Assembly: GCA_026129685.1 (NCBI GenBank)
Contig: JAHCHO010000005.1
Location: 1 to 64,000, forward strand
Direction of reading: 5' to 3'
Length of the DNA: 64,000 nt
Source of the DNA: Fimbriimonadaceae bacterium
Lineage (GTDB): Bacteria; Armatimonadota; Fimbriimonadia; Fimbriimonadales; Fimbriimonadaceae
The notes under the pieces are model-generated. The model did no database searches and was not told the origin of the DNA. It saw nothing but the letters and a program-made list of their open reading frames with translations. The translations under genes and the position numbers were made by a program. Shown one piece after another: positions 1 through 64,000 of the stretch; positions within the stretch are counted from its first letter, which is position 1, and each line of letters starts with the position of its first letter.

Positions 1-1
1 G

Positions 2-61
2 ATCGCGGGCGTCCCGATTCGCCCCCACGAGGATCCGCTCCTGGATCGGCCCGCACCTTAG
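2..61 (+). CDS. Possible 3' end of a gene cut by the window edge
   Basis: A 19-codon open stretch runs in from the left edge and stops at TAG 59-61 (reading ...RPHEDPLLDRPAP). Its third codon positions are mostly G or C, as in the real genes here, so it may be the tail of a plus-strand gene converging on the hydrolase at 83. It is too short to assign a family or to exclude chance. Confidence 0.3.
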   Translation: MAGVPIRPHEDPLLDRPAP

Positions 62-82
62 GGTGACCCCTCGCCGTCGGGG

Positions 83-1072
83 CTAGAGGCGCTCGACGAA
101 GAACGACCGGACGGCGGCGAGAGCTTTAGGGGCGGGTGGCCCGGCAAAGCCCGGTTCCGAATCGTTCGCGACGGGCTTCAGGTTGTGGCTCGCACCCGGC
201 ACGATCAGCGAGACGGTCTCGCCCTTGGCCCTCGCCTTCAGCGCTTTCGCCAAGGGGGGCGCGTCCAGAGTGGCCGAGACTTGGATGTCCTTCTCGCCGT
301 TCAGAACGAGGGCGGCGCCTTCGAATCGGCGGCAAGCCTCGGTCGGATTCAGGTTGAGCCAGCCCTTGAAGTAAGGCCCGATATAGGCCGGGAACAACCC
401 TCGGAGTCCGGGCGACACGACGGCGGGGACCTCGCCGGTCCGGGCGATCTCGGCGGTTAGGCGGTCCAGTTCGTCGAGATAGGGCTTGCCCTGGTCGGCG
501 GGCAGTTTGGCGACCGAGCGGGCGATCTGGCTGTGGAGCACGTCCGAGATTCGACGACCGGGGGTCGAGAGGAGGGCGATCGCTTTGACCGGCCGGACCT
601 TCGCCCGTTCCACCATCGCAAGGACCAGGGACCCGCCTTCGCTGTGGCCGAGCAGGCCGAGTCTCGTCGCGTCCACCTCCTTGCAGGTTTTGAGGAACCC
701 GAACGCGGCCTCGGCGTCCTGGACGAAAGCGTCCCAGTCGAAGAAGCGCGGCATCGCCTTGGCGTCGCGCGGCCACTTGGCGGCGTAGCCGTGGGCGGCC
801 CGTTTGTCGAAGCGGAGGGAGGCGACGCCGTTGTTCGCAAGGTCGGTGGCGATGGACTTGAGGAGATCGGTGACGAGCAGGGGCTTTTGGTTGCCGTCGC
901 GGTCGGTCGGCCCGCTTCCGGGAAGGAGAAGGACGGCCGGGGAACGGACGGCTTTGGGCGGCGAGGCGAGGGTTCCGACGAGTTCGAACCCGTCGCGACC
1001 GGCAAAACGGACCTCCCTTTCCAGGGGGGCGGCTTCGGTGGCAAGGGCGAGGCCGAGGGCGACGCAAAGCAT
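83..1072 (-). CDS. Secreted alpha/beta hydrolase
   Basis: The 329-residue protein begins with a short hydrophobic signal-like segment (residues 1-15, ending AAP) and then the alpha/beta hydrolase fold of the dienelactone hydrolase/acyl-peptidase type. The visible catalytic set is Ser144 in the nucleophile elbow GHSEGG (142-147), Asp262 in NGEKD and His296 in GASHN. LLLPGSGPTDRDGN (48-61) is the oxyanion-side loop common to exported hydrolases of this group. It probably cleaves an ester or amide outside the cytoplasm, but the substrate cannot be read. A TAGACT hexamer lies 18 nt upstream of the ATG, so a short leader is likely. It is divergent from the isomerase gene. Confidence 0.85.
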   Translation of the reverse strand: MLCVALGLALATEAAPLEREVRFAGRDGFELVGTLASPPKAVRSPAVLLLPGSGPTDRDGNQKPLLVTDLLKSIATDLANNGVASLRFDKRAAHGYAAKWPRDAKAMPRFFDWDAFVQDAEAAFGFLKTCKEVDATRLGLLGHSEGGSLVLAMVERAKVRPVKAIALLSTPGRRISDVLHSQIARSVAKLPADQGKPYLDELDRLTAEIARTGEVPAVVSPGLRGLFPAYIGPYFKGWLNLNPTEACRRFEGAALVLNGEKDIQVSATLDAPPLAKALKARAKGETVSLIVPGASHNLKPVANDSEPGFAGPPAPKALAAVRSFFVERL

Positions 1073-1181
1073 GTTTGATAGTTTGCCAAGAGTCTAAAAG
1101 GTGGTTGGGTCCAAAGACACGCGAACGGATGGCGTCTCGGCCCATCGGGGCGTCGAGGGCTATGCCAGAATCGGTCCGATC

Positions 1182-1937
1182 ATGGCAATCCCGATCGCGC
1201 TCCAACTCTATTCCGTTCGCGAAGACTGCGCCAAAGACTTCCTGGGAATCATCGCTCAGGTCGCGAAGATGGGCTACGCGGGCGTCGAGTTCGCCGGCTA
1301 CCACGGCCACTCGGCGACGGACCTTCGCAAGTGTCTGGACGACAACGGTCTCGTCGCGCCTTCGACCCACACTCCCCTGAGCGCGCTGGCGGACGACCAG
1401 TTCGGGGCGACGGTGGAGTTGCACCACACGCTCGGCGCGGAGTTCGTGATCGTGCCCTGGATTCCGGACGATATGCACAACTCGATCGAGGCGTGCAAGA
1501 GGACGGGCGAGTTGTTCACGACGTTTGCGGAGAAACTCGCGCCGCACGGTTTGAAGACGGGATTCCACGCCCACGGTGGCGACATGCGCGAGCTTGCGGA
1601 CGGCAAGTCGGCGTACCATCACATCGCGTCCAGCACGCCGAGTTCGTTCGTCATGCAGTACGACACGGCGAACGGGATGTCGGGGGGCGCGGACCCGGTG
1701 CAACCGATTCTCGATTGGCCCGGCCGGGGCGCGACGGTCCACCTGAAGGAGTGGTCGGGCGAGCATGGGGCGAAGGTCATCGGCGAGGGCAACGTCCCCT
1801 GGAAGGCGGTGTTCGACGCGTGCGAGTCGGTCGCGGGCACCAAGTGGTACATCGTCGAGCATGAGTCCTACGAGGGCATGACGCCGATGCAGGCGGTCGA
1901 GAAGTGCCTTCAGAATCTGCGGGCGATGGGCAAGTAG
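1182..1937 (+). CDS. Sugar phosphate isomerase/epimerase (xylose isomerase-like TIM barrel)
   Basis: The 251-residue protein has the AP-endonuclease-2/xylose-isomerase-like TIM-barrel signatures: IALQLYSVREDC at the N-terminus, GFHAHGGD, QYDTANGMSGG, HLKEWSGEHG and EHESYEG at strand ends, which supply divalent-metal ligands (Glu, His, Asp) in this family. The frame is open further upstream, but ATG 1182 is chosen because the family always starts with MxxxIxLQLYSVR; the 27 codons before it have no family counterpart. Substrates of such proteins are usually keto-sugars or inositols. It is cytoplasmic, with no signal peptide. A strong hairpin follows the stop. Confidence 0.85.
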   Translation: MAIPIALQLYSVREDCAKDFLGIIAQVAKMGYAGVEFAGYHGHSATDLRKCLDDNGLVAPSTHTPLSALADDQFGATVELHHTLGAEFVIVPWIPDDMHNSIEACKRTGELFTTFAEKLAPHGLKTGFHAHGGDMRELADGKSAYHHIASSTPSSFVMQYDTANGMSGGADPVQPILDWPGRGATVHLKEWSGEHGAKVIGEGNVPWKAVFDACESVAGTKWYIVEHESYEGMTPMQAVEKCLQNLRAMGK

Positions 1938-1957
1938 CCCGGGCCACCGGGACACGA

Positions 1958-1989
1958 GACGCCCCCGGTGCGACCGCATCGGGGGCGTC
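1958..1989 (+). terminator. Hairpin terminator after the isomerase gene
   Basis: GACGCCCCCG (1958-1967) pairs perfectly with CGGGGGCGTC (1980-1989) around a 12-nt loop. An overlapping alternative pairs ACCGGGAC (1946-1953) with GTCCCGGT (1987-1994). There is no U-run. It lies 20 nt after the stop codon and ends 30 nt before the next gene's -10 element. Confidence 0.6.
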
Positions 1990-2019
1990 CCGGTGTTTGG
2001 CTTCCGGGTCGAGGATCGC

Positions 2020-2025
2020 TATACT
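2020..2025 (+). promoter_or_regulatory. -10 element of a leaderless promoter
   Basis: TATACT is followed by six bases and then GTG at 2032. At that distance transcription would start on or within a base or two of the start codon. This decides the start of the thioredoxin-like gene in favour of GTG 2032 over the in-frame ATG at 1993. Confidence 0.65.
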
Positions 2026-2031
2026 GGGGTC

Positions 2032-2523
2032 GTGAAAACGGCGTCTCTGCTTTCGGTTTTCCTCGTCCTGGGTCTCGCGTGTTCGGGAATGGGTCAGGCT
2101 TCGGCCACGGAGTCCGGCGCGGCCGCGAAGGCCGAACGGGTGAAGTTCGATCCGAAGCGAGACGCGGCGAAGGACATCGAAAACGCGATCGTGCGCGCCA
2201 AGAAGGAGAACAAGCGCATCATGCTGGACGTGGGCGGCGAGTGGTGCGGCTGGTGCCACAAGCTGGACGAGTTCTTCGCGACGAACCAGGAGGCGGGCGA
2301 CCTGTTGCGCAAGCGCTACGTCGTGGTGAAAGTGAACTTCAGCCCGGAGAACAAGAACGAAGCGGTGATTTCGCGGTACCCGAAGATCAACGGCTATCCG
2401 CACCTGTTCGTGCTGGACAAGACGGGCAAGCTGTTGCACTCGCAGGACACGGGCGAACTGGAAACGGGCGACCACCACGATGCGGCCAAGGTGGTTCCGT
2501 TCCTGAAGAAGTGGGCGGGCTGA
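2032..2523 (+). CDS. Exported thioredoxin-like protein
   Basis: The 163-residue protein starts at GTG (VKTASLL...). It has an N-terminal hydrophobic export signal of about 22 residues and one thioredoxin-fold domain. The redox motif is WCGWCHKLDE, with the cysteine pair at residues 72 and 75. This CGWC form and the following KINGYPHLFVLDKTG segment match the thioredoxin_7/DUF255-like periplasmic proteins rather than housekeeping thioredoxin. It probably reduces or forms disulfides in envelope proteins. The promoter TATACT sits directly upstream and a hairpin follows, so it appears monocistronic. Confidence 0.85.
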   Translation: MKTASLLSVFLVLGLACSGMGQASATESGAAAKAERVKFDPKRDAAKDIENAIVRAKKENKRIMLDVGGEWCGWCHKLDEFFATNQEAGDLLRKRYVVVKVNFSPENKNEAVISRYPKINGYPHLFVLDKTGKLLHSQDTGELETGDHHDAAKVVPFLKKWAG

Positions 2524-2539
2524 CGCCTCCTTTGGGATC

Positions 2540-2559
2540 GGCCGGCCCGAAGGCCGGCC
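2540..2559. terminator. Symmetric hairpin between convergent genes
   Basis: GGCCGGCC (2540-2547), the loop CGAA, and GGCCGGCC (2552-2559) form a perfect 8-bp stem with a tetraloop, 17 nt after the thioredoxin stop. A second hairpin, GACGCCC/GGGCGTC at 2595-2615, lies beside it. The pair sits in the 245-nt gap between convergent genes and could terminate both strands. I see no gene in this gap. Confidence 0.55.
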
Positions 2560-2768
2560 TTGCTACCATTGGAGGATAAGTGCTCCGTGACGGGGACGCC
2601 CCCGTTTCGGGCGTCGTCGAGGGTCTCATTATCCAACACTCTGCGGCCAAACGTGGTCGCAAAGTGCGTCACTTTGGCGGGTCGGACGGTGATCGCCGTC
2701 TTCCCGATTCGCAGATCCCTTCCGCTCTGCGTCGTTCGGAGGAGGTCCCGGAAGGTTCGATGGCGCGA

Positions 2769-3461
2769 TCATCCGACGAGAAAGCGGTAGCCGACGCCGG
2801 TCTCGGTGCGGACGTAGCGGGGTTGCACGGGGTCGGGTTCGATCTTCTGGCGGAGGGAGGCCATATGGACGCGCAGGGTGTGGGTCGCGTCCTCGTACTC
2901 CGGCCCCCAGATTTCGCGCAGGAGGTGCCGGTGCGTGAGCACCCGACCGGCCTGGCCGGCGAGCAGGGCGAGGAGCCGGTACTCGGTCGGGGTGAGGCGG
3001 ATCTCTCGCTCGCCCTGGAAAACCCGGCGGAGGGCCAAGTCAACCCGAAGGTCGCCCGCTTGGACCACGGACGGCGGTTCCACGGTCGCGACGTGCGCTC
3101 GGCGCACCGCCGCGCGGACGCGCGCCATCAGTTCGGCGAGGGAGAACGGCTTGGTCACGTAGTCGTCCGCCCCGGCGTCAAGGGCGAGCACCTTGTCGGA
3201 TTCCTGTCCACGGGCGGTCAGCACGATGACGGGCACGTCGGTCCACTCGCGGAGGCCACGGAGTACGTCCAGGCCGTCCTGATCGGGCAGACCGAGGTCG
3301 AGGAGGACGACGTCCGGTTGCCTCTGCGCCACCAACCGAACTCCTTCCTCGCCCGTTGCGGCCTCGATCCAAGCGACCTCGTCCGGGCCGACGCCGGCGC
3401 GCAGGAAGCGGCGGATCGGGGCTTCGTCCTCGATGACGACGACGCGGATGGGTTCAGCCAT
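2769..3461 (-). CDS. OmpR/KdpE-type response regulator
   Basis: The 230-residue protein has a receiver domain (residues 5-118) with the acid pair Glu11/Asp12, phospho-acceptor Asp55 in LLDLGLPD, Thr82 and Lys104 in TKPFS. A winged-helix OmpR/PhoB DNA-binding domain follows (about 130-228, TPTEYRLLALLAGQAGRVLTH...VGYRFL). Overall it is closest to KdpE. No histidine kinase lies beside it. It follows the potassium-permease-like gene on the same strand with a 51-nt gap, so the two are probably co-transcribed. The pairing suggests potassium-linked control, which is an inference from context. Confidence 0.9.
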   Translation of the reverse strand: MAEPIRVVVIEDEAPIRRFLRAGVGPDEVAWIEAATGEEGVRLVAQRQPDVVLLDLGLPDQDGLDVLRGLREWTDVPVIVLTARGQESDKVLALDAGADDYVTKPFSLAELMARVRAAVRRAHVATVEPPSVVQAGDLRVDLALRRVFQGEREIRLTPTEYRLLALLAGQAGRVLTHRHLLREIWGPEYEDATHTLRVHMASLRQKIEPDPVQPRYVRTETGVGYRFLVG

Positions 3462-3512
3462 GGGTTCGCTCGATCACCATCGCGATTAGACCCGAGCCAA
3501 GGGGAGCGCGCG

Positions 3513-5384
3513 TCATTCGAAGAAATAGCGGACGTTGGAGACCACGACGTTTCGGCGCTTGCCGAGGGCACGCTTGAGTTGGGCGGCAACGTTCTCCTGT
3601 AGAAGCCGGTCGTACCACCGAGTGGGAACCGACTCGGGCACGATCACGGTGACAAGGCGGTTCGGGTTCTGTTCGCGCATCTCGTCGATGTACTCCAACA
3701 CGGGCTCGATCAGGGACCGGTAGGGAGAGTCGATCACGACGAGCGGGGTGTCTTCGGCGTACGCCTCCCAGTCCTTGCGGATCGTCGGCACGGCGCGGCG
3801 ATCCAGGGTGACGTGCAGTCCGCGCACCTCTCCGTGGAGCGCGCGGGCGTACCGCAAGGCGGCGAGAATGCCCCGGTTGAAGCGGGGAACCAGGAGGATG
3901 GCGGCTTGGTGGTCGACCGTACGATCTTGGGTGCCGGGCAACGTCAGTTGGTCGGCCATCGCGCGATACCGTCGGAAGACGCCGACCAGGCCCAAGGAAG
4001 CGAGGCAAATCAGAACGAGGACGATCCACGCCCCCTCGGCGAACTTGGTGACGAGGATGACCAAGGCGACGACGCCCGTGCACGCGCCGCCGATGCCATT
4101 CACGACGGTCTTGCCCCGCCACCCTCGACCACGGTCCTTGAGCCAGTGTCGCACCATCCCCGTTTGGGAGAGGGTGAAGGCGGTGAAGACGCCGACCGCA
4201 TAGAGGGGCAGCAAGAGGTCCAGTTCGCCACGAAAGTGGGTCACCAAGGCGATGGCCAGAACGGCGAGGACGAGGATGCCGTTCTGATAGACGAGGCGAT
4301 CGCCCTGTCGCGCCAGCGGGCGCGGAAGGTAGCCGTCGCGCGCGAGGATGCTGGCGAGTCGCGGGAAGTCGGCGAAGGCGGTGTTGGCGGCGAGGATGAG
4401 GATGGTGGCGGTCGCCACTTGGATGGCGAAGAAGCCGAGGCTGTTCGGGCCGAACACGAAGGAAGCGATTTGGGAGACGACGGTTCGGTACTGTGGGTTC
4501 GCGGTGGCGTGGAGGGAGACGGTCGGCAGGTAGCGGATGAGGAATCCGGTACCCAGGAACATGGCGATCATGAGGGCGGCGAGCCAGCGCAGGCAGAGGA
4601 CGGCGTGGTGGGACTCGGGCTTTCGGAAGGCGGGGACCCCGTTGCTGATCGCCTCGACTCCGGTGAGGGCGACGCACCCGGCGGAGAACGAGCGGAGAAG
4701 CACCAGGACGAACGGGAAGGCTGCCTCGCTCCCGATCACGCCGGGGTCGGCGACCACGGTCTGGTGGGGAGGGGCGGACCCGAACACGCGGAACACGCCG
4801 AACCCGATCATGGTCAGCATGCCGACGACGAACCCGTACGAAGGCAGGGCAAAGAGCATTCCGGATTCGCGAACGCCGCGCAGATTGGCCCAGGCGATGA
4901 GCGCGATGAAGGCGACGTTCATCGGGATGAGGGAGGCATGGAGGGCGGGGAAGGCGGAGACCAGGGCGGCGACGCCCGCCGCGACGCTGACGGCGACGGT
5001 CAGGACGTAGTCGATGAGGAGGGCGGAGGCGGCGACGACGGAGGGGATGCGGCCGAGGTTGTCCGAAGCGACGATGTAGGAGCCGCCCCCGGTCGGATAG
5101 GCGCGGACGGTCTGTTGGTAGGAGACGACGACGATGAGGTAGAGGGCACAGATGGAGAGGGTGATGGCGGGCTGGACGGCCATCGCGGCGACCCCGGCAA
5201 GGACGAGGATGCCGACGATCGCCTCGGTCGCGTAGGCGGCCGACGACAGGGCGTCGGAGGCGAACACGGGGAGACCCAGGAAGAGGGACAGACGCTCGTG
5301 GTGCTCGCGCGCGGTCGGGATCGGCCGGCCCAGGAGGATGCGGCGGAGCCGTTGGGATGGGGAGAGCGGTTTGGTGATGGCCAC
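3513..5384 (-). CDS. KimA/YdaO-like potassium permease (APC superfamily)
   Basis: The 623-residue protein has about 12 hydrophobic segments over residues 55-460 and a cytoplasmic C-terminal domain (about 475-623). SDALSSAAYATE (43-54) and YPTGGGSYIV (96-105) match the KimA group of proton-coupled potassium importers within the APC superfamily. The C-terminal part looks like the universal-stress-protein-like domain that carries the c-di-AMP switch in KimA. In poorer annotations such proteins are called amino-acid permeases. The KdpE-like regulator follows on the same strand, supporting potassium as the substrate. The substrate is inferred from family and context. Confidence 0.8.
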   Translation of the reverse strand: MAITKPLSPSQRLRRILLGRPIPTAREHHERLSLFLGLPVFASDALSSAAYATEAIVGILVLAGVAAMAVQPAITLSICALYLIVVVSYQQTVRAYPTGGGSYIVASDNLGRIPSVVAASALLIDYVLTVAVSVAAGVAALVSAFPALHASLIPMNVAFIALIAWANLRGVRESGMLFALPSYGFVVGMLTMIGFGVFRVFGSAPPHQTVVADPGVIGSEAAFPFVLVLLRSFSAGCVALTGVEAISNGVPAFRKPESHHAVLCLRWLAALMIAMFLGTGFLIRYLPTVSLHATANPQYRTVVSQIASFVFGPNSLGFFAIQVATATILILAANTAFADFPRLASILARDGYLPRPLARQGDRLVYQNGILVLAVLAIALVTHFRGELDLLLPLYAVGVFTAFTLSQTGMVRHWLKDRGRGWRGKTVVNGIGGACTGVVALVILVTKFAEGAWIVLVLICLASLGLVGVFRRYRAMADQLTLPGTQDRTVDHQAAILLVPRFNRGILAALRYARALHGEVRGLHVTLDRRAVPTIRKDWEAYAEDTPLVVIDSPYRSLIEPVLEYIDEMREQNPNRLVTVIVPESVPTRWYDRLLQENVAAQLKRALGKRRNVVVSNVRYFFE

Positions 5385-5514
5385 GGTAAGGCGCCCCGAG
5401 GGCTTGATCCAAGGGTGGCCGGAGGCGGGATCAAGTTCGCGTCAAGAGAGGGGCGAGGGGGTCAAGACGGCGACAAGATTGGGCGACACGCGTTGACGTC
5501 GGTCGGCGGCTCGG

Positions 5515-8500
5515 TCAGCCAACGAGGAAGTCGCGGGTGGCGATGGGGAGACGATCCTCGCGTTCGCGGCCGAGGGCGAGGAGGACGGGGCGGTAGGGGA
5601 AGACCCGGTGGGCGAGGAAGGCGGTGTGGCCATCGCGGTCTTGCGCCTCGCCGAGGATGGTGACGTACGGGGAGCAAACGATGGCGTGGCCGTCGCGCCG
5701 ATAGGCGGCGTCGAAGCAGGTGACGTTGAGGAGACCGGTCTCGTCCTCGAGGTCGAAGAACACGACGCGTCGGCCGCTGGGCGTCGGGGGAAAGCGCAGA
5801 CGGATGGGGTTGCCGACGACGATCGCTTTGCGACCGGGTTCCAGGGCTTTCGCCTGGGCGGCGGTGATCCCCCCTCGGCTCGCGACGCGATCGCGTTCGA
5901 AACGCATCAGGTGCCGGCGGACGTCGAGGCCAAGGATACGACGCTCGTGGATCGCCTTTTCGACCTCGTTGAAGTCGTCGACGTCGGTCGGGAGGTGGGG
6001 GTCGGGCAGATCGAGGGACAGCACGGACCCGTCCCCATCGAGGTAGGGTCGCATCGCCCGAGCGTGAGCGAGGGCGTCCGGGATCGCCCAAAGAAGCGCG
6101 CGCCGGTTGGGGTGGGCGGAATCGAACGCGCCGCAGAGGATCAGGCGTTCGAGTTCGTCGCGATTCGGACGAATGCGGGCGACGCCGTCGAAGAACGAGG
6201 CGAAGCGGTCGGGGATGGGGCCGCCGGCGACGATGCGCTCCCGAGTTTCTTTCGACAGCCCCGACACTTGCATGAGTCCGATGCGGATGCCTCCGCTCGG
6301 GAACACCCATTGCGGGTCCTCTTCCGAGCGGACGTCCTCGACGGTGAACGGCTCGAAGGAGGCATTGACGTCCACGCCGAGGATCCGGACGCCGCGCGTC
6401 CGGGCTTCGTTGCAGAGGGTACACGGCCCGTAGTAGCCGGCGGGCTGGGCGCTGAGGAGGGAAGCGAAGTACTCGGCGGGGAAGTTCTGTTGGCAGTAGA
6501 CCGATCGGAGCGAGATTTCGGCGAAGGCGAGGGCGTGTCCCTGGGCGAAACCGTAGCCTTTGAAGCCGGAGACCAGTTCGAAGACGTGTCCGGCGACGGC
6601 CTCCCCGTAGCCGCGATCCCGGACGCGGGCGATCACCTCGGCTTGGATGGCGAGGCCGTAATCTTCGCGGCGGCGCTTGTGGATGGCGTCGCGGATGTCC
6701 TCCGCCTCACCGGAGGAGTAACCGGCGAAGGTCTGGAGCAGCTGGTCGACTTGCTCCTGAAAGACGATGATGCCGTAGGTGTGGCCGAGGATGCGCTCCA
6801 GTTCGGGGTGGAGGAAGGAGTACGGCTTGCCCCGGCGGCGGGCGATCAGTTCGTTGATCTTGACGGCGCCGCCGACGCCGGGGCGGATGCCCGCCTGGAC
6901 GAGACTGGCGTCGGTGAGGTCCTGGGTACGGATGCGGATATGGGCCTGGCGCATGGCCGGGGACGCGGACTGGGGGATGCCGATGAGTTCGCCGGAACGC
7001 ATCGTGCGATAGACCTCGGGGTCCTCGAGCGAGATTTGATCGACGTTGAAGGCGGGTTCCTGAAGTCGGATGCGCCGCTCGGCGCCCGCGAGGACGTCCT
7101 GGCCGCGCAGGCAGAGAACGTCGAACTTGTCGAAGTAGTGCTTGGCGCTTCGCTTGTCCCATTGGATGATCCGGAGATTGGGTTCGGTCCAGTCCTCCTC
7201 GCTCGTGCCGGGTCCGGCGGACCATTGGACGGGGACGGTTTCGGCAAGAGGGCGCGAGGAGATCACGACCCCGGAGGAATGGCAACGCATGTTGCGCGGC
7301 ACGTCCATGAGTTGCTCGGCGAGGCGAAACACCCATCGGAAGCGCTCTTTGGAAATGCCGCTTTCACGGAGTTCGGGACGGGATTCGAGAGCGGCCTCGA
7401 GCCGATCGGGGGAAATGCCGCCGTGGACCCTCTTGGCGAGGAAGCCGATGGCGGACTCGGGGAGTCCCATCGCTTTGCCGACCTCGCGGATGATGCCGCG
7501 CGAACAGAACGCGCCGATGGCGGCGACGGTCGCCACTCGATCCGGTCCGTACTTTCGGATGAGGTAATTGCGGACATCGTCGCGCCGCTTGGCCTCGAAG
7601 TCTAGGTCGATGTCGGGGCGTTTGCTTCCGTCGTCGGGGAGGAAGCGGTCGAAGTGGAGGTTGTGGGCGTCGGCGTCGATCCGAGAAAGCCCGAGGCAGT
7701 AGGCGACGACGGAGTCCACGACCGATCCTCGCCCGCTGAAGAGGATGCCTTGGGACCGTGCCCACCCGCAGGCGTCCCAGGCGACGAGGAAGTGCTGGGC
7801 GAAGTCGAGGCGGACGATGCGTTCGAGTTCCAGGTCTAGGCGTCGGCGCAGGCGGGGGACGATCTTGGGATAGCGGGCGTGGGCGCCTTGGTAGACCACC
7901 TCTCGCAGGACGTGGCCGGGGTTGGCGTACAACTCGGGGAGTTGGGTTCGGGCGGGGAGGACGTCGTCGTCGCAGCGGTCGGCGACGCGAAGGGTGTTTT
8001 CGACGAGATCGGGGCGATCGGCGTAGAGGGCGGCGATTTCGGAGGCGGTGCGGAAGAAGCGCTCGCCGTTGAGGGCGCGATCCGGACGGTCGGCGAGGGG
8101 CGGTTGGGTCGGGGCGCGGCGCGGCTTGCGGCCGAGGATTTCGTCCACCGTGCAGAGCGTTTGCGCGCAGACCAGGATGTCTTGGGCGGGGAATCGGTCG
8201 CGGCGGGGGTGGGTGATCGCACCGCCGGCGACGGGGGTGAGGCCGAGTTCGTCGGCGAGAGCGAGGAGGTGCGCGCCGACGTTGCGCTCCCAGGGCAGGT
8301 AGCAGCGCTCGATTTCGACGAACAGGTTGCCCGCGCCGTAAACGGCGGCCAGGCGGCGGAGGAGTTCGCGGGCTTCGTCGAAGCGGCGTCGGGTGAGGAG
8401 ACGATCCACGGGACCCAAGTCGCCGCCGGTGAGACAGACGAGATCGCGGGCGTGACGTTCGAGCCGTTCCCAACTCCCGAGCGGAAAAAGGCGCGGCTCG

Positions 8501-9165
8501 CCGATGTGGCAGGCGGTGACGAGTTGGGAGAGGCTCTCGTAACCGCGTTTGCTTCGCGCGATGAGGACGATCTCGCCCCCCTCGGGGAGTTCGACGGTGA
8601 CGCCGACGAGCGGTTTGACGCCGGCCTTTCGAGCGGCGCGGACGAACTCGACCGCCCCGACCAGCGAGTGCGGGTCCGCGATGGCGACGGCGGGGCAACC
8701 CGCCTCGCGGGCAAGGACGGGAATCTCCTCGGCGAGGGTGCAGGACCGGCCGAAGGCATAGCCGCTGAGGACGTGGAGCGGGACCCAAGGCGGCGCGGGG
8801 ACGGACCGCCCGATCTTGAGGCCGGTCGCGGAAGAGGGCAGGGATCGGTCGAGGTAGTGGTCGGCCATTCTCCCCTTGCCGACACGTTCGGGAAGCACGA
8901 CCTCGCGGGGCATCGCGCCGACGGCGACGGACACCTTCTCGTCGCGGCGCTTGCGGATTCGAAGGGACCATTCCTCGGTGTTGTCCTCGTCGAACCGGTC
9001 GGGACCATGGTGGTCGGCGTTCCCGAGGCTGGGGAGTTCGCGGGTTTCCTCGCGCACGATGCCGGACGCGTCGCGAACGCGAACCACCTCGCGGGAAGGT
9101 TCGAGATTCCACCACTCGCCGGCCTCGCGCCAGCGAGCGATCACGTCAGGCCCATCCGGTCGCAT
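5515..9165 (-). CDS. dnaE2: Error-prone DNA polymerase III alpha subunit, DnaE2
   Basis: The 1216-residue C-family polymerase carries the catalytic block PDIDLDFE (517-524), SGRGSVVDSVVAYCLGL (477-493) before it, and a C-terminal OB fold (about 1120-1190). The PHP domain at 128-190 is degenerate: the usual HxHxxS start reads PLHVLS, so metal-dependent nuclease activity is unlikely. Residues 1-125 precede the normal start of DnaE2; residues 8-40 (RWREAGEWWN and EPSREVVRV) resemble small DUF6504-type proteins often found beside imuB. Met100 is an alternative start. The gene overlaps imuB by 20 nt and is translated from the same mRNA, as in ImuA-ImuB-DnaE2 translesion-synthesis cassettes. Confidence 0.92.
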   Translation of the reverse strand: MRPDGPDVIARWREAGEWWNLEPSREVVRVRDASGIVREETRELPSLGNADHHGPDRFDEDNTEEWSLRIRKRRDEKVSVAVGAMPREVVLPERVGKGRMADHYLDRSLPSSATGLKIGRSVPAPPWVPLHVLSGYAFGRSCTLAEEIPVLAREAGCPAVAIADPHSLVGAVEFVRAARKAGVKPLVGVTVELPEGGEIVLIARSKRGYESLSQLVTACHIGEPRLFPLGSWERLERHARDLVCLTGGDLGPVDRLLTRRRFDEARELLRRLAAVYGAGNLFVEIERCYLPWERNVGAHLLALADELGLTPVAGGAITHPRRDRFPAQDILVCAQTLCTVDEILGRKPRRAPTQPPLADRPDRALNGERFFRTASEIAALYADRPDLVENTLRVADRCDDDVLPARTQLPELYANPGHVLREVVYQGAHARYPKIVPRLRRRLDLELERIVRLDFAQHFLVAWDACGWARSQGILFSGRGSVVDSVVAYCLGLSRIDADAHNLHFDRFLPDDGSKRPDIDLDFEAKRRDDVRNYLIRKYGPDRVATVAAIGAFCSRGIIREVGKAMGLPESAIGFLAKRVHGGISPDRLEAALESRPELRESGISKERFRWVFRLAEQLMDVPRNMRCHSSGVVISSRPLAETVPVQWSAGPGTSEEDWTEPNLRIIQWDKRSAKHYFDKFDVLCLRGQDVLAGAERRIRLQEPAFNVDQISLEDPEVYRTMRSGELIGIPQSASPAMRQAHIRIRTQDLTDASLVQAGIRPGVGGAVKINELIARRRGKPYSFLHPELERILGHTYGIIVFQEQVDQLLQTFAGYSSGEAEDIRDAIHKRRREDYGLAIQAEVIARVRDRGYGEAVAGHVFELVSGFKGYGFAQGHALAFAEISLRSVYCQQNFPAEYFASLLSAQPAGYYGPCTLCNEARTRGVRILGVDVNASFEPFTVEDVRSEEDPQWVFPSGGIRIGLMQVSGLSKETRERIVAGGPIPDRFASFFDGVARIRPNRDELERLILCGAFDSAHPNRRALLWAIPDALAHARAMRPYLDGDGSVLSLDLPDPHLPTDVDDFNEVEKAIHERRILGLDVRRHLMRFERDRVASRGGITAAQAKALEPGRKAIVVGNPIRLRFPPTPSGRRVVFFDLEDETGLLNVTCFDAAYRRDGHAIVCSPYVTILGEAQDRDGHTAFLAHRVFPYRPVLLALGREREDRLPIATRDFLVG

Positions 9166-10462
9166 GTTTCCAGGCCTGGAGCAGGCGTTGTCGGCGGGTG
9201 ACCTCGACTTCGCGGGCGAGGCGGATCGCCCCGTCGCCGAAGACGCCGCGAATCTGCCGCATCGCCTCGTCGGAACCGGCGGCGCGTTCGGAGGCGACGT
9301 ACAGACCGTTCAGATTGGTTTGGCGGCGTTCGGCGGGGCGAAGGTCGGGGAGGATCGCGCGGAGGGCGACGATAGGCGTTTCCGGGGCGGGGTCGGCGAG
9401 GAGGCTGAGGGCCATGAGCAGCGAGGCGGGGGAGCGAAGGGGTTTGGCAAAGGTGCGTTCGCGTCGTTCGCTCGTGCCGTCTTCGAGTTCGAGGACGAGG
9501 GTCAGGGACGCGCCTTGCCGATCGCTCTCGAACAAGCCCTGGGCGACGGTGTCCGCCAATCGGCGCAGGCAGACTTTGAGCACTTCGCCGTCGCTCACCG
9601 GTCCTTCGCAACGGAGGGATCGTACAAGGGAGGCTTCGGGGTAGTCGGGACGGAGAGCTTCGGACCACTTGCCGAGGGCGGCGGCGCGCAGGAGGGTGCC
9701 GCGCTCGCCGAACTGCTTGCGGAGGGTCCGGTCGGGGAGGTTGGCGACCTCGGCGAAGGTGCGGTAACCCAGGAACACGAGGCGTTCGCGCTCCGCGTCG
9801 GTGGCGGGGAGGAGACGTTCGACGGGTTGGCCCGCGAGGAATAGGGCGGGGTCTCGAAAGAGGTCGTCGGTGCGGAGCGTCCAGGCGAGGGTGGATTCCG
9901 CGCCCTGGACCCGGCGCGGGGGATCGATCTGCAACCCGTCCCAGAGGGTGCGGCGCAGGAAGGTGTCCGGGGCTTTTTCGCGGGGTTGGGCGAGGTTCGC
10001 GTCGGGGTCGCCGACCCAGGGAGCCACATCGGCGATGAGGCGCGCGACCCACTTGGAGGGGCCGACCCCGATGCGGACCCGGTGTCCACGGGCGACAAGA
10101 CACCGGCCGAGGGCGACCGCGACGAACGACGGGTCGGGGTGGGCGCTTAGGTCGAGGAACCCGAGATGGGGGTCGGCCGATTCCACCCCGTCGGCGAAGT
10201 CCAGGCACGCGTCCATCCAGGCTCGCCAAGCGGGACGGTAGGTTTCCTCGTCGTAAGGGCGCACGACGCCTTCGGGGACGAGCAACTTGGCCTCGGCAAG
10301 GGGCATCCCGAGCCGGACCCCGGCGTCGGCGGCGAGGGGGGAGGCGTCCCAGACCGTACGGTTTCGGTGGACGAAGACCTCGCGACGCGCGAGATCGGTT
10401 TCGACCTCGAGGAGGTTCGCGACGTAGAAGCCTGGGAGTTCGACGCACGCGAAATAGTGCAT
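9146..10462 (-). CDS. imuB: ImuB, catalytically dead Y-family polymerase-like protein
   Basis: The 438-residue protein has the Y-family (DinB-like) palm and finger order, but the metal-binding acids are missing. The first motif reads FACVELPGFYVANL (4-17) instead of a D-containing FYASVE motif, and the second reads SADPHLGFLDLS (95-106) instead of SIDEAYLD. That pattern is typical of ImuB, which recruits DnaE2 to the beta clamp and to damaged DNA. No clear clamp-binding pentapeptide was recognised near the C-terminus. It overlaps dnaE2 by 20 nt. No imuA was found upstream; the ABC transporter begins 132 nt away on the other strand. The promoter contains TATAAT with a palindrome between it and the start codon. 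Confidence 0.88.
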   Translation of the reverse strand: MHYFACVELPGFYVANLLEVETDLARREVFVHRNRTVWDASPLAADAGVRLGMPLAEAKLLVPEGVVRPYDEETYRPAWRAWMDACLDFADGVESADPHLGFLDLSAHPDPSFVAVALGRCLVARGHRVRIGVGPSKWVARLIADVAPWVGDPDANLAQPREKAPDTFLRRTLWDGLQIDPPRRVQGAESTLAWTLRTDDLFRDPALFLAGQPVERLLPATDAERERLVFLGYRTFAEVANLPDRTLRKQFGERGTLLRAAALGKWSEALRPDYPEASLVRSLRCEGPVSDGEVLKVCLRRLADTVAQGLFESDRQGASLTLVLELEDGTSERRERTFAKPLRSPASLLMALSLLADPAPETPIVALRAILPDLRPAERRQTNLNGLYVASERAAGSDEAMRQIRGVFGDGAIRLAREVEVTRRQRLLQAWKHATGWA

Positions 10463-10479
10463 AGATGTCTACTATTATA
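10462..10479 (-). promoter_or_regulatory. imuB promoter with candidate damage-response operator
   Basis: On the minus strand TATAAT (10479-10474) lies 11 nt before the imuB ATG. The interrupted palindrome TAGACATCTA (10471-10462) fills the space between, covering the expected transcription start. A repressor bound there would block the cassette, so this is the natural place for a LexA-type site. The motif is not one of the known LexA consensus boxes, so the operator role is inferred from position alone. Confidence 0.4.
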
Positions 10480-10593
10480 TCAACGGTCGCGGCGATTCGG
10501 AACCATGAGTTTTCCACCGTCGTGCCGACGGGACGGGGGCGAAGGCGCCGTCGTGCAGGGCATCCCCCCACCCCCGGCGAAGGGTAGGGACGT

Positions 10594-13056
10594 ATGCGCG
10601 GAATCCGGTTGACACGCGTCGCGCTCGCGATCGGCGGGACCATCCTGTCCGCGCTCGCGGCGGCGGCTCCCGTGACGCTCAAGTTCTGGGCGGTGACGGG
10701 GAGCGTCAAGGACGTCGCGATGTACAAGCTGCTCGCCGAGGATTTCCGTCGGCAGACGGGGATCGAGGTCGAGGTCACGCCTTTGGCTTGGGGCAACTTT
10801 CAGACGAAGTACTTCGCGGCGATGGCGGCGAACCTCCCGCCGGACATCGGGGTCACGAACCTGGGAGGCCCGTTCGACTACGGGGTGGTGGGCGGACTGG
10901 CGGACCTGCGAACGGAGTTTCCGGACGAGATCGGGGAGTTGGAGAGTCGCTTCGATCCGAAGGTGCTGCCGATGTTCACGATGGGGGACAAGCTCTTCGG
11001 GTTGCCGAGCGACCTGACGACGCTCGTGCTGTTCTACCGAACGGACACGTTCGCGCGGCTCGGGCTGCGGCCGCCGAAGACGTGGTCCGAGATGAACGCG
11101 GTCCTGGGCAAGCTGGAGGCGGCGGGCTATCGCTACTACTTCGGCTGGACGCAAGGGGCGCAATGGGCGCTCGGTCTCTACACGATGCCCTACGGTCTTC
11201 CGAGCATGCGGCTCGACGCGAAGGGGGCGCCGGGGGTGAACTGGGAGGAACCGGACTACCAGCGCGGGGTGTTCCAGGCGCTTCAGCTCTGGCACGCGCA
11301 CGAAAGCCCGGGGAAGGACCTCGGGAGCCGGTTGCTCGGGATGTTCCGCTCGGACGACAAGAGCGTGGCGGTCCCGTTCGTCGCCGACCTTCCGCCGCTG
11401 GCGACCCAGATTCCGCAGATGGCGCCGGAGATCAACGACAAGTGGGGGGTCGCGCCTTGGCCGCGCGCGGACGACGGACGGGCGTTCAACGTGATTGGCG
11501 GCACGACGTACGTGATCTTCCGGTCCTCGCCGCGCAAGAAAGAGGCGTTCGCGTGGCTGAAGTACCTGAACTCGCTCGAGGCGCAGAAGACGATGATCCT
11601 GCACCGGATGGATCGCGGGGACGAGTCGGGTCTAATGGTCTCCCCGATCAAGGCGGTCTGGGCGAAGGCGAACGACTCTTTTTGGGAGCGAAAGGAGTTC
11701 GCCCAGTGCCGGTCGCTCGTCGAGGTGATTCGCGAGGTCATCCCCACCCTCGGCACGGCGCCTCAGTTGCACGGCTCGACGGAGGCGGCCCGCATCGAAG
11801 CGAACCTTCTCGACCAGATGGGGACCTCGATCCGAGATCGTTTGGACGCCCTCGCCCGCAAGCACGACAGCACCCGCGAGCGGATCGTGGCGGACTTTGG
11901 GGCGGGCCGGCGCGCGGAAGAGAAGGCGGCTTTCGACGCTTCGATCCGGGCCGAACTGAAGAAGAAGTATGCCGAAGCGGCCCCGCCGGCGACGGCGATC
12001 CTGCGGAAGGAGACGGCCCGCTACGAGGAGCGCTTTGGGGACGTGATCCGCACGTTGCCGAGTTTGGAGCGGAAGACGGACGCGCTGGACGTGGTGCGGT
12101 GGATCTGCGTCGGGCTGTTCGCGCTCGGGGTGGCGGCGGTGGCGGGCGTTCCGAGGGCGCGGCGTCATTGGATCAGTTACCTTTTTGTGGCGACTCCGAT
12201 GCTGCTCGCGCTGGTGTTCGTTTTCGTCCCGGCGATCGTGGCGCTGTACTTGAGCTTTACGGAATACCATCCGGTGTTGCCGCTGTCGACGGCGAAGTGG
12301 GTCGGGGCGCAGAACTATGCGGAGACGATGACGACGGGAGATTTGCCGGGGGCGCTCCTTCGCACCTTCAAGTACGCGTTGCTGACGATGCCGACGGGAA
12401 TATTCCTGTCGCTTGTGTTCGCGTACCTGCTGAACCAGAACCTGCGGGGGGAGCGTTTCTGGCGGTTCCTGTACTTCTCGCCGCTGGTGACGAGCGTGGT
12501 CTCGATCGCTCTCATCTTTTCGCAGTTGTTCCTGAGCGGGAAGCAGGGTTGGCTGAACGCGCTGCTTCTCGGGACGGGGATGGTGCGCGACCCGGTGGCG
12601 TTCCTGACCTCGGAGCGGACGTTTCTCGACTGCGTCATCGTGCTCGCGATCTGGCACGGGCTGGCGTTCACGATCCTGGTGTTTCTGGCGGGGCTCCAGC
12701 AGATTCCCCAACAGCACTTCGAGGCGGCGGCGGTGGACGGAGCGGGTCCGATCCGGAGGTTCTGGAACATCGCGGTGCCGGGGTTGCGCCCGCAGCTGTT
12801 CTTCATCACCGTGCTCGGACTGATCGGGTCGTTCCAGGTTTTTGAGACGATCTACACCCTCGCCAACAAGAGCGGCGACGCGGGGGCGCGGTTCGGTCCG
12901 AACGATTCGGCCTTGACGCTGGTGCCCTTGATCTACCACACGGGCTTCGAGACGTTCGAGATGGGCCGATCGGCGGCGACGGCGTACATCCTGTTCTTCC
13001 TCATTCTCGTCCTGACGGTGGTGCAGTTCCAGACGTACCGGAGGAAGGAGGTCTAG
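10594..13056 (+). CDS. Fused ABC sugar transporter: solute-binding protein plus MalF-type permease
   Basis: One 820-residue chain joins two normally separate subunits. Residues 1-25 are a signal segment and about 26-410 an extracellular binding protein of family 1 (LKFWAVTGS, NLPPDIGVTN, GGTTYVIFRSSPRKKEAFAWLKYL). A charged, probably helical linker spans 410-495. A transmembrane helix at 501-519 precedes a MalF/UgpA-type permease (525-820) whose EAA loop is EAAAVDGAGPIRRFWNIAVPG (710-730). The frame is open throughout, and the next permease starts 3 nt after the stop. The binding lobe would be tethered to its own channel in the envelope. The substrate is probably an oligosaccharide. No ATPase subunit is encoded nearby. 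Confidence 0.9.
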   Translation: MRGIRLTRVALAIGGTILSALAAAAPVTLKFWAVTGSVKDVAMYKLLAEDFRRQTGIEVEVTPLAWGNFQTKYFAAMAANLPPDIGVTNLGGPFDYGVVGGLADLRTEFPDEIGELESRFDPKVLPMFTMGDKLFGLPSDLTTLVLFYRTDTFARLGLRPPKTWSEMNAVLGKLEAAGYRYYFGWTQGAQWALGLYTMPYGLPSMRLDAKGAPGVNWEEPDYQRGVFQALQLWHAHESPGKDLGSRLLGMFRSDDKSVAVPFVADLPPLATQIPQMAPEINDKWGVAPWPRADDGRAFNVIGGTTYVIFRSSPRKKEAFAWLKYLNSLEAQKTMILHRMDRGDESGLMVSPIKAVWAKANDSFWERKEFAQCRSLVEVIREVIPTLGTAPQLHGSTEAARIEANLLDQMGTSIRDRLDALARKHDSTRERIVADFGAGRRAEEKAAFDASIRAELKKKYAEAAPPATAILRKETARYEERFGDVIRTLPSLERKTDALDVVRWICVGLFALGVAAVAGVPRARRHWISYLFVATPMLLALVFVFVPAIVALYLSFTEYHPVLPLSTAKWVGAQNYAETMTTGDLPGALLRTFKYALLTMPTGIFLSLVFAYLLNQNLRGERFWRFLYFSPLVTSVVSIALIFSQLFLSGKQGWLNALLLGTGMVRDPVAFLTSERTFLDCVIVLAIWHGLAFTILVFLAGLQQIPQQHFEAAAVDGAGPIRRFWNIAVPGLRPQLFFITVLGLIGSFQVFETIYTLANKSGDAGARFGPNDSALTLVPLIYHTGFETFEMGRSAATAYILFFLILVLTVVQFQTYRRKEV

Positions 13057-13058
13057 CG

Positions 13059-13886
13059 ATGCGAGCGAGACGATCCGAGCGGATGGTGGTGTACGTCCTG
13101 CTGGTGTTCGGGGCGCTGTTGATGGCGCTGCCGTTCTACTACATGGTGGTGACCTCGCTGAAGTCGGCGACGGAGGTCGCGCGGCCGACGGTCAGCCTCA
13201 TCGTCGAGCATCCCACGGTCGCGCCTTACGTCGAGTTGTTCGACGCGGGTTTGGTGTTGCGGGCGACCCTCAACAGCTTGATCATCGCGGTGCTCGCGAG
13301 CGCAGGGGCGATGTTCTTCTGCACTCTGTCCGGATACGCGTTCGCCAAGCACGTCTTTCCGGGGCGGGACGCGCTGTTCCTGACGCTGCTCGCGACGATG
13401 ATGATCCCGGGGGCGGTGTTGCTCGTGCCCAGCTTCCTGATGTTCCGCGATTTCGGTTGGCTGGACACCTGGTTGCCGCTGATCGTTCCGGGTCTGGCGG
13501 GGGCGTTCGGGGTTTTCCTGTCCCGGCAGTTCATCGAGAAGATCCCGGACAGCCTGATCGAGGCGGCGAAGATCGAGGGTTGCGGCGAGGGGCGCATCTT
13601 CTTCTCACTGATTTTGCCGCTCTCGAAGCCGTTGCTGGCGACGATGGGGATTCTCACGTTTCTGGGCTCGTGGAACAGCTTTCTGGGTCCGTTGATCATT
13701 CTGTTGGACGAAAAGAAGTTCACGTTGCCGCTGGTGATCGCGATGCTTCAGGGACGCTTCCCCGGCAAGGAGAACCTGCAGATGGCGGGGGCGATGATCT
13801 CGATCCTGCCCGTGCTGATTCTGTTCTTCCTGTTCCAGAAGCAGATCGTTTCGAGCCTGGCGAGCAGCGGCCTCAAGGAGGGGTAA
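13059..13886 (+). CDS. ABC sugar transporter permease, MalG type
   Basis: The 275-residue protein has six predicted membrane helices and the EAA motif EAAKIEGCGEGRIFFSLILP (168-187), which contacts the ATPase. It is the second permease of the carbohydrate-uptake transporter (CUT1 family), starting 3 nt after the fused binding-protein/permease gene and surely co-translated. No msmK/ugpC-type ATPase follows, so a shared ATPase from elsewhere in the genome is expected, as is common for CUT1 systems. The last 14 nt overlap the convergent lipoprotein gene. Confidence 0.9.
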   Translation: MRARRSERMVVYVLLVFGALLMALPFYYMVVTSLKSATEVARPTVSLIVEHPTVAPYVELFDAGLVLRATLNSLIIAVLASAGAMFFCTLSGYAFAKHVFPGRDALFLTLLATMMIPGAVLLVPSFLMFRDFGWLDTWLPLIVPGLAGAFGVFLSRQFIEKIPDSLIEAAKIEGCGEGRIFFSLILPLSKPLLATMGILTFLGSWNSFLGPLIILLDEKKFTLPLVIAMLQGRFPGKENLQMAGAMISILPVLILFFLFQKQIVSSLASSGLKEG

Positions 13887-14421
13887 GGGCCTTGAGACGG
13901 TTCGCGGCTTGGACGTAGCGGCGCTCGGCGGCGAGAAGGGCGTCGTCGAGTTTGCGAAAGCTCGGGTTGGCGGCGCGGAAGTCGGCCCGGAAAGCCGACA
14001 TCTTGGCGTCGGCGACTTCCTTGCCGTGGTTGGCTTCGCGGACGGCCGCGTTCCAGCGTTCGTGCAGGGCGCGGTAGGCGAGGGCGGCGTCAAGGCGTTC
14101 GACCTGCGTTTCGACCTGCTCGGCGCGTCCCGCGTCCACCCCGTTCTTTTCCGCCTGAAGTCGGTCGCGCAGTTCGATCAATCGGCGCTTGCCGTCCTCA
14201 AGGGCGGCGGGCGCGGAACGGAGGTTGAGCCCGTCGACCTCCTTGGTGACGGTGCCATAGGCCACTTCGAGGGCGTTCTGGGCGTTGTCGAGCGCGACGC
14301 GCGCGGACGCGTCCACCCGCTCCATATTGGGCGCTTCCGAGGGGCCGCAACCGACGCACGTTAGGACGAGCGCGATCCACGCGGTCCGCGCGAGGTTAGG
14401 CGACGCGAGTTTGGGTGCCAT
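13873..14421 (-). CDS. Small coiled-coil lipoprotein of unknown function
   Basis: The 182-residue protein has a basic N-terminus, a hydrophobic stretch and the lipobox LTCVGC (cysteine near residue 25), so it is probably lipid-anchored. The rest is rich in Ala, Glu, Arg and Leu and almost entirely helical (ALEDGKRRLIELRDRLQAEK; DDALLAAERRYVQAANRL), consistent with a coiled coil. I recognise no family. Its 5' end overlaps the 3' end of the thymidylyltransferase-like gene by 26 nt on the same strand, so translational coupling is likely. Confidence 0.65.
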   Translation of the reverse strand: MAPKLASPNLARTAWIALVLTCVGCGPSEAPNMERVDASARVALDNAQNALEVAYGTVTKEVDGLNLRSAPAALEDGKRRLIELRDRLQAEKNGVDAGRAEQVETQVERLDAALAYRALHERWNAAVREANHGKEVADAKMSAFRADFRAANPSFRKLDDALLAAERRYVQAANRLKALTPP

Positions 14422-15331
14422 AGGCGATCGTGTTTACGAGGGACGGGGCGACGACGTTTCCGCCGACGATCGCGCGCTCGACCAACCCTTCGCAGTCCAG
14501 TCGGGCACCTGGAAGGACGACTGCGTTGCGGATCGCGCCAACGCGGACGACCGCGCCCTCGCCCACCACGACGTGTTCGCCGACCTCGCCTTCGACGCGC
14601 GCGCTTTCTCCGAAAAGGTGTCCGTTGTCGGTGAGAAAACGGCTGGTTTCGAGGAACGAGTCGAGGGTGCCGGTGTCGAACCACTCGCCGTCGAGGACGC
14701 TGGCGAGGACGGACTCGCCCCGGTCGACCAAGGCCTGGATGGCGTCGGTGATCTCGTACTCGCCTCGCGCGCTGGGGGGGAGGCCGGGAAGCACGTCCCA
14801 GATCGGGGAGCGAAAGAAGTAGACCCCGGCCATCGCGAGGTTGGACTCCGGGACCTTGGGTTTCTCGACGAGGCGAACGATCCGGTCGGCCTGGACGTTG
14901 GCGACGCCGAAGCGAGACGGGTCGGGGACCTCCTTGACGAGGTTGACGTTGGCGGCGCGTCCGGCGCGGAACTTCTCGGCGGCGGGGACCAGGCCGGTGC
15001 TGTAGACGGCGTCCCCAAGGTAGAGGCAGAAGTCTTCGTCGCCGACGAATTCGCGGGCAAAGCCGAGGGCGTGGGCGAGGCCTTTGGGCTCGGTTTGCCG
15101 GACGTAGGAAAGGCGCACGTCGAACGCGCGTCCCGAGCCGAGGGCGTCGCGCATGGCGGCCTCCATCTGGCCGACGACGATGCACACGTCGTGGACGCCG
15201 ATCTCCTTCAGGCGATCGAAGGCGTAGGCCAACGTGGGACGATTGGCGAGGGGAAGGAGGGGTTTCGGAACGGCCTGGGTGACGGGGAAGAGCCGCGAAC
15301 CGAGTCCGGCGGCCAGAATGACGGCTTTCAT
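14396..15331 (-). CDS. Glucose-1-phosphate thymidylyltransferase-like nucleotidyltransferase
   Basis: The 311-residue protein opens with the nucleotide-binding signature LAAGLGSRLFPVT (6-18) and continues with KPLLPLANRPTLAYAFDRL, LYLGDAVY and GEWFDTGTLDSFLE, the order of RfbA/RmlA-like sugar nucleotidyltransferases. The last 70 residues form left-handed beta-helix-like hexapeptides (VEGEVGEHVVVGEGAVVRVGAI), as in the longer archaeal-type members. It should make an NDP-sugar for surface polysaccharide or glycan metabolism. ATG 15331 is chosen because MKAVILAAG is the canonical start, although the frame is open further upstream through the nitrilase gene. Confidence 0.88.
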   Translation of the reverse strand: MKAVILAAGLGSRLFPVTQAVPKPLLPLANRPTLAYAFDRLKEIGVHDVCIVVGQMEAAMRDALGSGRAFDVRLSYVRQTEPKGLAHALGFAREFVGDEDFCLYLGDAVYSTGLVPAAEKFRAGRAANVNLVKEVPDPSRFGVANVQADRIVRLVEKPKVPESNLAMAGVYFFRSPIWDVLPGLPPSARGEYEITDAIQALVDRGESVLASVLDGEWFDTGTLDSFLETSRFLTDNGHLFGESARVEGEVGEHVVVGEGAVVRVGAIRNAVVLPGARLDCEGLVERAIVGGNVVAPSLVNTIAYGTQTRVA

Positions 15332-15353
15332 AGGCGTCCTGCTCGGGCCGAGC

Positions 15354-16226
15354 CTACCCTTCCGCGCCCTCTTCGATCTCGGCGACGAGCCGTTGGACGG
15401 TGCTCCAGGCGGTACGCAGGTCGGCAAGGAGGGGGGATTGGGCGCGGGCGAGATCGATCGTCTCCAGGTCGAGTTCGGCGACGACGAGCCCTTCCTTGCC
15501 GATCGGCCCTTCTTGCAGGACCTTGCCGTAGGGGTCCACAATCCGGCTACCGCCGACGAACCCCTTGCCGCCCTCGAAACCGACGAGCATCGCGTTGACG
15601 GTGAACACCCCGTGCTCCTCGCTGACGGCGCGGAGCATACGGTCGTAGCGGTCGAGGTTCGCGATTCTCGGGCCCTCGAACCCGCGCGCCGGAGAGGCGC
15701 TGGGAACGACGATGATCTCGGCGCCGCGCATCGCGAGCATGGTGGGGAGGATGGAGTGCCAGACGTCCTCACAGATGAGGATGCCGACCTTTCCGAACCG
15801 GGTTTCCACCAGCCCAAGGTCTCGGCCGGCGGCCACGAAGCGCTCTTCGTCGAACACGCCGTAGGTGGGGAGGAAGAACTTGCGGTAGGAGGCGCGGAGG
15901 CAGACCCCAGCCGGTCCGGTCTCGAGGTAGGCGGCGGAGTTGTAGAGGTGGCGCTCGTGCCGTTCGTAGTAGCCGACGACGAGGTCGAGGGGCTTAGCCA
16001 GGCCGGACAGCCGGGTGGCGAGTTCGCCACGGAGTTCCTCGGGCGTCAAGGCACACTCGAAGACGCCGCCCTCCACGAAATAGCCCGAGACCACGGTTTC
16101 GGGGAAGACGAGAAGGTCCGCCCCTTCGTCGGCGGCTTGGCGGGCGATCTCGGCGATGCGGTCCAGGTTGGCGGCGATCCGGGTCTTCTCGGGGGCGATC
16201 TGCGCGCAGGCGGCACGAAGGCGCAT
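15354..16226 (-). CDS. Carbon-nitrogen hydrolase (nitrilase superfamily)
   Basis: The 290-residue protein has the superfamily catalytic triad: Glu43 in FPETVVSGY, Lys116 in YRKFFLP and Cys152 in ILICEDVWHS. The YRKFFLPTYGVFDEERF segment resembles the amidase domains of glutamine-dependent NAD synthetases and related deaminated-glutathione/omega-amidase enzymes, but there is no synthetase domain. It is cytoplasmic, and the substrate amide is unknown. The start is fixed by a leaderless promoter, TAGAAT followed by six bases and ATG 16226. The thymidylyltransferase-like gene lies 22 nt downstream and is probably co-transcribed. Confidence 0.88.
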   Translation of the reverse strand: MRLRAACAQIAPEKTRIAANLDRIAEIARQAADEGADLLVFPETVVSGYFVEGGVFECALTPEELRGELATRLSGLAKPLDLVVGYYERHERHLYNSAAYLETGPAGVCLRASYRKFFLPTYGVFDEERFVAAGRDLGLVETRFGKVGILICEDVWHSILPTMLAMRGAEIIVVPSASPARGFEGPRIANLDRYDRMLRAVSEEHGVFTVNAMLVGFEGGKGFVGGSRIVDPYGKVLQEGPIGKEGLVVAELDLETIDLARAQSPLLADLRTAWSTVQRLVAEIEEGAEG

Positions 16227-16274
16227 GGCCCGATTCTACCAATCGCTCGGGAATTCGCCAGAACCGGTGTTACA

Positions 16275-16997
16275 ATGGCGTTCACCTTGGATCTGGATCG
16301 TTGCCCAAAGTGCGGAAAGGCGTGGTTGCCCGGCGCAGAGTTCTGCGCGGCCTGCGCGTACATTCCGATCGGGGCAGGGTTGAAAGCCAAGAAGAAGAAA
16401 AAGAGGAAGGTTCGGCCCTACCGGGAGCCGGGGAGTTCGCGGGGGTTCCTGCTGTTCGTGCTGGTGACCTGCCTGGGTTACGCCGCGTTCGCGAACCGGG
16501 TGTGGGAGGACGGTTTCCGGCCGGTGCGAGAATTGATCTCGGGTCCGATCGGGCGCGACGTGACGGGTCGCTGGACGGTCGTGAAGTCGGTCTCGAACTA
16601 CGCGGGCAACCCCGATGTTTTGAGCGGACCGGAGGTCGAGCAGTTGGTCGTCGAGTTCCTCTCGGGAAACCGGATCGAGTTGCGGCAGATCGGAACTCGC
16701 CTGAACCGAGTGGCGAGCGGCCACTACCGCCTGGACGGCAAAACCGTGCTGGTCGAGGACCTTGTTTTCGACCCGGCCGATGCGGGAGCGCCATCGGCGC
16801 TGTCGCTCGTCTGCACTTGGTCCGGGAACGACGGCTTGGTGGTGACGGTCAATTCCAACGAGACGCTCTATATGTCACGAACCGCGCGCGCCAACCAAAC
16901 GGGGACGATTCTGCGGCTGGGCGAGCAAGTCCAGGGCTTCGGCGAGGCGGTTCTGCGCGAGCACGGCAACCAGTTGCGGCGGGAGATGGACGATTGA
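16275..16997 (+). CDS. Zinc-ribbon, single-pass membrane protein of unknown function
   Basis: The 240-residue protein has an N-terminal zinc ribbon (CPKCGKAWLPGAEFCAAC, about residues 9-26), a polybasic linker (KKKKKRKVR), one membrane helix (about 57-75) and an extracytoplasmic beta-rich domain with DVTGRWTVVKS and HYRLDGKTVLVEDL. The latter resembles lipocalin-like META/DUF domains that sense or bind small molecules, but I cannot name a family. TACAAT (16271-16276) overlaps the ATG, so the true start may instead be the in-frame TTG at 16287, 10 nt beyond it. The stop overlaps the start of the prepilin gene (TTGA), so the two are translated together. Confidence 0.7.
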   Translation: MAFTLDLDRCPKCGKAWLPGAEFCAACAYIPIGAGLKAKKKKKRKVRPYREPGSSRGFLLFVLVTCLGYAAFANRVWEDGFRPVRELISGPIGRDVTGRWTVVKSVSNYAGNPDVLSGPEVEQLVVEFLSGNRIELRQIGTRLNRVASGHYRLDGKTVLVEDLVFDPADAGAPSALSLVCTWSGNDGLVVTVNSNETLYMSRTARANQTGTILRLGEQVQGFGEAVLREHGNQLRREMDD

Positions 16998-17770
16998 GGC
17001 GGCGAGCGTTCACCCTGGTCGAGTTGCTGATCGTGATCGCGATCATCGCGATCCTTTCGGGGATCATCTATTCGGCCTATGGTCGGGCGACGGACGACGC
17101 GAACAAGGCGAAGTCGCTGTCCCAACTCCATCAGCTTTCCCAGGCGATCCTGATGTACACGGGCGAACACGACGATCGCCTTCCGATGTCGACGAACTAC
17201 GACGCTCCCGCCACCTCGCCGGACACGCTGTGGTCTCCGGGGGTCCACGTCTACGCGAAGTCGGAGGAATTGTTCGTCGCCCCGGGCAGCAACGGCAAAT
17301 TCGCGGGCGACTGGGACGGCCGGGGCGAGCAAACGATCGGCCTGAACAGCGCGACCGCCTACGCTTCGGGAGGGTGCGACGCCTCGGTGAAGGACCCGAC
17401 GTCGTGCCTCGCGTTCACCACCGTGCTGAGCCGCTCCGACCTTGAGGAGGCCGGCAAGACGGCGATCCTGACGACGACGCCCGGTGGGGCGGCCGCGCAA
17501 CGCTACCGGGGGTTCGAGTTCAGCCCTTACACCGGCATTCCTTACCTGGAGAATCCGACCCTTAGTCCGCCGCTGGTGGCGGACCGAGACCTCGTGCAGG
17601 AACAGGCCTCGCTTCCGGCAGAGTTGCTGAAGCCGGTCTTCTGTCGTTACGGACGGAACGGGCGGGACGCGGGGATGGCGCCGATCGCCTTTCTCGAGGG
17701 CAACGTGAAGCACTACTCGGCGGTGCAGATCATGGCGCGGCACAACGGCACGATCTGGCGGTTGCGCTAA
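16994..17770 (+). CDS. Type IV prepilin-like (pseudopilin) protein
   Basis: The 258-residue protein starts at TTG 16994, whose last two bases fall inside the previous stop codon (TTGA). It has a very short basic leader (LRRRA) followed by FTLVELLIVIAIIAILSG, the prepilin-peptidase cleavage site and pilin assembly helix with the conserved Glu5. The C-terminal domain contains KSLSQLHQLSQAILMYTGEHDDRLP, typical of the H-X9-DG-type exported proteins abundant in Armatimonadota and Planctomycetota, and ends with FLEGNVKHYS. It is probably a minor or secreted pseudopilin rather than a fibre major pilin. No pilus assembly gene is nearby. Confidence 0.85.
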   Translation: MRRRAFTLVELLIVIAIIAILSGIIYSAYGRATDDANKAKSLSQLHQLSQAILMYTGEHDDRLPMSTNYDAPATSPDTLWSPGVHVYAKSEELFVAPGSNGKFAGDWDGRGEQTIGLNSATAYASGGCDASVKDPTSCLAFTTVLSRSDLEEAGKTAILTTTPGGAAAQRYRGFEFSPYTGIPYLENPTLSPPLVADRDLVQEQASLPAELLKPVFCRYGRNGRDAGMAPIAFLEGNVKHYSAVQIMARHNGTIWRLR

Positions 17771-18600
17771 CCCGGCCCGTTCGCGAGATCCCGTAGGCGG
17801 GCGACGCGTTCCGGCTCGACCCACTCGATCTTCGCGAGCGCTTCGGCGGCGCGGGCGAAGTACGGACGGGCGTACTCGGTCTGGCCGGAGGCGTGCAGGT
17901 TTTCGGCGATCTCCTCGATCACGAAAGGGTCTTCCGCGCCTTCGCTCGCGTGCTCCGCCTCGAGGGCGCGCAGGATGTTGAGCGCTTCTTCGTTTCGGTT
18001 GAGCGAGCGGAGGGCGCGGGCGACCGTCCAGCGGGCGATGCGCGCCTGGGGCCCTTGCCCGAACTGCTCCCGAACGGCTTGGCCGCGCGCGAATTGGGCG
18101 AGCGCCGACTCGTACTCGCCCCGATCGTGATAGGTCCAGCCGAGGTTGTTGTGAAGCGCGCCGAGCAACATCCTAGCCCGTACGTTCGGGGAGCCTTCCG
18201 CCATGCGGACGCCTCGCAGGGCCCACTGCACCTGCTCGGAGGCGTCCCCGACGATCGCCAGCATGTGCGCCGCGTCGACCGCGATATCGTCCGCTCCCGC
18301 CGCCACGGCGACTTTGAACGCTTCGTCGAAGAGGGGCGTCGAGGCGGCAGGGTCGCCGCCGGAGCGAAGAAGTCGTCCCCGCTCGATCAGGCATGCGGCG
18401 AGGGCGCGGCCTTCGGCGAGCGGCTGGACCTCGTCCAGCACGGCGCGCCCTTCGTCGAAGCGGCCCTGCAGGCCCAGGGTGCGCGCAACCTGGCTCTGGA
18501 GTTCGGGATCGTCTTGGTCCGGCAACGCGCGGAACCGGGTTTCGGTCGCTGCCGGGTCCGCGTAGTCCCAAAGGTCGTAGTAGTCGGGGGTCGCCGCCAT
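17767..18600 (-). CDS. TPR-containing cytoplasmic protein
   Basis: The 277-residue, signal-less, Ala/Glu/Arg-rich protein consists of helical hairpin repeats, e.g. LLGALHNNLGWTYHDRGEYESALAQFARGQA and EIAENLHASGQTEYARPYFARAAEALA, that fit tetratricopeptide repeats over roughly residues 50-270. Such proteins are protein-protein adaptors; no enzymatic domain is present. The stop overlaps the convergent prepilin stop by 4 nt. GATAGT lies 5 nt before ATG 18600 (TAAGAT at 8 nt is an alternative), giving a leaderless promoter. Confidence 0.7.
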   Translation of the reverse strand: MAATPDYYDLWDYADPAATETRFRALPDQDDPELQSQVARTLGLQGRFDEGRAVLDEVQPLAEGRALAACLIERGRLLRSGGDPAASTPLFDEAFKVAVAAGADDIAVDAAHMLAIVGDASEQVQWALRGVRMAEGSPNVRARMLLGALHNNLGWTYHDRGEYESALAQFARGQAVREQFGQGPQARIARWTVARALRSLNRNEEALNILRALEAEHASEGAEDPFVIEEIAENLHASGQTEYARPYFARAAEALAKIEWVEPERVARLRDLANGPG

Positions 18601-18651
18601 CGGCGACTATCTTACAGCAAGACGCACGAACGCCGGCTCGCGGGCCATCGG

Positions 18652-18990
18652 TCAACTGGTCGGGTCCGGTACCGACTCCGTTGGCGACTCCGAATAGATG
18701 GTCACGCCCTCGCGGGCGACGCGCTCGGCGAGTCGGGGGTTCTGGACGCGCTCCATTCGCACGAGGTCGAACTCGTAGACGATTGGTGTCGCTTCGATCG
18801 CCTCGACCAACCCGAGCCAGTCGTCGGCGGTGGCGGCCGGCGCCGAAACCGCGAGGTCGACGTCCGACGCTCGGCGGGCCGAGCCGGTGGCGCGGGAACC
18901 GAAGAGCCGCACCTCCCGCACGAACGGGAACCTCCGGAAGGCGTCTCGGAGGACCGCCAAGTCCCGCTCGAGCAGGTCAACTCGGCTCAC
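18652..18990 (-). CDS. Small nucleotidyltransferase-domain protein (MNT type)
   Basis: The 112-residue protein carries the minimal nucleotidyltransferase motif GSRATGSARRASDVDLAVSA, i.e. GSx10DxD with a third acid expected near FDLV. Start GTG 18990 is chosen because CAGAAT lies exactly 5 nt upstream and the domain begins shortly after. MNT proteins often pair with HEPN toxins and inactivate them by adding AMP to a Tyr. No HEPN gene is adjacent here: the neighbours are a TPR protein and a DUF1800 protein. The pairing role is therefore unsupported and the enzyme may act alone. Confidence 0.8.
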   Translation of the reverse strand: MSRVDLLERDLAVLRDAFRRFPFVREVRLFGSRATGSARRASDVDLAVSAPAATADDWLGLVEAIEATPIVYEFDLVRMERVQNPRLAERVAREGVTIYSESPTESVPDPTS

Positions 18991-19034
18991 GACACATTCT
19001 GCCTCACCAGGCAAGCACCCGCGATGCGCTGGGT

Positions 19035-20471
19035 TCAGGCCAGTTGGAACTCGGGCGAACCGAAGATCAGCCGGCAGGCGGCGGCCGCGGCGGAGTTCGC
19101 GTTGCGGGGGGTGACCGTGCCGAGCGTCTCGTGCCACACGACGTCGGTGATCTGGGCGATCTTATCCTTCGGGAGGGGGGCGTCGAACAGGGAGGCCAGG
19201 CGTCCGACGAGCCCTTCGGGGGTCGGGTCCGAGACCAATCCGATGACGGGTAAAGCCAGGTTCGGCCGTCCCCGGACGACGGGCCGTCCGGGTTCGCGGG
19301 GGGCGAATAGGGTGTCCGCCCAGGCGATGCGCTGGACCATCGTCGCGCTCGTGATCCAAGCGTTGCCGTGCTCCCATCCGGAGACGTCGGGGGGATAGAA
19401 GACGGTCATGCCCATGTTCTTCGCGGCCTGCTGGAGGGCGATGACGGGGATCATCAGGTTGCGCGGAATCTCCGCCTCCGGGCCGAGCGCCTCCATACGG
19501 CTCATCAAGGCTTGGCCGACGCCGAGTTGGCGCATGGTGGGCACGACGAAGTCCACCGGGTTCTTGACGATCTGCCGCTCGGCGCGGTCGGAGTAGAACT
19601 CGGGGGCGGCCATGATCGCCTTCAGGAGCGGCTTGATCTCGAGGTCGGAGTCGCGGAAGACCTTGGCCAAGCGTTCGACGAGTTTGGGCTCCGGGTTTTC
19701 AAAGGCGAACCACTCCCACAACTTCTTGGCGATGTGACGCGCGGTTTGGGGATCGTCGCACAGCATTTTGACGACATCGTCGCCGTTCCAATCGCCCTTC
19801 TTGCCGCGCACCGTCTTCTCGCCCGCGTCGTGGTCGAACTCGCGGAACACGAAGCCATCGTTGAGGGGTTGGCGGTCGCCGATGCGGCGACGCGCGTTCG
19901 GCCCGTAGCTCCACCCGGTGAAGGCGCGGGCGACCTCCGCGACGTCCTCTTCGGTGTAGTGGCCGATGCCGAGGGTGAACAACTCCATCAACTCGCGGGC
20001 ATAGTTCTCGTTCGGCTTGCCCGCGACGTTGTACTGGTTGTCCAGCCAGAAGATCATTGCGGGGTCGCGGCTGATGGCGAGAACGAATTCGCGGAAGTTG
20101 CCGGTCGCGTGCTTGCGGAGGAGCTCGTTCTGGTTGTAGTTGGCGGGGGGCGAGTTGACCTTGGCGGCGCTCGTGGCGAAGTGGTCGTGCCAGAAGAGCG
20201 TCATCTTCTCTTGGAGCGGGCGGCGGGTGGCGAGCATCCGCAGCATCCACCATGCCTGGACGAACGGCATGTTGGGGAACCGTTGTTGCTGGTTGCCCAA
20301 GCGCCGGATGTCCACGGCGAAGCCCTCGTCCACCTTGTCGTAGTCGAGGAGGCGATCGACCGCCCTCTCCAGTCCGCCTTCGGCGTAGTAGGCAAGCTCG
20401 GCCTCGCTGGCGCCGAGGCCAAAGCGACGGAGCAGGTGGGCGGTCTTCTCGCGGTCGGTTCGGAGCGCCAT
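19035..20471 (-). CDS. DUF1800 family protein
   Basis: The 478-residue protein shows the DUF1800 hallmarks: HLLRRFGLGASEAELAYYAEGGLERAVDRLL near the N-terminus, EKMTLFWHDHFATS, NENYARELMELFTLGIGHYTEEDV, and PPDVSGWEHGNAWI near the C-terminus. The family is common in environmental bacteria and usually sits beside a DUF1501 sulfatase-like gene; no such partner is here. Function is unknown. ATG 20471 is preferred over the upstream in-frame ATG at 20555 because the 28 extra residues (proline- and arginine-rich) lie outside the family and would overlap the promoter of the divergent lipoprotein. Confidence 0.88.
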   Translation of the reverse strand: MALRTDREKTAHLLRRFGLGASEAELAYYAEGGLERAVDRLLDYDKVDEGFAVDIRRLGNQQQRFPNMPFVQAWWMLRMLATRRPLQEKMTLFWHDHFATSAAKVNSPPANYNQNELLRKHATGNFREFVLAISRDPAMIFWLDNQYNVAGKPNENYARELMELFTLGIGHYTEEDVAEVARAFTGWSYGPNARRRIGDRQPLNDGFVFREFDHDAGEKTVRGKKGDWNGDDVVKMLCDDPQTARHIAKKLWEWFAFENPEPKLVERLAKVFRDSDLEIKPLLKAIMAAPEFYSDRAERQIVKNPVDFVVPTMRQLGVGQALMSRMEALGPEAEIPRNLMIPVIALQQAAKNMGMTVFYPPDVSGWEHGNAWITSATMVQRIAWADTLFAPREPGRPVVRGRPNLALPVIGLVSDPTPEGLVGRLASLFDAPLPKDKIAQITDVVWHETLGTVTPRNANSAAAAACRLIFGSPEFQLA

Positions 20472-20525
20472 ATCGCGCCTTGACGGACCGAACGGGGCGA
20501 GTGTTCGCTGCGGATGAATCGGCGT

Positions 20526-20531
20526 TATACT
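20526..20531 (+). promoter_or_regulatory. -10 element of the lipoprotein gene at 20554
   Basis: TATACT lies 22 nt before the start, and between them is GGAGGAGG (20542-20549), a strong Shine-Dalgarno 4 nt from the ATG. This is one of the few clearly leadered genes in the window and a useful contrast to the leaderless majority. Confidence 0.65.
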
Positions 20532-20553
20532 GAGAGCGGCCCGGAGGAGGTCC

Positions 20554-21546
20554 ATGCAATCACGGATAGGCGGTTTGGCGGTCTTGATCCTGGCGACCTT
20601 GTCGATCGGCGTACTGGGTTGCGGGGGGAGTTCTACGGAGGCGCGCGACGCGCGGTTTGAGGTCGCCCGAGGGCGAGTTCAGCGGTCGTTCGGTTTGGGC
20701 TTGAACGCGATGGCGCTGAGCGGGGCGCAGTCTCCTTTCCAGGCCGATCGGCGCAACGGCGCGGCGAACGGCGGCCCCGAGGGCGGCAACGCCACCTTCA
20801 GCATGATGGGGGGCTTCATGCGCCACGTCGCCTTCACGAACGCGGGCGTTCCGCGCCCGGACGACGGCGACGACGGAGGAAGCAGCGGCGGCGGTACGGG
20901 CTGGGGCGGCGAACCGGGGTTCTACTTCGACGAGTGGCTCGGGTTGTGGGTGGACGTCCAGATCACCGAAACCCGGGTGGCGTTCCTGCTTTACGAGGAC
21001 GAGGCCCGGGCCCGGCCGGCGGGAAGCATCGTCAGCACCTTCCCGGCCGACCCCGCCGTCTTCCCGCAGACCTACGCCTCGACCTACGAGATTCGCGCGG
21101 GCTTCCTAAACGGGTCGCACGGTTCCTATGAGGTGACGCTCGAGTCCGAGATCGCGGGCACGATGGCGTACGAGAACACGTATCCGGGCTTCGGAAAGGA
21201 CCAGGGGGCGGCGCGGTGGGACGCGTCGGGTTCGACGTGGTCGAGCCGGTACGAGGAGGAAGCCGGGTTCTGGTCTTCCGATTCCGGCACGTTCTTGGCG
21301 GACGGTTCGGGGACGACGCTTTCCGAGAACGCGTGGGGGTATCGGCTCCGGTTCGAGTACCACGCGGACGGGTCGGGCGCGGGCCGGATCGAGGGTCCCG
21401 ATCCCGGGTTGCCGGCGACGGTCACGTGGGACGCGGAGGGCAACGGCCGCATCGTCTGGGCGGACGGGACGGTCGAGACGTTCAACTGGGGTTGGTGCGT
21501 GGCGGGTTCGACGGGCACGGGCGCTAGCGCGCCGCCCGGACCCTAG
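20554..21546 (+). CDS. Glycine-rich secreted lipoprotein of unknown function
   Basis: The 330-residue protein has an N-terminal hydrophobic segment and lipobox VLGCGG (cysteine at residue 23). A low-complexity acidic/glycine linker (DDGDDGGSSGGGTGWGG, about 107-123) follows. The rest is rich in Gly, Thr, Tyr and Trp and in short beta-strand repeats (SGTFLADGSGTT, RLRFEYHADGSGAGRIEGPD, GNGRIVWADGTVETFNW) that resemble antiparallel repeat sheets of surface proteins. I recognise no family. A strong Shine-Dalgarno suggests high expression. It is divergent from the DUF1800 gene. Confidence 0.7.
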   Translation: MQSRIGGLAVLILATLSIGVLGCGGSSTEARDARFEVARGRVQRSFGLGLNAMALSGAQSPFQADRRNGAANGGPEGGNATFSMMGGFMRHVAFTNAGVPRPDDGDDGGSSGGGTGWGGEPGFYFDEWLGLWVDVQITETRVAFLLYEDEARARPAGSIVSTFPADPAVFPQTYASTYEIRAGFLNGSHGSYEVTLESEIAGTMAYENTYPGFGKDQGAARWDASGSTWSSRYEEEAGFWSSDSGTFLADGSGTTLSENAWGYRLRFEYHADGSGAGRIEGPDPGLPATVTWDAEGNGRIVWADGTVETFNWGWCVAGSTGTGASAPPGP

Positions 21547-21604
21547 GGGCAGCCTAGCCGCCTTGAGAATCAACCGAGCGGATCCCGACCGTCGCCGTCG
21601 TCCC

Positions 21605-21823
21605 CTACGCCGCGACCTCGATGCTTTCGACCCGGGTGAGCGCTTCGGGCACCGGGTCGCCATACTCCCGTAGCGTCTCGAGGTGGCCGACGATCGCCTC
21701 GCGCAGGTTGGTCCTGGCTTCGTCTAGGGACTTGCCCGTGCTGACACAACCGGGCAGGTCGGGCACGTAGGCTGAGTAATTGGTGCCTGCCCATTCGTAG
21801 ACCACGGCGAATTCGCGCTTCAT
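21605..21823 (-). CDS. hicB: HicB-type antitoxin
   Basis: The 72-residue protein has the HicB partial RNase-H fold: FAVVYEWAGTNYSAYVPDLPGCVSTGKSLDEARTNLREAI, with the diagnostic YxAYxPDLPGCxxxGxxxxEA pattern. There is no DNA-binding tail. It follows hicA with a 4-nt ATGA overlap, so toxin and antitoxin are made from one mRNA, toxin first, as in most HicAB loci. It should bind and neutralise HicA. Confidence 0.9.
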   Translation of the reverse strand: MKREFAVVYEWAGTNYSAYVPDLPGCVSTGKSLDEARTNLREAIVGHLETLREYGDPVPEALTRVESIEVAA

Positions 21824-22014
21824 CTTTGATCCTCCAGGCGGGCCTGTCGCCAAACGCTCTTTAGCGTCCCCGGTGCCAGGTCGTCCGACGGACGCCCCGG
21901 TACGGTTACCGTTCCCGGCTTCTGCGGATGCCGGAAGTGGCGATGGCTTCCTGTGGTCCGCACGTGGACCCATCCGTCCAGTTCCAGTCGTTTGATCACG
22001 TCTCGCACCTGCAT
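21820..22014 (-). CDS. hicA: HicA-type mRNA interferase toxin
   Basis: The 64-residue protein is full length for HicA (dsRBD-like fold). KRLELDGWVHVRTTGSHRHFRHPQK contains the catalytic His of the GSHxxF motif, and TVTVPGRPSDDLAPGTLKSVWRQA is the conserved C-terminal half. It should cleave mRNA at the ribosome when free of HicB. The promoter hexamer TACAAT runs directly into the annotated ATG, so translation may instead begin at the in-frame GTG two codons later (VRDVIKRL). The preceding half-uvrA gene ends only 6 nt away on the same strand. Confidence 0.9.
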   Translation of the reverse strand: MQVRDVIKRLELDGWVHVRTTGSHRHFRHPQKPGTVTVPGRPSDDLAPGTLKSVWRQARLEDQR

Positions 22015-22020
22015 TGTACG

Positions 22021-23052
22021 TCAGTCTCGAGGATTCGCGGCAGATCGGTGTCTTCCGAGCAGCGCTCGCAAGTACCCCCCCGTCCAGCTTCCTTCCTTCT
22101 CGGCCACGTCTTCCGGGGTTCCCATCGCGATGACGGTGCCGCCGCCGGTGCCGCCCTCCGGGCCCATGTCCACGATCCAGTCGGCGGTCTTGATGACGTC
22201 CAGGTTGTGCTCGATCACGACCACCGTGTTGCCCTGATCGACAAGCCGGTGAAGCACGTGGAGCAACTTCTTCACGTCGTCGAAGTGGAGTCCGGTGGTC
22301 GGTTCATCGAGGATGTAGATCGTCGAGCCGGTCGAGCGTTTTGAGAGTTCGGCGGCGAGCTTGATGCGCTGAGCCTCGCCGCCGGAGAGCGTCGTGGCGG
22401 GCTGGCCCATCCGGATATAGCCGAGGCCGACCTCGAGGAGCGTCTCCAGCTTGCGGTGGATTTTGGGGATCGGTCTGAAGAACTCGACCGCTTCCTCGAT
22501 GTTCATTTCGAGCACGTCGGCGATGGACTTGTCCTTGTAGTGGACCTCGAGGGTCTCGCGGTTATAGCGGCGGCCCTTGCAGATTTCGCACGGCACGTAG
22601 ACGTCGGGCAGGAAGTGCATCTCGATTTTGATGATGCCGTCGCCCTTGCAGGCCTCGCACCGCCCGCCCTTGACGTTGAAGCTGAACCGGCCGGTCTTGT
22701 AGCCTCGCATGCGCGAGTCGGGGGTCATCGCGAACAGGTCGCGAATCATGTCGAAGGTGCCGGTGTAGGTGGCGGGGTTCGACCGGGGGGTGCGCCCGAT
22801 CGGGGATTGGTCGATGTCGATGACCTTGTCGAACGATTCGATTCCCTCGACGCCGTCGTGCGGCTCCCAGACGGTGCGGGTGCCGTAGACCTCGAACATG
22901 AGGCGGGGAAAGAGGGTGTCCTGGATCAGGGTGGACTTGCCGGAACCGGAGACGCCGGTCACGCAGGTCAGAAGGCCCTTCGGAATGGCGACGTCGATCC
23001 CGCGGAGGTTGTTTCCGCGCGCGTTGCGGACGACGATCCAGCCAGCGGACAT
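22021..23052 (-). CDS. Half-length UvrA: C-terminal ABC module only
   Basis: The 343-residue protein matches only the second half of UvrA (normally about 950 residues). It begins near [21 protein letters not shown]. Present are Walker A GVSGSGKS (33-40), [21 protein letters not shown], the zinc module with cysteines 132, 135, 155 and 158, ABC signature LSGGEAQ (222-228) and Walker B IYILDEP (245-251). The N-terminal ATPase and UvrB-binding parts are absent, and nothing upstream (23053-23324) encodes them. It has its own -10, TATACT 9 nt before the ATG, so it is not a simple 3' remnant. It could pair with a separately encoded N-terminal half or act as a homodimer. Confidence 0.85.
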
Positions 23053-23272
23053 GTGGACGGAAGTATATCCTTTCGGAAGACGGATGAAGGATGAAGGAGG
23101 AGTCAGGATGGAGGAAGGTGACGGGGAGTCGGGTCTCGTGGACGACCCGGTGGAACCCCGAGGGGTACGCGGCAAAGTCCGACGGCCAAGCCCGGCGGCC
23201 CTTGAGCGGCGTCGCGAGCCAATTCCGCGCGAAACCGTCTTGGCATCGGCGGATTTCGCCCCTATAATAACT

Positions 23273-23278
23273 GTCTCC
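23273..23278 (+). promoter_or_regulatory. -10 element of the histidine kinase gene
   Basis: A consensus TATAAT lies 46 nt before ATG 23325, with a modest AGGAA Shine-Dalgarno at 23316-23320, implying a leader of about 40 nt. The 272-nt gap between this gene and the divergent half-uvrA otherwise holds short GGATGAAGGA-type purine repeats near 23083-23118 and no gene. Confidence 0.55.
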
Positions 23279-23324
23279 GATCGATTCGGTCGGCTTAGCA
23301 CGAAAGGGCGGGCGGTGTAGGAAC

Positions 23325-24491
23325 ATGGACGGTGGTATTGGCTTGCGCAATGGAGCGGAAGCGGAACGGGAGCGGGCCTTGGTGGCGGCGCTCTTCGAGG
23401 CGGCGATCGACGGGTTGGTCACGATGGACGAATCCGGAAGGATCGTCGCCGTGAACCCGGCGGCCTGCCGGATGTTCGGCTACGAGGCCGCCGAACTGGT
23501 GGGACAGGACGCCGGGATTTTCATGCCCCAACCGGAGGGGAACTCCCACCGCACCTATGTCGAGCAGTACCTGAAGACGGGTCGGTCCAGCATTTTAGGT
23601 CGGGGGCGCGAGGTCGTCGGCAGGCGGCGGGACGGTTCGTTGTTCCCGCTCTCGCTTGCGGTCACTGAGGCGCGGACCCCGGACGGGGTGTGCTTTGCCG
23701 GGGTGTTGCGCGATATGACGGAAGAGCACCGCCGCCGGGACGAGCTTGAATCGCTCAACCGCGAGTTGGAGCGTCTCGTGCGCGAGCGAACGGCTCGGCT
23801 GGAAGAAGCGGTCCGGGAGTTAGAGGGGTTCAGTCACTCGGTTGCTCACGACTTGCGGGCGCCGTTGAGGGTGATCAACGGCAACGCGCGGATGCTGCTC
23901 GAGGACGCGCGCGAGGCTCTCGATTCGGAGAGCATCGAGCGGCTCGAGACGATCGCCGCCACAAGCGTTCGGTTGGCGAAGACGATGGACGATCTGCTTC
24001 AGTACGCCCGGCTCAGTCGCGTCCCGATCGTGTCGAGGCCGATCGACCTCTCCGGGGTCGTCCGGGCGGTCCACGAAGGGCTCGCCTTGCCGTGCACGCT
24101 GGAAGTCCAGGCAAACGTCATGGCCGAGGGCAATCCGGACCTCATCCGGATGGCGGTGATGAACCTGCTCGAGAACGCGGCGAAGTACCATCGGCCCGGT
24201 CGCGAGACGCACGTTCGGTTTGGCAAAGAGGGGGATGCGTACTTCGTCGCCGACGATGGCGTCGGCTTCGACATGGACCAGGCGCAGGGTCTGTTCGAAC
24301 CTTTCAAAAGGCTGCACGGCGCCGACTTTCCCGGGACGGGCATCGGCTTGGCCAACACGCGGCGGATCGTGGAGCGGCACGGGGGACGCATTTGGGCCTC
24401 GTCCGCACCGGGCGTGGGGACGACGTTCTACTTCACGCTGCACGAGAACAAGGGCGTCGAAGCGAGCGAGCGGTCGGCCCACGTCGCCTGA
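23325..24491 (+). CDS. PAS-domain sensor histidine kinase (cytoplasmic)
   Basis: The 388-residue protein has one PAS domain (about 20-130), a coiled-coil signalling helix (135-168), a HisKA dimerisation helix with phospho-acceptor His175 in [14 protein letters not shown], and a HATPase domain with N-box NLLENAAKY (280-288), G1 VADDGVGFD and G2 [21 protein letters not shown] and [19 protein letters not shown] are typical of the phytochrome-like/LytS-type kinases that lack membrane helices. No response regulator is adjacent, so the partner is unknown; the orphan KdpE-like regulator is 20 kb away. Confidence 0.92.
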
Positions 24492-24548
24492 GTGCTAAGC
24501 GAACCCCGTCACTGGATGCCGTGTCCGCAGCGTCTGACGCCGCTCTCT

Positions 24549-25631
24549 TCAGAGTTTCACCGGCTTCCCCGACGCCGCCGAATCGTAGATCGCCTCGATG
24601 ATCCGAATGTCCCGTAGCCCTTCCTCGCCGGGAGTCCGCACCTGGCCACCGGTCCGTATTCGGTCCGAAAAGTGGTCGATCTGGGCGGCGAACTGGTTGT
24701 TGGCGGCAATCGGCAACGGGACCCCGTTCAGCGACAACCGATGCCCTCCGTACGGCGTGGCCGGCTCTCCGAGCAAGACGCCCTTCTCTCCCACCACCTC
24801 GAACCGGCTCTTGCCCGGCGTCCAAGAGTAGCCGCTGCCGCCGCTGCACGCGATGCCGCTCGGTAGCTTCAGGGTGAACTGGACGTCGTCCTCGCAGTCG
24901 ACGAACCGGTCGTCGTTCGGCGGGTTCGTGATCTTCGCCGAGACCTCGATCGGTTCTTCGCCCGAAAGGTAGCGCAAGGCCTGGAGCGCGTAGATGCCGA
25001 TGTCCATCATCGAACCACCCCCCGCGAGAGCGCGCTTCGTGCGCCACTGACCTCGGCCGATGTTAAAGCCGTGGTCGGACCGAAACGAACGGATTTCGCC
25101 CAGCTCGCCGTTCCGACACATCTCGATCGCCCGCAGGTTGTGCGCCTCGTAGTGCGACCGGTAGCCGATCTGCATCAGCTTCCCCGCCGAGCGGCAGGCC
25201 GCGATCATCCGCCGACAGTCTTCCGCCGTGGGCGCCATCGGCTTCTCGCAACAGACGTGCTTGTTCGCCTCCGCCGCGCGGATCGAGAACTCGGGGTGCG
25301 TGGCGGGTGGGGTGATGACGTAGACAACCTCGATGTCGGGGTCGTCCTTGATCGCCTCCATTTGACGGTACGAATAGCGCTTGCCTTTTGGGATGTCGTA
25401 CTTCTCGCCGAAGGACTCCAGCTTGGCGGGCGTTCCGCTGATCAGACCGACCAGCTTCGCGTTTCGGCAAGCCGCGAAGCTTGGCAGGATCTGGTTTTGC
25501 GCGTAGCTTCCGATGCCGAGAATCGCCCAGCCCACCGGCCGACTGTCCTGGCGTTCCCGGACCCGCTTCCGGGACAGGGCGAGGCCGAGGGTTCCGGCGA
25601 TGATGTCTCGGCGGCTGAGTTCTCGGAGCAC
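24549..25631 (-). CDS. Tat-exported Gfo/Idh/MocA oxidoreductase
   Basis: The 360-residue protein starts with a twin-arginine-like signal (LSRRDIIAGTLGLALS, residues 5-20), then the NAD(P)-binding fold GWAILGIGSYAQNQILPS, the family signature CEKPMAPTAEDCRRMIAAC, and a C-terminal alpha/beta dimerisation domain. The enzymes dehydrogenate or isomerise sugars and related polyols with tightly bound NAD(P). Tat export of cofactor-loaded members is common in Planctomycetota and Armatimonadota. The start is GTG 25631, with GAGAAT 5 nt upstream. Confidence 0.88.
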   Translation of the reverse strand: MLRELSRRDIIAGTLGLALSRKRVRERQDSRPVGWAILGIGSYAQNQILPSFAACRNAKLVGLISGTPAKLESFGEKYDIPKGKRYSYRQMEAIKDDPDIEVVYVITPPATHPEFSIRAAEANKHVCCEKPMAPTAEDCRRMIAACRSAGKLMQIGYRSHYEAHNLRAIEMCRNGELGEIRSFRSDHGFNIGRGQWRTKRALAGGGSMMDIGIYALQALRYLSGEEPIEVSAKITNPPNDDRFVDCEDDVQFTLKLPSGIACSGGSGYSWTPGKSRFEVVGEKGVLLGEPATPYGGHRLSLNGVPLPIAANNQFAAQIDHFSDRIRTGGQVRTPGEEGLRDIRIIEAIYDSAASGKPVKL

Positions 25632-25716
25632 GCTTCATTCTCGCACATCGGGCCCCCGACGGGGCTCCGGCGATCGGCCCGCGATCACCCGTGGCGACGG
25701 TCAAGAACTCCCTTCC

Positions 25717-26991
25717 TCAGCCGATCCCCTTCGTCGCCGCCGTCACCATCGCGTCCGCGAAGCGGTCGATCTCCTGTACCGTCGTGTAGACGTTCGGGGT
25801 GACGCGGATGCCGTGGACGGGGTCGGTGCCGATGCCCACGACGAAGACGGCGTGCTTGGCGAAGAGCCAAGAGGCAAGGTCGGCGGTGGCGATGCCCTCG
25901 ATGCCGACGGTGGTCAACCCGCACGAAAACTTGGGGTCGAGGCTGGTGGCGAAGCGCACGTTGGGAAGTTCGGCGAGGCGGTCGGTCCAGCGCTTCCGGA
26001 GGTAGCGGAAGCGGGCCTCCTTGCGGGCCGCGCCAATCGTTTCGTGGAAGGCGAGGGCCTCGCCGATGGCGTTGTGATTGGCGGCGGGGTGGGTGCCAAT
26101 TTCCTCGAACTTACGGATGTCCGCCTTCAGCGTTTCGGGGGAGGCCATAAGCGACCAGATCTCCGGGATGCGCTTCTGGCGCACATAGAGGAAGCCGGTG
26201 CCGATGGGCGCCATCAGCCATTTGTGCAAGGACGTGCCGTAAAAGTCGCATCCAAGGCCGTCTCGATCGAAGGGGAACTGGGCGAAGGCATGGGCCCCGT
26301 CCACGACGACGGGGATGCCGTGCTTGCGGCCGAGGTCGGTGATCGCGCGGACGGGGAAGATCTGGCCGTTGAGGAACGACACGTGCGAGACGAGAATCAG
26401 GCGCGTCCGGGGACCGATGCGCTCCTCCAGCGGGGCGACCAGCTCGCGGGCGGACCTCGGCACGGCGGGCATCGGGGCTTGGACCAGCTTCACGCCGTCC
26501 CGCCGTTCGCGCTGACGGATGGTCTCGATCATGCGCGGGTAGTCGAGGACGGTGGTCAGAATCTCGTCGCCCGGCTTGAGGTCCATGCCGAACAGGCAGG
26601 TTTCGAGGGATTCGCTGGCGTTCCGGGTGATGGCGATCTCCTCCGCGCCGCATCCGAACGCCTTGGCGAGGCGGGCGCGGACCGACTCGACCTCGGGTTC
26701 GAGGTTGCGCCACATAAAGTAACTCGGAGCCTGGTTGGAGATTTCGAGCTGGCGGCGCATCGTTTCCTGAACGATCCTGGGGGAGGGCGAACATCCCCCG
26801 TTGTTGAGGTTCACGAAGTTTCGGTCGAGGGTGAAGGCCTGCTGAATCTGAAACCAGAAATCCTCGTCGTCGGCGGAGAAGTCGGGCCGGCTCCGCAATC
26901 CGGCCACCAGGCGTTCGACGTGGTCGAGGGTGTCGTTTCGGAAGGCGGCGACGGCGAAGCCTGCCGTGAGAAGCTCGCGGCGCGAGAGCAT
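25717..26991 (-). CDS. Tat-exported aminotransferase class V (isopenicillin-N-epimerase-like)
   Basis: The 424-residue protein opens with a twin-arginine signal (LSRRELLTAGFAVAAF), then NLNNGGCSPSPRIVQETMRR, ITRNASESLETCLFGMDL, VVDGAHAFAQFPFD, and TSLHKWLMAPIGTGFLYVR, which holds the PLP-binding lysine. This is fold type I, class V, of the isopenicillin-N-epimerase/cysteine-desulfurase-like group; members exported by Tat are frequent in soil Bacteroidota and Armatimonadota. The real substrate is not known. TATACT lies 5 nt before the ATG (leaderless). It lies downstream of waaA on the same strand but has its own promoter. Confidence 0.88.
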   Translation of the reverse strand: MLSRRELLTAGFAVAAFRNDTLDHVERLVAGLRSRPDFSADDEDFWFQIQQAFTLDRNFVNLNNGGCSPSPRIVQETMRRQLEISNQAPSYFMWRNLEPEVESVRARLAKAFGCGAEEIAITRNASESLETCLFGMDLKPGDEILTTVLDYPRMIETIRQRERRDGVKLVQAPMPAVPRSARELVAPLEERIGPRTRLILVSHVSFLNGQIFPVRAITDLGRKHGIPVVVDGAHAFAQFPFDRDGLGCDFYGTSLHKWLMAPIGTGFLYVRQKRIPEIWSLMASPETLKADIRKFEEIGTHPAANHNAIGEALAFHETIGAARKEARFRYLRKRWTDRLAELPNVRFATSLDPKFSCGLTTVGIEGIATADLASWLFAKHAVFVVGIGTDPVHGIRVTPNVYTTVQEIDRFADAMVTAATKGIG

Positions 26992-27015
26992 TCGCCAGTA
27001 TAGGCCGTTTCGGGG

Positions 27016-28290
27016 CTAAGCGGGCGGCTCCGCTTTCGCGAGGTCCGCGAGGGCTTCGGCGTAGCGCCGGCTCGCCCCAAGGTTCGCGGCGACGAGGGCA
27101 CGGGCCGCGTCCCCCCGGCGGGTCCGTTCGACTTCGTCATGAATCAACCTCGCGACGGCGGACCGCAACGCATCGGGGGTTTCACAGGCCAACGAGGCGC
27201 CCGCTTCCAAGGCGGCGGCGGCGACATCGCGGAAGTTGTGCATGTGCGGGCCGTGGAGCACGGGCACCCCGAGAGCGAGAGGTTGGAGTATGTTTTGGCC
27301 ACCGAAATTGGAGAAACCACCCCCGACGATAGCCAGGTCGGCGATCGCGTAGACCCTCGCGAGTTCGCCAAAGGTATCGAGGATCAGGTATCGGCCGGTC
27401 TGGCCGAGAGACCGTCGGGCCGGGGTCTCGCCGATCGATTCGCGGGCGTGGACGGCAAGAGCGTCCGCCCGTTCGACGTGGCGGGGGGCATGGATCACGC
27501 GGAGGCGGGGGGATTCCTTCAGGATCGGGGCGAGGGCCGCCAGCACGAACGCCTCCTCCTCCTCGCCACGGGTCGAGCCGACGACGATCACGCGGTCCCC
27601 GTCGCCGACGCCGAACTTGGAGCGAAGCGCGACCGGGTCCTCGTCACGCGCTTCGGCGGCCTGGTCGAATTTGCAGTTGCCGAGAACGACCACGTCGCGC
27701 GCGCCCAGATCGCGAATTCGCGCCGCATCGGTTTCGGTTTGCATGAGGCACCGATCCACGTGCCCCAGCACCCACCGATAGAAGAACCGAAACGGACGGG
27801 ATCGGCGGTCGCTGCGGTCGCTGATTCGTCCGTTGACGATGGCGATCCGGGCATCGAGCGCTCGTGCGGCCCATAGGAAGTTCGGCCAAAGCTCCGTCTC
27901 CATGATCGCGACCACCTGAGGCCGAACCCGGGACAGGGCGGCGAGTTGGAAGCGGGCCACGTCGATCGGGAAGTAGACGAGATGATCGCAGAGGCCGTTC
28001 GCTCGCTCGCGGGCGGTTTGGTGGCCGCTACTGGTGGTGACGCTCAACACGATTTCGTAGCCCGGCATCGTGTCGCGCAGTTCGCGCAGGATCGGCAGGG
28101 CGGCGACGACCTCACCGACGGAGACGGCGTGGATCCACACCCGTCGCGCGCCCTTGATCGGCTTGATCGCATAGTCGCCCGAGCGCTCGGCCCAACTCGG
28201 CGCCTCCTTCCGGCGGTTCGTGCGAACGAGCATGATCGGCACCCAGACGGGGGCGAGCAACGTGAGCAGTAGGTTGTAGAGAAGGAACAT
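27016..28290 (-). CDS. waaA: 3-deoxy-D-manno-octulosonic acid transferase WaaA (KdtA)
   Basis: The 424-residue GT30 enzyme has an N-terminal membrane anchor (FLLYNLLLTLLAPVWVPIML), then IHAVSVGEVVAALPILREL, TSSGHQTARERA, METELWPNFL and, in the C-terminal Rossmann half, VVGSTRGEEEEAFVLAAL, APRHVERAD and GGGFSNFGGQNILQPLALGVPVLHGP. These are the conserved blocks of Kdo transferase, which adds Kdo to the lipid A precursor at the inner membrane. Its presence argues for a diderm envelope with LPS. Its ATG shares one base with the purC stop (TGATG), so the two are translationally coupled, an unusual pairing of LPS and purine genes. Confidence 0.93.
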   Translation of the reverse strand: MFLLYNLLLTLLAPVWVPIMLVRTNRRKEAPSWAERSGDYAIKPIKGARRVWIHAVSVGEVVAALPILRELRDTMPGYEIVLSVTTSSGHQTARERANGLCDHLVYFPIDVARFQLAALSRVRPQVVAIMETELWPNFLWAARALDARIAIVNGRISDRSDRRSRPFRFFYRWVLGHVDRCLMQTETDAARIRDLGARDVVVLGNCKFDQAAEARDEDPVALRSKFGVGDGDRVIVVGSTRGEEEEAFVLAALAPILKESPRLRVIHAPRHVERADALAVHARESIGETPARRSLGQTGRYLILDTFGELARVYAIADLAIVGGGFSNFGGQNILQPLALGVPVLHGPHMHNFRDVAAAALEAGASLACETPDALRSAVARLIHDEVERTRRGDAARALVAANLGASRRYAEALADLAKAEPPA

Positions 28291-29177
28291 CAGGCCAGGA
28301 CTCGCCCCGTCAGCCGGGTGAACGCCTCCAGGTACTTCGCCCGAGTCTTGGCGACGATTTCCTCGGGCAAAGTGGGTCCCGGTGGGGTTTTGTTCCAGTT
28401 TAGAGTCTCAAGATAGTCGCGAACGAACTGCTTGTCGTAGCTGGGAGGCGTTGATCCGGGGCGGTATGTATCGGCGTCCCAGAAGCGGGAACTGTCGGGG
28501 GTCAGCGCCTCGTCGATCCAGAGGAGGCCGTTGTCGGCGAGGCCGAACTCGAACTTGGTGTCGGCGAGGATGAGGCCTTTCGCTTCGGCGTCGTCACGGG
28601 CACGTTTGTAGAGGGTCAGAGTCCAGTCCCGAACGGTTTCGGCGACCTCGCGTCCCACCCGGTCGCACGCCTGGGCGAAGGAGATGTTCTCGTCGTGTCC
28701 CGATTCGGCCTTCGTGGCGGGGCTGAAGATCGGCTCCGCGAGTTTGCCCGCCTCGACGAGCCCGGCCGGCAACCCGAGGCGGTGGACGTCTCCCCCGGCG
28801 CGGTACTCCTTCCATAGCGAGCCGACCAGGTAGCCGCGCGCCACGCATTCGATGGTCAAGGGGACGGCCTTTCGGGCGAGCGTGCACCGCCCGGCGAGTT
28901 CGGTCCGGGATTGTCCTAGTCGTTCGGCGATGGCCTCGTCGTCGGTCGAGAGGACGTGGTTCGGACAGACTTCGCGTAAACGCTCGAACCAGAAGGCGCT
29001 CATCTGGTTGAGGATGCGGCCCTTGTCGGGAATGCCGTTCGCCATCACCACGTCGAAGGCGGAGATGCGGTCGGTCGCGACGAGGAGCAGGGCGTCGCCA
29101 AGGTCGTAGACCTCGCGCACTTTGCCGCGCTTGGGCTCGCCGAGGAAGGGCAGATCGGTCGTGAGGAGGGCCTCCAT
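28290..29177 (-). CDS. purC: Phosphoribosylaminoimidazole-succinocarboxamide synthase PurC
   Basis: The 295-residue protein contains the SAICAR synthetase landmarks: KRGKVREVYDLGDALLLVATDRISAFDVVM at the N-terminus, ECVARGYLVGSLWKEY, LADTKFEFG and LIDEALTPDSSRFW. It makes SAICAR from CAIR and aspartate in de novo purine synthesis. Length fits the longer eukaryote/proteobacterial-type enzyme. CATAAT lies 8 nt before ATG 29177, and the divergent oxidoreductase gene has its own -10 in the same 36-nt gap. Confidence 0.95.
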   Translation of the reverse strand: MEALLTTDLPFLGEPKRGKVREVYDLGDALLLVATDRISAFDVVMANGIPDKGRILNQMSAFWFERLREVCPNHVLSTDDEAIAERLGQSRTELAGRCTLARKAVPLTIECVARGYLVGSLWKEYRAGGDVHRLGLPAGLVEAGKLAEPIFSPATKAESGHDENISFAQACDRVGREVAETVRDWTLTLYKRARDDAEAKGLILADTKFEFGLADNGLLWIDEALTPDSSRFWDADTYRPGSTPPSYDKQFVRDYLETLNWNKTPPGPTLPEEIVAKTRAKYLEAFTRLTGRVLA

Positions 29178-29202
29178 CCGCTTCGATTATGCGGCCTCGC
29201 GC

Positions 29203-29208
29203 TACACT
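29203..29208 (+). promoter_or_regulatory. -10 element of a leaderless promoter
   Basis: TACACT is followed by five bases (GGGCC) and GTG 29214. With purC on the other strand, the 36-nt spacer holds two back-to-back -10 hexamers (CATAAT on the minus strand, TACACT on the plus strand), leaving no room for ribosome-binding leaders on either side. Confidence 0.65.
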
Positions 29209-29213
29209 GGGCC

Positions 29214-30785
29214 GTGCCCGAGTACGACGTTCTGATCGCCGGGGGCGGTACCGGTGGTTGCGCGGCCGCGATGGCCCTCTGCGACCTTGGCAAGCGCGTG
29301 TTGATGACCGAGGAGGCGGCCTGGATCGGCGGCCAACTCACGGCCCAGGCGGTACCGCCGGACGAGCACCCTTGGATCGAGGTCACGGGCTGCACGGCCC
29401 GGTACCGTCGGTACCGGGACCTGGTTCGGGAGCACTACCGCGACTTCACCCCGTTGACGCTCTCGTCCCGCAAGGACGCGCGGCTTAACCCGGGGGGCGG
29501 ATGGGTCTCTCGCCTGTGCCACGAGCCGAAGGTCGGACTCGGCGTTTTGTACAGGATGTTGTCGCCTTACTTGGCTTCGGGACACCTGACGATCCGGTGT
29601 CGGACTCGGGTCGTGGCGCTCGGGACGAGGGGCGACCGGATCGAGGGGGCGACGGTGCGAGACCTGCGGACGGGGGAGGAATCGGAGGTCGGGTTTCGCA
29701 CCGTGCTCGACGCGACGGAGACCGGCGACCTCTTGCCGATGGGCGGGGTGGAGTACGTCACGGGGGCGGAGTCGAAGCGCGAAACCGGCGAACCGCACGC
29801 CTTGGACGGAGACGCGGACCCGACCGATATGCAGGGGATCACCTGGTGCTTCGCGATGTCGGTGGAGGAGGGGGCGGACCACACGATCGACAAGCCCGCC
29901 CATTACGAGCGCTGGCGGGCCTACCGCCCAGAGTTCTGGCCGGGACCTTTGCTCGGATGGGTGACGAGCCATCCGCACACGCTGGTCGAGACGACGTGGA
30001 GTCTGCATCCCCGTCCGGACATGTCCCTTGGGTTGTTCGACTACCGACAGGTCGTGCGCAAGGACGCGTTCCTGCCCGGGACGGTCGCCCTCGACGCGAC
30101 GATCGTCAATTGGCCCCAAAACGACTACTTTGTCGGCCCGATCTTGGACGTACCCGAGGGGCTCGCCCGGGAGCGGCTCGAGGACTCGCGGCAGTTGTCC
30201 TTGAGTCTGCTGTACTGGCTCCAGACGGAGGCGCCCCGACTGGACGGCGGGGTGGGCTATCCGGGGGCGCACCTTCGGCCCGATCTGACGGGCACGCGGG
30301 ACGGCTTGGCGATGACGCCCTACATCCGGGAGTCGCGGCGAATCCGGGCGGCGTTCACGGTGACCGAGTTGCACGTAGGTTCGGGTTGCCTGCCGGGTCG
30401 GGATCGGGCGCCGGGCTTTGCCGATTCGGTGGGGGTGGGGTGCTACCGGTGCGATCTCCATCCGAGCACGTCGGGGCGCAATTCGATCGATATCGGCGCG
30501 TTGCCGTTCGAGATTCCGCTCGGCGTGCTGGTTCCCCAGCGCGTGGAAAACCTGATCCCGGCGGCCAAGAACGTCGGGACGACCCACATCTCGAACGGCT
30601 GCTTCCGCCTCCATCCGGTGGAGTGGAACCTTGGGGAGGCGGCGGGGATTCTGGCGGCGTACTGCCTCGACGCGGGGGTCCCTCCGCAGGACGTCCACGC
30701 CTCGCCCGATCGGGTCCGAGAGGTCCAGGCCGTGTGCGACCGCCAGGGCGTGCAACGGGCCTGGCCGGAGTTGCGCCCGGTCTAG
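29214..30785 (+). CDS. FAD-dependent oxidoreductase (FAD_oxidored family)
   Basis: The 523-residue protein begins with GTG and the dinucleotide-binding motif DVLIAGGGTGGCAAAMALCDLGKRVLMTEE (Gly-x-Gly-x-x-Gly, then acidic at the end of strand 2). EAAWIGGQLTAQ and DATETGDLLPMGGVEYVTGAE are typical of the PF12831 FAD-dependent oxidoreductases that are widespread in glycan-degrading Planctomycetota and Armatimonadota. ISNGCFRLHPVEWNLGEAAG near the C-terminus is the second FAD-contact block. There is no signal peptide. The substrate is unknown; sugar-related redox chemistry is a context guess. Confidence 0.85.
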   Translation: MPEYDVLIAGGGTGGCAAAMALCDLGKRVLMTEEAAWIGGQLTAQAVPPDEHPWIEVTGCTARYRRYRDLVREHYRDFTPLTLSSRKDARLNPGGGWVSRLCHEPKVGLGVLYRMLSPYLASGHLTIRCRTRVVALGTRGDRIEGATVRDLRTGEESEVGFRTVLDATETGDLLPMGGVEYVTGAESKRETGEPHALDGDADPTDMQGITWCFAMSVEEGADHTIDKPAHYERWRAYRPEFWPGPLLGWVTSHPHTLVETTWSLHPRPDMSLGLFDYRQVVRKDAFLPGTVALDATIVNWPQNDYFVGPILDVPEGLARERLEDSRQLSLSLLYWLQTEAPRLDGGVGYPGAHLRPDLTGTRDGLAMTPYIRESRRIRAAFTVTELHVGSGCLPGRDRAPGFADSVGVGCYRCDLHPSTSGRNSIDIGALPFEIPLGVLVPQRVENLIPAAKNVGTTHISNGCFRLHPVEWNLGEAAGILAAYCLDAGVPPQDVHASPDRVREVQAVCDRQGVQRAWPELRPV

Positions 30786-30842
30786 GCATCGCTCGTCCGC
30801 TCCTCCCGCGCCCGGACGCGCCGGGTGGTCCCGAAAAGGTCC

Positions 30843-30871
30843 TTGACACGCCGGATGTCCTGTGATAGGAT
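30843..30871 (+). promoter_or_regulatory. Consensus sigma-70-type promoter of the LacI regulator
   Basis: TTGACA (30843-30848), a 17-nt spacer and TAGGAT (30866-30871) form the most canonical -35/-10 pair seen in the window. Transcription should start near 30878, inside the first operator, leaving a leader of about 32 nt before ATG 30910. Confidence 0.75.
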
Positions 30872-30872
30872 A

Positions 30873-30902
30873 TGTAAACCGCTTTACGTAAAACGATTTA
30901 CA
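30873..30902 (+). promoter_or_regulatory. Two overlapping LacI-type operators
   Basis: Two imperfect 16-bp palindromes share a central CG: TGTAAACCGCTTTACG (30873-30888) and CGTAAAACGATTTACA (30887-30902). Each has two TGTAAA-like half-sites (TGTAAA/CGTAAA) facing a CpG-bearing centre, as LacI-family sites do, and the whole block is flanked by TGTAAA...TTTACA with TTTACGTAAA in the middle. It starts 2 nt after the -10 and ends 7 nt before the regulator's ATG, so autorepression is very likely. Confidence 0.75.
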
Positions 30903-30909
30903 GGTTAGG

Positions 30910-32004
30910 ATGAGGACTCGACTCAAGGACGTTGCCGATAGTCTCCAACTCTCGCCGGGGCTGGTGTCGCGCGTTCTGAACGGTCGGGACGTTTGGGCGT
31001 CGGCGGAGACGCGGGCCCGCATTATCCGGGCGGCGGAGGACCTCAACTATCTTCCTTCGTCTTCGGCGCGCGCGCTGAGCGCGGGGAAGACGGGAACGGT
31101 CGCGCTCGTCTATCGTAGGTTGCCGGACGTTCACTACCGACTGGCGTACACGGGCTTGGTGGACGTGCTGTCGGCCGAACTCCAGGGCCGAGGATGCAGC
31201 CTGGCGGTCGCAAACTTCGCGACGCAGGAAGAGGTTTTGGACCACCTGAGGTTCGTGGCGCGCTCCCATTCGTGCGACGCGGTGGTCCTATGGGGGCGCG
31301 AGCAGGACACGGAGGCGCAGGGCGAGTTGCTCGAGTCGCTCGGGGTGCCGTTTCTGGTGAAGGGTCGGCACGAGCGTCGTCACCCGGCTTGGTTCCAGGT
31401 GGACTTCGACCACGAGGGCATGATGTCCGACGCCCTCAACCACGTGGCCGACCTGGGTCACCGACGAATCGCCTACCTTGGCTTTCCGTTGGAGGACGCC
31501 TTCGTCGCGGCGCTCCGGAAGGGGTTCTCCGACGCGCATCTGGCCCGCTTCGGCGAAACCCCCGACCCACGGTTGTTCGGCGAATGCGAGGACGAACTGG
31601 CGCCGAACGAGACCGAGGTCGAGCGACTTATGTCGCTTCCGGCGGAGGTCCGCCCGACCGGGTTCGTGATCGGCGCGGGGAACTACGCTTGGCGGGCACT
31701 CGAGACGAGCCTGGCAAGGCGCTCGATCTTCCTGGGCACGGTGGGCGGAGCGGCGGCGGCGGGGACGGCTTCCTTCTTCTTCAGCCTCGTTTTCGGCAAG
31801 GCGATGGCCTTTCAAGGGATCGAGATGGACGGTTTGGCACGGAGCGGGTGTCCCCCGCTGCTCGACGCGATCGTCCATGGCGGGGATACGGCCCGCGTCG
31901 TGCGTTACCGCCCGGAGTTGACGCCGGCGGTCACCCTCGACTTGCTCAACCAGGGCTTGTTCCCTGGTCACTCGTCCAGCGCGCGCGGGGGTGCCCCCGC
32001 CTAG
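30910..32004 (+). CDS. LacI-family transcriptional regulator
   Basis: The 364-residue protein has an N-terminal LacI helix-turn-helix (TRLKDVADSLQLSPGLVSRVLNG, residues 3-25) and hinge helix region (SSARALSAGKTGTVAL), then a periplasmic-binding-protein-like effector domain including LGHRRIAYLGFP. The effector is presumably a sugar. Its own promoter carries two tandem LacI-type operators, so it should control itself and, by read-through, the prepilin and lipoprotein genes after it. The C-terminal 20 residues (GHSSSARGGAPA) are low complexity. Confidence 0.9.
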   Translation: MRTRLKDVADSLQLSPGLVSRVLNGRDVWASAETRARIIRAAEDLNYLPSSSARALSAGKTGTVALVYRRLPDVHYRLAYTGLVDVLSAELQGRGCSLAVANFATQEEVLDHLRFVARSHSCDAVVLWGREQDTEAQGELLESLGVPFLVKGRHERRHPAWFQVDFDHEGMMSDALNHVADLGHRRIAYLGFPLEDAFVAALRKGFSDAHLARFGETPDPRLFGECEDELAPNETEVERLMSLPAEVRPTGFVIGAGNYAWRALETSLARRSIFLGTVGGAAAAGTASFFFSLVFGKAMAFQGIEMDGLARSGCPPLLDAIVHGGDTARVVRYRPELTPAVTLDLLNQGLFPGHSSSARGGAPA

Positions 32005-32020
32005 AGCCAACGTCGTCCTC

Positions 32021-32036
32021 GGGTCGGCGCCGACCC
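32021..32036. repeat. 16-bp perfect palindrome between regulator and prepilin
   Basis: GGGTCGGCGCCGACCC is fully self-complementary with no loop. It lies 17 nt after the LacI stop and 30 nt before the prepilin start. It could be a protein-binding site or a weak attenuating hairpin; nothing else in the gap suggests a promoter. Confidence 0.4.
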
Positions 32037-32066
32037 GCGCAACCACCCATGCAGGTAACCCATTCC

Positions 32067-32936
32067 ATGAGATCACCCAACGCCCGTAGGGCCTTCACCC
32101 TTATCGAACTTCTGGTCGTGATCGCCATCATCGCGATCTTGGCCGCCATTCTGTTCCCGGTGTTCGCGCAGGCCAAGACGGCGGCGAAGAAGGCCACCGA
32201 CTCGTCCAACGAGAAGCAGATCGTGCTCGGTCTTCTGATGTACGCGAACGACTACGACGACCTGTTCCCTCGGAACGACTACACGGTTCCGGCGCGGCCC
32301 AGTTGGGCGGCGTTCACGTGGCGCGAAGCGTGCGCTCCGTACATCAAGAACGGTACTCCGAACGTGAGTTGGGTGAACGACCAGCCTTTGGCGATGGACG
32401 GGATCTGGAAGAGCCCGGCCGAGCCTTCGAACGGCCGCTACGGCTACAACGTCCACCGGGGCCTGATGCCGAACGAGTACGACTGGGAGTTCGGCAACAC
32501 GTACGTGATCCCCTCGCGCGGCCAGGGGAGTATCGAGAACATCGCGGGCACGCTCCTCCTGACGACGGTTGGGATCAACCCGGACTGGGGTTCGGCCGCC
32601 CTGGGCCTCGAGGTGGCTTGGTGGTGGCACGGCGGTGCCCAGTGGCCGCCGGTGTTCACGGGTCCGACCTCCGGCGCGCAGTGGGACAACGACCGGGCGC
32701 CGTGTTCGTGGGGCTCGCCTTTGAACCCGTCGTGCGGCATGCCTCGATACCGGTACTCCGAGAGCGCGAACATCGGTTGGGTGGACGGCCATGTGAAGAG
32801 CGTGAAGAAAGGCGCGCTCAACTGGTGCAAGCACATCTACACCCCCGGGTTCACGGAGCGACCGTCGGCCTCGTCGGACGCGAACTACGACTGGATCGTC
32901 GGTCCGGGACAACCGTGCGAGCCGTACCTGCGGTGA
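32067..32936 (+). CDS. Type IV prepilin-like secreted protein (H-X9-DG type)
   Basis: The 289-residue protein has a short leader (MRSPNARRA) and the assembly helix FTLIELLVVIAIIAILAAIL followed by FPVFAQAK, a hallmark ending in Armatimonadota. KQIVLGLLMYANDYDDLFP and, near the C-terminus, ANIGWVDGHVKSVKKG match the H-X9-DG-CTERM/DUF1559-like secreted proteins. Many such genes per genome are usual and their role is unknown. ATG 32067 is preferred over ATG 32049 because AGGTAA stands about 10 nt upstream. A lipoprotein follows with a GTGA overlap. Confidence 0.85.
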   Translation: MRSPNARRAFTLIELLVVIAIIAILAAILFPVFAQAKTAAKKATDSSNEKQIVLGLLMYANDYDDLFPRNDYTVPARPSWAAFTWREACAPYIKNGTPNVSWVNDQPLAMDGIWKSPAEPSNGRYGYNVHRGLMPNEYDWEFGNTYVIPSRGQGSIENIAGTLLLTTVGINPDWGSAALGLEVAWWWHGGAQWPPVFTGPTSGAQWDNDRAPCSWGSPLNPSCGMPRYRYSESANIGWVDGHVKSVKKGALNWCKHIYTPGFTERPSASSDANYDWIVGPGQPCEPYLR

Positions 32937-33166
32937 AACGCGCGCTCTTCACGCTCGCGATCGTGTCCGGTCTGCTGACCGGATGCGGTCGCGAGGACGC
33001 GGGGGCGCCGGTTCCCAAGCGTGAGGCGGCGACGGTCGAACAACTGAACGAGATGCCTCCGGAGGCGCGCCGGGCGGCGGAGAACGCCGCGCGGGCAGGG
33101 GACTTCGAGAGTCGTCGGATGCAGGAGATGGCCGATGCCCAGAGAAAGGCGCAGGGTGGTCGCTAG
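32933..33166 (+). CDS. Short lipoprotein of unknown function
   Basis: The 77-residue protein starts at GTG 32933 within the prepilin stop (GTGA, 4-nt overlap), so translation is coupled. It has a hydrophobic signal and lipobox LLTGCG (cysteine at residue 18). The mature part of about 60 residues is charged and helical (EQLNEMPPEARRAAENAARAGDFESRRMQEMADAQRKAQ). It is reminiscent of small lipoproteins that follow H-X9-DG prepilins in this phylum, but no named family is recognised. Confidence 0.7.
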   Translation: MKRALFTLAIVSGLLTGCGREDAGAPVPKREAATVEQLNEMPPEARRAAENAARAGDFESRRMQEMADAQRKAQGGR

Positions 33167-33587
33167 ACGTTTCCCGGAAGTCTTTGCCCTTTGCCTCACG
33201 CTGATGGGACTCGGGTGCCAAGGGGGCGAGCCGATCGCGGCCGCCCCCGAGGCCCTTGTCGGCGAACCCAAGTCCGAACTGGTGGGCACGTGGACGCTGC
33301 GACCTCCGGGCGGGGCCACGATGGAACTGAGGGCGGACGGTTCGTACGCCATCGAGGCGGAAGCGGGGACGCCGGCCGGGCCGATGAAGTCCCGCGTGGA
33401 AGGCCGATGGGCGGTGAAGGACCGAGTCCTAGCGATGCGGCGCCCGGGACCGGACGGGGCGCCGTTCACCGCCGAGTACGACTTCGAACTGAAGGTCGGC
33501 GGGAGCGAACTCGTGTTGTCCCGTCAGGGCAGCAAGGTTCGGCAGACGTACGAGAAGGGCAAACCGGGCGGGTCCTCGCTCCGGTAG
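33135..33587 (+). CDS. Lipoprotein with lipocalin-like domain, unknown function
   Basis: The 150-residue protein has a basic N-terminus and lipobox LMGLGC, followed by an extracytoplasmic domain with ELVGTWTLRPPGGATMELRADGSYAIEAE and SRVEGRWAVKDRVLAM. The xLVGTWxL...xxxLRADGSY pattern is typical of small lipocalin-like/DUF5640-type beta-barrels. Its start overlaps the previous lipoprotein gene by 32 nt. An in-frame GTG at 33156 would reduce the overlap to 11 nt and still keep the signal. It is the last gene of the LacI-prepilin-lipoprotein string. Confidence 0.65.
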   Translation: MPRERRRVVARRFPEVFALCLTLMGLGCQGGEPIAAAPEALVGEPKSELVGTWTLRPPGGATMELRADGSYAIEAEAGTPAGPMKSRVEGRWAVKDRVLAMRRPGPDGAPFTAEYDFELKVGGSELVLSRQGSKVRQTYEKGKPGGSSLR

Positions 33588-33614
33588 CGTCGAACGTGCC
33601 CGGTCCGCAAGACG

Positions 33615-34679
33615 CTATCCGCCCGCCACCAGTTGGTCGAGGATCGTCTGAAGGTCCTTCTTCAGTTCGGGATCGGAGGTCCTCGCGATGAGCGCTTTCA
33701 GGGCGAGGACGTGGGCGTGTTCGAGGGCTTTGGCGGGCTCGACCGCTTCGTCGGGTTGGACCCCCACACCTTCCCAGTTCGTCTTCGTGTAGGGGTTGAT
33801 GGCCCGACCGATCGGGATGAAGCAACCGAAGTGGTCGCCGAGGCGAACCATGCCGCCCGGGTTCGCGCCGCCCCAGGTCGAGGAGCCGACGATCGTGGCG
33901 CGCTTGAGCTGTTGGAAGTTGTAGGCGCACTCCTCCGCGCCCGATCCGGTCCGTTTGCTTGTCAGCACGTACAGGGGCACCTTGGGCAGACGCGGGCCGT
34001 CGACCTTTTTCAGGGTCCAGAACTCGCGCGTCCGATTCCCTTCGCGGAAATAGATGCTGTTGAGGTGAACGGGCTTCTCGTCGAAGAAGTAGCTGCAGAA
34101 GAGCTGAACGCCGGCCGGGTCGCCGCCTCCGTTCTCCCGCAGATCGACGATCATCGCGTCGCAGTCTCCAAGGAACCGCATCGCGCCGGCGAGCGGACGC
34201 CTCATGTCCTCGGGCGCCTCAAACCCCTGGAATTTGATGTACCCGACGTTCCCGCGCAGCCGTTCCACCCGGCTGAAGTCCGCGTTTGTGAACCGGACCG
34301 CCTGACGGTACCGCTTCATCTCGTCCGCCGACGGCTCGCGCGGATTCGAACGGGGAGGCAAGACCGACGGCGAGTACCGGAAGCGCAAGTGGGCGTCCTT
34401 CGCGCCTCCTTTGAGGACTTCGTTCACCTTTGCCGCGAACGCAACGGGGTCGGTCACCGCGGAATATTCCGAACTCGCCATCCATGTCCGGAGTGACGCC
34501 TCGATCGTCTTGGCGGCTTCGGGCAACACATAGCGGGCGTTCATCTCCTTGATGAGTTCGGTTAGGGTCTCCTCTTTGATCCGGGCGGTTAACTCGAACG
34601 GAGGAGGTTCTTGTAACGGCCGGGAAAGCGGGGGCGACGCGACGGCGAGCGAGAACAGGACGGCGACGGCGAGAACCAT
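33615..34679 (-). CDS. Secreted S41 family peptidase (C-terminal-processing/IRBP-like)
   Basis: The 354-residue protein has a signal peptide (residues 1-16), an N-terminal helical domain (IKEETLTELIKEMNARYVLPEAAKTIEASLR), as in interphotoreceptor retinoid-binding-protein-like S41 peptidases, and the tail-specific protease core: VGYIKFQGF, DAMIVDLRENGGGDPAGVQLF, and LYVLTSKRTGSGAEECAYNFQQL, where the Ser of TGSGAEE is the nucleophile. There is no PDZ domain, which distinguishes it from CtpA. It probably acts outside the inner membrane. GGTGCG...CGCACC immediately before its ATG can form a 6-bp hairpin. Confidence 0.88.
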   Translation of the reverse strand: MVLAVAVLFSLAVASPPLSRPLQEPPPFELTARIKEETLTELIKEMNARYVLPEAAKTIEASLRTWMASSEYSAVTDPVAFAAKVNEVLKGGAKDAHLRFRYSPSVLPPRSNPREPSADEMKRYRQAVRFTNADFSRVERLRGNVGYIKFQGFEAPEDMRRPLAGAMRFLGDCDAMIVDLRENGGGDPAGVQLFCSYFFDEKPVHLNSIYFREGNRTREFWTLKKVDGPRLPKVPLYVLTSKRTGSGAEECAYNFQQLKRATIVGSSTWGGANPGGMVRLGDHFGCFIPIGRAINPYTKTNWEGVGVQPDEAVEPAKALEHAHVLALKALIARTSDPELKKDLQTILDQLVAGG

Positions 34680-34699
34680 GGTGCGCCTAAGTACGCACC
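34680..34699 (-). promoter_or_regulatory. Inverted repeat abutting the S41 peptidase start codon
   Basis: GGTGCG and CGCACC flank an 8-nt loop that contains TACTTA, a weak -10-like hexamer on the minus strand 8 nt before the ATG. It may be an operator or an mRNA hairpin; chance cannot be excluded. Confidence 0.3.
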
Positions 34700-34726
34700 A
34701 TCGGGGCGAATTGGTTTCCAGCGAAG

Positions 34727-34765
34727 GACTTCGGTCCCCGGCCCTTCTGGTCAGGGACCGAAGTC
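34727..34765 (-). terminator. Hairpin terminator of the DUF1080 gene
   Basis: GACTTCGGTCCC (34727-34738) and GGGACCGAAGTC (34754-34765) form a perfect 12-bp stem with a 15-nt loop, 7 nt beyond the stop codon of the minus-strand DUF1080 gene. No U-run follows. Confidence 0.7.
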
Positions 34766-34772
34766 GAGCCGA

Positions 34773-35513
34773 TCAGGCCACGTCGTAGGCCTTGAGGGGC
34801 CGGTACCAGACGTTGCGGAAGCGGACCAGGTCGCCGTGGTCTTGGAGTTCGAGCGGACCGACCTCGGGATGCGGATGGTACTCGGCGAGTTGACGGTGCT
34901 GGGTCGGACCCTGGAGGACGGTGCCGTGGTGCAGCACGACGCCGTTGAACATCACGGTGACGCGCGCGGGTCGGACCAACTCCTCGCCCTTGAAGCGCGG
35001 ACCCTCCCAGAGGATGTCGTAGACGTTCCACTCGCCCGGCTTTCGGCAGGCGTTGACGAGCGGCGGGTACTGGCCGTAGATGCCGCCGGTGGTGCCGTCC
35101 GGGTAGGTCGGGTTCTCGTAGCAGTCGAGCACCTGGATCTCGTAGAGGCCCATTAGAAACACGCCGCTGTTGCCGCGACCCTGACTCTCGCCCTTGACGA
35201 CGATCGGGGCGGCGAACTCGACGTGAAGCTGGCAGTCGCCAAAGTGCGCTTTGGTCTTGATGTTGCCCGTGCCGGGAACGACCTCCATCGCGCCGCCCTC
35301 CACGAGTCGCCACTTGGCGGGACCGTCGTTTCCGACCCAGCCGTCGAGCGAGGTTCCGTCGAAGAGGACGATCGCGTCACTTGGCGGGGTTCCCGCCGCG
35401 TTCTGGTCGCTGAAGGTGCCGGGGGTCACGACCTTGGGTTGGGGGCGCTCCCCATCGTGAACGTGCCAGTTCGTGCCAGGAATGATCGGAGTGTCTTGGT
35501 AGCCGAGGCCCAT
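34773..35513 (-). CDS. DUF1080 (3-keto-disaccharide hydrolase-like) protein
   Basis: The 246-residue protein contains IVLFDGTSLDGWVGNDG, WRLVEGGAMEVVPGTGNIKTK, HVEFAAP, GNSGVFLMGLYEIQVLDCYENPTYPDGTTGGIYGQ and PGEWNVYDILWEGPRF, the conserved order of the DUF1080/3-keto-disaccharide hydrolase family with a concanavalin-like jelly roll. Such proteins hydrolyse 3-keto-glucosides made by oxidoreductases, which fits the Gfo/Idh- and FAD-type enzymes in the region. No export signal is seen at the chosen start. TAGACT lies 7 nt before the ATG (leaderless), and a strong hairpin follows the stop. Confidence 0.88.
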   Translation of the reverse strand: MGLGYQDTPIIPGTNWHVHDGERPQPKVVTPGTFSDQNAAGTPPSDAIVLFDGTSLDGWVGNDGPAKWRLVEGGAMEVVPGTGNIKTKAHFGDCQLHVEFAAPIVVKGESQGRGNSGVFLMGLYEIQVLDCYENPTYPDGTTGGIYGQYPPLVNACRKPGEWNVYDILWEGPRFKGEELVRPARVTVMFNGVVLHHGTVLQGPTQHRQLAEYHPHPEVGPLELQDHGDLVRFRNVWYRPLKAYDVA

Positions 35514-35592
35514 GGCGCGAAGTCTATCCGGTAGGGACGGCGACCCACCCGCCCGTCTGGGACCGGCAAGAAGTCCGAGCGCGATATGACGC

Positions 35593-35632
35593 GAAGGGCC
35601 CGAGCCGCCCTTGGGACGAACTCGGGCCCTTC
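35593..35632 (-). terminator. Hairpin terminator of the beta-helix gene
   Basis: GAAGGGCCCGAG (35593-35604) and CTCGGGCCCTTC (35621-35632) form a perfect 12-bp stem with a 16-nt loop, 16 nt past the stop codon of the minus-strand beta-helix protein. No U-run follows. Confidence 0.7.
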
Positions 35633-35648
35633 CGATTCGCGACGAATC

Positions 35649-38009
35649 CTATCCGCGTTTGAACCCGACCTTGAGGGCCGAGTAGCCGTCGATCTCGAAG
35701 TGCTCGACGCGGATGCGGTGCTTGCCACCGAGTTGCATCGTGACGCTGTCCGCCTTCGGCCCGTGCCAAGTCCAGTCCTCGAGCACCTTCTTGCCGTCCA
35801 CGAACACGCGAATGCCGTCGTCGCTGGTGACTTCCATCGTGTAGGTCCCGGGCGGAACGGAGAACGTGCCCTCCGCGACGGTCGCGAACTTGTTACTGGG
35901 CAGGCCGGGTTCGAACGATCCGCCGGAGGCGTAGTCGAGTTTGTCGGACTTGACCACCCGGAGCGGGGTCGCGGTCGCGAGCATCTTCATGAAGGCGTCC
36001 TGCTTGGTGCGCGGTTCGGTGTCGTCGTCGTACGAATAGAACTTGATCGTCCAGTCGATCGGAAGGCGGAACTGGCTCCACTTCAGGGAGGTGGGGACGC
36101 CCTTCTTCACGGGGTTGCCGAACGGGTCCAGGTAGTCCTTCTTGGCGACGAACTCGAAGTCGAGCAGCATGTCGGTGGCGGCGGTCTTGTCGAACCAGAC
36201 GTCGACGAAGGAGTTGGCCTTACCCGAACGCGCGGACACGGAGGCCACTCCGCGCACCGTTTTGACCTTCCACGTCCCGTCCGGGCCAAGAATCTCGAAG
36301 CGCTTCCCAAATCCCTTCGCGTCGTTCTTCAGGTCGGCGCGTGGCCAGAGCTTGGGCGACTTGAAGTCGTAGGGCCCCCATTCGTCCACCAAGATGAACC
36401 GGCGTCCCCGAAGCGTCCCGGGCTTGAGGAAGGGGTTCATGCCGTCTTTCATCGGCTCGGGGGCGAGTCGGGCGGTGGAAAACTCGGTGCCGACTTTGTT
36501 CAGGGGGTTCCAAGGCCGCGCGAAGCGCTTCAGGTAGTCGCGGTTGTCGGGGTCAAGGCCGATGACCACGTTGCCGCTGGGTTGCATCGCCATCGGCAGG
36601 GGGCCGCCCGCCGCCGCGCCGTCGGTGACGAAGTTGTTCGGACCCATCTTGAGGGCGGGGACAGGGCTGATCGCGGGTCGTTTGGTGTGGACGGTGTTGC
36701 CCGAAAACTCGATGTTCTCGAGGCGGGGTCCGTCCAGCCGGAACAGGGTGTTGAACCGGGACACCTTGTTGTTCTCGATGCGGGCGCCGACGGTGTTGTT
36801 GATGGCGAACACCGTGTTGGCCACGTTCGAGAAAACGTTCTCGTTAATGACGTAGCGCATGCTACGGGTGTCGCGATGCTTTGGGTACGCCCAGTTCGGG
36901 TCTTGGTTCGCGTTCCACCACAGGTAGACGGCGGTCGTGTCGCGATCGAAGGTGTTGTGGGAGATCACGTTGTCCTGACCGTGCTCGATGGCGATCGCCT
37001 CGGCGTTGAGGGCGAAGACGTTGCCTTGGACGAGGGTCTCGTAGCTGTATCCGCCCCAGATGCCGTGCCAGCACTCCATGATCAGGTTGTTCACGAACTT
37101 GTTGCGGCTGAAGGTGGCCTCGATGCCGTTGGTCGGGGCGTGGCTGAAGTCGTTGCCGTACAGGAGGTTGTCGTTGCACCCTCCCTTGCCGGTGTCCATG
37201 GTCGTCTGACCTGCCCAGAGGAAGAACCCGTCGCCACCATGGGTGACCGAGTTGTAGGCGAACACGTTGTCGTTCGACTGCTCGTAGATGATAATGCCCG
37301 CCGAGTCCTGACCGCGGTTGTAGACGCCGTGGCTGTAGCCGCGCACGCACCAGTCGATCTTGTTGTGCATGATCTTGTTGCGGCTCGAGAGGTACATCAG
37401 CACGCCCGCGCTGGAGAGGAACGAGAAGTCGTTGTTCCAGACCTTGCCGTCGTTGCACTCGGTGAGCATGAGGGCGTTCTGGCCGCCTTGGCAGACGTTG
37501 TTGTCCACCTCGAACTTGTCGCAACCCCGGAGGTAGATGCCCGCGCCGTAGCGGAGCCACTCGTCCTTCTCGTTGCGGTGATAGCTCATCCAGTCGGCGC
37601 CGTCCTCGCGATCGAGGCCGCTGAGGAGGTGTTGCTTCCAGTTGTAGGAGAAGTCCGACTTGGTGACCCGGATTCCGGGGACGTTGAGGGCGCGCAGGCC
37701 GACCATGTAGCGCTTGACGACGGCGTTCTTGATGGTGACGTTCTGTCCTTCGACGCGGATGCCGAGGCCCGTGTAGGCGTCGGGGAGCTTGGCGCCGGGT
37801 GAGCCGGAGAGCACCGCGCCGTTGAAGTCCACCGTGATACCCTTGCCGCGAACGACGATGGCGGGGGTGTTCAGGTCCTTCGAGGCGAGTTTGTAGACGC
37901 CCGGTTTGACCTTCACCGAGCGCGTGATCACCAGACCCGGCTTGAGCTCAACCGTCGGGGTCGGCTGGCCCAGGGTCGCCGTCGCGAGGAGAGGCATGAG
38001 GGCGAACAT
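35649..38009 (-). CDS. Secreted right-handed beta-helix protein with C-terminal PA14-like domain
   Basis: The 786-residue protein has a signal peptide (1-14). Residues 35-400 contain about 14 turns of parallel beta-helix with Asn/Gly ladders (NNVCQGGQNALMLTECN, NNLIMECWHGIWGG, ENVFSNVANTVFAINN), as in pectate-lyase/alginate-lyase-like carbohydrate enzymes (NosD/CASH type). The final 150 residues, with YTMEVTSDDGIRVFVDGKKVLEDWTWHG and HRIRVEHFEIDGYSALKVGF, form a PA14-like carbohydrate-binding domain. It probably binds or cleaves a polysaccharide outside the cell. The catalytic residues cannot be assigned. A TAAGCT hexamer lies 9 nt before the start. Confidence 0.85.
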   Translation of the reverse strand: MFALMPLLATATLGQPTPTVELKPGLVITRSVKVKPGVYKLASKDLNTPAIVVRGKGITVDFNGAVLSGSPGAKLPDAYTGLGIRVEGQNVTIKNAVVKRYMVGLRALNVPGIRVTKSDFSYNWKQHLLSGLDREDGADWMSYHRNEKDEWLRYGAGIYLRGCDKFEVDNNVCQGGQNALMLTECNDGKVWNNDFSFLSSAGVLMYLSSRNKIMHNKIDWCVRGYSHGVYNRGQDSAGIIIYEQSNDNVFAYNSVTHGGDGFFLWAGQTTMDTGKGGCNDNLLYGNDFSHAPTNGIEATFSRNKFVNNLIMECWHGIWGGYSYETLVQGNVFALNAEAIAIEHGQDNVISHNTFDRDTTAVYLWWNANQDPNWAYPKHRDTRSMRYVINENVFSNVANTVFAINNTVGARIENNKVSRFNTLFRLDGPRLENIEFSGNTVHTKRPAISPVPALKMGPNNFVTDGAAAGGPLPMAMQPSGNVVIGLDPDNRDYLKRFARPWNPLNKVGTEFSTARLAPEPMKDGMNPFLKPGTLRGRRFILVDEWGPYDFKSPKLWPRADLKNDAKGFGKRFEILGPDGTWKVKTVRGVASVSARSGKANSFVDVWFDKTAATDMLLDFEFVAKKDYLDPFGNPVKKGVPTSLKWSQFRLPIDWTIKFYSYDDDTEPRTKQDAFMKMLATATPLRVVKSDKLDYASGGSFEPGLPSNKFATVAEGTFSVPPGTYTMEVTSDDGIRVFVDGKKVLEDWTWHGPKADSVTMQLGGKHRIRVEHFEIDGYSALKVGFKRG

Positions 38010-38083
38010 ACGTCGACCAGCTTACCAAGCGGTGACGGCCCCCTCTGTTCTCACTGGGACCCGGCGGCGTGCATATTCTGAGG

Positions 38084-39259
38084 CTATCCGTGGCCGACGG
38101 CTCGTGACGCTTGGTCGAGGTCCTCGATCAGGTCGGCGGGGTCCTCGAGGCCGCAGTAGAGCCGGACCAGTCGGAACCCCTCCGGTCGATCCAGAGGGGT
38201 CACGAACAAGGGAACCGCCAGGCTCTCGTGCCCTCCCCAACTCACGCCGCACCGGAACAACCGCAAGGCGCCGACGAAGGCGTCGTTCGCCTCCTGCGTC
38301 TGGAAGGTCGGTTCGAACGAGAAGAGCCCGGTCGAACCGCGCATTTGGCTTTCGACGAGCGCGCGCTGGGGGTGGGAGGGTAGGCCGACGTGGTTGACGT
38401 TCTGGACCCAGGGCTGGCGCTCGAGCCACGCCGCCACCTCGTTCGCCGTCGCCTCGTGCTGTTTCACCCGGAGGCGGAGGGTGCGGAGACCACGGAGCAT
38501 GAGCCAGGCGGGAAAGGGCGGGAGCGCCGCGCCCAAGAGCGCCACCTCCTCCCGCACGATCGCCTCCATGCGTTCTCGGCTCGTGCAGAGCACGCCGGCG
38601 ACGACGTCGCTGTGGCCGTTCAGGTATTTCGAAGCGCTGTGGCACACGATGTCGATGCCCATCTCGATCGGGTTTTGGTACAGGGGCGAGGCGTACGTGT
38701 TGTCGATAACCGTCGTGATCCCGCGCTCCCGCGCGAAGGCCGCCACCGCCCGCAGATCCTGGAGCCGGAACAGGAAGCTGCTCGGCGATTCGAGGTAGAT
38801 GAGGGTGGTCTCGGGGCGGACCGCGTCGAGGATGGACTCGACGGTTCGCCCGTCCACGTAGGTGTGCGACACGCCGTAGCGCTGGGCGAGGGTGTTGAGG
38901 AACATCCTGGAGGGCGGGTAGGCGGTGTCGATCATAACCGCGTGGGACCCGGCCCGGCAGGCGTGGAAGATGGCGGCGGAAATGGCGGCCATTCCGCTCG
39001 AAAACGCTTTGCACGCCTCTGCCTTTTCGAGGAGGGCGATCTTCCGCTCCAGGATGTCGTTGGTGGGGTTGCCGACCCGGCTGTAGTGGAACGGGGGTCC
39101 GCCGGGACGCTCGAACATCGTGGTCCGCATGTCTTCGGGCTTGTCGAAGACGAAGAGCGAGGTCTGGAAGATGGGGGGGACGACGGCGCCGAGGGTGCGA
39201 TCTTCTTCGGCGACGTGTTGGAGGAGCGTGTCGAGGCGGGCGTTGGCGAGATCCCTCAC
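38084..39259 (-). CDS. Trans-sulfuration PLP enzyme (cystathionine gamma-synthase/beta-lyase family)
   Basis: The 391-residue protein has the fold-type-I Cys/Met-metabolism signatures: PPIFQTSLFVF, FHYSRVGNPTNDILERKIALLE, AFSSGMAAISAAIF, TVIDNTYASPLYQNPIEMGIDIVCHSASKYLNGHSDVVAG with the PLP lysine in SASKY, and STGLFSFEP near the C-terminus. Whether it is a gamma-synthase, gamma-lyase or beta-lyase cannot be decided by eye. Start GTG 39259 is supported by TACACT 8 nt upstream. It is alone in its transcription unit. Confidence 0.9.
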   Translation of the reverse strand: MRDLANARLDTLLQHVAEEDRTLGAVVPPIFQTSLFVFDKPEDMRTTMFERPGGPPFHYSRVGNPTNDILERKIALLEKAEACKAFSSGMAAISAAIFHACRAGSHAVMIDTAYPPSRMFLNTLAQRYGVSHTYVDGRTVESILDAVRPETTLIYLESPSSFLFRLQDLRAVAAFARERGITTVIDNTYASPLYQNPIEMGIDIVCHSASKYLNGHSDVVAGVLCTSRERMEAIVREEVALLGAALPPFPAWLMLRGLRTLRLRVKQHEATANEVAAWLERQPWVQNVNHVGLPSHPQRALVESQMRGSTGLFSFEPTFQTQEANDAFVGALRLFRCGVSWGGHESLAVPLFVTPLDRPEGFRLVRLYCGLEDPADLIEDLDQASRAVGHG

Positions 39260-39463
39260 GGGGCGGGAGTGTACGCCTTTTCCGGCTCGGCGCGTCTTCT
39301 GTCCGCCTTCGGAGCGGCGAGGTGTGCCGTCTTGGTTCTGGCCCCCGTCCTGCGAACCTCGCTTGGGTTGGTCCCGGCTCGCAGGGGGTGCGGGTCACGG
39401 TCCCGGTTGATTCGATCCTGGGTTCCGTTCCGAACGCGCGTCTCTTGAGCCCGCCGAGCCAGC

Positions 39464-39493
39464 TTGGGACACCCCATTCGCCTGTGGTATCAT
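39464..39493 (+). promoter_or_regulatory. Promoter of tRNA-Ala
   Basis: TTGGGA (39464-39469), an 18-nt gap and TATCAT (39488-39493) precede the tRNA by 42 nt, an ordinary -35/-10 arrangement. Confidence 0.5.
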
Positions 39494-39535
39494 GGCGCTG
39501 AACCGGAGGTCATCCCAGCCCTCCGCGTCGAGCGT

Positions 39536-39611
39536 GGGGATGTAGCTCAGCTGGGAGAGCGCTGCAATCGCACTGCAGAGGTCGTGGGTTCGAATCCCAT
39601 CATCTCCACCA
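39536..39611 (+). tRNA. tRNA-Ala (anticodon CGC)
   Basis: A complete cloverleaf with encoded CCA. The acceptor arm GGGGATG/CATCTCC has one G-U pair, the D arm contains AGCTCAGCTGGGAGAGC, and the anticodon stem CTGCA/TGCAG encloses loop ATCGCAC, giving anticodon CGC (reads GCG). The T arm GTGGG-TTCGAAT-CCCAT is normal and the discriminator base is A. A recombinase remnant begins about 50 nt downstream. Confidence 0.95.
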
Positions 39612-39659
39612 AAGTTCGTTACCCTCGCCCGAGGCAGGTCACCCTCCTTGGTAGTTCAT

Positions 39660-39911
39660 CGATCTGAGTAGCTTTCAGCATCAAATCATCGGGTTTTCAA
39701 AGCTCGACGAGAAGCTCGCCGTCCCTCCAAACGCAGTTCGAGCAGAGCCTATTTAGCAGCTCATTTCGGTCATTTGGATGCCCTTGATCGAACTGCGCAA
39801 GGGCGGTTTGAGCCAGATCGACCAGTTCGATGCCCCCGTCGTAAAGATGCACGCTCCGCGCGTTCTCCGGCGGCGATTCCCCGCCTTGACCAAGCTGCTC
39901 GTCGGCCTGAG
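39660..39911 (-). pseudogene. C-terminal remnant of a large serine recombinase
   Basis: Read on the minus strand, ENARSVHLYDGGIELVDLAQTA, then DRNELLNRLCSNCVWRDGELLVEL, a TGA at 39699-39697, and KPDDLM in the same frame reproduce the usual end of serine site-specific recombinases (...ELAQxA...LLxxLxSNCxWxDGxLxxxxRKPFDLx). The stop falls where the family has Arg, so a CGA-to-TGA change is likely. No start codon or upstream domains remain: the fragment begins right after the SRPBCC gene's stop. GC content is visibly lower than in neighbouring genes, supporting a foreign origin. It lies beside tRNA-Ala, suggesting an old integrative element. Confidence 0.65.
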
Positions 39912-39914
39912 ACT

Positions 39915-40385
39915 TCAGCCCAGGCAGGCGAGGAGTTCGTCGAGTTGGTCGAGCACCTCGGGCATGGCGCCGGTGGATCCGGTGTCGACCGCTTCCTTCG
40001 AGGGATAGCGATCGTGAACGACCAAGCGCGTTTTGCCCTCGATCTCCTCGAAGGTCACGGTGGTGACGGTCTGGCCGGCGTCGCCTTCGTCGTTGGTCCA
40101 GACGAGGCGCGAGGGCGGGGTCACCTCGCGGTACGTGCCGAAGAACTCCATCGTCGAACCTTCGTGGAGGAACGCCAACCGGTACTGCCCGCCAACACGG
40201 ACGTCCATGTCGCAGGCGACCAGGTTCAGCCCGTACGACTTGGGCACCCACCATTGCCTGAACAGGTCTGCCTTGGTCCACGCCTCGAACACGAGGCGGG
40301 CGGGGGCGTCGACGGTGCGGGTCACGACGAGTTCGAGTTCGGAAATCCGCTCTACCTTGGTCTCATTGCCTTTGCGAACGTTCAT
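39915..40385 (-). CDS. SRPBCC/AHSA1-domain protein
   Basis: The 156-residue protein has the START-like AHSA1 fold: LVVTRTVDAPARLVFEAWTKADLFRQWWVPKSYG, GGQYRLAFLHEGSTMEFFGTYREVTPPSRLVWTNDEGD, TTVTFEEIEGKTRLVVHDRY. Such proteins bind hydrophobic ligands and are commonly encoded directly after an ArsR repressor. Its ATG overlaps the ArsR stop by 4 nt (ATGA), so the pair is one translational unit. The ligand is unknown. Confidence 0.9.
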   Translation of the reverse strand: MNVRKGNETKVERISELELVVTRTVDAPARLVFEAWTKADLFRQWWVPKSYGLNLVACDMDVRVGGQYRLAFLHEGSTMEFFGTYREVTPPSRLVWTNDEGDAGQTVTTVTFEEIEGKTRLVVHDRYPSKEAVDTGSTGAMPEVLDQLDELLACLG

Positions 40386-40726
40386 CTGCTCTGCTCCTTC
40401 CGGTTCAGTTCTGCGACGACCGCGTCCAGCTGGTCGAAGCGGGCGGCCCAGACCTGGCGATACGCCTCGATCCAAGCCGCCTCTTCCTCCAGTCCGCGCC
40501 GCCCGAGGGTGCAGGTCCGCACGCGCCCGATCTTCTCGGTGCGAACGAGCCCCGCTTGCTCCAGGACGCCGACGTGTTTCCTCATGCCCGTGAGGGTCAT
40601 GTGGAAGCTCTCGGCAAGGGTGGTGATCGAAGCGTCCGCCCGCCCGAGTTGCTCCAGAACGCCGCGCCGGGTGGCGTCCGCGAGAGCGCCGAAGGAGGCG
40701 TCGAAGGGCACTTGATACTGAACCAT
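40382..40726 (-). CDS. ArsR-family winged-helix repressor
   Basis: The 114-residue protein has the ArsR helix-turn-helix (FGALADATRRGVLEQLGRADASITTLAESFHMTLTGMRKHVGVLEQAGLVRTEKIGR) and a short basic C-terminal helix. It lacks the metal-binding cysteines of ArsR/SmtB, as expected for the SRPBCC-linked branch. The start ATG 40726 lies within a perfect inverted repeat that also contains the -10, so it almost certainly represses itself and the SRPBCC gene. TATACT stands 7 nt before the ATG. Confidence 0.92.
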   Translation of the reverse strand: MVQYQVPFDASFGALADATRRGVLEQLGRADASITTLAESFHMTLTGMRKHVGVLEQAGLVRTEKIGRVRTCTLGRRGLEEEAAWIEAYRQVWAARFDQLDAVVAELNRKEQSR

Positions 40727-40739
40727 ACGGTTCAGTATA
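40715..40739 (-). promoter_or_regulatory. ArsR operator overlapping -10 and start codon
   Basis: ATACTGAACC (40715-40724) and GGTTCAGTAT (40729-40738) are a perfect 10-bp inverted repeat with a 4-nt centre. On the minus strand the repeat contains most of the -10 TATACT (40739-40734), the 7-nt spacer, the ATG (40726-40724) and the first codons. Binding would shut both transcription and leaderless translation initiation. Confidence 0.75.
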
Positions 40740-40894
40740 GCCCATGCTAGACGCCAATGCAAGGGGATGGTCGAAGGTTTTTCGCGTTGCCGCGACGATC
40801 CGCCCGGTCGGAGGGACACGGTGTTCATCGCTGCTCCGGTCCGAACGCGACCCTGACGGGAGGGGGCGGGGGCACGGTGCGGCCATCGCCACGG

Positions 40895-41017
40895 CTACTT
40901 TCGGCGGTACACGCGGCGGTAGCCGTCGCCCCGGGAGCGGTCGTCCACCAGGGATCCATCCGATGCCACTTCGAGGACCGCGTCCTGCTGGAGGGCTTCC
41001 CGGACCGGGGTTCCCAT
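40895..41017 (-). CDS. Possible 40-residue protein
   Basis: An ATG-started frame of 40 codons (MGTPVREALQQDAVLEVASD... ending GYRRVYRRK) lies in the otherwise empty 300-nt gap between the ArsR promoter and the truncated DUF4838 gene. Third positions are about 84% G or C, like true genes here, and the sequence is charged with a basic end. No family is recognised and no clear promoter is seen. It may be a small regulator, or a remnant of a larger gene. Confidence 0.35.
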   Translation of the reverse strand: MGTPVREALQQDAVLEVASDGSLVDDRSRGDGYRRVYRRK

Positions 41018-41027
41018 CGTGCGGGTG

Positions 41028-41302
41028 GGCTAACATGGGCCATGCGATGGGGTATGCCGATCCTCGTGTGCGCGATCCCTCTCTCCGCGCTTGGGCAGGT
41101 GACGGTGACGAAGGCGCGGCCACCGGTGATCGTCACCGGGCCGAACCCGACGGCCCAGGAGAGCCTGGCCGCCAACGAACTCGCCAAGCATCTCGGCGCG
41201 ATGCTGGATCGGGTGATCGTCCCGCATCGGGAGGCGAACCCCGGCGAGGGCCGCATCGTGGTCGGCCTGGCCTCGACGTGGGCGCCGGAGGCCAAACTCG
41301 GC
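41028..41302 (+). repeat. Diverged direct repeat, copy 1 (copy 2 at 43782-44058)
   Basis: The repeat spans the promoter (GGGCTAACATGGGCC versus GGGCTAAGATGGGCC) and the 5' end of the DUF4838 genes. Differences are mostly at third codon positions, so the copies diverged as functioning genes before one was truncated. The units lie 2.75 kb apart in the same orientation. Confidence 0.75.
41042..41302 (+). pseudogene. Truncated DUF4838 paralogue (first 87 codons)
   Basis: The ATG, signal peptide (MRWGMPILVCAIPLSALGQ) and first 87 codons match the intact gene at 43796 with roughly 85% nucleotide identity, including the leaderless promoter (TAACAT, five bases, ATG). After CTCGGC at 41302 the match stops and sequence of lower GC begins. 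The frame stays open to a stop at 41417-41419, so a 125-residue exported hybrid peptide could be made, but the carbohydrate-binding and catalytic parts of the family are gone. Confidence 0.8.
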
Positions 41303-41973
41303 TCTCGTCTAACATCGAAAACCCTGTCGCCAGAAAGAACCACCTCGATGCGCTCAACGCTTTTAAGGAATACTGCAGCACGCTCCGCTGCACTTGAGAT
41401 GTCTTCCGCAATGCCCTGAATGTTCGAAACATCCGGTGGAGGCATCTCGAGACCAAGCCTGAGTTCAGAGTTCGGATCTAACGCCCAAGGGAGCAGAAAT
41501 TGCGTTCCGGGAAGACCGTCCGCCTTGCAACTTGGGCAACCCGGACAAATGTTAATCCTCCGATTGACCTCATCGAGTCGCCAATGTCGCCCCGCCGAAA
41601 CCAGCTCCGGATTATCCGTGACTTGGTACACCGAAACGAATCCGACACCAAATGCACCAGTGGTTTCTGCCTCGTGCCGCTTATCGCCGGTCGCAAGCTC
41701 CTTGAATCGGTGAAAGTCGCAGTAGTGACCTTTCTGCGCCTTGAAGCTACAGGTCTTTGCCTCCGGGTCATCGCAGGCCCTAAATGATCCGCTGTTGCTG
41801 ACGATCAGTCCCGTTTCCGAGACGGTGAACTGGACTGACTTAGCCTCCGCGTCGTCGGCATTCTGAATCAGCTCAAAGGCAAGCGCATCAAATCCAACCA
41901 GGCCACGTAACAGTGCCTGTAGGTATCCGAGGTGATTGTAATCCCTCTCTATTGATCGGCTGGACTCGAACAT
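41303..41973 (-). pseudogene. N-terminal fragment of a sacsin-like GHKL ATPase
   Basis: Read from ATG 41973 on the minus strand, about 223 residues belong to a sacsin/Hsp90-type ATP-binding domain: the N-box FELIQNADDAEAKSVQF, LIVSNSG as the G1-like box and TTGAFGVGFVSVYQVTDNPEL as the G2 lid. Unusual cysteine and histidine clusters follow the G1 box (RACDDPEAKTC...GHYCDFH) and recur as CPGCPSCKADG, suggesting a metal site. Bacterial proteins of this group often exceed 1000 residues, so most of the gene is missing. Its sense strand runs into the antisense of the truncated DUF4838 gene at 41302. GC is lower than in the flanks. Confidence 0.75.
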
Positions 41974-42204
41974 CAAGAATCTGGATCATTATGAGGCGAA
42001 ACGAGGCCTTTGATCTTAAATCAACTTAGACGTGTCGACGTGGGCTGTGCGAGAGTCAGGATTCAGACTCAACACGCCTTTCCGGCCCAATTCTGTGTGA
42101 GGGCGTGGGATAAAGCGCGGAAGTTGATGTGTGCACCGTGGATTCAGCCAGGAGTTCTAAGCGCGTCCACCAATCTCCACCAACTGACGGCCCGCGACAC
42201 AAGT
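41974..42204. other. Lower-GC intergenic stretch, no gene seen
   Basis: This 231-nt stretch lies between the ATPase fragment and the coiled-coil protein gene. CATAAT stands 14 nt before the ATPase ATG as a possible -10 on the minus strand. The right border of the foreign segment is probably within 42000-42180, where composition returns to the local norm. No hairpin or repeat stands out. Confidence 0.4.
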
Positions 42205-43680
42205 TCAGCGCTTGGCCAGCACCGTCACCGTAAACGAGGCGACCTCGAAGCCGTTCATATCGTCGTCGAACAGACGGACGTCGTAGCGACCGGGCCTTTC
42301 GATCCCCACCAGCTTGACCCGACCCGAGGTGCGGCCGCGCAAGTGCTGGAACGACAAATCCACTTTGTCGGCGACGGCTTCGGAGCCGTGGGGCGTTTCG
42401 CTCGGCACAAGCCCGACCCAGGCGGTCTTCGAATACTCGGCCGGCGCCGCGAAGTCCACGACGATCGCCTCGCCAAGGGTGACCGTCGGGGTGAGGACCG
42501 CGATGGTCCCGTCGGGCGCCTCGCGGGCGTTGACGGCCGCCATAGAGCGGACGGCGCCCACGGAGTCGGATTCGAACTGCGCCTTGTACGCGCGCAAGGC
42601 CTGACCCCAGGTCAGCTTTTGGTCGACCGGTGGAACGCGCGTACTGGAGGGTTCCCCGAGAAGGCGGTATCTCAGGGCCAGGAACCGTTTGCGGACCGTT
42701 TCGGCCCGCGCCAAGAGCTTCTCGGCGGCAATCTGTCGGTCGTACAGCTTCTCCTTTTCGGCGGCGGCGGCCTGAAGCGGCTTGCCCTCGGCCCCAATGA
42801 CCTGGTCCAACTCGCGGGCGCGATCCAGCAGTTCGCGGCGCTGGAGCTTGGCGACCTCGAGGCCGAGCTTACCGAACAACTGGGCGAGGTTCGCGAAGCC
42901 GAGCCGGCGCATCTCGGACACCTTCTTGGCGTCCATGGGAACGCGTCCCGCCATCATTTCGCGCTGGAGCAGGTTCGCCTCGCCGAACGCGAGGGCGAGG
43001 TTCTTCGCGTCCGACGCCATCGACTTGGCGGCCAGCAATTGGACGCCGCAGTTCTTCAGCTCTTCGTCCCAGGACTTGAGCTGTCCCCACCGGACCTCGC
43101 CGTTCGAGGCCAGTTCGCTTGTCGTGTCGATCCGCGAGTACATCCCGAGCGCCCCTTCGACCACGACGTCGGCTCGGTTGAACGCCTCGAATCCGGCGTA
43201 GATCGGACAACGAGCACCGAGGGTCGCTTCCAGCCTTGGGTCGGCAAGGGCGGCTCGGTACCAGTCCACGACGCTGATGAGGTCGAAGGCGGCGTTCGCG
43301 ATACTGATGTACTTCTGCTGGAGTTCGAGCGCGGACTTCATCTTGGCGAAGTCCCGTTGCTTGCGCGAGTACTCGTCGAGCAGGTTCGAGTAATGGCGAT
43401 CCACGTCGATCGCGGCGATCTTCAGGAAGTAGGCGGTGCCGGCCAGGGCCTGCACGATCTTCCCCAGTTTCGCCTCGACCTCCCCCAATGGCCCTGGCTC
43501 GAACTGAACCCACCGCATCGCGCCGCAGAGGTCGAGCCAGAGGTCCATTTGGTCCAGCTGTCGGGCGAGCTCGACGGTCAGGTCGCGGTTGTCGGCCGGC
43601 AGAACCTGGCCGGTGGCTTTCTGGGGCAAATACGCCACCGCTATGGCGGCGCTTGCAAGGAGGGGCCGGACGGCGATCAT
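42205..43680 (-). CDS. Secreted coiled-coil protein with C-terminal beta-sandwich, unknown function
   Basis: The 491-residue protein starts with a signal peptide (MIAVRPLLASAAIAVAYLPQKATGQ). Most of it is long helices with coiled-coil periodicity (EVEAKLGKIVQALAGTAYFLKIAAI, KPLQAAAAEKEKLYDRQIAAEKLLARAETVRKRF). The last 110 residues (TVTLGEAIVVDFAAPAEYSKTAWVGLVPS...GRYDVRLFDDDMNGFEVASFTVTV) resemble SKICH-like immunoglobulin-type beta-sandwiches seen at the C-terminus of planctomycete and armatimonad exported proteins. TATAGT lies 7 nt before ATG 43680. It is divergent from the DUF4838 gene with 115 nt between. Confidence 0.7.
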   Translation of the reverse strand: MIAVRPLLASAAIAVAYLPQKATGQVLPADNRDLTVELARQLDQMDLWLDLCGAMRWVQFEPGPLGEVEAKLGKIVQALAGTAYFLKIAAIDVDRHYSNLLDEYSRKQRDFAKMKSALELQQKYISIANAAFDLISVVDWYRAALADPRLEATLGARCPIYAGFEAFNRADVVVEGALGMYSRIDTTSELASNGEVRWGQLKSWDEELKNCGVQLLAAKSMASDAKNLALAFGEANLLQREMMAGRVPMDAKKVSEMRRLGFANLAQLFGKLGLEVAKLQRRELLDRARELDQVIGAEGKPLQAAAAEKEKLYDRQIAAEKLLARAETVRKRFLALRYRLLGEPSSTRVPPVDQKLTWGQALRAYKAQFESDSVGAVRSMAAVNAREAPDGTIAVLTPTVTLGEAIVVDFAAPAEYSKTAWVGLVPSETPHGSEAVADKVDLSFQHLRGRTSGRVKLVGIERPGRYDVRLFDDDMNGFEVASFTVTVLAKR

Positions 43681-43687
43681 GTCGGTC

Positions 43688-43790
43688 ACTATACGGCAGG
43701 TCCTTCCAGAACCCAAACCGGGTTGGCCACAACACGGGTAGCCGACGGGATCCTTGGTCTTGGGCCAGTCGCGATAGGGTGGGCTAAGAT
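43688..43790. promoter_or_regulatory. Divergent pair of leaderless promoters
   Basis: On the minus strand TATAGT (43693-43688) is followed by 7 nt and ATG 43680. On the plus strand TAAGAT (43785-43790) is followed by 5 nt and ATG 43796. The 91 nt between them could hold shared regulation of the coiled-coil and DUF4838 genes. Confidence 0.6.
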
Positions 43791-43795
43791 GGGCC

Positions 43796-46048
43796 ATGCG
43801 ATGGGGTATGCCGATCCTCGTGTGCGCGATCCCTCTTTCCGCCTTGGGGCAGGTGACCGTCTCCCGAACCAAACCGCCGGTGATCGTCACCGCGCCCAAC
43901 CCGACCGCCCAGGAAAGCCTTGCCGCCAACGAACTCGCCAAGCACCTCGGCGCGATGCTGGGGGCGACGGTCGCCCCCGGGCAGGAGGCGAACCCCGGCG
44001 AGGGCCGCATCGTCGTGGGCCTGGCCTCGAAGTGGGCGCCGGAGGCCAAGCTCGGCCCGGAGGACGTGCTGATTCGCACCCGAGCGAACCGACTCTACGT
44101 GCTCGGGGGCGGGCCGAGGGGCGCGATCTACGCGGTCAACCGGCTTCTCCACCGCCAAGGGGTGCGCTGGTGGACGCCCTGGGCGACCACGATTCCCAAA
44201 AAGTCAAGGATCGAATTCAAGGACCTGAACGTCACGGAGAGCCCGCGTTTCGAGTCCCGTGACCCGTTCTGGTACCACGCCTTTGACCGCGAGTGGGCGC
44301 GAAGGAACGGATCGAACAGCATGCACGCCCGCCTCACGGAGGAGGACGGCGGCAAGATCGTCTACTCCGGGTTCGTCCACACTTTCTTCCCGTTCGTGCC
44401 GCCGGAGAAGCACTTCAAAGACCATCCGGAGTGGTACAGCATGATCGGGGGCGTCCGGAAGTGGGAGGGCGCCCAGCTTTGCACGAGCAATCCGGACATG
44501 CGCCGCGTCTTGGTCGAGGAAGTGAAGACCCGCCTTCGACAGGACCCCTCGGCCCGCATCGTCTCGGTCAGCCAAAACGACTGGTACGGCGCCTGCGAGT
44601 GCCCGTCGTGCAAGGCCCTGAGCGACGAGGAAGGCTCCCTCGCCGCGCCGGTGCTCGACCTCGCGAACTACGTGGCGGACCAGATTCGCGACGAGTTCCC
44701 GGAGGTCGCGGTGGACACGCTGGCCTACCAGTACACGCGCAAGGCGCCCAAGTCCCTGCGCCCCCGGCCCAACGTCATCGTGCGGCTCTGCAGCATCGAG
44801 TGCGATTTCTCGAAACCCCTGACCGACCCCGCGAACGCCTCGTTCGCCCAGGACATTCGGGACTGGAGCCGGCTGACGAACCGGCTGTACGTCTGGAACT
44901 ACGTCACCGACTTTCCGAACTACATGATGCCGTTCCCGAACTGGGACGTCATCGGTCCGAACCAGCGGTTCTTCGCCGAGAACGGGGTGAAGGGGCTCTT
45001 CGAGCAAGGGGCGTACCAGTCGTTCGGGGGGACGATGGCGGAAATGCACGCCTGGACCCAGGCCCAACTGCTTTGGAACCCCCATCAAGACGATCGGGCG
45101 TTGCGCAAGGAGTTCCTGAATGGCTACTACGGGGCGGCGGCGGGGCCGATCTCGGCGACCATGGACCTGCTAGCGAAGGCCGCCAAGCCCGTGCCGATGA
45201 ACATCTGGATCGGGCCGAACGCGCCGTTCTTCGATACGAAAACCGTCCTTGCCGCCGAACTCCTTTGGCAGGACGCCGAGCGCCGGGTCGCCCGACGGCC
45301 GGACCTGCTCTGGCGAGTGAGGATCGGGCACCTAGGGATTCGGTACGTGATCCTGAGCCAATGGGGGCGGTTGCGGCGCGAAGCGCCGACCCTGAAGATC
45401 GCTTGGCCGTTGCCGGAGTCGCGCAAGGCGGTGGCCGACGAGTGGATCGCGGTGGCGACGGGACCGGGTCCGGCGGGATGGTCGGCGATCACCCACATGA
45501 ACGAATCCGGCCTTACGCCGCAGAGTTGGATCGAGCGATTCGCGGTGGACCCGGCGGCGTTGCCCATTCGCCCGAAGATCTCTCCGCTTCCCGCCGACCT
45601 TGTCGTCCCGGACGGGGCGGAGGTGGTTTTGGCGCAGGACGACGAGGCCCTGCTGATCGGCGAGGGGAACTTGATCGAGTTGCGTCCCGACCCCGCCGCC
45701 AGCGACGGGCTCGCTTGCCGACTGCCGGGCGGCCATCGGGAGTGGGCGTTCCAGCTTGCCGCGCCGAAGGCGGTACGGAAGGGAACGTGGAAGGTGTACG
45801 TTCAGATTCGGGTGGAGCCTGGGGAAGCGCCCGGCGCGGTGGCCTACACGGCGGGTGTCTACAGCACGAACGCGAAGCAGGGCCTCGGCGACGTGCGCGT
45901 CACGAACGCCGACGCGGGCACGGGATACCGGACGGTGTTGCTCGCCACGACCCCGCTGACGGAGGGCTGCTACGTCTGGGCCGCCCCGGCGGACGGCGGT
46001 TCGAGGGCGGTCTGGGTGGACCGGGTGATCTTCGTGCGCGAACCGTGA
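43796..46048 (+). CDS. Secreted DUF4838 protein (GH67-like N-terminal domain)
   Basis: The 750-residue protein has a signal peptide (1-19), then an alpha-glucuronidase-like N-terminal beta domain (PPVIVTAPNPTAQESLAANELAKHLGAMLG...RIVVGLA; RLYVLGGGPRGAIYAVNRLLHRQGVRWWTPW). The DUF4838 TIM-barrel core follows (VHTFFPFVPPEKHFKDHPEWYSM, VSQNDWYGACECPSCKAL, NRLYVWNYVTDFPNYMMPFPNWDV, LFEQGAYQSFGGTMAEMHAW). Family members are exported and linked to acidic or mucin-type glycan breakdown, but the chemistry is unproven. The C-terminal 140 residues look like an added beta-sandwich. A diverged, truncated copy lies 2.75 kb upstream. Confidence 0.88.
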   Translation: MRWGMPILVCAIPLSALGQVTVSRTKPPVIVTAPNPTAQESLAANELAKHLGAMLGATVAPGQEANPGEGRIVVGLASKWAPEAKLGPEDVLIRTRANRLYVLGGGPRGAIYAVNRLLHRQGVRWWTPWATTIPKKSRIEFKDLNVTESPRFESRDPFWYHAFDREWARRNGSNSMHARLTEEDGGKIVYSGFVHTFFPFVPPEKHFKDHPEWYSMIGGVRKWEGAQLCTSNPDMRRVLVEEVKTRLRQDPSARIVSVSQNDWYGACECPSCKALSDEEGSLAAPVLDLANYVADQIRDEFPEVAVDTLAYQYTRKAPKSLRPRPNVIVRLCSIECDFSKPLTDPANASFAQDIRDWSRLTNRLYVWNYVTDFPNYMMPFPNWDVIGPNQRFFAENGVKGLFEQGAYQSFGGTMAEMHAWTQAQLLWNPHQDDRALRKEFLNGYYGAAAGPISATMDLLAKAAKPVPMNIWIGPNAPFFDTKTVLAAELLWQDAERRVARRPDLLWRVRIGHLGIRYVILSQWGRLRREAPTLKIAWPLPESRKAVADEWIAVATGPGPAGWSAITHMNESGLTPQSWIERFAVDPAALPIRPKISPLPADLVVPDGAEVVLAQDDEALLIGEGNLIELRPDPAASDGLACRLPGGHREWAFQLAAPKAVRKGTWKVYVQIRVEPGEAPGAVAYTAGVYSTNAKQGLGDVRVTNADAGTGYRTVLLATTPLTEGCYVWAAPADGGSRAVWVDRVIFVREP

Positions 46049-46061
46049 GGCCGGCGACGGC

Positions 46062-47360
46062 TCAGCGGGCGGAGCCGATCCGCCAGACCCGGACCCGGTC
46101 TCCCGGACGTCCGCCGAAAACGGGATCGATCCGAATCTGTCGCAGCGCCCCCCGGTATTCGGGATGGCCGGCGAGTCGGACCCGGTAGGTTCGTCGCTTG
46201 CCGTCGCCCACGATGGGGAAGGTCAGCCGGCGCTCGGGCGCGAATCCGGGCGCGTCGGTTCGCGACCAGAAGACCTCGGCGATCGTGTCCGACGTCCGAA
46301 ACGCCGCGTCCACTTCGAGCACCGGGGCGTCGGCGGCGCGCCAGAACGCTTCCGGCCCGATCATCTGCGGGTCCGTTCCGTCCAGGTTCACGTCGAGGTA
46401 ACCGGGAATCGGCCAGCCTTGGTCGGTCGCGTTCGCGTAGCTCCAATGCTGCCGATCCTTGCGGAACACCCACTGGGGGCGGGGTGGATTGCGCTGACGG
46501 CGGCGGACGTACGAACGAATCTCCGCCACCGATCCCACGATCAGGACGCACCGGCTCTCGTAGGCGATGTTGTGGTCGAGGATCTCGACGCGGTTCGGGG
46601 CGAGGTAACCGGTCGGCGCATCCTTCGGACCTCCGACCCCGGGCGTGCCCACAAAGCCCCCGGAAAGGGTGTAGGTGTCCGGCGCCCAAACGCCCAGTCC
46701 GTCTCCCTGGTCGTCCACCAACGCCGCCCAGGACTCGGAGGTGAAGAACGAGGTCCATGGACCGTCCTTGCCCCACTCGTGCTTGGGAATCTCGGAGGTG
46801 GGAGCGCCGGTGAACGGCGCATCCCCAACGTAGGTGATCAGGCGGTGCCAAGGCGCGTTCACGTAGACGGCGGGAAGCTCCTGCGCCCGGGCGGGATACG
46901 GCGTTGTGTCCGGGCGGCGGTTGACGAGCCGCTGGCGCAGCCGAACCGTGGGGCCGTCGAGTTCGATCCAGGACTCGAAGGTGCACTCGCCAGGGACGTT
47001 CGGTAGGGGCCAGTGCATGGGGACGCACTTGACGTACAGCTTGGTCGGCTCGACCTTGAGCGCGAGGACCTTGGACGAGTTGCCGAAGAAATCGCCGGAC
47101 TGGATCGGGTTCCAGCCGAGCCCGCGCCAGAAGGGCTCCGCCTTCTTGCCATCGGGTTCGAAGGGAACGGGGCCGGAGTAGTAGGACATCTGAATCTGGC
47201 GGCCCAGATCGTGATCGTTGACCATGTTCGGCCCGTTCTTGCGCTGCAGGAGGGTGATCGCGCCGCCCCTTTGCAGGTTCACCCCGACCCGGAGAACATC
47301 GTTCTCGATCGTCCGAATCTCGGCGAGCGAAACGGCGGCGCACAGCGCGAGTCCGACCAT
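46062..47360 (-). CDS. Secreted beta-rich protein, probably carbohydrate-related, unknown function
   Basis: The 432-residue protein has a short signal (MVGLALCAAVSLA) and begins IRTIENDVLRVGVNLQRGGAITLLQRKNGPNMVNDHDLGRQIQMSYYSGP, a layout like galactose-mutarotase-type beta-supersandwiches (early strands, then Asn/Asp-rich substrate loop). Later blocks (VYVNAPWHRLITYVGDAPFTGAPTSEIP, ESWAALVDDQGDGLGVWAPDTYTLSGGF) are well conserved-looking but I cannot name the family. It lies convergent to the DUF4838 gene, 13 nt apart. TACACT is 6 nt before ATG 47360. The larger frame upstream of that ATG is not needed. Confidence 0.65.
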   Translation of the reverse strand: MVGLALCAAVSLAEIRTIENDVLRVGVNLQRGGAITLLQRKNGPNMVNDHDLGRQIQMSYYSGPVPFEPDGKKAEPFWRGLGWNPIQSGDFFGNSSKVLALKVEPTKLYVKCVPMHWPLPNVPGECTFESWIELDGPTVRLRQRLVNRRPDTTPYPARAQELPAVYVNAPWHRLITYVGDAPFTGAPTSEIPKHEWGKDGPWTSFFTSESWAALVDDQGDGLGVWAPDTYTLSGGFVGTPGVGGPKDAPTGYLAPNRVEILDHNIAYESRCVLIVGSVAEIRSYVRRRQRNPPRPQWVFRKDRQHWSYANATDQGWPIPGYLDVNLDGTDPQMIGPEAFWRAADAPVLEVDAAFRTSDTIAEVFWSRTDAPGFAPERRLTFPIVGDGKRRTYRVRLAGHPEYRGALRQIRIDPVFGGRPGDRVRVWRIGSAR

Positions 47361-47454
47361 GCCTCCAGTGTAAACCGAATGGATCGCGGCGCCGCCGGAC
47401 GGCAAGGAGGCCATGGCCCGCCCGCCCGGCGCCCAACCAGGGTAAGCACGCGCC

Positions 47455-47949
47455 ATGCTCACGCAACCGAGGCTCGAACAGACCGGACCGTTCCGTGTTG
47501 TCGGCTGTTGGTGCGCGTTCGATGGCGAAGACGAAGGACCCGGCTGGACGGGCGCGCACGGCGCCTTCTTCCCTCGAATCGGGGAGGTGGCGGATCGCGA
47601 GGGCGACCTCGTCTTCGGATTCCTGTACCGACCGCACAAGGACCATCCGGAGGTCGCCCCCTCGGTGCGCGCCTGCTTCGTCGGCGTCGGCGTCCGGCCA
47701 GAAGCCCGCGTCCCCCCGGGGATGTGCGAATCGGCCTTTCCCGAAGGAACCTACGTGGCGGTCGAGTCCGTCGCCGACGACATGGGGGAGGCGGCCGAGG
47801 GCGTGGGCGAGGCGGTGGCCGCCTGTAACGGGTACGCGGAAGCGAACGGATGGAGAGAAGGCGACGCGTGCTTCGCCGTCGCTCACGGGGACGAGCCCAA
47901 GCCGCCTTACCGCGAGATCGTGATGATGCACCTGGTCCGTGGAACGTGA
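47455..47949 (+). CDS. GyrI-like small-molecule-binding domain protein
   Basis: The 164-residue protein with RLEQTGPFRVVGCWCAFDGE, DREGDLVFGFLYRP and EGTYVAVESVADDMGEAAEGVGEAVAACNGYAEANGW fits the GyrI/AraC effector-binding (SHV) fold. A stand-alone domain of this kind binds drugs or lipophilic compounds or hydrolyses cyclopropanated ones. TAAGCA lies 6 nt before the ATG. The AlkD-type gene follows after 49 nt but has its own -10. Confidence 0.75.
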   Translation: MLTQPRLEQTGPFRVVGCWCAFDGEDEGPGWTGAHGAFFPRIGEVADREGDLVFGFLYRPHKDHPEVAPSVRACFVGVGVRPEARVPPGMCESAFPEGTYVAVESVADDMGEAAEGVGEAVAACNGYAEANGWREGDACFAVAHGDEPKPPYREIVMMHLVRGT

Positions 47950-47998
47950 TTCACGCCGATCCGTAGCCTTGCGCGGGATGGGTTGTACAATGCCGCGC

Positions 47999-48694
47999 AT
48001 GACGCTGGCACAAGCGATGGCCGAGATCGGGGCCTTGGGCGACGAAAGAACTCGGGAGCAGAACGCCCGGCGCGGCGCGGGGCTGGCCCAGTTCGCCGGG
48101 GTTCCCGGACGCCAGGACGCCATCGGCGTCAAGCTCGGCGATCTGCGCACGTTGGCCAAGCGCATCGGCGTCAACACGGTCCTGGCGCGCGAGCTTTGGG
48201 CGACGGGCGACGTCGAGGCCATGCTGCTCGCGACGCTTCTCGCGAAGCCCAAGGAACTCACCGCCGACGAACTCGACCGGATGGTCCGCCGGGCCACCAA
48301 CGTCCAACTCGCCGACTGGCTGAACTCGTACGTGGTCAAGCTCCACCCGGAGAAGGAGGCGCTGCGTCAGGCCTGGATGACGAGCGACGACCCCGGGTGC
48401 GCCCGCGCCGCCTGGAGCCTTACCGCCGAGAAGATCGCCAAGGGCGCGGACGGCCTCGACCTGGCGGCCCTCCTCGACCGGCTCGAGGCCGAGATGGCCG
48501 ACGCCCACCTCCTGCCCCAGTGGACGATGAACTACGCGCTGGCCTTGATCGGCATCCACCACCCGCCTTACCGGGAACGAGCCCTGGCGATCGGGGAGAA
48601 GTTGGGCGTCTACCGCGACTATCCGGTCTCGAAGGGATGCACCTCGCCTTTCGCCCCGATCTGGATTGGCGAGATGGTTCGGCGCCAAGGCTAA
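47999..48694 (+). CDS. DNA alkylation repair protein, AlkD type
   Basis: The 231-residue helical protein consists of HEAT-like repeats: GVPGRQDAIGVKLGDLRTLAKRIG, VEAMLLATLLAKPKELTADELDRMVRRATNVQLADWLNSYVVK, SLTAEKIAKGADG and MNYALALIGIHHPPYRERALAIGEKLGVYRDYPVSKGC. This is the AlkD/DNA alkylation repair enzyme superfamily, which releases N3- and N7-alkylated purines without base flipping. The start at 47999 is chosen over the frame's earlier ATGs because TACAAT lies exactly 7 nt upstream of it and the family begins there. Confidence 0.85.
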   Translation: MTLAQAMAEIGALGDERTREQNARRGAGLAQFAGVPGRQDAIGVKLGDLRTLAKRIGVNTVLARELWATGDVEAMLLATLLAKPKELTADELDRMVRRATNVQLADWLNSYVVKLHPEKEALRQAWMTSDDPGCARAAWSLTAEKIAKGADGLDLAALLDRLEAEMADAHLLPQWTMNYALALIGIHHPPYRERALAIGEKLGVYRDYPVSKGCTSPFAPIWIGEMVRRQG

Positions 48695-48743
48695 GGCCGG
48701 CCCCGACCCATCGGGACGCCGAGCGCGGCGCTAGACTGCGACC

Positions 48744-51002
48744 ATGCTGGTGGCGCTGTTGCTCGGCGTGCTGACGATGGGGCAGAGCCTGAAGCCCGTC
48801 GGCGACCTGTGGACGCGCGAGCCGAACACGGGCACGCTGACCCGGACCGATAGTGGGTTTCGCGTCGTTCATACCGGCGAGCAGGACTGGGCGCTGAACC
48901 TGAGCGAGACGTTTGCGGTCAAGCCGGGGGACCTGCTGATCGCGGATGCGCCGATCCGGGTGGTCGGAGCGGGAAGCGCCGGTCTCAGTTTCGTGATTCG
49001 CGCCGGAGAACGGACCCTGCTCTGGACGGCCGGCCATCGCCCGCGCACGGGCGGCCTCCGAACGCAGAGCGCCCGGGCGATGGCGATCGTTCCCGACGAA
49101 GCGACCCACGCCCAGGTGCGGCTCACGGGGAGCGGTCCGGCGGAGGTCGAGCTGACCAGCGGCCGGTACACCGTCGAAAACCTGGGACCCTCGTCAACCG
49201 ACCAAGCCCCGCTCAGCTTGGAAAGCAGAGAGCTTCGCGTCGTGGTCGAGCCGGCGACCCTGCGGACGACGGTCACGGACCGGCGGAACGGGCGCCGTTG
49301 GACGGTGCGTCCCCCGGCGACCCGGTTCGTCCGGCCCCGCGCGACGATGGCCAAGGGCCAGATCCGTTGGGAGGCGCTCGGGGTGGACGGGTTGATCGGC
49401 CTGACGGTGCTCGTGGAACTCAAGGGCGCGGAACTCCGCTGGACGGTCCAGCCGGTCGCGGCACAGGCTCCCGCCCCCGACCTGCAGATACCGGGTCCGG
49501 TCGAGGCGTCCCCCACGGCCGAGCACATTCTGCCGGTGAACATGGGTCTCCGCGTCGCGGCGAACGATGCCAAGTTCGAGCCGCTCTGGTTGGTGGGCTA
49601 CGGCGGCCACGGGCTGAGCATGGCGTTCTACGGCCAACTGGACCGAGGCGCCGGGGTGCTGAGCCTGGTGGGAGAGAGCGACGACTTCCTTCTCGCGATG
49701 ATCCGCCGGGACGGCTTGCTTCAGGCCAACCCGGTCTGGCGTCCCCAGATGGGGACGTTCGGTCGTCCCATTCGCCATCTGACCCAGGTGTTCTTCGGCA
49801 AGGCCGATCTGAACGACCTCGCCCAGCGGTACCGCGCGGAAGCGAAGCGCAAAGGCCTCTTGGTCACCCTTGCCGAGAAGGCGAAGAAGAACCCGAACGT
49901 GGCGAGCGTGGCGCGCGCGGCGAACCTCTGGACCTGGAGCGACGACAAGGTCGGGCTCGCCCAGGCCGCGCACGATGCCGGGTTCCGCAACGTCCTCTGG
50001 AGCGGCGGCGGATCGCCCGAGGTCCTCAAGAAGGTCGCGGGCCTTGGCTTCGTGCCGAGCCGGTACGACATCTACCAGGACGTGATGGACCCGTCCCGGT
50101 ACGCCGATCTGCCGTGGACCCACCCCGATTGGACCGCCGAGGCCTGGCCGAACGGACTGGTGCGAGACGCGAACGGCGATTGGGTTCGTGGCTGGGTCGT
50201 GCAGGACAAGCAGGGGAAGGACGTGCCGTGCGCCGTTTGCTGCGACCTCGAGGCGATCGCGATCGCGAGGAAGCGGATCGGCGACGAACTCAAGACCCAC
50301 CCCTTCCGGGCCCGCTTCATCGATACGACGACCGCGTCCGAGTACCGCGAGTGCTACGATCCGCGCCACCCGATGACCCGCTCCCAGAGCCGCGATGCGC
50401 GGATGAGGCTACTCCAGCTTGTCACCGACTTCGGGTTGGTGACAGGCTCCGAGACGGGCCACGAGGCCGCCGTTCCGCACCTCGTATTTTTCGAGGGCAT
50501 GATGAGTCTGGGGCCGTACCGGGTGGACGACGCGGGCACCAACCCGCCCAAGCTCTACCCGGCGCTGCCGGACAAGGTCCTGACGTACCAACTCGGGCCG
50601 AAATACCGTATCCCGCTTTGGCAACTGGTCTACGGCGATTGCACCGTGAGCACTTGGTACTGGGGCGACTTCAGCAACAAGAACGCCGCCACGTGGGACC
50701 TGCGCGACGGGTGGAACATGCTCTACGGCACGCCGCCGATGTACTTCACCGACCCGTCCGGGTTCGCCGCGTCCCGCGCGCGCTTCGTCAAGAGCTACGA
50801 GGACACCCAGAAAGTCCTGCGATTCGCGGCGATGCGGCGGATGACGAAGTTCGAGGACCTGACTCCGGACCGCGCGGTCCAGCGCACGACCTGGGACAAC
50901 GGCCTGCGCGTGACGGCGAACTTCGGCAACCGCGCGTTCGGGGGCCTCGCGCCGAACCGCGTGAGGGTCGATCCGCCCGGATCTCAGCGAAGTCCTCGAT
51001 AA
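48744..51002 (+). CDS. Secreted GH101-like glycoside hydrolase (endo-alpha-N-acetylgalactosaminidase-like)
   Basis: The 752-residue protein has a signal peptide (MLVALLLGVLTMGQ), an N-terminal beta-sandwich (about 20-380) and a TIM-barrel region with LWTWSDDKVGLAQAAHDAGFRNVLWSGGG, YDIYQDVMDPSRY and AEAWPNGLVRDANGDW. ARFIDTTTASEYRECYDPRHPMTRSQSRDARMRLLQLV and GLVTGSETGHEAAVPHLVFFEGMMS follow. This order (FxDxxTAxxxxECYDPxHPMTR... then GSExG) is seen in DUF5696/GH101-GH129-like enzymes that act on mucin-type O-glycans. The putative acids are the Asp of FIDTT and the Glu of GSETG. TAGACT lies 6 nt before ATG 48744. Confidence 0.75.
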   Translation: MLVALLLGVLTMGQSLKPVGDLWTREPNTGTLTRTDSGFRVVHTGEQDWALNLSETFAVKPGDLLIADAPIRVVGAGSAGLSFVIRAGERTLLWTAGHRPRTGGLRTQSARAMAIVPDEATHAQVRLTGSGPAEVELTSGRYTVENLGPSSTDQAPLSLESRELRVVVEPATLRTTVTDRRNGRRWTVRPPATRFVRPRATMAKGQIRWEALGVDGLIGLTVLVELKGAELRWTVQPVAAQAPAPDLQIPGPVEASPTAEHILPVNMGLRVAANDAKFEPLWLVGYGGHGLSMAFYGQLDRGAGVLSLVGESDDFLLAMIRRDGLLQANPVWRPQMGTFGRPIRHLTQVFFGKADLNDLAQRYRAEAKRKGLLVTLAEKAKKNPNVASVARAANLWTWSDDKVGLAQAAHDAGFRNVLWSGGGSPEVLKKVAGLGFVPSRYDIYQDVMDPSRYADLPWTHPDWTAEAWPNGLVRDANGDWVRGWVVQDKQGKDVPCAVCCDLEAIAIARKRIGDELKTHPFRARFIDTTTASEYRECYDPRHPMTRSQSRDARMRLLQLVTDFGLVTGSETGHEAAVPHLVFFEGMMSLGPYRVDDAGTNPPKLYPALPDKVLTYQLGPKYRIPLWQLVYGDCTVSTWYWGDFSNKNAATWDLRDGWNMLYGTPPMYFTDPSGFAASRARFVKSYEDTQKVLRFAAMRRMTKFEDLTPDRAVQRTTWDNGLRVTANFGNRAFGGLAPNRVRVDPPGSQRSPR

Positions 51003-51024
51003 GGCGGATCCAACGGAGCCTCTC

Positions 51025-51810
51025 CTAGCGGTCGCCGATCGGGGCGGGGTGCGAGACCCAGTTCCACTCGCTGTCCTCGAGGAAGTGCCGACAGTGTTCG
51101 CGGTAGTCCACTTCCATCGGCCGCCATTCGTGAAGCGCATCGACCACGGCCTGCGCCGTTTCGACCGACGGTGTCCGGGTCAGTTGGCGCAGCCGGTCGA
51201 CGATTCCGCTGGGTTTGTCGGGCGATTCCTCCACCATCCGCATCGCCCATTTGTGATAGGGGTAGAGGCTCCGGTTCTGGGCGAGGACCAGGCGCATGGC
51301 GAACAGGGCGACCTCGGAGGCCGACCGGGCAAGCAGGTACGGGTCATCGCGCTTGGCCGCCTCGCCGACGTACCACCGCCAGATCATGAGTTGGCTGTGG
51401 AAGCGGCGGACCCGGTCCTCGTGACCTTCCTCCGGGTAGACGAGGATGCGCTCGATCAAGTCTCCAACCTTGCTCGTCCGATCGAACAGGACGACCGCCC
51501 GGAGGAAGGCGGACCGGGCCGGCTCGCTCCCGCTTTCCGCCACCAGCCGGAGGAACCCGAGGGGCGTTACCTTTCCGTCGGCGTAGCCGCCCTCGTAATC
51601 GGTGAGGTCGGTTCGATAGACCATCAGACGGTCTTCCTCGCGGCGCCGCGCGCAGACCTCGTCGGAAACGACCACCATGAAGTCCACGTCCGAGGTGGCG
51701 GTTGCCCAGCCCTTGGACACGGAGCCGCCGACGACCAAGGCGAGGATCTCGGCATCGTCGACGTAGGCGTTCTTCAGGCGCTCGATCGCGCGCGCATGGT
51801 GCTCGAACAC
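51025..51810 (-). CDS. Nucleotidyltransferase-domain protein
   Basis: The 261-residue protein starts at GTG 51810 and contains the nucleotidyltransferase signature LVVGGSVSKGWATATSDVDFMVVVSDEV (GGS...GxxxxxSDxD), then a helical C-terminal substrate domain (RRFHSQLMIWRWYVGEAAKRDDPYLLARSASEVALFAMRLVLAQNRSLYPYHKWAMRMVE). The layout resembles DUF4037/aminoglycoside-nucleotidyltransferase-like enzymes, but resistance cannot be claimed. TAACCT lies 6 nt before the GTG. It is convergent with the GH101-like gene, 22 nt apart. Confidence 0.8.
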   Translation of the reverse strand: MFEHHARAIERLKNAYVDDAEILALVVGGSVSKGWATATSDVDFMVVVSDEVCARRREEDRLMVYRTDLTDYEGGYADGKVTPLGFLRLVAESGSEPARSAFLRAVVLFDRTSKVGDLIERILVYPEEGHEDRVRRFHSQLMIWRWYVGEAAKRDDPYLLARSASEVALFAMRLVLAQNRSLYPYHKWAMRMVEESPDKPSGIVDRLRQLTRTPSVETAQAVVDALHEWRPMEVDYREHCRHFLEDSEWNWVSHPAPIGDR

Positions 51811-51945
51811 GGAGTGAGGTTACCGGTGCGGACCGCTCCAGTCCCCCACCCTCGGTAGGGCCCGACGGGATGTCCGCCGGCTTGCGCCCGTGTGCGCGCG
51901 CATGTAAGGAAGAGCAAGGGCTCTGGCAGGTACGATGCGGCGAAC

Positions 51946-54594
51946 GTGGGCCGCTGGAACGTCCGCTTGCTGGGGCAGGTCCGGGTCACGAGCCCGGAAG
52001 GCGAGGCGGTGCGCTTTCGTACGCGCGCGACCGAAGTCGTGTTCGCCTATCTGGCCCACCGGGCGGGCGACGAGGTGCGTCGGGACACGCTCGCGGAGAT
52101 CGGCTGGCCGAGCGCGGACGAAGAATCGGCGCGCCGCAGTCTCCGGACGGCGCTGTCGTCGTTGCGCGAGACGTTCGGCGGGGATTGCCTCGAGGCCGAT
52201 CGCACCATCGTCCGCTTGCGCCGAGACCGCTTCGACGTGGACGTCGTACGGTTGCGCGAGGAGCGGGACCCGTCCCTCTATGGAGGCCGATTCCTGGAGG
52301 GTTACGACGCGGAATGGGCCTACCACGCCGGACTTGACGCAGAGGAGGCGTTCTACGCGGCGGCGATGGACCGAATGGCGGCTCTGCCCACCGACGAGGC
52401 CCGGAGACTGGCCGAATCGATCCTCGCGCGCGACCCGTCGCGGTTGGACGTTCGGGCGCGCGCGCGCGAGCTTGGGCTTGTTGCGACGCGCGGGGATGGA
52501 CCGCTGTCCGCGACCTCGTTCGTAGGCCGGGAGCGCGAACTCGCCGAACTCGCCGAGCTTCTGGGCGACCACCGCCTGATCACGTTGACGGGCCCGGGGG
52601 GGAGCGGCAAGTCTCGCTTGGCGGCGGAGGTGTGGCGCCGTCGACTTCCGAACGCTTGGTTCGTTCCGCTGGCGGACGTGCGGGATTCGGGGGCGGTGGC
52701 GGAAGCGATGCGAGGTTCGCTGAGGGTGCCGGGTTCGCCGGATCGGGGCCCGGTAGAGCAGATCGCCTTCGCGCTGGGCGACATGGCGGGACTCCTCGTC
52801 GTCGACAACTTCGAGCAGGTTGTCGAAGCCGCCGGGGTGCTGGAGCGGCTTCTCCGATCCTGTCCGTCGTTGCGCGTGCTGGCGACCTCCCAAGTACCCC
52901 TCGGATTGGATGAGGAGTTCGAGTACCCGATCGGCCCACTGGACCTCGCCGTACTTGGCGCGGACGGACTCACCGACGGTCAGCGCCTTTTCCTCGATCG
53001 TGCTCGGACGGTGAGTCCGGGCTTTGCCGCGAGGGAGGGCGATCTGCCGGTGGTCGCCAAACTGTGCGACCGGCTGGACGGGTACCCCTTGGCCTTGGAG
53101 ATCGCCGCTTCGAAGGCGCGGGTGCTGTCGCCGGGCGACATGTTGACCCAGTTGGACGACCGGTTCGCGTTCTTGACCCGGGTCGGAGAGTCGGCGGGGA
53201 GGCAGAGGTCGCTCCGCGCCGCGTTCGACTGGAGCTTCGAGCGGTTGCCCCCGGTGGCGCAGGACGCCCTGAGCGAGGCGACGGTTTTTCGAGGAGGGTT
53301 CACGCTGGCGTCGGCGACGGCTGTCCTTGGGATTCCGTGCGCGGCGGAAGCCTTCGAACTGCTGGCGGCGCACGCATGGATCGACCGAGCGCCCGGTGCC
53401 GACCCGCCGCGTTTCCGCCTGTTGGAGTCGGTCCGCGAGTATGCGGCCGAGTTGCTCCCTCCTCGCCGTCGGGAGGCGTTGCGACGGGGACACGCGCACC
53501 ACTACCTGCGCCTCGCGAGGCGTTGCGTCGAGACGGTGTTCACGGCCGAGGAGCCCTTGGCCCACGAAGCGGTGGACCCCGAGATCCCGAACTTGGACGC
53601 GGCATGGGAGTGGTTGATCGAGAACGACGCGGAAGGGGCGCTGTCGTTCGCCGTCGGGCTCAACTGGTACTGGGTCCTTCGGGGCCAGTGGTCGCTCGCA
53701 CAGAGCCGGATGGATCAGGCGTTGGCCGTCGCGAACCCGGACCCTCGTCCGATGCTGACCTACGCTTACGAGTGCAACGGCAACTTCGTCCTGTTCGAGG
53801 GACGTTTCACCGACTCGGAGGTGTGGTTTCGTCGGGCGGTCGCGATGGCGGAACAGATCGGGCACACGCTGTACCAAGGGCGGGCCCTCGTCCAACTCGC
53901 TCAGGCCCACGCCGAGCAAGGACGGTACGAGGTCGCGCGGGAAGAAGCCCGTCGGGCGGTCTCGCTGATCGAGCAGAGCGGCAATCCGAACTGGATCGGT
54001 GCGGGGCTCGTCGTGGCGTGCCTCGTCGCGAACCGGATGGGCGACGTTCAAGAAGCGCGCGCCTTGGGCGAGTCGGCGGTTCGGTTCTGCCGGGAGGGCG
54101 GCTACGCATGGGGGGTCGCCTCGGCGCTCAACGAACTGGCGATGGCCCACCACCTGGCGGGCGACTACGGGGCCTCTCTTCGGTACCAGGAAGAGGCGAT
54201 CGTGATCAAACGGCGCACCAACACGCCACGATCCTTGGCCCTCTCCTTGGGCGATCTGGCGGCGACGCGGCTGGAACTCGGCGATGCGGACGGGGCGTTG
54301 GCGGCGTTGCGCGAAGGCACCCGGATTCTGGCGTCGCTGGGCTCTCCGGGGGCTTTCCCGCGCGTGTACCTCACGGCGGCGAAGGCGTTCGCCCGCGTCG
54401 GCGACCTTCCGGCGAGCGCGGCGTGCGCGAGCGCGGCGCGTTTTCTGATCGGGGACGGACCCCGGCACGCGCACCTCGGCCCGGACCTTCCCGAGGCGTT
54501 CGACGAGACGATAGGTCCCGGGGCGCTGGCGGTGGCGCTGGAGCTCATCGCCGGCGACGAGCGGGGGTTGCGGGACGCTGTAACGGTCGTGTAA
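51946..54594 (+). CDS. AfsR/SARP-like regulator: winged helix-BTAD, NB-ARC ATPase, TPR
   Basis: The 882-residue protein starts with a winged-helix domain and BTAD-like repeats (about 1-185, VRLLGQVRVTSPEGEAVRFRTRATEVVFAYLA and WPSADEESARRSLRTALSSLRETFG), as in SARP activators. An AAA/NB-ARC module follows (Walker A GPGGSGKS at 216-223, Walker B GLLVVDNFEQV, sensor LATSQVPLGLDEE). The C-terminal 320 residues are TPR repeats (ALVQLAQAHAEQGRYEVAREEARRA). This is the AfsR/GutR type, a signal-responsive STAND ATPase. GTG 51946, with TACGAT 9 nt upstream, is preferred over ATG 51892. No target gene is obvious; the next gene is a lipoprotein. Confidence 0.88.
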   Translation: MGRWNVRLLGQVRVTSPEGEAVRFRTRATEVVFAYLAHRAGDEVRRDTLAEIGWPSADEESARRSLRTALSSLRETFGGDCLEADRTIVRLRRDRFDVDVVRLREERDPSLYGGRFLEGYDAEWAYHAGLDAEEAFYAAAMDRMAALPTDEARRLAESILARDPSRLDVRARARELGLVATRGDGPLSATSFVGRERELAELAELLGDHRLITLTGPGGSGKSRLAAEVWRRRLPNAWFVPLADVRDSGAVAEAMRGSLRVPGSPDRGPVEQIAFALGDMAGLLVVDNFEQVVEAAGVLERLLRSCPSLRVLATSQVPLGLDEEFEYPIGPLDLAVLGADGLTDGQRLFLDRARTVSPGFAAREGDLPVVAKLCDRLDGYPLALEIAASKARVLSPGDMLTQLDDRFAFLTRVGESAGRQRSLRAAFDWSFERLPPVAQDALSEATVFRGGFTLASATAVLGIPCAAEAFELLAAHAWIDRAPGADPPRFRLLESVREYAAELLPPRRREALRRGHAHHYLRLARRCVETVFTAEEPLAHEAVDPEIPNLDAAWEWLIENDAEGALSFAVGLNWYWVLRGQWSLAQSRMDQALAVANPDPRPMLTYAYECNGNFVLFEGRFTDSEVWFRRAVAMAEQIGHTLYQGRALVQLAQAHAEQGRYEVAREEARRAVSLIEQSGNPNWIGAGLVVACLVANRMGDVQEARALGESAVRFCREGGYAWGVASALNELAMAHHLAGDYGASLRYQEEAIVIKRRTNTPRSLALSLGDLAATRLELGDADGALAALREGTRILASLGSPGAFPRVYLTAAKAFARVGDLPASAACASAARFLIGDGPRHAHLGPDLPEAFDETIGPGALAVALELIAGDERGLRDAVTVV

Positions 54595-54647
54595 CGGGGT
54601 CCGGCTAGAGTGGGGTCCTTCCGCGCCGAAACGCGGCAGGACTGCCC

Positions 54648-55427
54648 ATGCAAACGTTCATTGGTTCGAAGACGGTCTTTCGGAGGTTGGGTCGGCGTCT
54701 GGCGGGCGTCTTGGCCCTTGGGGTTGCCGCTTTCCTTCTTCTCGGCGGCGCGTGCCCGAGCACGGGAGGCGACGGGCCGACGATCACCGCGAGCTTTGAC
54801 CCCGATCGACTGAGCCTCCGTCCCGGCGAGGCCGGGGAGGCCACGTTGTCCGTGAGAGCAGATCTGGTCAATGCGCTTGGCAGCCAAGACTTGTCCATCG
54901 GCATCGGCAGCGATCCCCCCGGCTTCGTGACCACGGCGCCGACGGAAGTCCGGTACCGCCTGAACTCCGACACCATGCGGTACCCGATCCGCATCACGGC
55001 GGCGGCCGGCGCCCCGTCCGTCACGACAACCCTGTGGGCGTCCACCAACGGGGTGCGGATCGCGACCTGCGAGGTCACGATCGGGGTCGGCGAAGAGGAC
55101 CCCGACTTTGTTCTCGAGGCCGAGCCCAACGAGATCATCACCCGGAACGGCGTCGTCTCGCCCGACTCGGTGTTCTTCACCGTCCGCTCGGTAAACGGGT
55201 ATGAGGGGAACTTGGTGTTGACCCGGACCTACGACGGCGAAGTGGCGACCGTTCCTCCCGACGACAACGTGCCGATCCGCCTGAACCGGTTTGGGACCGT
55301 CAACTTCGCGCGCAAGTTTGAGCGCTTCGCGGGGACGGACCCTTACCGCGTGACCTTCACGTTGACCGATCCAGAGTCGGGCCGGTCGCGGTCCGTCGTC
55401 ATCACCGTTCGGCTCGGTCCGGGGTAG
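54648..55427 (+). CDS. Secreted lipoprotein with Ig-like repeats, unknown function
   Basis: The 259-residue protein has a basic N-terminus, a hydrophobic helix and lipobox LLGGAC (cysteine about residue 36). Two Ig-like beta-sandwich stretches follow ([25 protein letters not shown]... and [36 protein letters not shown]), with the pattern xxLSLxPGExxxxTLxV common to adhesin-type repeats. Its last 85 nt overlap the convergent GH95 gene. TAGAGT lies 37 nt before the ATG (54605-54610), so a leader is possible. No family is named. Confidence 0.7.
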
Positions 55428-57769
55428 TCCCAGACGGCGCCCTTGGCCAGGCTCAGTCGGTGGGTCTGGCCGTCCGCCACGACGGTGACCCGGCCCCCGG
55501 CCAGGCTGCGGACCCGCACGGAGGCGAGGCGGCCCTGCTTCCATGCCGCGTCCACCTCGAACGCGCCCCGGGCGCGCAAGCCACGGAACGCCCCGTCGCC
55601 CCAAGCGGTGGGCAAGGCGGGGAGGAGCCGAAGAACCGGGGCGCCGTCGTCGCCGACCTCGTGGCTCTGAAGGAGCATCTCGGCGATGCCGGCGGTCCCG
55701 CCGAAGTTGCCGTCGATCTGAAACGGAGGATGGCTGTCGAGGAGGTTGGGCTGCGTGCTTCTTCCGAGCAGCGTCCGCAGGTGTTGGTCCGCCGCATCGC
55801 CGTCGGCCAGGCGGGCGAAAAGGCAGACCAGCCAGGCGCGGGACCAGCCGGTGCCGCCGCCGCCGTTCGCCAGACGGTGGTCAAGGCCGGCTCGAGCGGC
55901 GCGCGAGAACGCGGGACTCAGGGCGATCTCGTCGGCGGGGTAGAGGCCGTACATATGGGACATGTGCCGATGCCCAGGTTCGGGTTCGTCGTAGTCCTCA
56001 ATCCACTCTTGCAGGCGACCGGTTTGGGCGCTGATCTGGGGGAGCGCCAGCCGGGTCAGGGTGGACGCGAGTTCGTCGAGCAGGGCGGACTCCTTGGTCT
56101 CCGCGCCCAAGGCGACGATCGCCCGGAGGCAACTCTGGAGGAGGTCACGGACGATCCAGAGGTCCATCGTCGCGCCGTAGGTGAACTGCGAGACGGTGCC
56201 GTCGGGCTTTCGGAATGCGTTCTCCGGGGAGTGCGAGGGGTTGGTCACAAGATGGCCGGCTACCCGGCTCCCGGCGGGCGCTTCGACCAGAAAGTCGAGG
56301 ATGAAACGTGCCGCTTCGCGCATTATCGGCCAAGCACGGTCCCGCAGGAACCGCTTGTCCTTCGTGAACAGGTAGTGCTCCCATGCCTGGCGAACGGTCC
56401 AGGCCGCCCCCATCGGCCAGATTCCCCACACGCCGTCGACCGGGGCGGCGCCGCGCCAAAGGTCGGTGTTGTGGTGGAGCACCCATCCCCGGGCGCCGTA
56501 GAAGTCGCGGGCGGTCTTCGCGCCGGTGACGCGCAGGTCGTCGATCATGTCGAACAGCGGCCCCGCGCACTCCCCGAGGTTGGTCGGCTCGGAGGGCCAG
56601 TAGTTCATCTGGAGGTTGATGTTGCTGGTGTACTTGCTGCCCCAGGCCGGACGGGTGTCCTTGTTCCAGATGCCCTGCAGGTTGGCGGGCTGGGTGCCGG
56701 GACGGCTCGAGGAGGCGAGCAGGTACCGGCCGTACTGGAAGTATAGGGCGGCGAGGGCGGGGTCGGACTTTCCCGCGCGGACCGCCGCGAGGCGTTCGTC
56801 GGTGGGTTTGGCGGAGGCGTCGGTCGCCGGCAGGACGAGGGCGGCGCGAACCATCAGACCGCCGAGGTCTTTCCGATGGCGCGCCAGAAGGCGGTTGTAG
56901 CCCGCCTTCCGCGCCCGCTCGATCACGGTCGGCCAGACGTCGTCCGTCGAACCGCCAATGTCCCGGTAGTTCACGAAACTCGTGTCGGAGGCGAGGCAAA
57001 GGGTGACGGCCTTTGCTCCCTTCACGCGCAATCCCTCCCGGGTCGCGGTCACGGTACCGCCTTCCGCCTTGGCCGAGAGGGCGACGGCGTAGCGGATGCC
57101 TTCGCGTCCGGTGTGAGCGATCCAGTCCCCACCCTTGCCGTCGTCCTTCCATTGGCCCCGACAGACGACCGTGTTCGGGCTCGGCGTTTCGACGCGATCG
57201 AGGTACGGGCTTTGGAATCGAGCCCCAAAGTTCACCGCTCCGGGCCGATCGGCCTCGAGTCGCACGACGAGGACCTTGTCCGGTTGGGACGCAAAGACGG
57301 TGCGGCGAAAGGCGATCCCGCCTTGGCGAAAGCTCACCGTGACGACGCCCGTTCGGAGGTCGAGTTCGCGGCGATAGCGATCGACCGGCTCCTTGGAGGC
57401 GAAATCGAGCCGCAGGTCGCCCAAGGGTTGGTAGGCGGCTTGGAAGGGAGGACTGCCCATGAACTCACGACCCGCCAGTTCGGTCGCTTCGGCCTCCTTG
57501 CCCGCGAAGATCAGGCTGCGAATCCGACCCAGGACGTCCTTGGCCACCGGGCGCGAGTAGTCGTGCGGCGTCCCGCCCCAGAACGTGTCGTCGTTGAGCT
57601 GGACCAACTCCTCGTCCACCCGGCCAAAAACCATGGCGCCCAGGTTTCCGTTGCCGAGGGGGAGCGCTTCGTTCCAGTCGGCGGCGGGGCGTTCGTACCA
57701 GAGCTTGGATTCGGGAGGTTCGGTCATGGCGAGGGGTCCGACGAGAAGAGAAAGTAGGTGGGCGAGCAT
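55343..57769 (-). CDS. Secreted GH95 alpha-L-fucosidase/galactosidase-family protein
   Basis: The 808-residue protein has a short signal and the GH95 pattern: [28 protein letters not shown] at the N-terminus, [31 protein letters not shown], then in the (alpha/alpha)6 barrel [34 protein letters not shown] and [28 protein letters not shown], and a C-terminal beta domain. In GH95, the Asn pair in NLQMNYW and an Asp act as catalytic residues that invert alpha-1,2-fucosyl bonds. The 3' end overlaps the convergent lipoprotein gene by 85 nt. TATAGT lies about 20 nt before the ATG. Confidence 0.93.
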
Positions 57770-57846
57770 GGCGGGGCCGTTTCCTGTCCACTATATCGAA
57801 CGCGCCGGACGGAATCGAGGGGCTCCCGTCGGACATGATGGGGACG

Positions 57847-59160
57847 ATGGTGACGAGACGCGAGGCGATGGCCCAGGTGTCGGCGATGGCGGCGGGGACG
57901 TTCGTCCCGCTCGTCGGGGGCAAGGCGCAGGAGCCGGTCGCGAACAAGGAAGACCTTGCTTACCTTCGCGGGCTTGGCGAGCGAACCCTCGCCATGGCGA
58001 CGAAGTCGGAATCGGTCGTGACGTTGGGATTCGCCTGCGTCACGCCGGGCGGGAACTACCCGTCGTGTTGGGTGCGCGACTTCTCAATGGCGGCGGGGTG
58101 CGGCCTGGTCTCGGCGGATTCGCTCGGCAACCACCTGCGGCTGATCGCCCGGAGTCAAGCCGGGTCCCAGCCGCGAAGACTGGGGGAGCGAGCCACGATC
58201 CCGCCGTACGCGATTCCCGACCACGTCAACTACGACGGCGGGGCGGTCTTCTACCCGGGCACCTACTCCTCCGGCGACGACCAAGGCGGGGAGCCGTTCG
58301 GCAAACTCCCTCCCGTGGACGACCACTACGAGTTCGTGCATTTGGCCCACCTGTTGTGGCGGCGGACCCGGTCCGCCAACTTTCTCGACGAGCGGATTGG
58401 CGATCTGAGCCTCTTCGAACGGCTGGAGAAGGCGCTGGATTGCCCGCGCCGCGAGGCGGAGACCGGGCTGGTCGAGACGGCTGCCGCCGATCGGGCGGTC
58501 GGGTTCGGGTTTTGCGACACGGTCCATCTCACGGGAAAGGTGCTGTTCCCGTCGCTGTTGCGCCATCGGGCTTTGGGGGAGATGGTCGACTTGGCGAAGG
58601 CGGCGAAGCGGCCCGACCTCGCGGTGTGGTGGTCGGCGCAACGGTCGCGGATCACCAAGAGCCTGCGAGCGACGTTCTTCCGCGACGGTTGGCTCCTTGC
58701 GGCGACGGAGGTCGGCCGGCAACCGGACGTTTGGGGCACAGCGTACGCGGTGGCCCATCGGATCGCGCCGGAAGACCTCGCCCGGTGTCTTCGCCGAACG
58801 CTCGTTCAGGCCCTACGGGCTGGGACGATCGCCTACCACGGGGCGGTTCGGCACGTGCCGACCGACCTCGACTTTTCGCCGAACTCGGCCTGGGAGCGGA
58901 CGGCGGGGGTGCCCAAGAACCGCTACCAGAACGGGGCGTACTGGCACGTCGCGACGGGCTGGCTCGTCGAGGCGATCTGGAAAGAGGACCCGGCGCAGGC
59001 CCGCAAGCTGATCGCGCAGACGGTTTCCCATTTCCGGGAAGAGGAGGATCGGGGCGCCCCTTGGGAGTGCCTTCATCCGGACGGGGGCTACCGCCAGAAC
59101 GCGGTCTACCTGGCGTCGGTCAACCTCCTGCTCGAGTCGCTCCATCGTCTCGCGGGCTAG
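57847..59160 (+). CDS. Tat-exported six-hairpin-glycosidase-like protein
   Basis: The 437-residue protein (from ATG 57847) starts with VTRREAMAQVSAMAAGTFVPLVGG, a twin-arginine-type signal. The rest is helical with tryptophan- and acid-rich loops (YPSCWVRDFSMAAGCGLVSAD, YDGGAVFYPGTYSSGDDQGG, NGAYWHVATGWLVEAIW, LHPDGGYRQNAVYLASVN), the appearance of an (alpha/alpha)6-barrel glycosidase (six-hairpin superfamily), without an assigned GH family. CATGAT stands 7 nt before this ATG; an in-frame ATG at 57835 would add four residues. It is divergent from the GH95 gene, sharing a 77-nt spacer. Confidence 0.75.
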   Translation: MVTRREAMAQVSAMAAGTFVPLVGGKAQEPVANKEDLAYLRGLGERTLAMATKSESVVTLGFACVTPGGNYPSCWVRDFSMAAGCGLVSADSLGNHLRLIARSQAGSQPRRLGERATIPPYAIPDHVNYDGGAVFYPGTYSSGDDQGGEPFGKLPPVDDHYEFVHLAHLLWRRTRSANFLDERIGDLSLFERLEKALDCPRREAETGLVETAAADRAVGFGFCDTVHLTGKVLFPSLLRHRALGEMVDLAKAAKRPDLAVWWSAQRSRITKSLRATFFRDGWLLAATEVGRQPDVWGTAYAVAHRIAPEDLARCLRRTLVQALRAGTIAYHGAVRHVPTDLDFSPNSAWERTAGVPKNRYQNGAYWHVATGWLVEAIWKEDPAQARKLIAQTVSHFREEEDRGAPWECLHPDGGYRQNAVYLASVNLLLESLHRLAG

Positions 59161-59224
59161 CGCGGCGCTCCGGCGCCGTCGGTGGGACCCGTGGCGTTCG
59201 GGCAGGCAGGACCATACTTCGGGC

Positions 59225-61018
59225 ATGTTGGCCGCGTTGCTGACGTTGGCGGTCGCCGGCCCGATCCTCACGGTGACGCCCCGGGACGACCTGGACGCCG
59301 CCCTTCGCGAACTGCGGGGGAAACCGAACGCTCGGTTGCGCTTCGGCACGGGCGATTACCGGCTTTCCGCTCCCTTGCGGTTTGGAAGGGAGCACGCCGG
59401 GTTGACGATCGAGGCGTCGCCGGGCGCCCGTCCCCGGCTGATCGGGGGAATCGCCGTTCGAGGCTGGCGCGTCGAGGACGGACTCTGGGTCGCCGACGTC
59501 CCCAAGGCCGCCGCACCCGAGGGCGCCCGGTTGCTCGTGGTCAACGGCAAGACAAGGCCGAGATCCCGATGGCCGGTCCAGGGCGAGCTTCTTCACGAGA
59601 GCGTTTTCGACGTCCCGTGGATGAGCACGACCGGCGGTGGGTGGCAGCGCAAACCGACGGACGACGAACTGACCTCGATGGTGTTCCGTCCGGGCGACCT
59701 GGGCGACTGGGTGGACCCGGCCAGCGCCGAGATCACCGTCTATCACATGTGGGACGAGTCGTGCGTCGGGGTGAAGGCGATCGACAACGAACAACGCCGG
59801 GTGACCTTCGCGACCCCCACCGGGCACCCGCCGGGTGCGTTCGGCGTCCGGAAGTACGTCGTATGGAACACGCTCAAGGGCATCGTGCGTCCCGGTCAAT
59901 GGGCGTACGACGGGCGGGTCGGCCGGGTGTGGTACCGTCCGATGCCGGGTGAACGCCCGGGGCGGACGGTCGCCCTCCTCGGAACCCTAAACACTTTGAT
60001 CCGGGTTGAGGGGACGCCGGGGCTGACGCTGCGCGGCCTCACCCTGGAGGTCACGAACGTCGCGCTGAAGGCGGGAGGCTTCGGGGCGGGGGACTACGAC
60101 GGGGCCATCCTCGCCACCGACGCTCCCGACCTGCGTCTTGACGGTGTCACGGTCCGAGACACCGCCGGAACCGGGATCAAGGCCTGGAACTGCGCTCGGG
60201 TCCACGTGCGGGGCTGCACCGTCGAGGACACCGGCGCGGGCGGGATTCGGGCGGAGGGTGAGGGAGCCGTCGTCGAGGACTGCACGTTGCGGCGGGTCGG
60301 CCTCCAGTATCCGAGCGCGATCGGCGTTTGGGTGGGGCGGGCCGGTTCGAGGATTCGTCACAATTGGATCGAGGACACCAGCTATTCGGCCGTGAACGCG
60401 GGGGGCGAGGGGACGGCGGTCGAGTTCAACGAAATCTCGAAGGCGATGCGGGTGCTTCACGACGGGGCGGGCATCTACGCGGGGTTCAGCAAGCGGCTGG
60501 TCTTGCGAGGCAATCTTGTGCGCGATATCGTGGACACGGGCGGATACGGGGCGAGCGCCTACTACCTCGACGAGCAGGCCGAGGACTCGCTGGTCGAGGG
60601 CAACGTGTCGCAGGGGATCGTGCGTCCCGCACAAAACCACATGGCTCGGCGCAACGTCCTGCGGAACAACCTGTTTATGGCTCCGGCGGAGATGCGGCTC
60701 GACTTCGCGCGATGCGAGGAGTACACCGTGATCGACAACGTGTTCGTCGCGCCAAAAGGACTCACGTTTCGTGCGCCCGCGAGCGGTTGGGCGCATTTTG
60801 CCGACAACGCGATGAGCGTCGGCACGGCGGGGGCACGCCGGGTTGTCTTGGAGCAGTACAACGAGACGACGACGGAATCGGTCGCGGAGACGGACGGAAA
60901 CCGTTTCGGGTCGCTGACGGTTCGGGTCCGGGGACGCCTGTACGAGGTGGTGGACGCGGAGGGGAAACCGATCCGAGTTTGGGACCTGCGTACGGTCGGC
61001 CCGAGGGGGTCTTCCTAG
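59225..61018 (+). CDS. Secreted right-handed beta-helix protein
   Basis: The 597-residue protein has a signal (MLAALLTLAVAGPILT), a pre-barrel beta region (LRFGTGDYRLSAPLRFGREHAGLTIEASPGARPRLIGG) and a pectate-lyase-like beta-helix over about residues 270-540 (GAILATDAPDLRLDGVTVRDTAGTGIKAWNCARVHVRGC, RIRHNWIEDTSYSAVNAGGEGTAVEFNEISKAMRVLHDGAGIY). The HDGAGIY turn and flanking Asp/Asn are typical of putative polysaccharide lyases/hydrolases in this fold. CATACT lies 6 nt before ATG 59225. It precedes the GH71/99-like gene on the same strand. Confidence 0.85.
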   Translation: MLAALLTLAVAGPILTVTPRDDLDAALRELRGKPNARLRFGTGDYRLSAPLRFGREHAGLTIEASPGARPRLIGGIAVRGWRVEDGLWVADVPKAAAPEGARLLVVNGKTRPRSRWPVQGELLHESVFDVPWMSTTGGGWQRKPTDDELTSMVFRPGDLGDWVDPASAEITVYHMWDESCVGVKAIDNEQRRVTFATPTGHPPGAFGVRKYVVWNTLKGIVRPGQWAYDGRVGRVWYRPMPGERPGRTVALLGTLNTLIRVEGTPGLTLRGLTLEVTNVALKAGGFGAGDYDGAILATDAPDLRLDGVTVRDTAGTGIKAWNCARVHVRGCTVEDTGAGGIRAEGEGAVVEDCTLRRVGLQYPSAIGVWVGRAGSRIRHNWIEDTSYSAVNAGGEGTAVEFNEISKAMRVLHDGAGIYAGFSKRLVLRGNLVRDIVDTGGYGASAYYLDEQAEDSLVEGNVSQGIVRPAQNHMARRNVLRNNLFMAPAEMRLDFARCEEYTVIDNVFVAPKGLTFRAPASGWAHFADNAMSVGTAGARRVVLEQYNETTTESVAETDGNRFGSLTVRVRGRLYEVVDAEGKPIRVWDLRTVGPRGSS

Positions 61019-61052
61019 GGTCGTCGCGAACGGATCGGCCTAAACTGGCGGC

Positions 61053-62189
61053 ATGGCCTTTGGCGCGATAGTCTTCGCGGCGGCGCTCGCCTTCTCGGGC
61101 GGAGGAGCCTCCCGGCCGCCCTTGTTCGTCCACGTCATGCCCTGGTTCGAGGCGGCGGAGGATCGGTGGGGATGGCACTGGACGATGAACCGGGACGCGG
61201 CCGAGTTGCGCAGGTCGGGGCGGGTCGCGTCGCACTATCGGCCCCTGATCGGGGCTTACGATTCGCTCGATCCGGACGTTCTGGAGCTTCAGGTCGCGTG
61301 GATCAAGTTGGCCGGGTTCGACGGGGTGCTCGCGGACTGGTACGGCCTGTTACCCCACTACGACTACCCTGGCATCCACCGACGGACCGAGGCGCTGTTC
61401 GAGGTCGCCGGCCGGGCCGGGCTCAAGATCGGCGTCGTGTTCGAGGACCAGACGGCGGGCAACGCGGTGCGCGGCGGTCTTCTGGCGCCGGAATCGGTCC
61501 GGGAGAGCGCCCGCGAGACGGGGACCTTCTTGAAGCGGTGGTTCGGCCGACCGAACTGGTGGCGCGTTCGGGGCAAACCGGTGGTGATGGTCTTCGGACC
61601 GCAGGCGTACGGGGCCGACGACTGGGCGGCGTTTCGGGATGGGGCGGGACCGTTCAACCTCTTGACCCTTCACGACGTGCGGCCCTATGCCCAAGGCGGG
61701 TTCGACTGGCCGGTCCCGACCAAGGGAACGCGCTACAACCGGGAGTTCGCCGTTCGGGCCAAGGACTGGGCGATCCGGGTTCCGGTCGCTTACCCACGGT
61801 TCCACGACTACTACGAGGAAGGGGGCCAGACGGGGCATCCCGACCTACCGGACGAAGACGGAGCGACCTATCGGCGTACGCTGGCCGAAGCGCTGGCGGC
61901 CCGGTGCGACGCCGTGCAGGTGGCGACCTGGAACGACTGGCAGGAGGGAACCCAGATCGAGCCCTCGGTCGAGTTCCGGTACCGTGACCTGATCGCGACC
62001 CAGGCGGCGCGCCGCCGAGCGGACCGGAGCTTTCGGTTCACCGCCGCCGACCTTGAGTTGCCGGAACGGCTCTATCGCCTGCGCAAGGGGTCGGGCGACC
62101 GTTCTCGCTTGCGTCCGATCGGGGAGGCGCTCCTGCGTGGGGACGTGGCCCGGGCGAGGACGCTCCTGAAGACGTTCCGGGCGGGGTAG
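61053..62189 (+). CDS. Secreted GH71/GH99-like glycoside hydrolase
   Basis: The 378-residue protein has a signal (1-19) and a TIM barrel with PPLFVHVMPWFEA, GWHWTMNRDAAEL, HYRPLIGAYDSLDPDVLELQVAWIKLAGFDGVLADWYGL, IGVVFEDQTAG, NWWRVRGKPVVMVFG and VATWNDWQEGTQIEPS. The HxxPxxxxYDSxDxxVLExQVxxxKxAGxDGxxxDWYG and TWNDWxEGTxIEP blocks are characteristic of GH71 alpha-1,3-glucanases, GH99-type endomannosidases and WbsX-like proteins. TAAACT lies 6 nt before ATG 61053. Confidence 0.85.
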   Translation: MAFGAIVFAAALAFSGGGASRPPLFVHVMPWFEAAEDRWGWHWTMNRDAAELRRSGRVASHYRPLIGAYDSLDPDVLELQVAWIKLAGFDGVLADWYGLLPHYDYPGIHRRTEALFEVAGRAGLKIGVVFEDQTAGNAVRGGLLAPESVRESARETGTFLKRWFGRPNWWRVRGKPVVMVFGPQAYGADDWAAFRDGAGPFNLLTLHDVRPYAQGGFDWPVPTKGTRYNREFAVRAKDWAIRVPVAYPRFHDYYEEGGQTGHPDLPDEDGATYRRTLAEALAARCDAVQVATWNDWQEGTQIEPSVEFRYRDLIATQAARRRADRSFRFTAADLELPERLYRLRKGSGDRSRLRPIGEALLRGDVARARTLLKTFRAG

Positions 62190-62219
62190 CCGGGTCGGCA
62201 AAGGGAAGGTCGGTTGCGC

Positions 62220-62612
62220 CTACGCCAGGGGTTTGCCGATCTCCCAGTGGTGGCCGTAGGGGTCCACGACGCGGCCAAGTCGCCAGCCGTAGTTGTCCTC
62301 GACCGGTACTACCACCCGCGCGCCCGCCGCCACCGCCCGATCGAACGCGGCATCGGGATCGGATACGGTGAGGATGAGGCGCACGGTGCCGCCGCCCAGC
62401 GACTCCGGGCTGAAGTTGGCGTGCTCGGGCGATTCGTCGGCGACCCAGAAATCGGCGCCCTCTACCGACATTCGGGACACGACGGCACCGTCCGGGTCCT
62501 CCACCCGGAAGACCTCGACCGCCCCGAACGCGGCTTTGTAGAAGGAGACGGCTTGTGTACCGCGCCGCACGGAGAGCATGGGGGCCAGACCTGTCGTCGC
62601 CACGCCCTTCAC
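62220..62612 (-). CDS. VOC-family (glyoxalase/PhnB-like) protein
   Basis: The 130-residue protein has LAPMLSVRRGTQAVSFYKAAFGAVEVFRVEDPDG, SPESLGGGTVRLILTVSDPDAAFDRAVAAGARVVVPVEDNYGWRLGRVVDPYGHHWEIGKPL, the standard two beta-alpha-beta-beta-beta units of VOC/PhnB-like proteins with the metal-site His in DPYGHHWEI. Starts are uncertain: the frame begins with GTG 62612 and another GTG follows three codons later. It lies 10 nt after the aldo/keto reductase on the same strand. Confidence 0.88.
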   Translation of the reverse strand: MKGVATTGLAPMLSVRRGTQAVSFYKAAFGAVEVFRVEDPDGAVVSRMSVEGADFWVADESPEHANFSPESLGGGTVRLILTVSDPDAAFDRAVAAGARVVVPVEDNYGWRLGRVVDPYGHHWEIGKPLA

Positions 62613-62622
62613 CTTAACACGG

Positions 62623-63615
<993 letters not shown>

Positions 63616-63625
63616 CCCTCGCTTG

Positions 63626-64000
63626 TTACCCGAGATCGGGCGTTCGGGCGAGGGTCGCGAAGGCGGTTGGGGAGGGTCCTCGTTCGATCCGTTCGAGGAT
63701 GCGCGCGGCGCATTCATCCGGAGGCAAACGCGAGGTGTCCACTTCCAGGTCGTAGGCACCCGGTCGGTGGACCTCGCGTTCCCACGCCAGGATGCGCACC
63801 ATGACGTCGGAGGCCGGATCGTCGTCGGCCGGGTAGCCCGTGAGCCTTCGCCGCTCGAGGATCGTGTTGACCGGGCATCGAACGCCGACCAGCCACGCGG
63901 GCAGTCCCGCCAGCAGGCGGGAGCACTGCGGGAGTATTCCCCTTGGTCGCGAGTAATCGTCGTGGTGACCGAAGTCGGCGACCACGTCCAGACCCCGACG
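63626..64000 (-). CDS. Chloramphenicol phosphotransferase-like kinase, 5' end beyond the window
   Basis: The frame is open to the window edge. The visible 124 residues read VVADFGHHDDY, LAGLPAWLVGVRCPVNTILERRRLTG, EREVHRPGAYDLEVDTSRLPPDECAARILERIERGPSPTAFATLA. The pattern WLVGVRCPxxxLxxRE...VHxxGxYDLEVDTSxxxPEECA is the C-terminal half of the chloramphenicol phosphotransferase/shikimate-kinase-like P-loop family. The P-loop must lie upstream of this window. Homologues occur in many soil bacteria without known drug resistance, so the function stays open. It ends 11 nt before the aldo/keto reductase start. Confidence 0.75.
   Translation of the reverse strand, partial: RRGLDVVADFGHHDDYSRPRGILPQCSRLLAGLPAWLVGVRCPVNTILERRRLTGYPADDDPASDVMVRILAWEREVHRPGAYDLEVDTSRLPPDECAARILERIERGPSPTAFATLARTPDLG

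Follow-up and report, generated by a model that had tools for sequence, protein, structure and literature searches.

A truncated DUF4838 paralogue and the 5′ remnant of a TmtA-like gene meet at a fusion junction in a Fimbriimonadaceae genome

The window analysed here, a stretch of 64,000 nucleotides from contig JAHCHO010000005.1 of a Fimbriimonadaceae bacterium (GenBank assembly GCA_026129685.1), contains two truncated convergent genes of unrelated families, which abut at a single junction to the left of gene X and an intact DUF4838 gene (Table 1).

Table 1 Features of the junction locus (coordinates are those of the window; ".", no strand).
Feature	Position	Strand	Details
Truncated DUF4838 paralogue (pseudogene), 5′ fragment	41023..41302	+	ATG at 41042; 87 of ~750 codons kept, plus 19 bp upstream
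Fusion junction of the two truncated genes	41302..41303	.	Both homologies end within ~1 codon; GC step 0.74 to 0.52
TmtA-like sacsin/HATPase N-terminal fragment, ~223 codons	41303..41973	-	PADLOC TmtA, Pfam SACS, NCBIfam
Foreign low-GC segment (TmtA 5′ fragment and ~230 bp upstream region)	41303..42204	.	53.9% GC, lowest 902-bp window in 84 kb
Gene X, open 491-aa orphan frame, divergent from the intact DUF4838 gene	42205..43680	-	No family
Intact DUF4838 sister gene, 750 aa	43796..46048	+	Pfam DUF4838, E = 8.4e-105

Pairwise alignment, a repeat search and a genome DNA search all matched the DUF4838 stump to its sister over the same 280 bp (41023-41302 versus 43777-44056) with 86% DNA identity. 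The last bases common to both copies are CTCGGC at 41302, exactly where the preliminary description had placed the end of the match; thereafter the sister reads CCGGAGG and the window TCTCGTC. At the protein level, the stump and the N-terminus of the sister (residues 1-88) share 84% identity, but the DUF4838 domain (PF16126) occupies residues 125-452 of the sister; the stump stops earlier and carries none of it, and a Pfam scan of its 87 amino acids gave no match. Across the whole genome (3.94 Mb in 18 contigs, 99% complete, with the locus in a 393-kb contig), DNA searching returned just two DUF4838 copies, the stump and the intact gene; in the protein search, too, the hits were limited to the intact gene and to residues 1-88 in the stump.

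The two copies differ by dS ~0.38 and dN ~0.11, giving a dN/dS of ~0.28, which, with the wide error of an 87-codon comparison, suggests that constraint acted on both during most of the period after the duplication. Third positions account for 21 of the 40 differences (p = 0.01). Given this excess and the dN/dS ratio, the duplicate seems to have been mostly a constrained gene that was cut comparatively late. A stretch of 48 bp, starting 7 bp before the ATG, is identical in the two copies (41035-41082 and 43789-43836), whereas the whole block differs by ~14%; local gene conversion or a conserved leader are possible reasons.

On the minus strand, the preliminary description had recognised the N-terminal part of a sacsin-like ATPase gene with a missing 3′ end. 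Our profile searches bear this out and, in addition, identify it as a fragment of the Tiamat gene TmtA. By far the best match in the defence library was PADLOC TmtA (PDLC03969, E = 4.8e-81), covering profile positions 5-217 of 1563; Pfam SACS (E = 6.8e-20) and NCBIfam P_loop_sacsin (E = 4.2e-17) were also matched. TmtA we take, from the PADLOC naming, to be the protein of the Tiamat system. The frame starts at the ATG at 41973 and tracks full-length TmtA homologues to codon ~222-223, at the junction, where the homology is lost. The start position and the motifs fit the N-terminal sacsin/HATPase-type domain common to these proteins, and the ATP-binding motifs ELIQNADDAEA and GAFGVGFVSVYQ are intact. 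The PADLOC TmtA profiles are 1302-1782 positions long and the aligned homologues measure 1593 aa (Propionivibrio), 1618 aa (Sphingomonas plasmid), 1584 aa (Microvirga plasmid) and 1499 aa (Deinococcus plasmid), whereas the window gene, cut at codon ~223, is without the remaining 86% of the protein, including the C-terminal region. It is therefore a remnant and not a working Tiamat system, and, being truncated, would not be expected to protect against phages. A search of a paper library for the mechanism of TmtA found no papers on it, only mentions of Tiamat.

Neither stump contains a stop or a frameshift, which, together with the dN/dS of the DUF4838 copies, suggests that the breakage of both genes is fairly recent. 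Both stumps are now probably functionless, as the DUF4838 stump ends before its domain and the TmtA stump lacks ~1340 residues, among them the C-terminal region. The site is best read as a junction of two pseudogenes.

The sequence to the right of the junction was earlier described as clearly lower in GC, and the contrast is sharp. GC falls from ~70% to 54% at the very base where the DUF4838 homology ends (0.74 in the 50 bp at 41250-41299, 0.52 at 41300-41349) and regains the host level at ~42200-42300. When 902-bp windows were sampled in 50-bp steps over 84 kb, the mean GC was 66.7% (SD 2.2%) and none was as low as 41303-42204, a deviation far beyond chance. GC3 of the TmtA fragment is 0.57 versus 0.85-0.89 in the neighbouring genes. 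On the right, the border of the segment coincides with, or is close to, the stop codon of gene X (42205-42207), a gene with no Pfam match above the cut-off and only a self-hit among 85 family genomes. A repeat search around 41302 and 42204 revealed no target-site duplication or terminal inverted repeats, only the DUF4838 duplication and chance-like short imperfect matches.

The TmtA fragment has no match in either of two same-genus genomes. Its closest relatives come from a different family of the same phylum (44%), from Propionivibrio (36%) and from plasmids; beyond the 44% match, no close intact relative was found in 291 phylum genomes, and none in viral contigs. The DUF3883 domain-containing sacsin-like proteins encoded on plasmids of Sphingomonas naphthae, Microvirga and Deinococcus radiophilus, and the Propionivibrio homologue, share 32-36% identity with nearly the whole retained fragment; their genes, however, are complete (1499-1618 aa) and stand among other neighbours, frequently with a UvrD-type helicase gene close by, and none of these neighbours is left at the window locus. 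Relatives outside the genus are consistent with horizontal gain, and the TmtA gene was probably acquired in this way; together with the break in GC and GC3, they uphold the earlier view of the segment as foreign. In Pseudomonas, Tiamat is carried on genomic islands (PMC12629846).

In three hosts, a UvrD-type helicase gene was observed beside or near the TmtA-like gene (L047, 12733-14445; L109, 11860-13563; L110, 13340-14600; annotated in L109 and L110, recognised by eye in L047), and the helicase is a possible partner of this Tiamat branch. Two upstream minus-strand genes of L047 resemble, by eye, parts of a recombinase module.

The missing parts of both genes were then sought throughout the 18 contigs. 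For the 3′ part of DUF4838 (~2.0 kb) there was nothing, as no third DUF4838 stretch exists, and the TmtA profile found no further piece belonging to the fragment that could represent its missing ~4.0 kb. Apart from the fragment, this profile matched only one place in the genome, where a 1045-aa frame contains a second, distant sacsin-like ATP-binding domain (contig C12, 321796-322281; L097). The absence of both 3′ ends fits a deletion and not an inversion; the genome searches gave no sign of an inversion or translocation that had carried the other halves to a new place. A plain 0.9-kb insertion into DUF4838 is excluded, because the 3′ part of the gene lies neither beyond 42204, where gene X is unrelated, nor anywhere else.

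From these results, a history of the locus may be inferred that we consider likely: a DUF4838 duplication, then acquisition of TmtA, then one deletion that fused the two broken genes. A full-length DUF4838 duplicate would have stood here first, diverging from its sister under coding constraint. As the composition and distribution of the TmtA segment suggest, a low-GC segment with TmtA on the minus strand would then have been gained between this copy and gene X. Finally, judging from what is missing, a single deletion of ~6 kb or more would have taken away the 3′ portion of each of the two convergent genes along with all intervening sequence. The break was probably sealed by illegitimate end joining, which would have placed DUF4838 codon 87 next to TmtA codon ~223. 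The preliminary description had likewise proposed a deletion that fused both broken ends, which the absence of both 3′ parts from the genome supports. Its further step, in which a foreign piece of up to 0.9 kb takes the place of the distal 3′ portion of DUF4838, is not needed, because the 0.9 kb are the remains of a longer acquisition (a ~4.7-kb TmtA gene together with the sequence upstream of it) and both truncations follow from one deletion.

A rival reading has the two genes truncated independently, either by a duplication of only the 5′ part of DUF4838 or by capture of an already cut TmtA during break repair, with no large fusing deletion. Consistent with a captured patch, the homologous block spans no more than 280 bp and its left end is only 19 bp ahead of the ATG; the poorly conserved flanking gene order, in turn, implies frequent rearrangement. 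Constraint as suggested by the dN/dS value, even with the wide error of 87 codons, would nevertheless be unexpected for a 5′ fragment; a 5′-only duplication is disfavoured, and we regard independent truncations in general as unlikely.

Misassembly, which the preliminary description thought able to give the same picture, would mean that the contig wrongly joins two unrelated sequences at 41302. The sister gene, a diverged repeat of one side of the junction, speaks for such an artefact, but we find it very unlikely. The junction lacks an exact repeat: the copies are 86% identical, and their longest exact match, of 48 bp, is far from 41302. Since host-like sequence bounds the foreign segment on both sides, a chimera would need two false joins 0.9 kb apart within the 393-kb contig. 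Furthermore, none of the 18 contigs holds the missing gene ends, which would be expected elsewhere under a chimera of two sequences, and the estimated contamination is 0.12%. That the TmtA stump, or the 382-aa read-through fusion formed when its frame continues antisense to DUF4838 as far as a stop at 40825, is expressed and functional (a free ATPase domain would be one example) is hardly credible despite the open frame and intact ATP-binding motifs, given full-length relatives of 1499-1618 aa, the ~1340 missing residues and a new C-terminus of antisense DUF4838 sequence.

The preliminary description had also proposed looking in related genomes for an uninterrupted DUF4838 copy and a full ATPase gene. 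Neither was found at the site: the intact arrangement was not found in the relatives, nor was an empty or intact site, the junction region has no counterpart among 85 family genomes, and the two same-genus genomes are without DUF4838 and without a match to the flanking AHSA1/HTH pair. G008, a genome of a different genus in this family, preserves the order and orientation of the AHSA1/HTH pair and of the DNA alkylation repair gene, at a spacing of 7.3 kb versus 7.2 kb here, but with wholly different genes between them. By this one comparison the interval appears variable, fitting gain and loss of cargo. We hold it quite unlikely that the interval is a hotspot of turnover in the family, with repeated gain and deletion of cargo, defence genes among it, and with the Tiamat stump as the trace of one such loss. 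Window positions 39915-48694 share the conserved pair and repair gene, but none of the genes between, with 7287-16098 of L090, from a genome of another genus, and may form a variable-gene interval next to tRNA-Ala (39536-39611).

With regard to mechanism, nothing new was learned from this site, which is a case of ordinary genome decay and defence-gene turnover. It warns that a short 'ATPase' open reading frame in an annotation may be all that is left of a large defence gene, and it cleanly documents how a little-studied lineage gained and lost an anti-phage gene.
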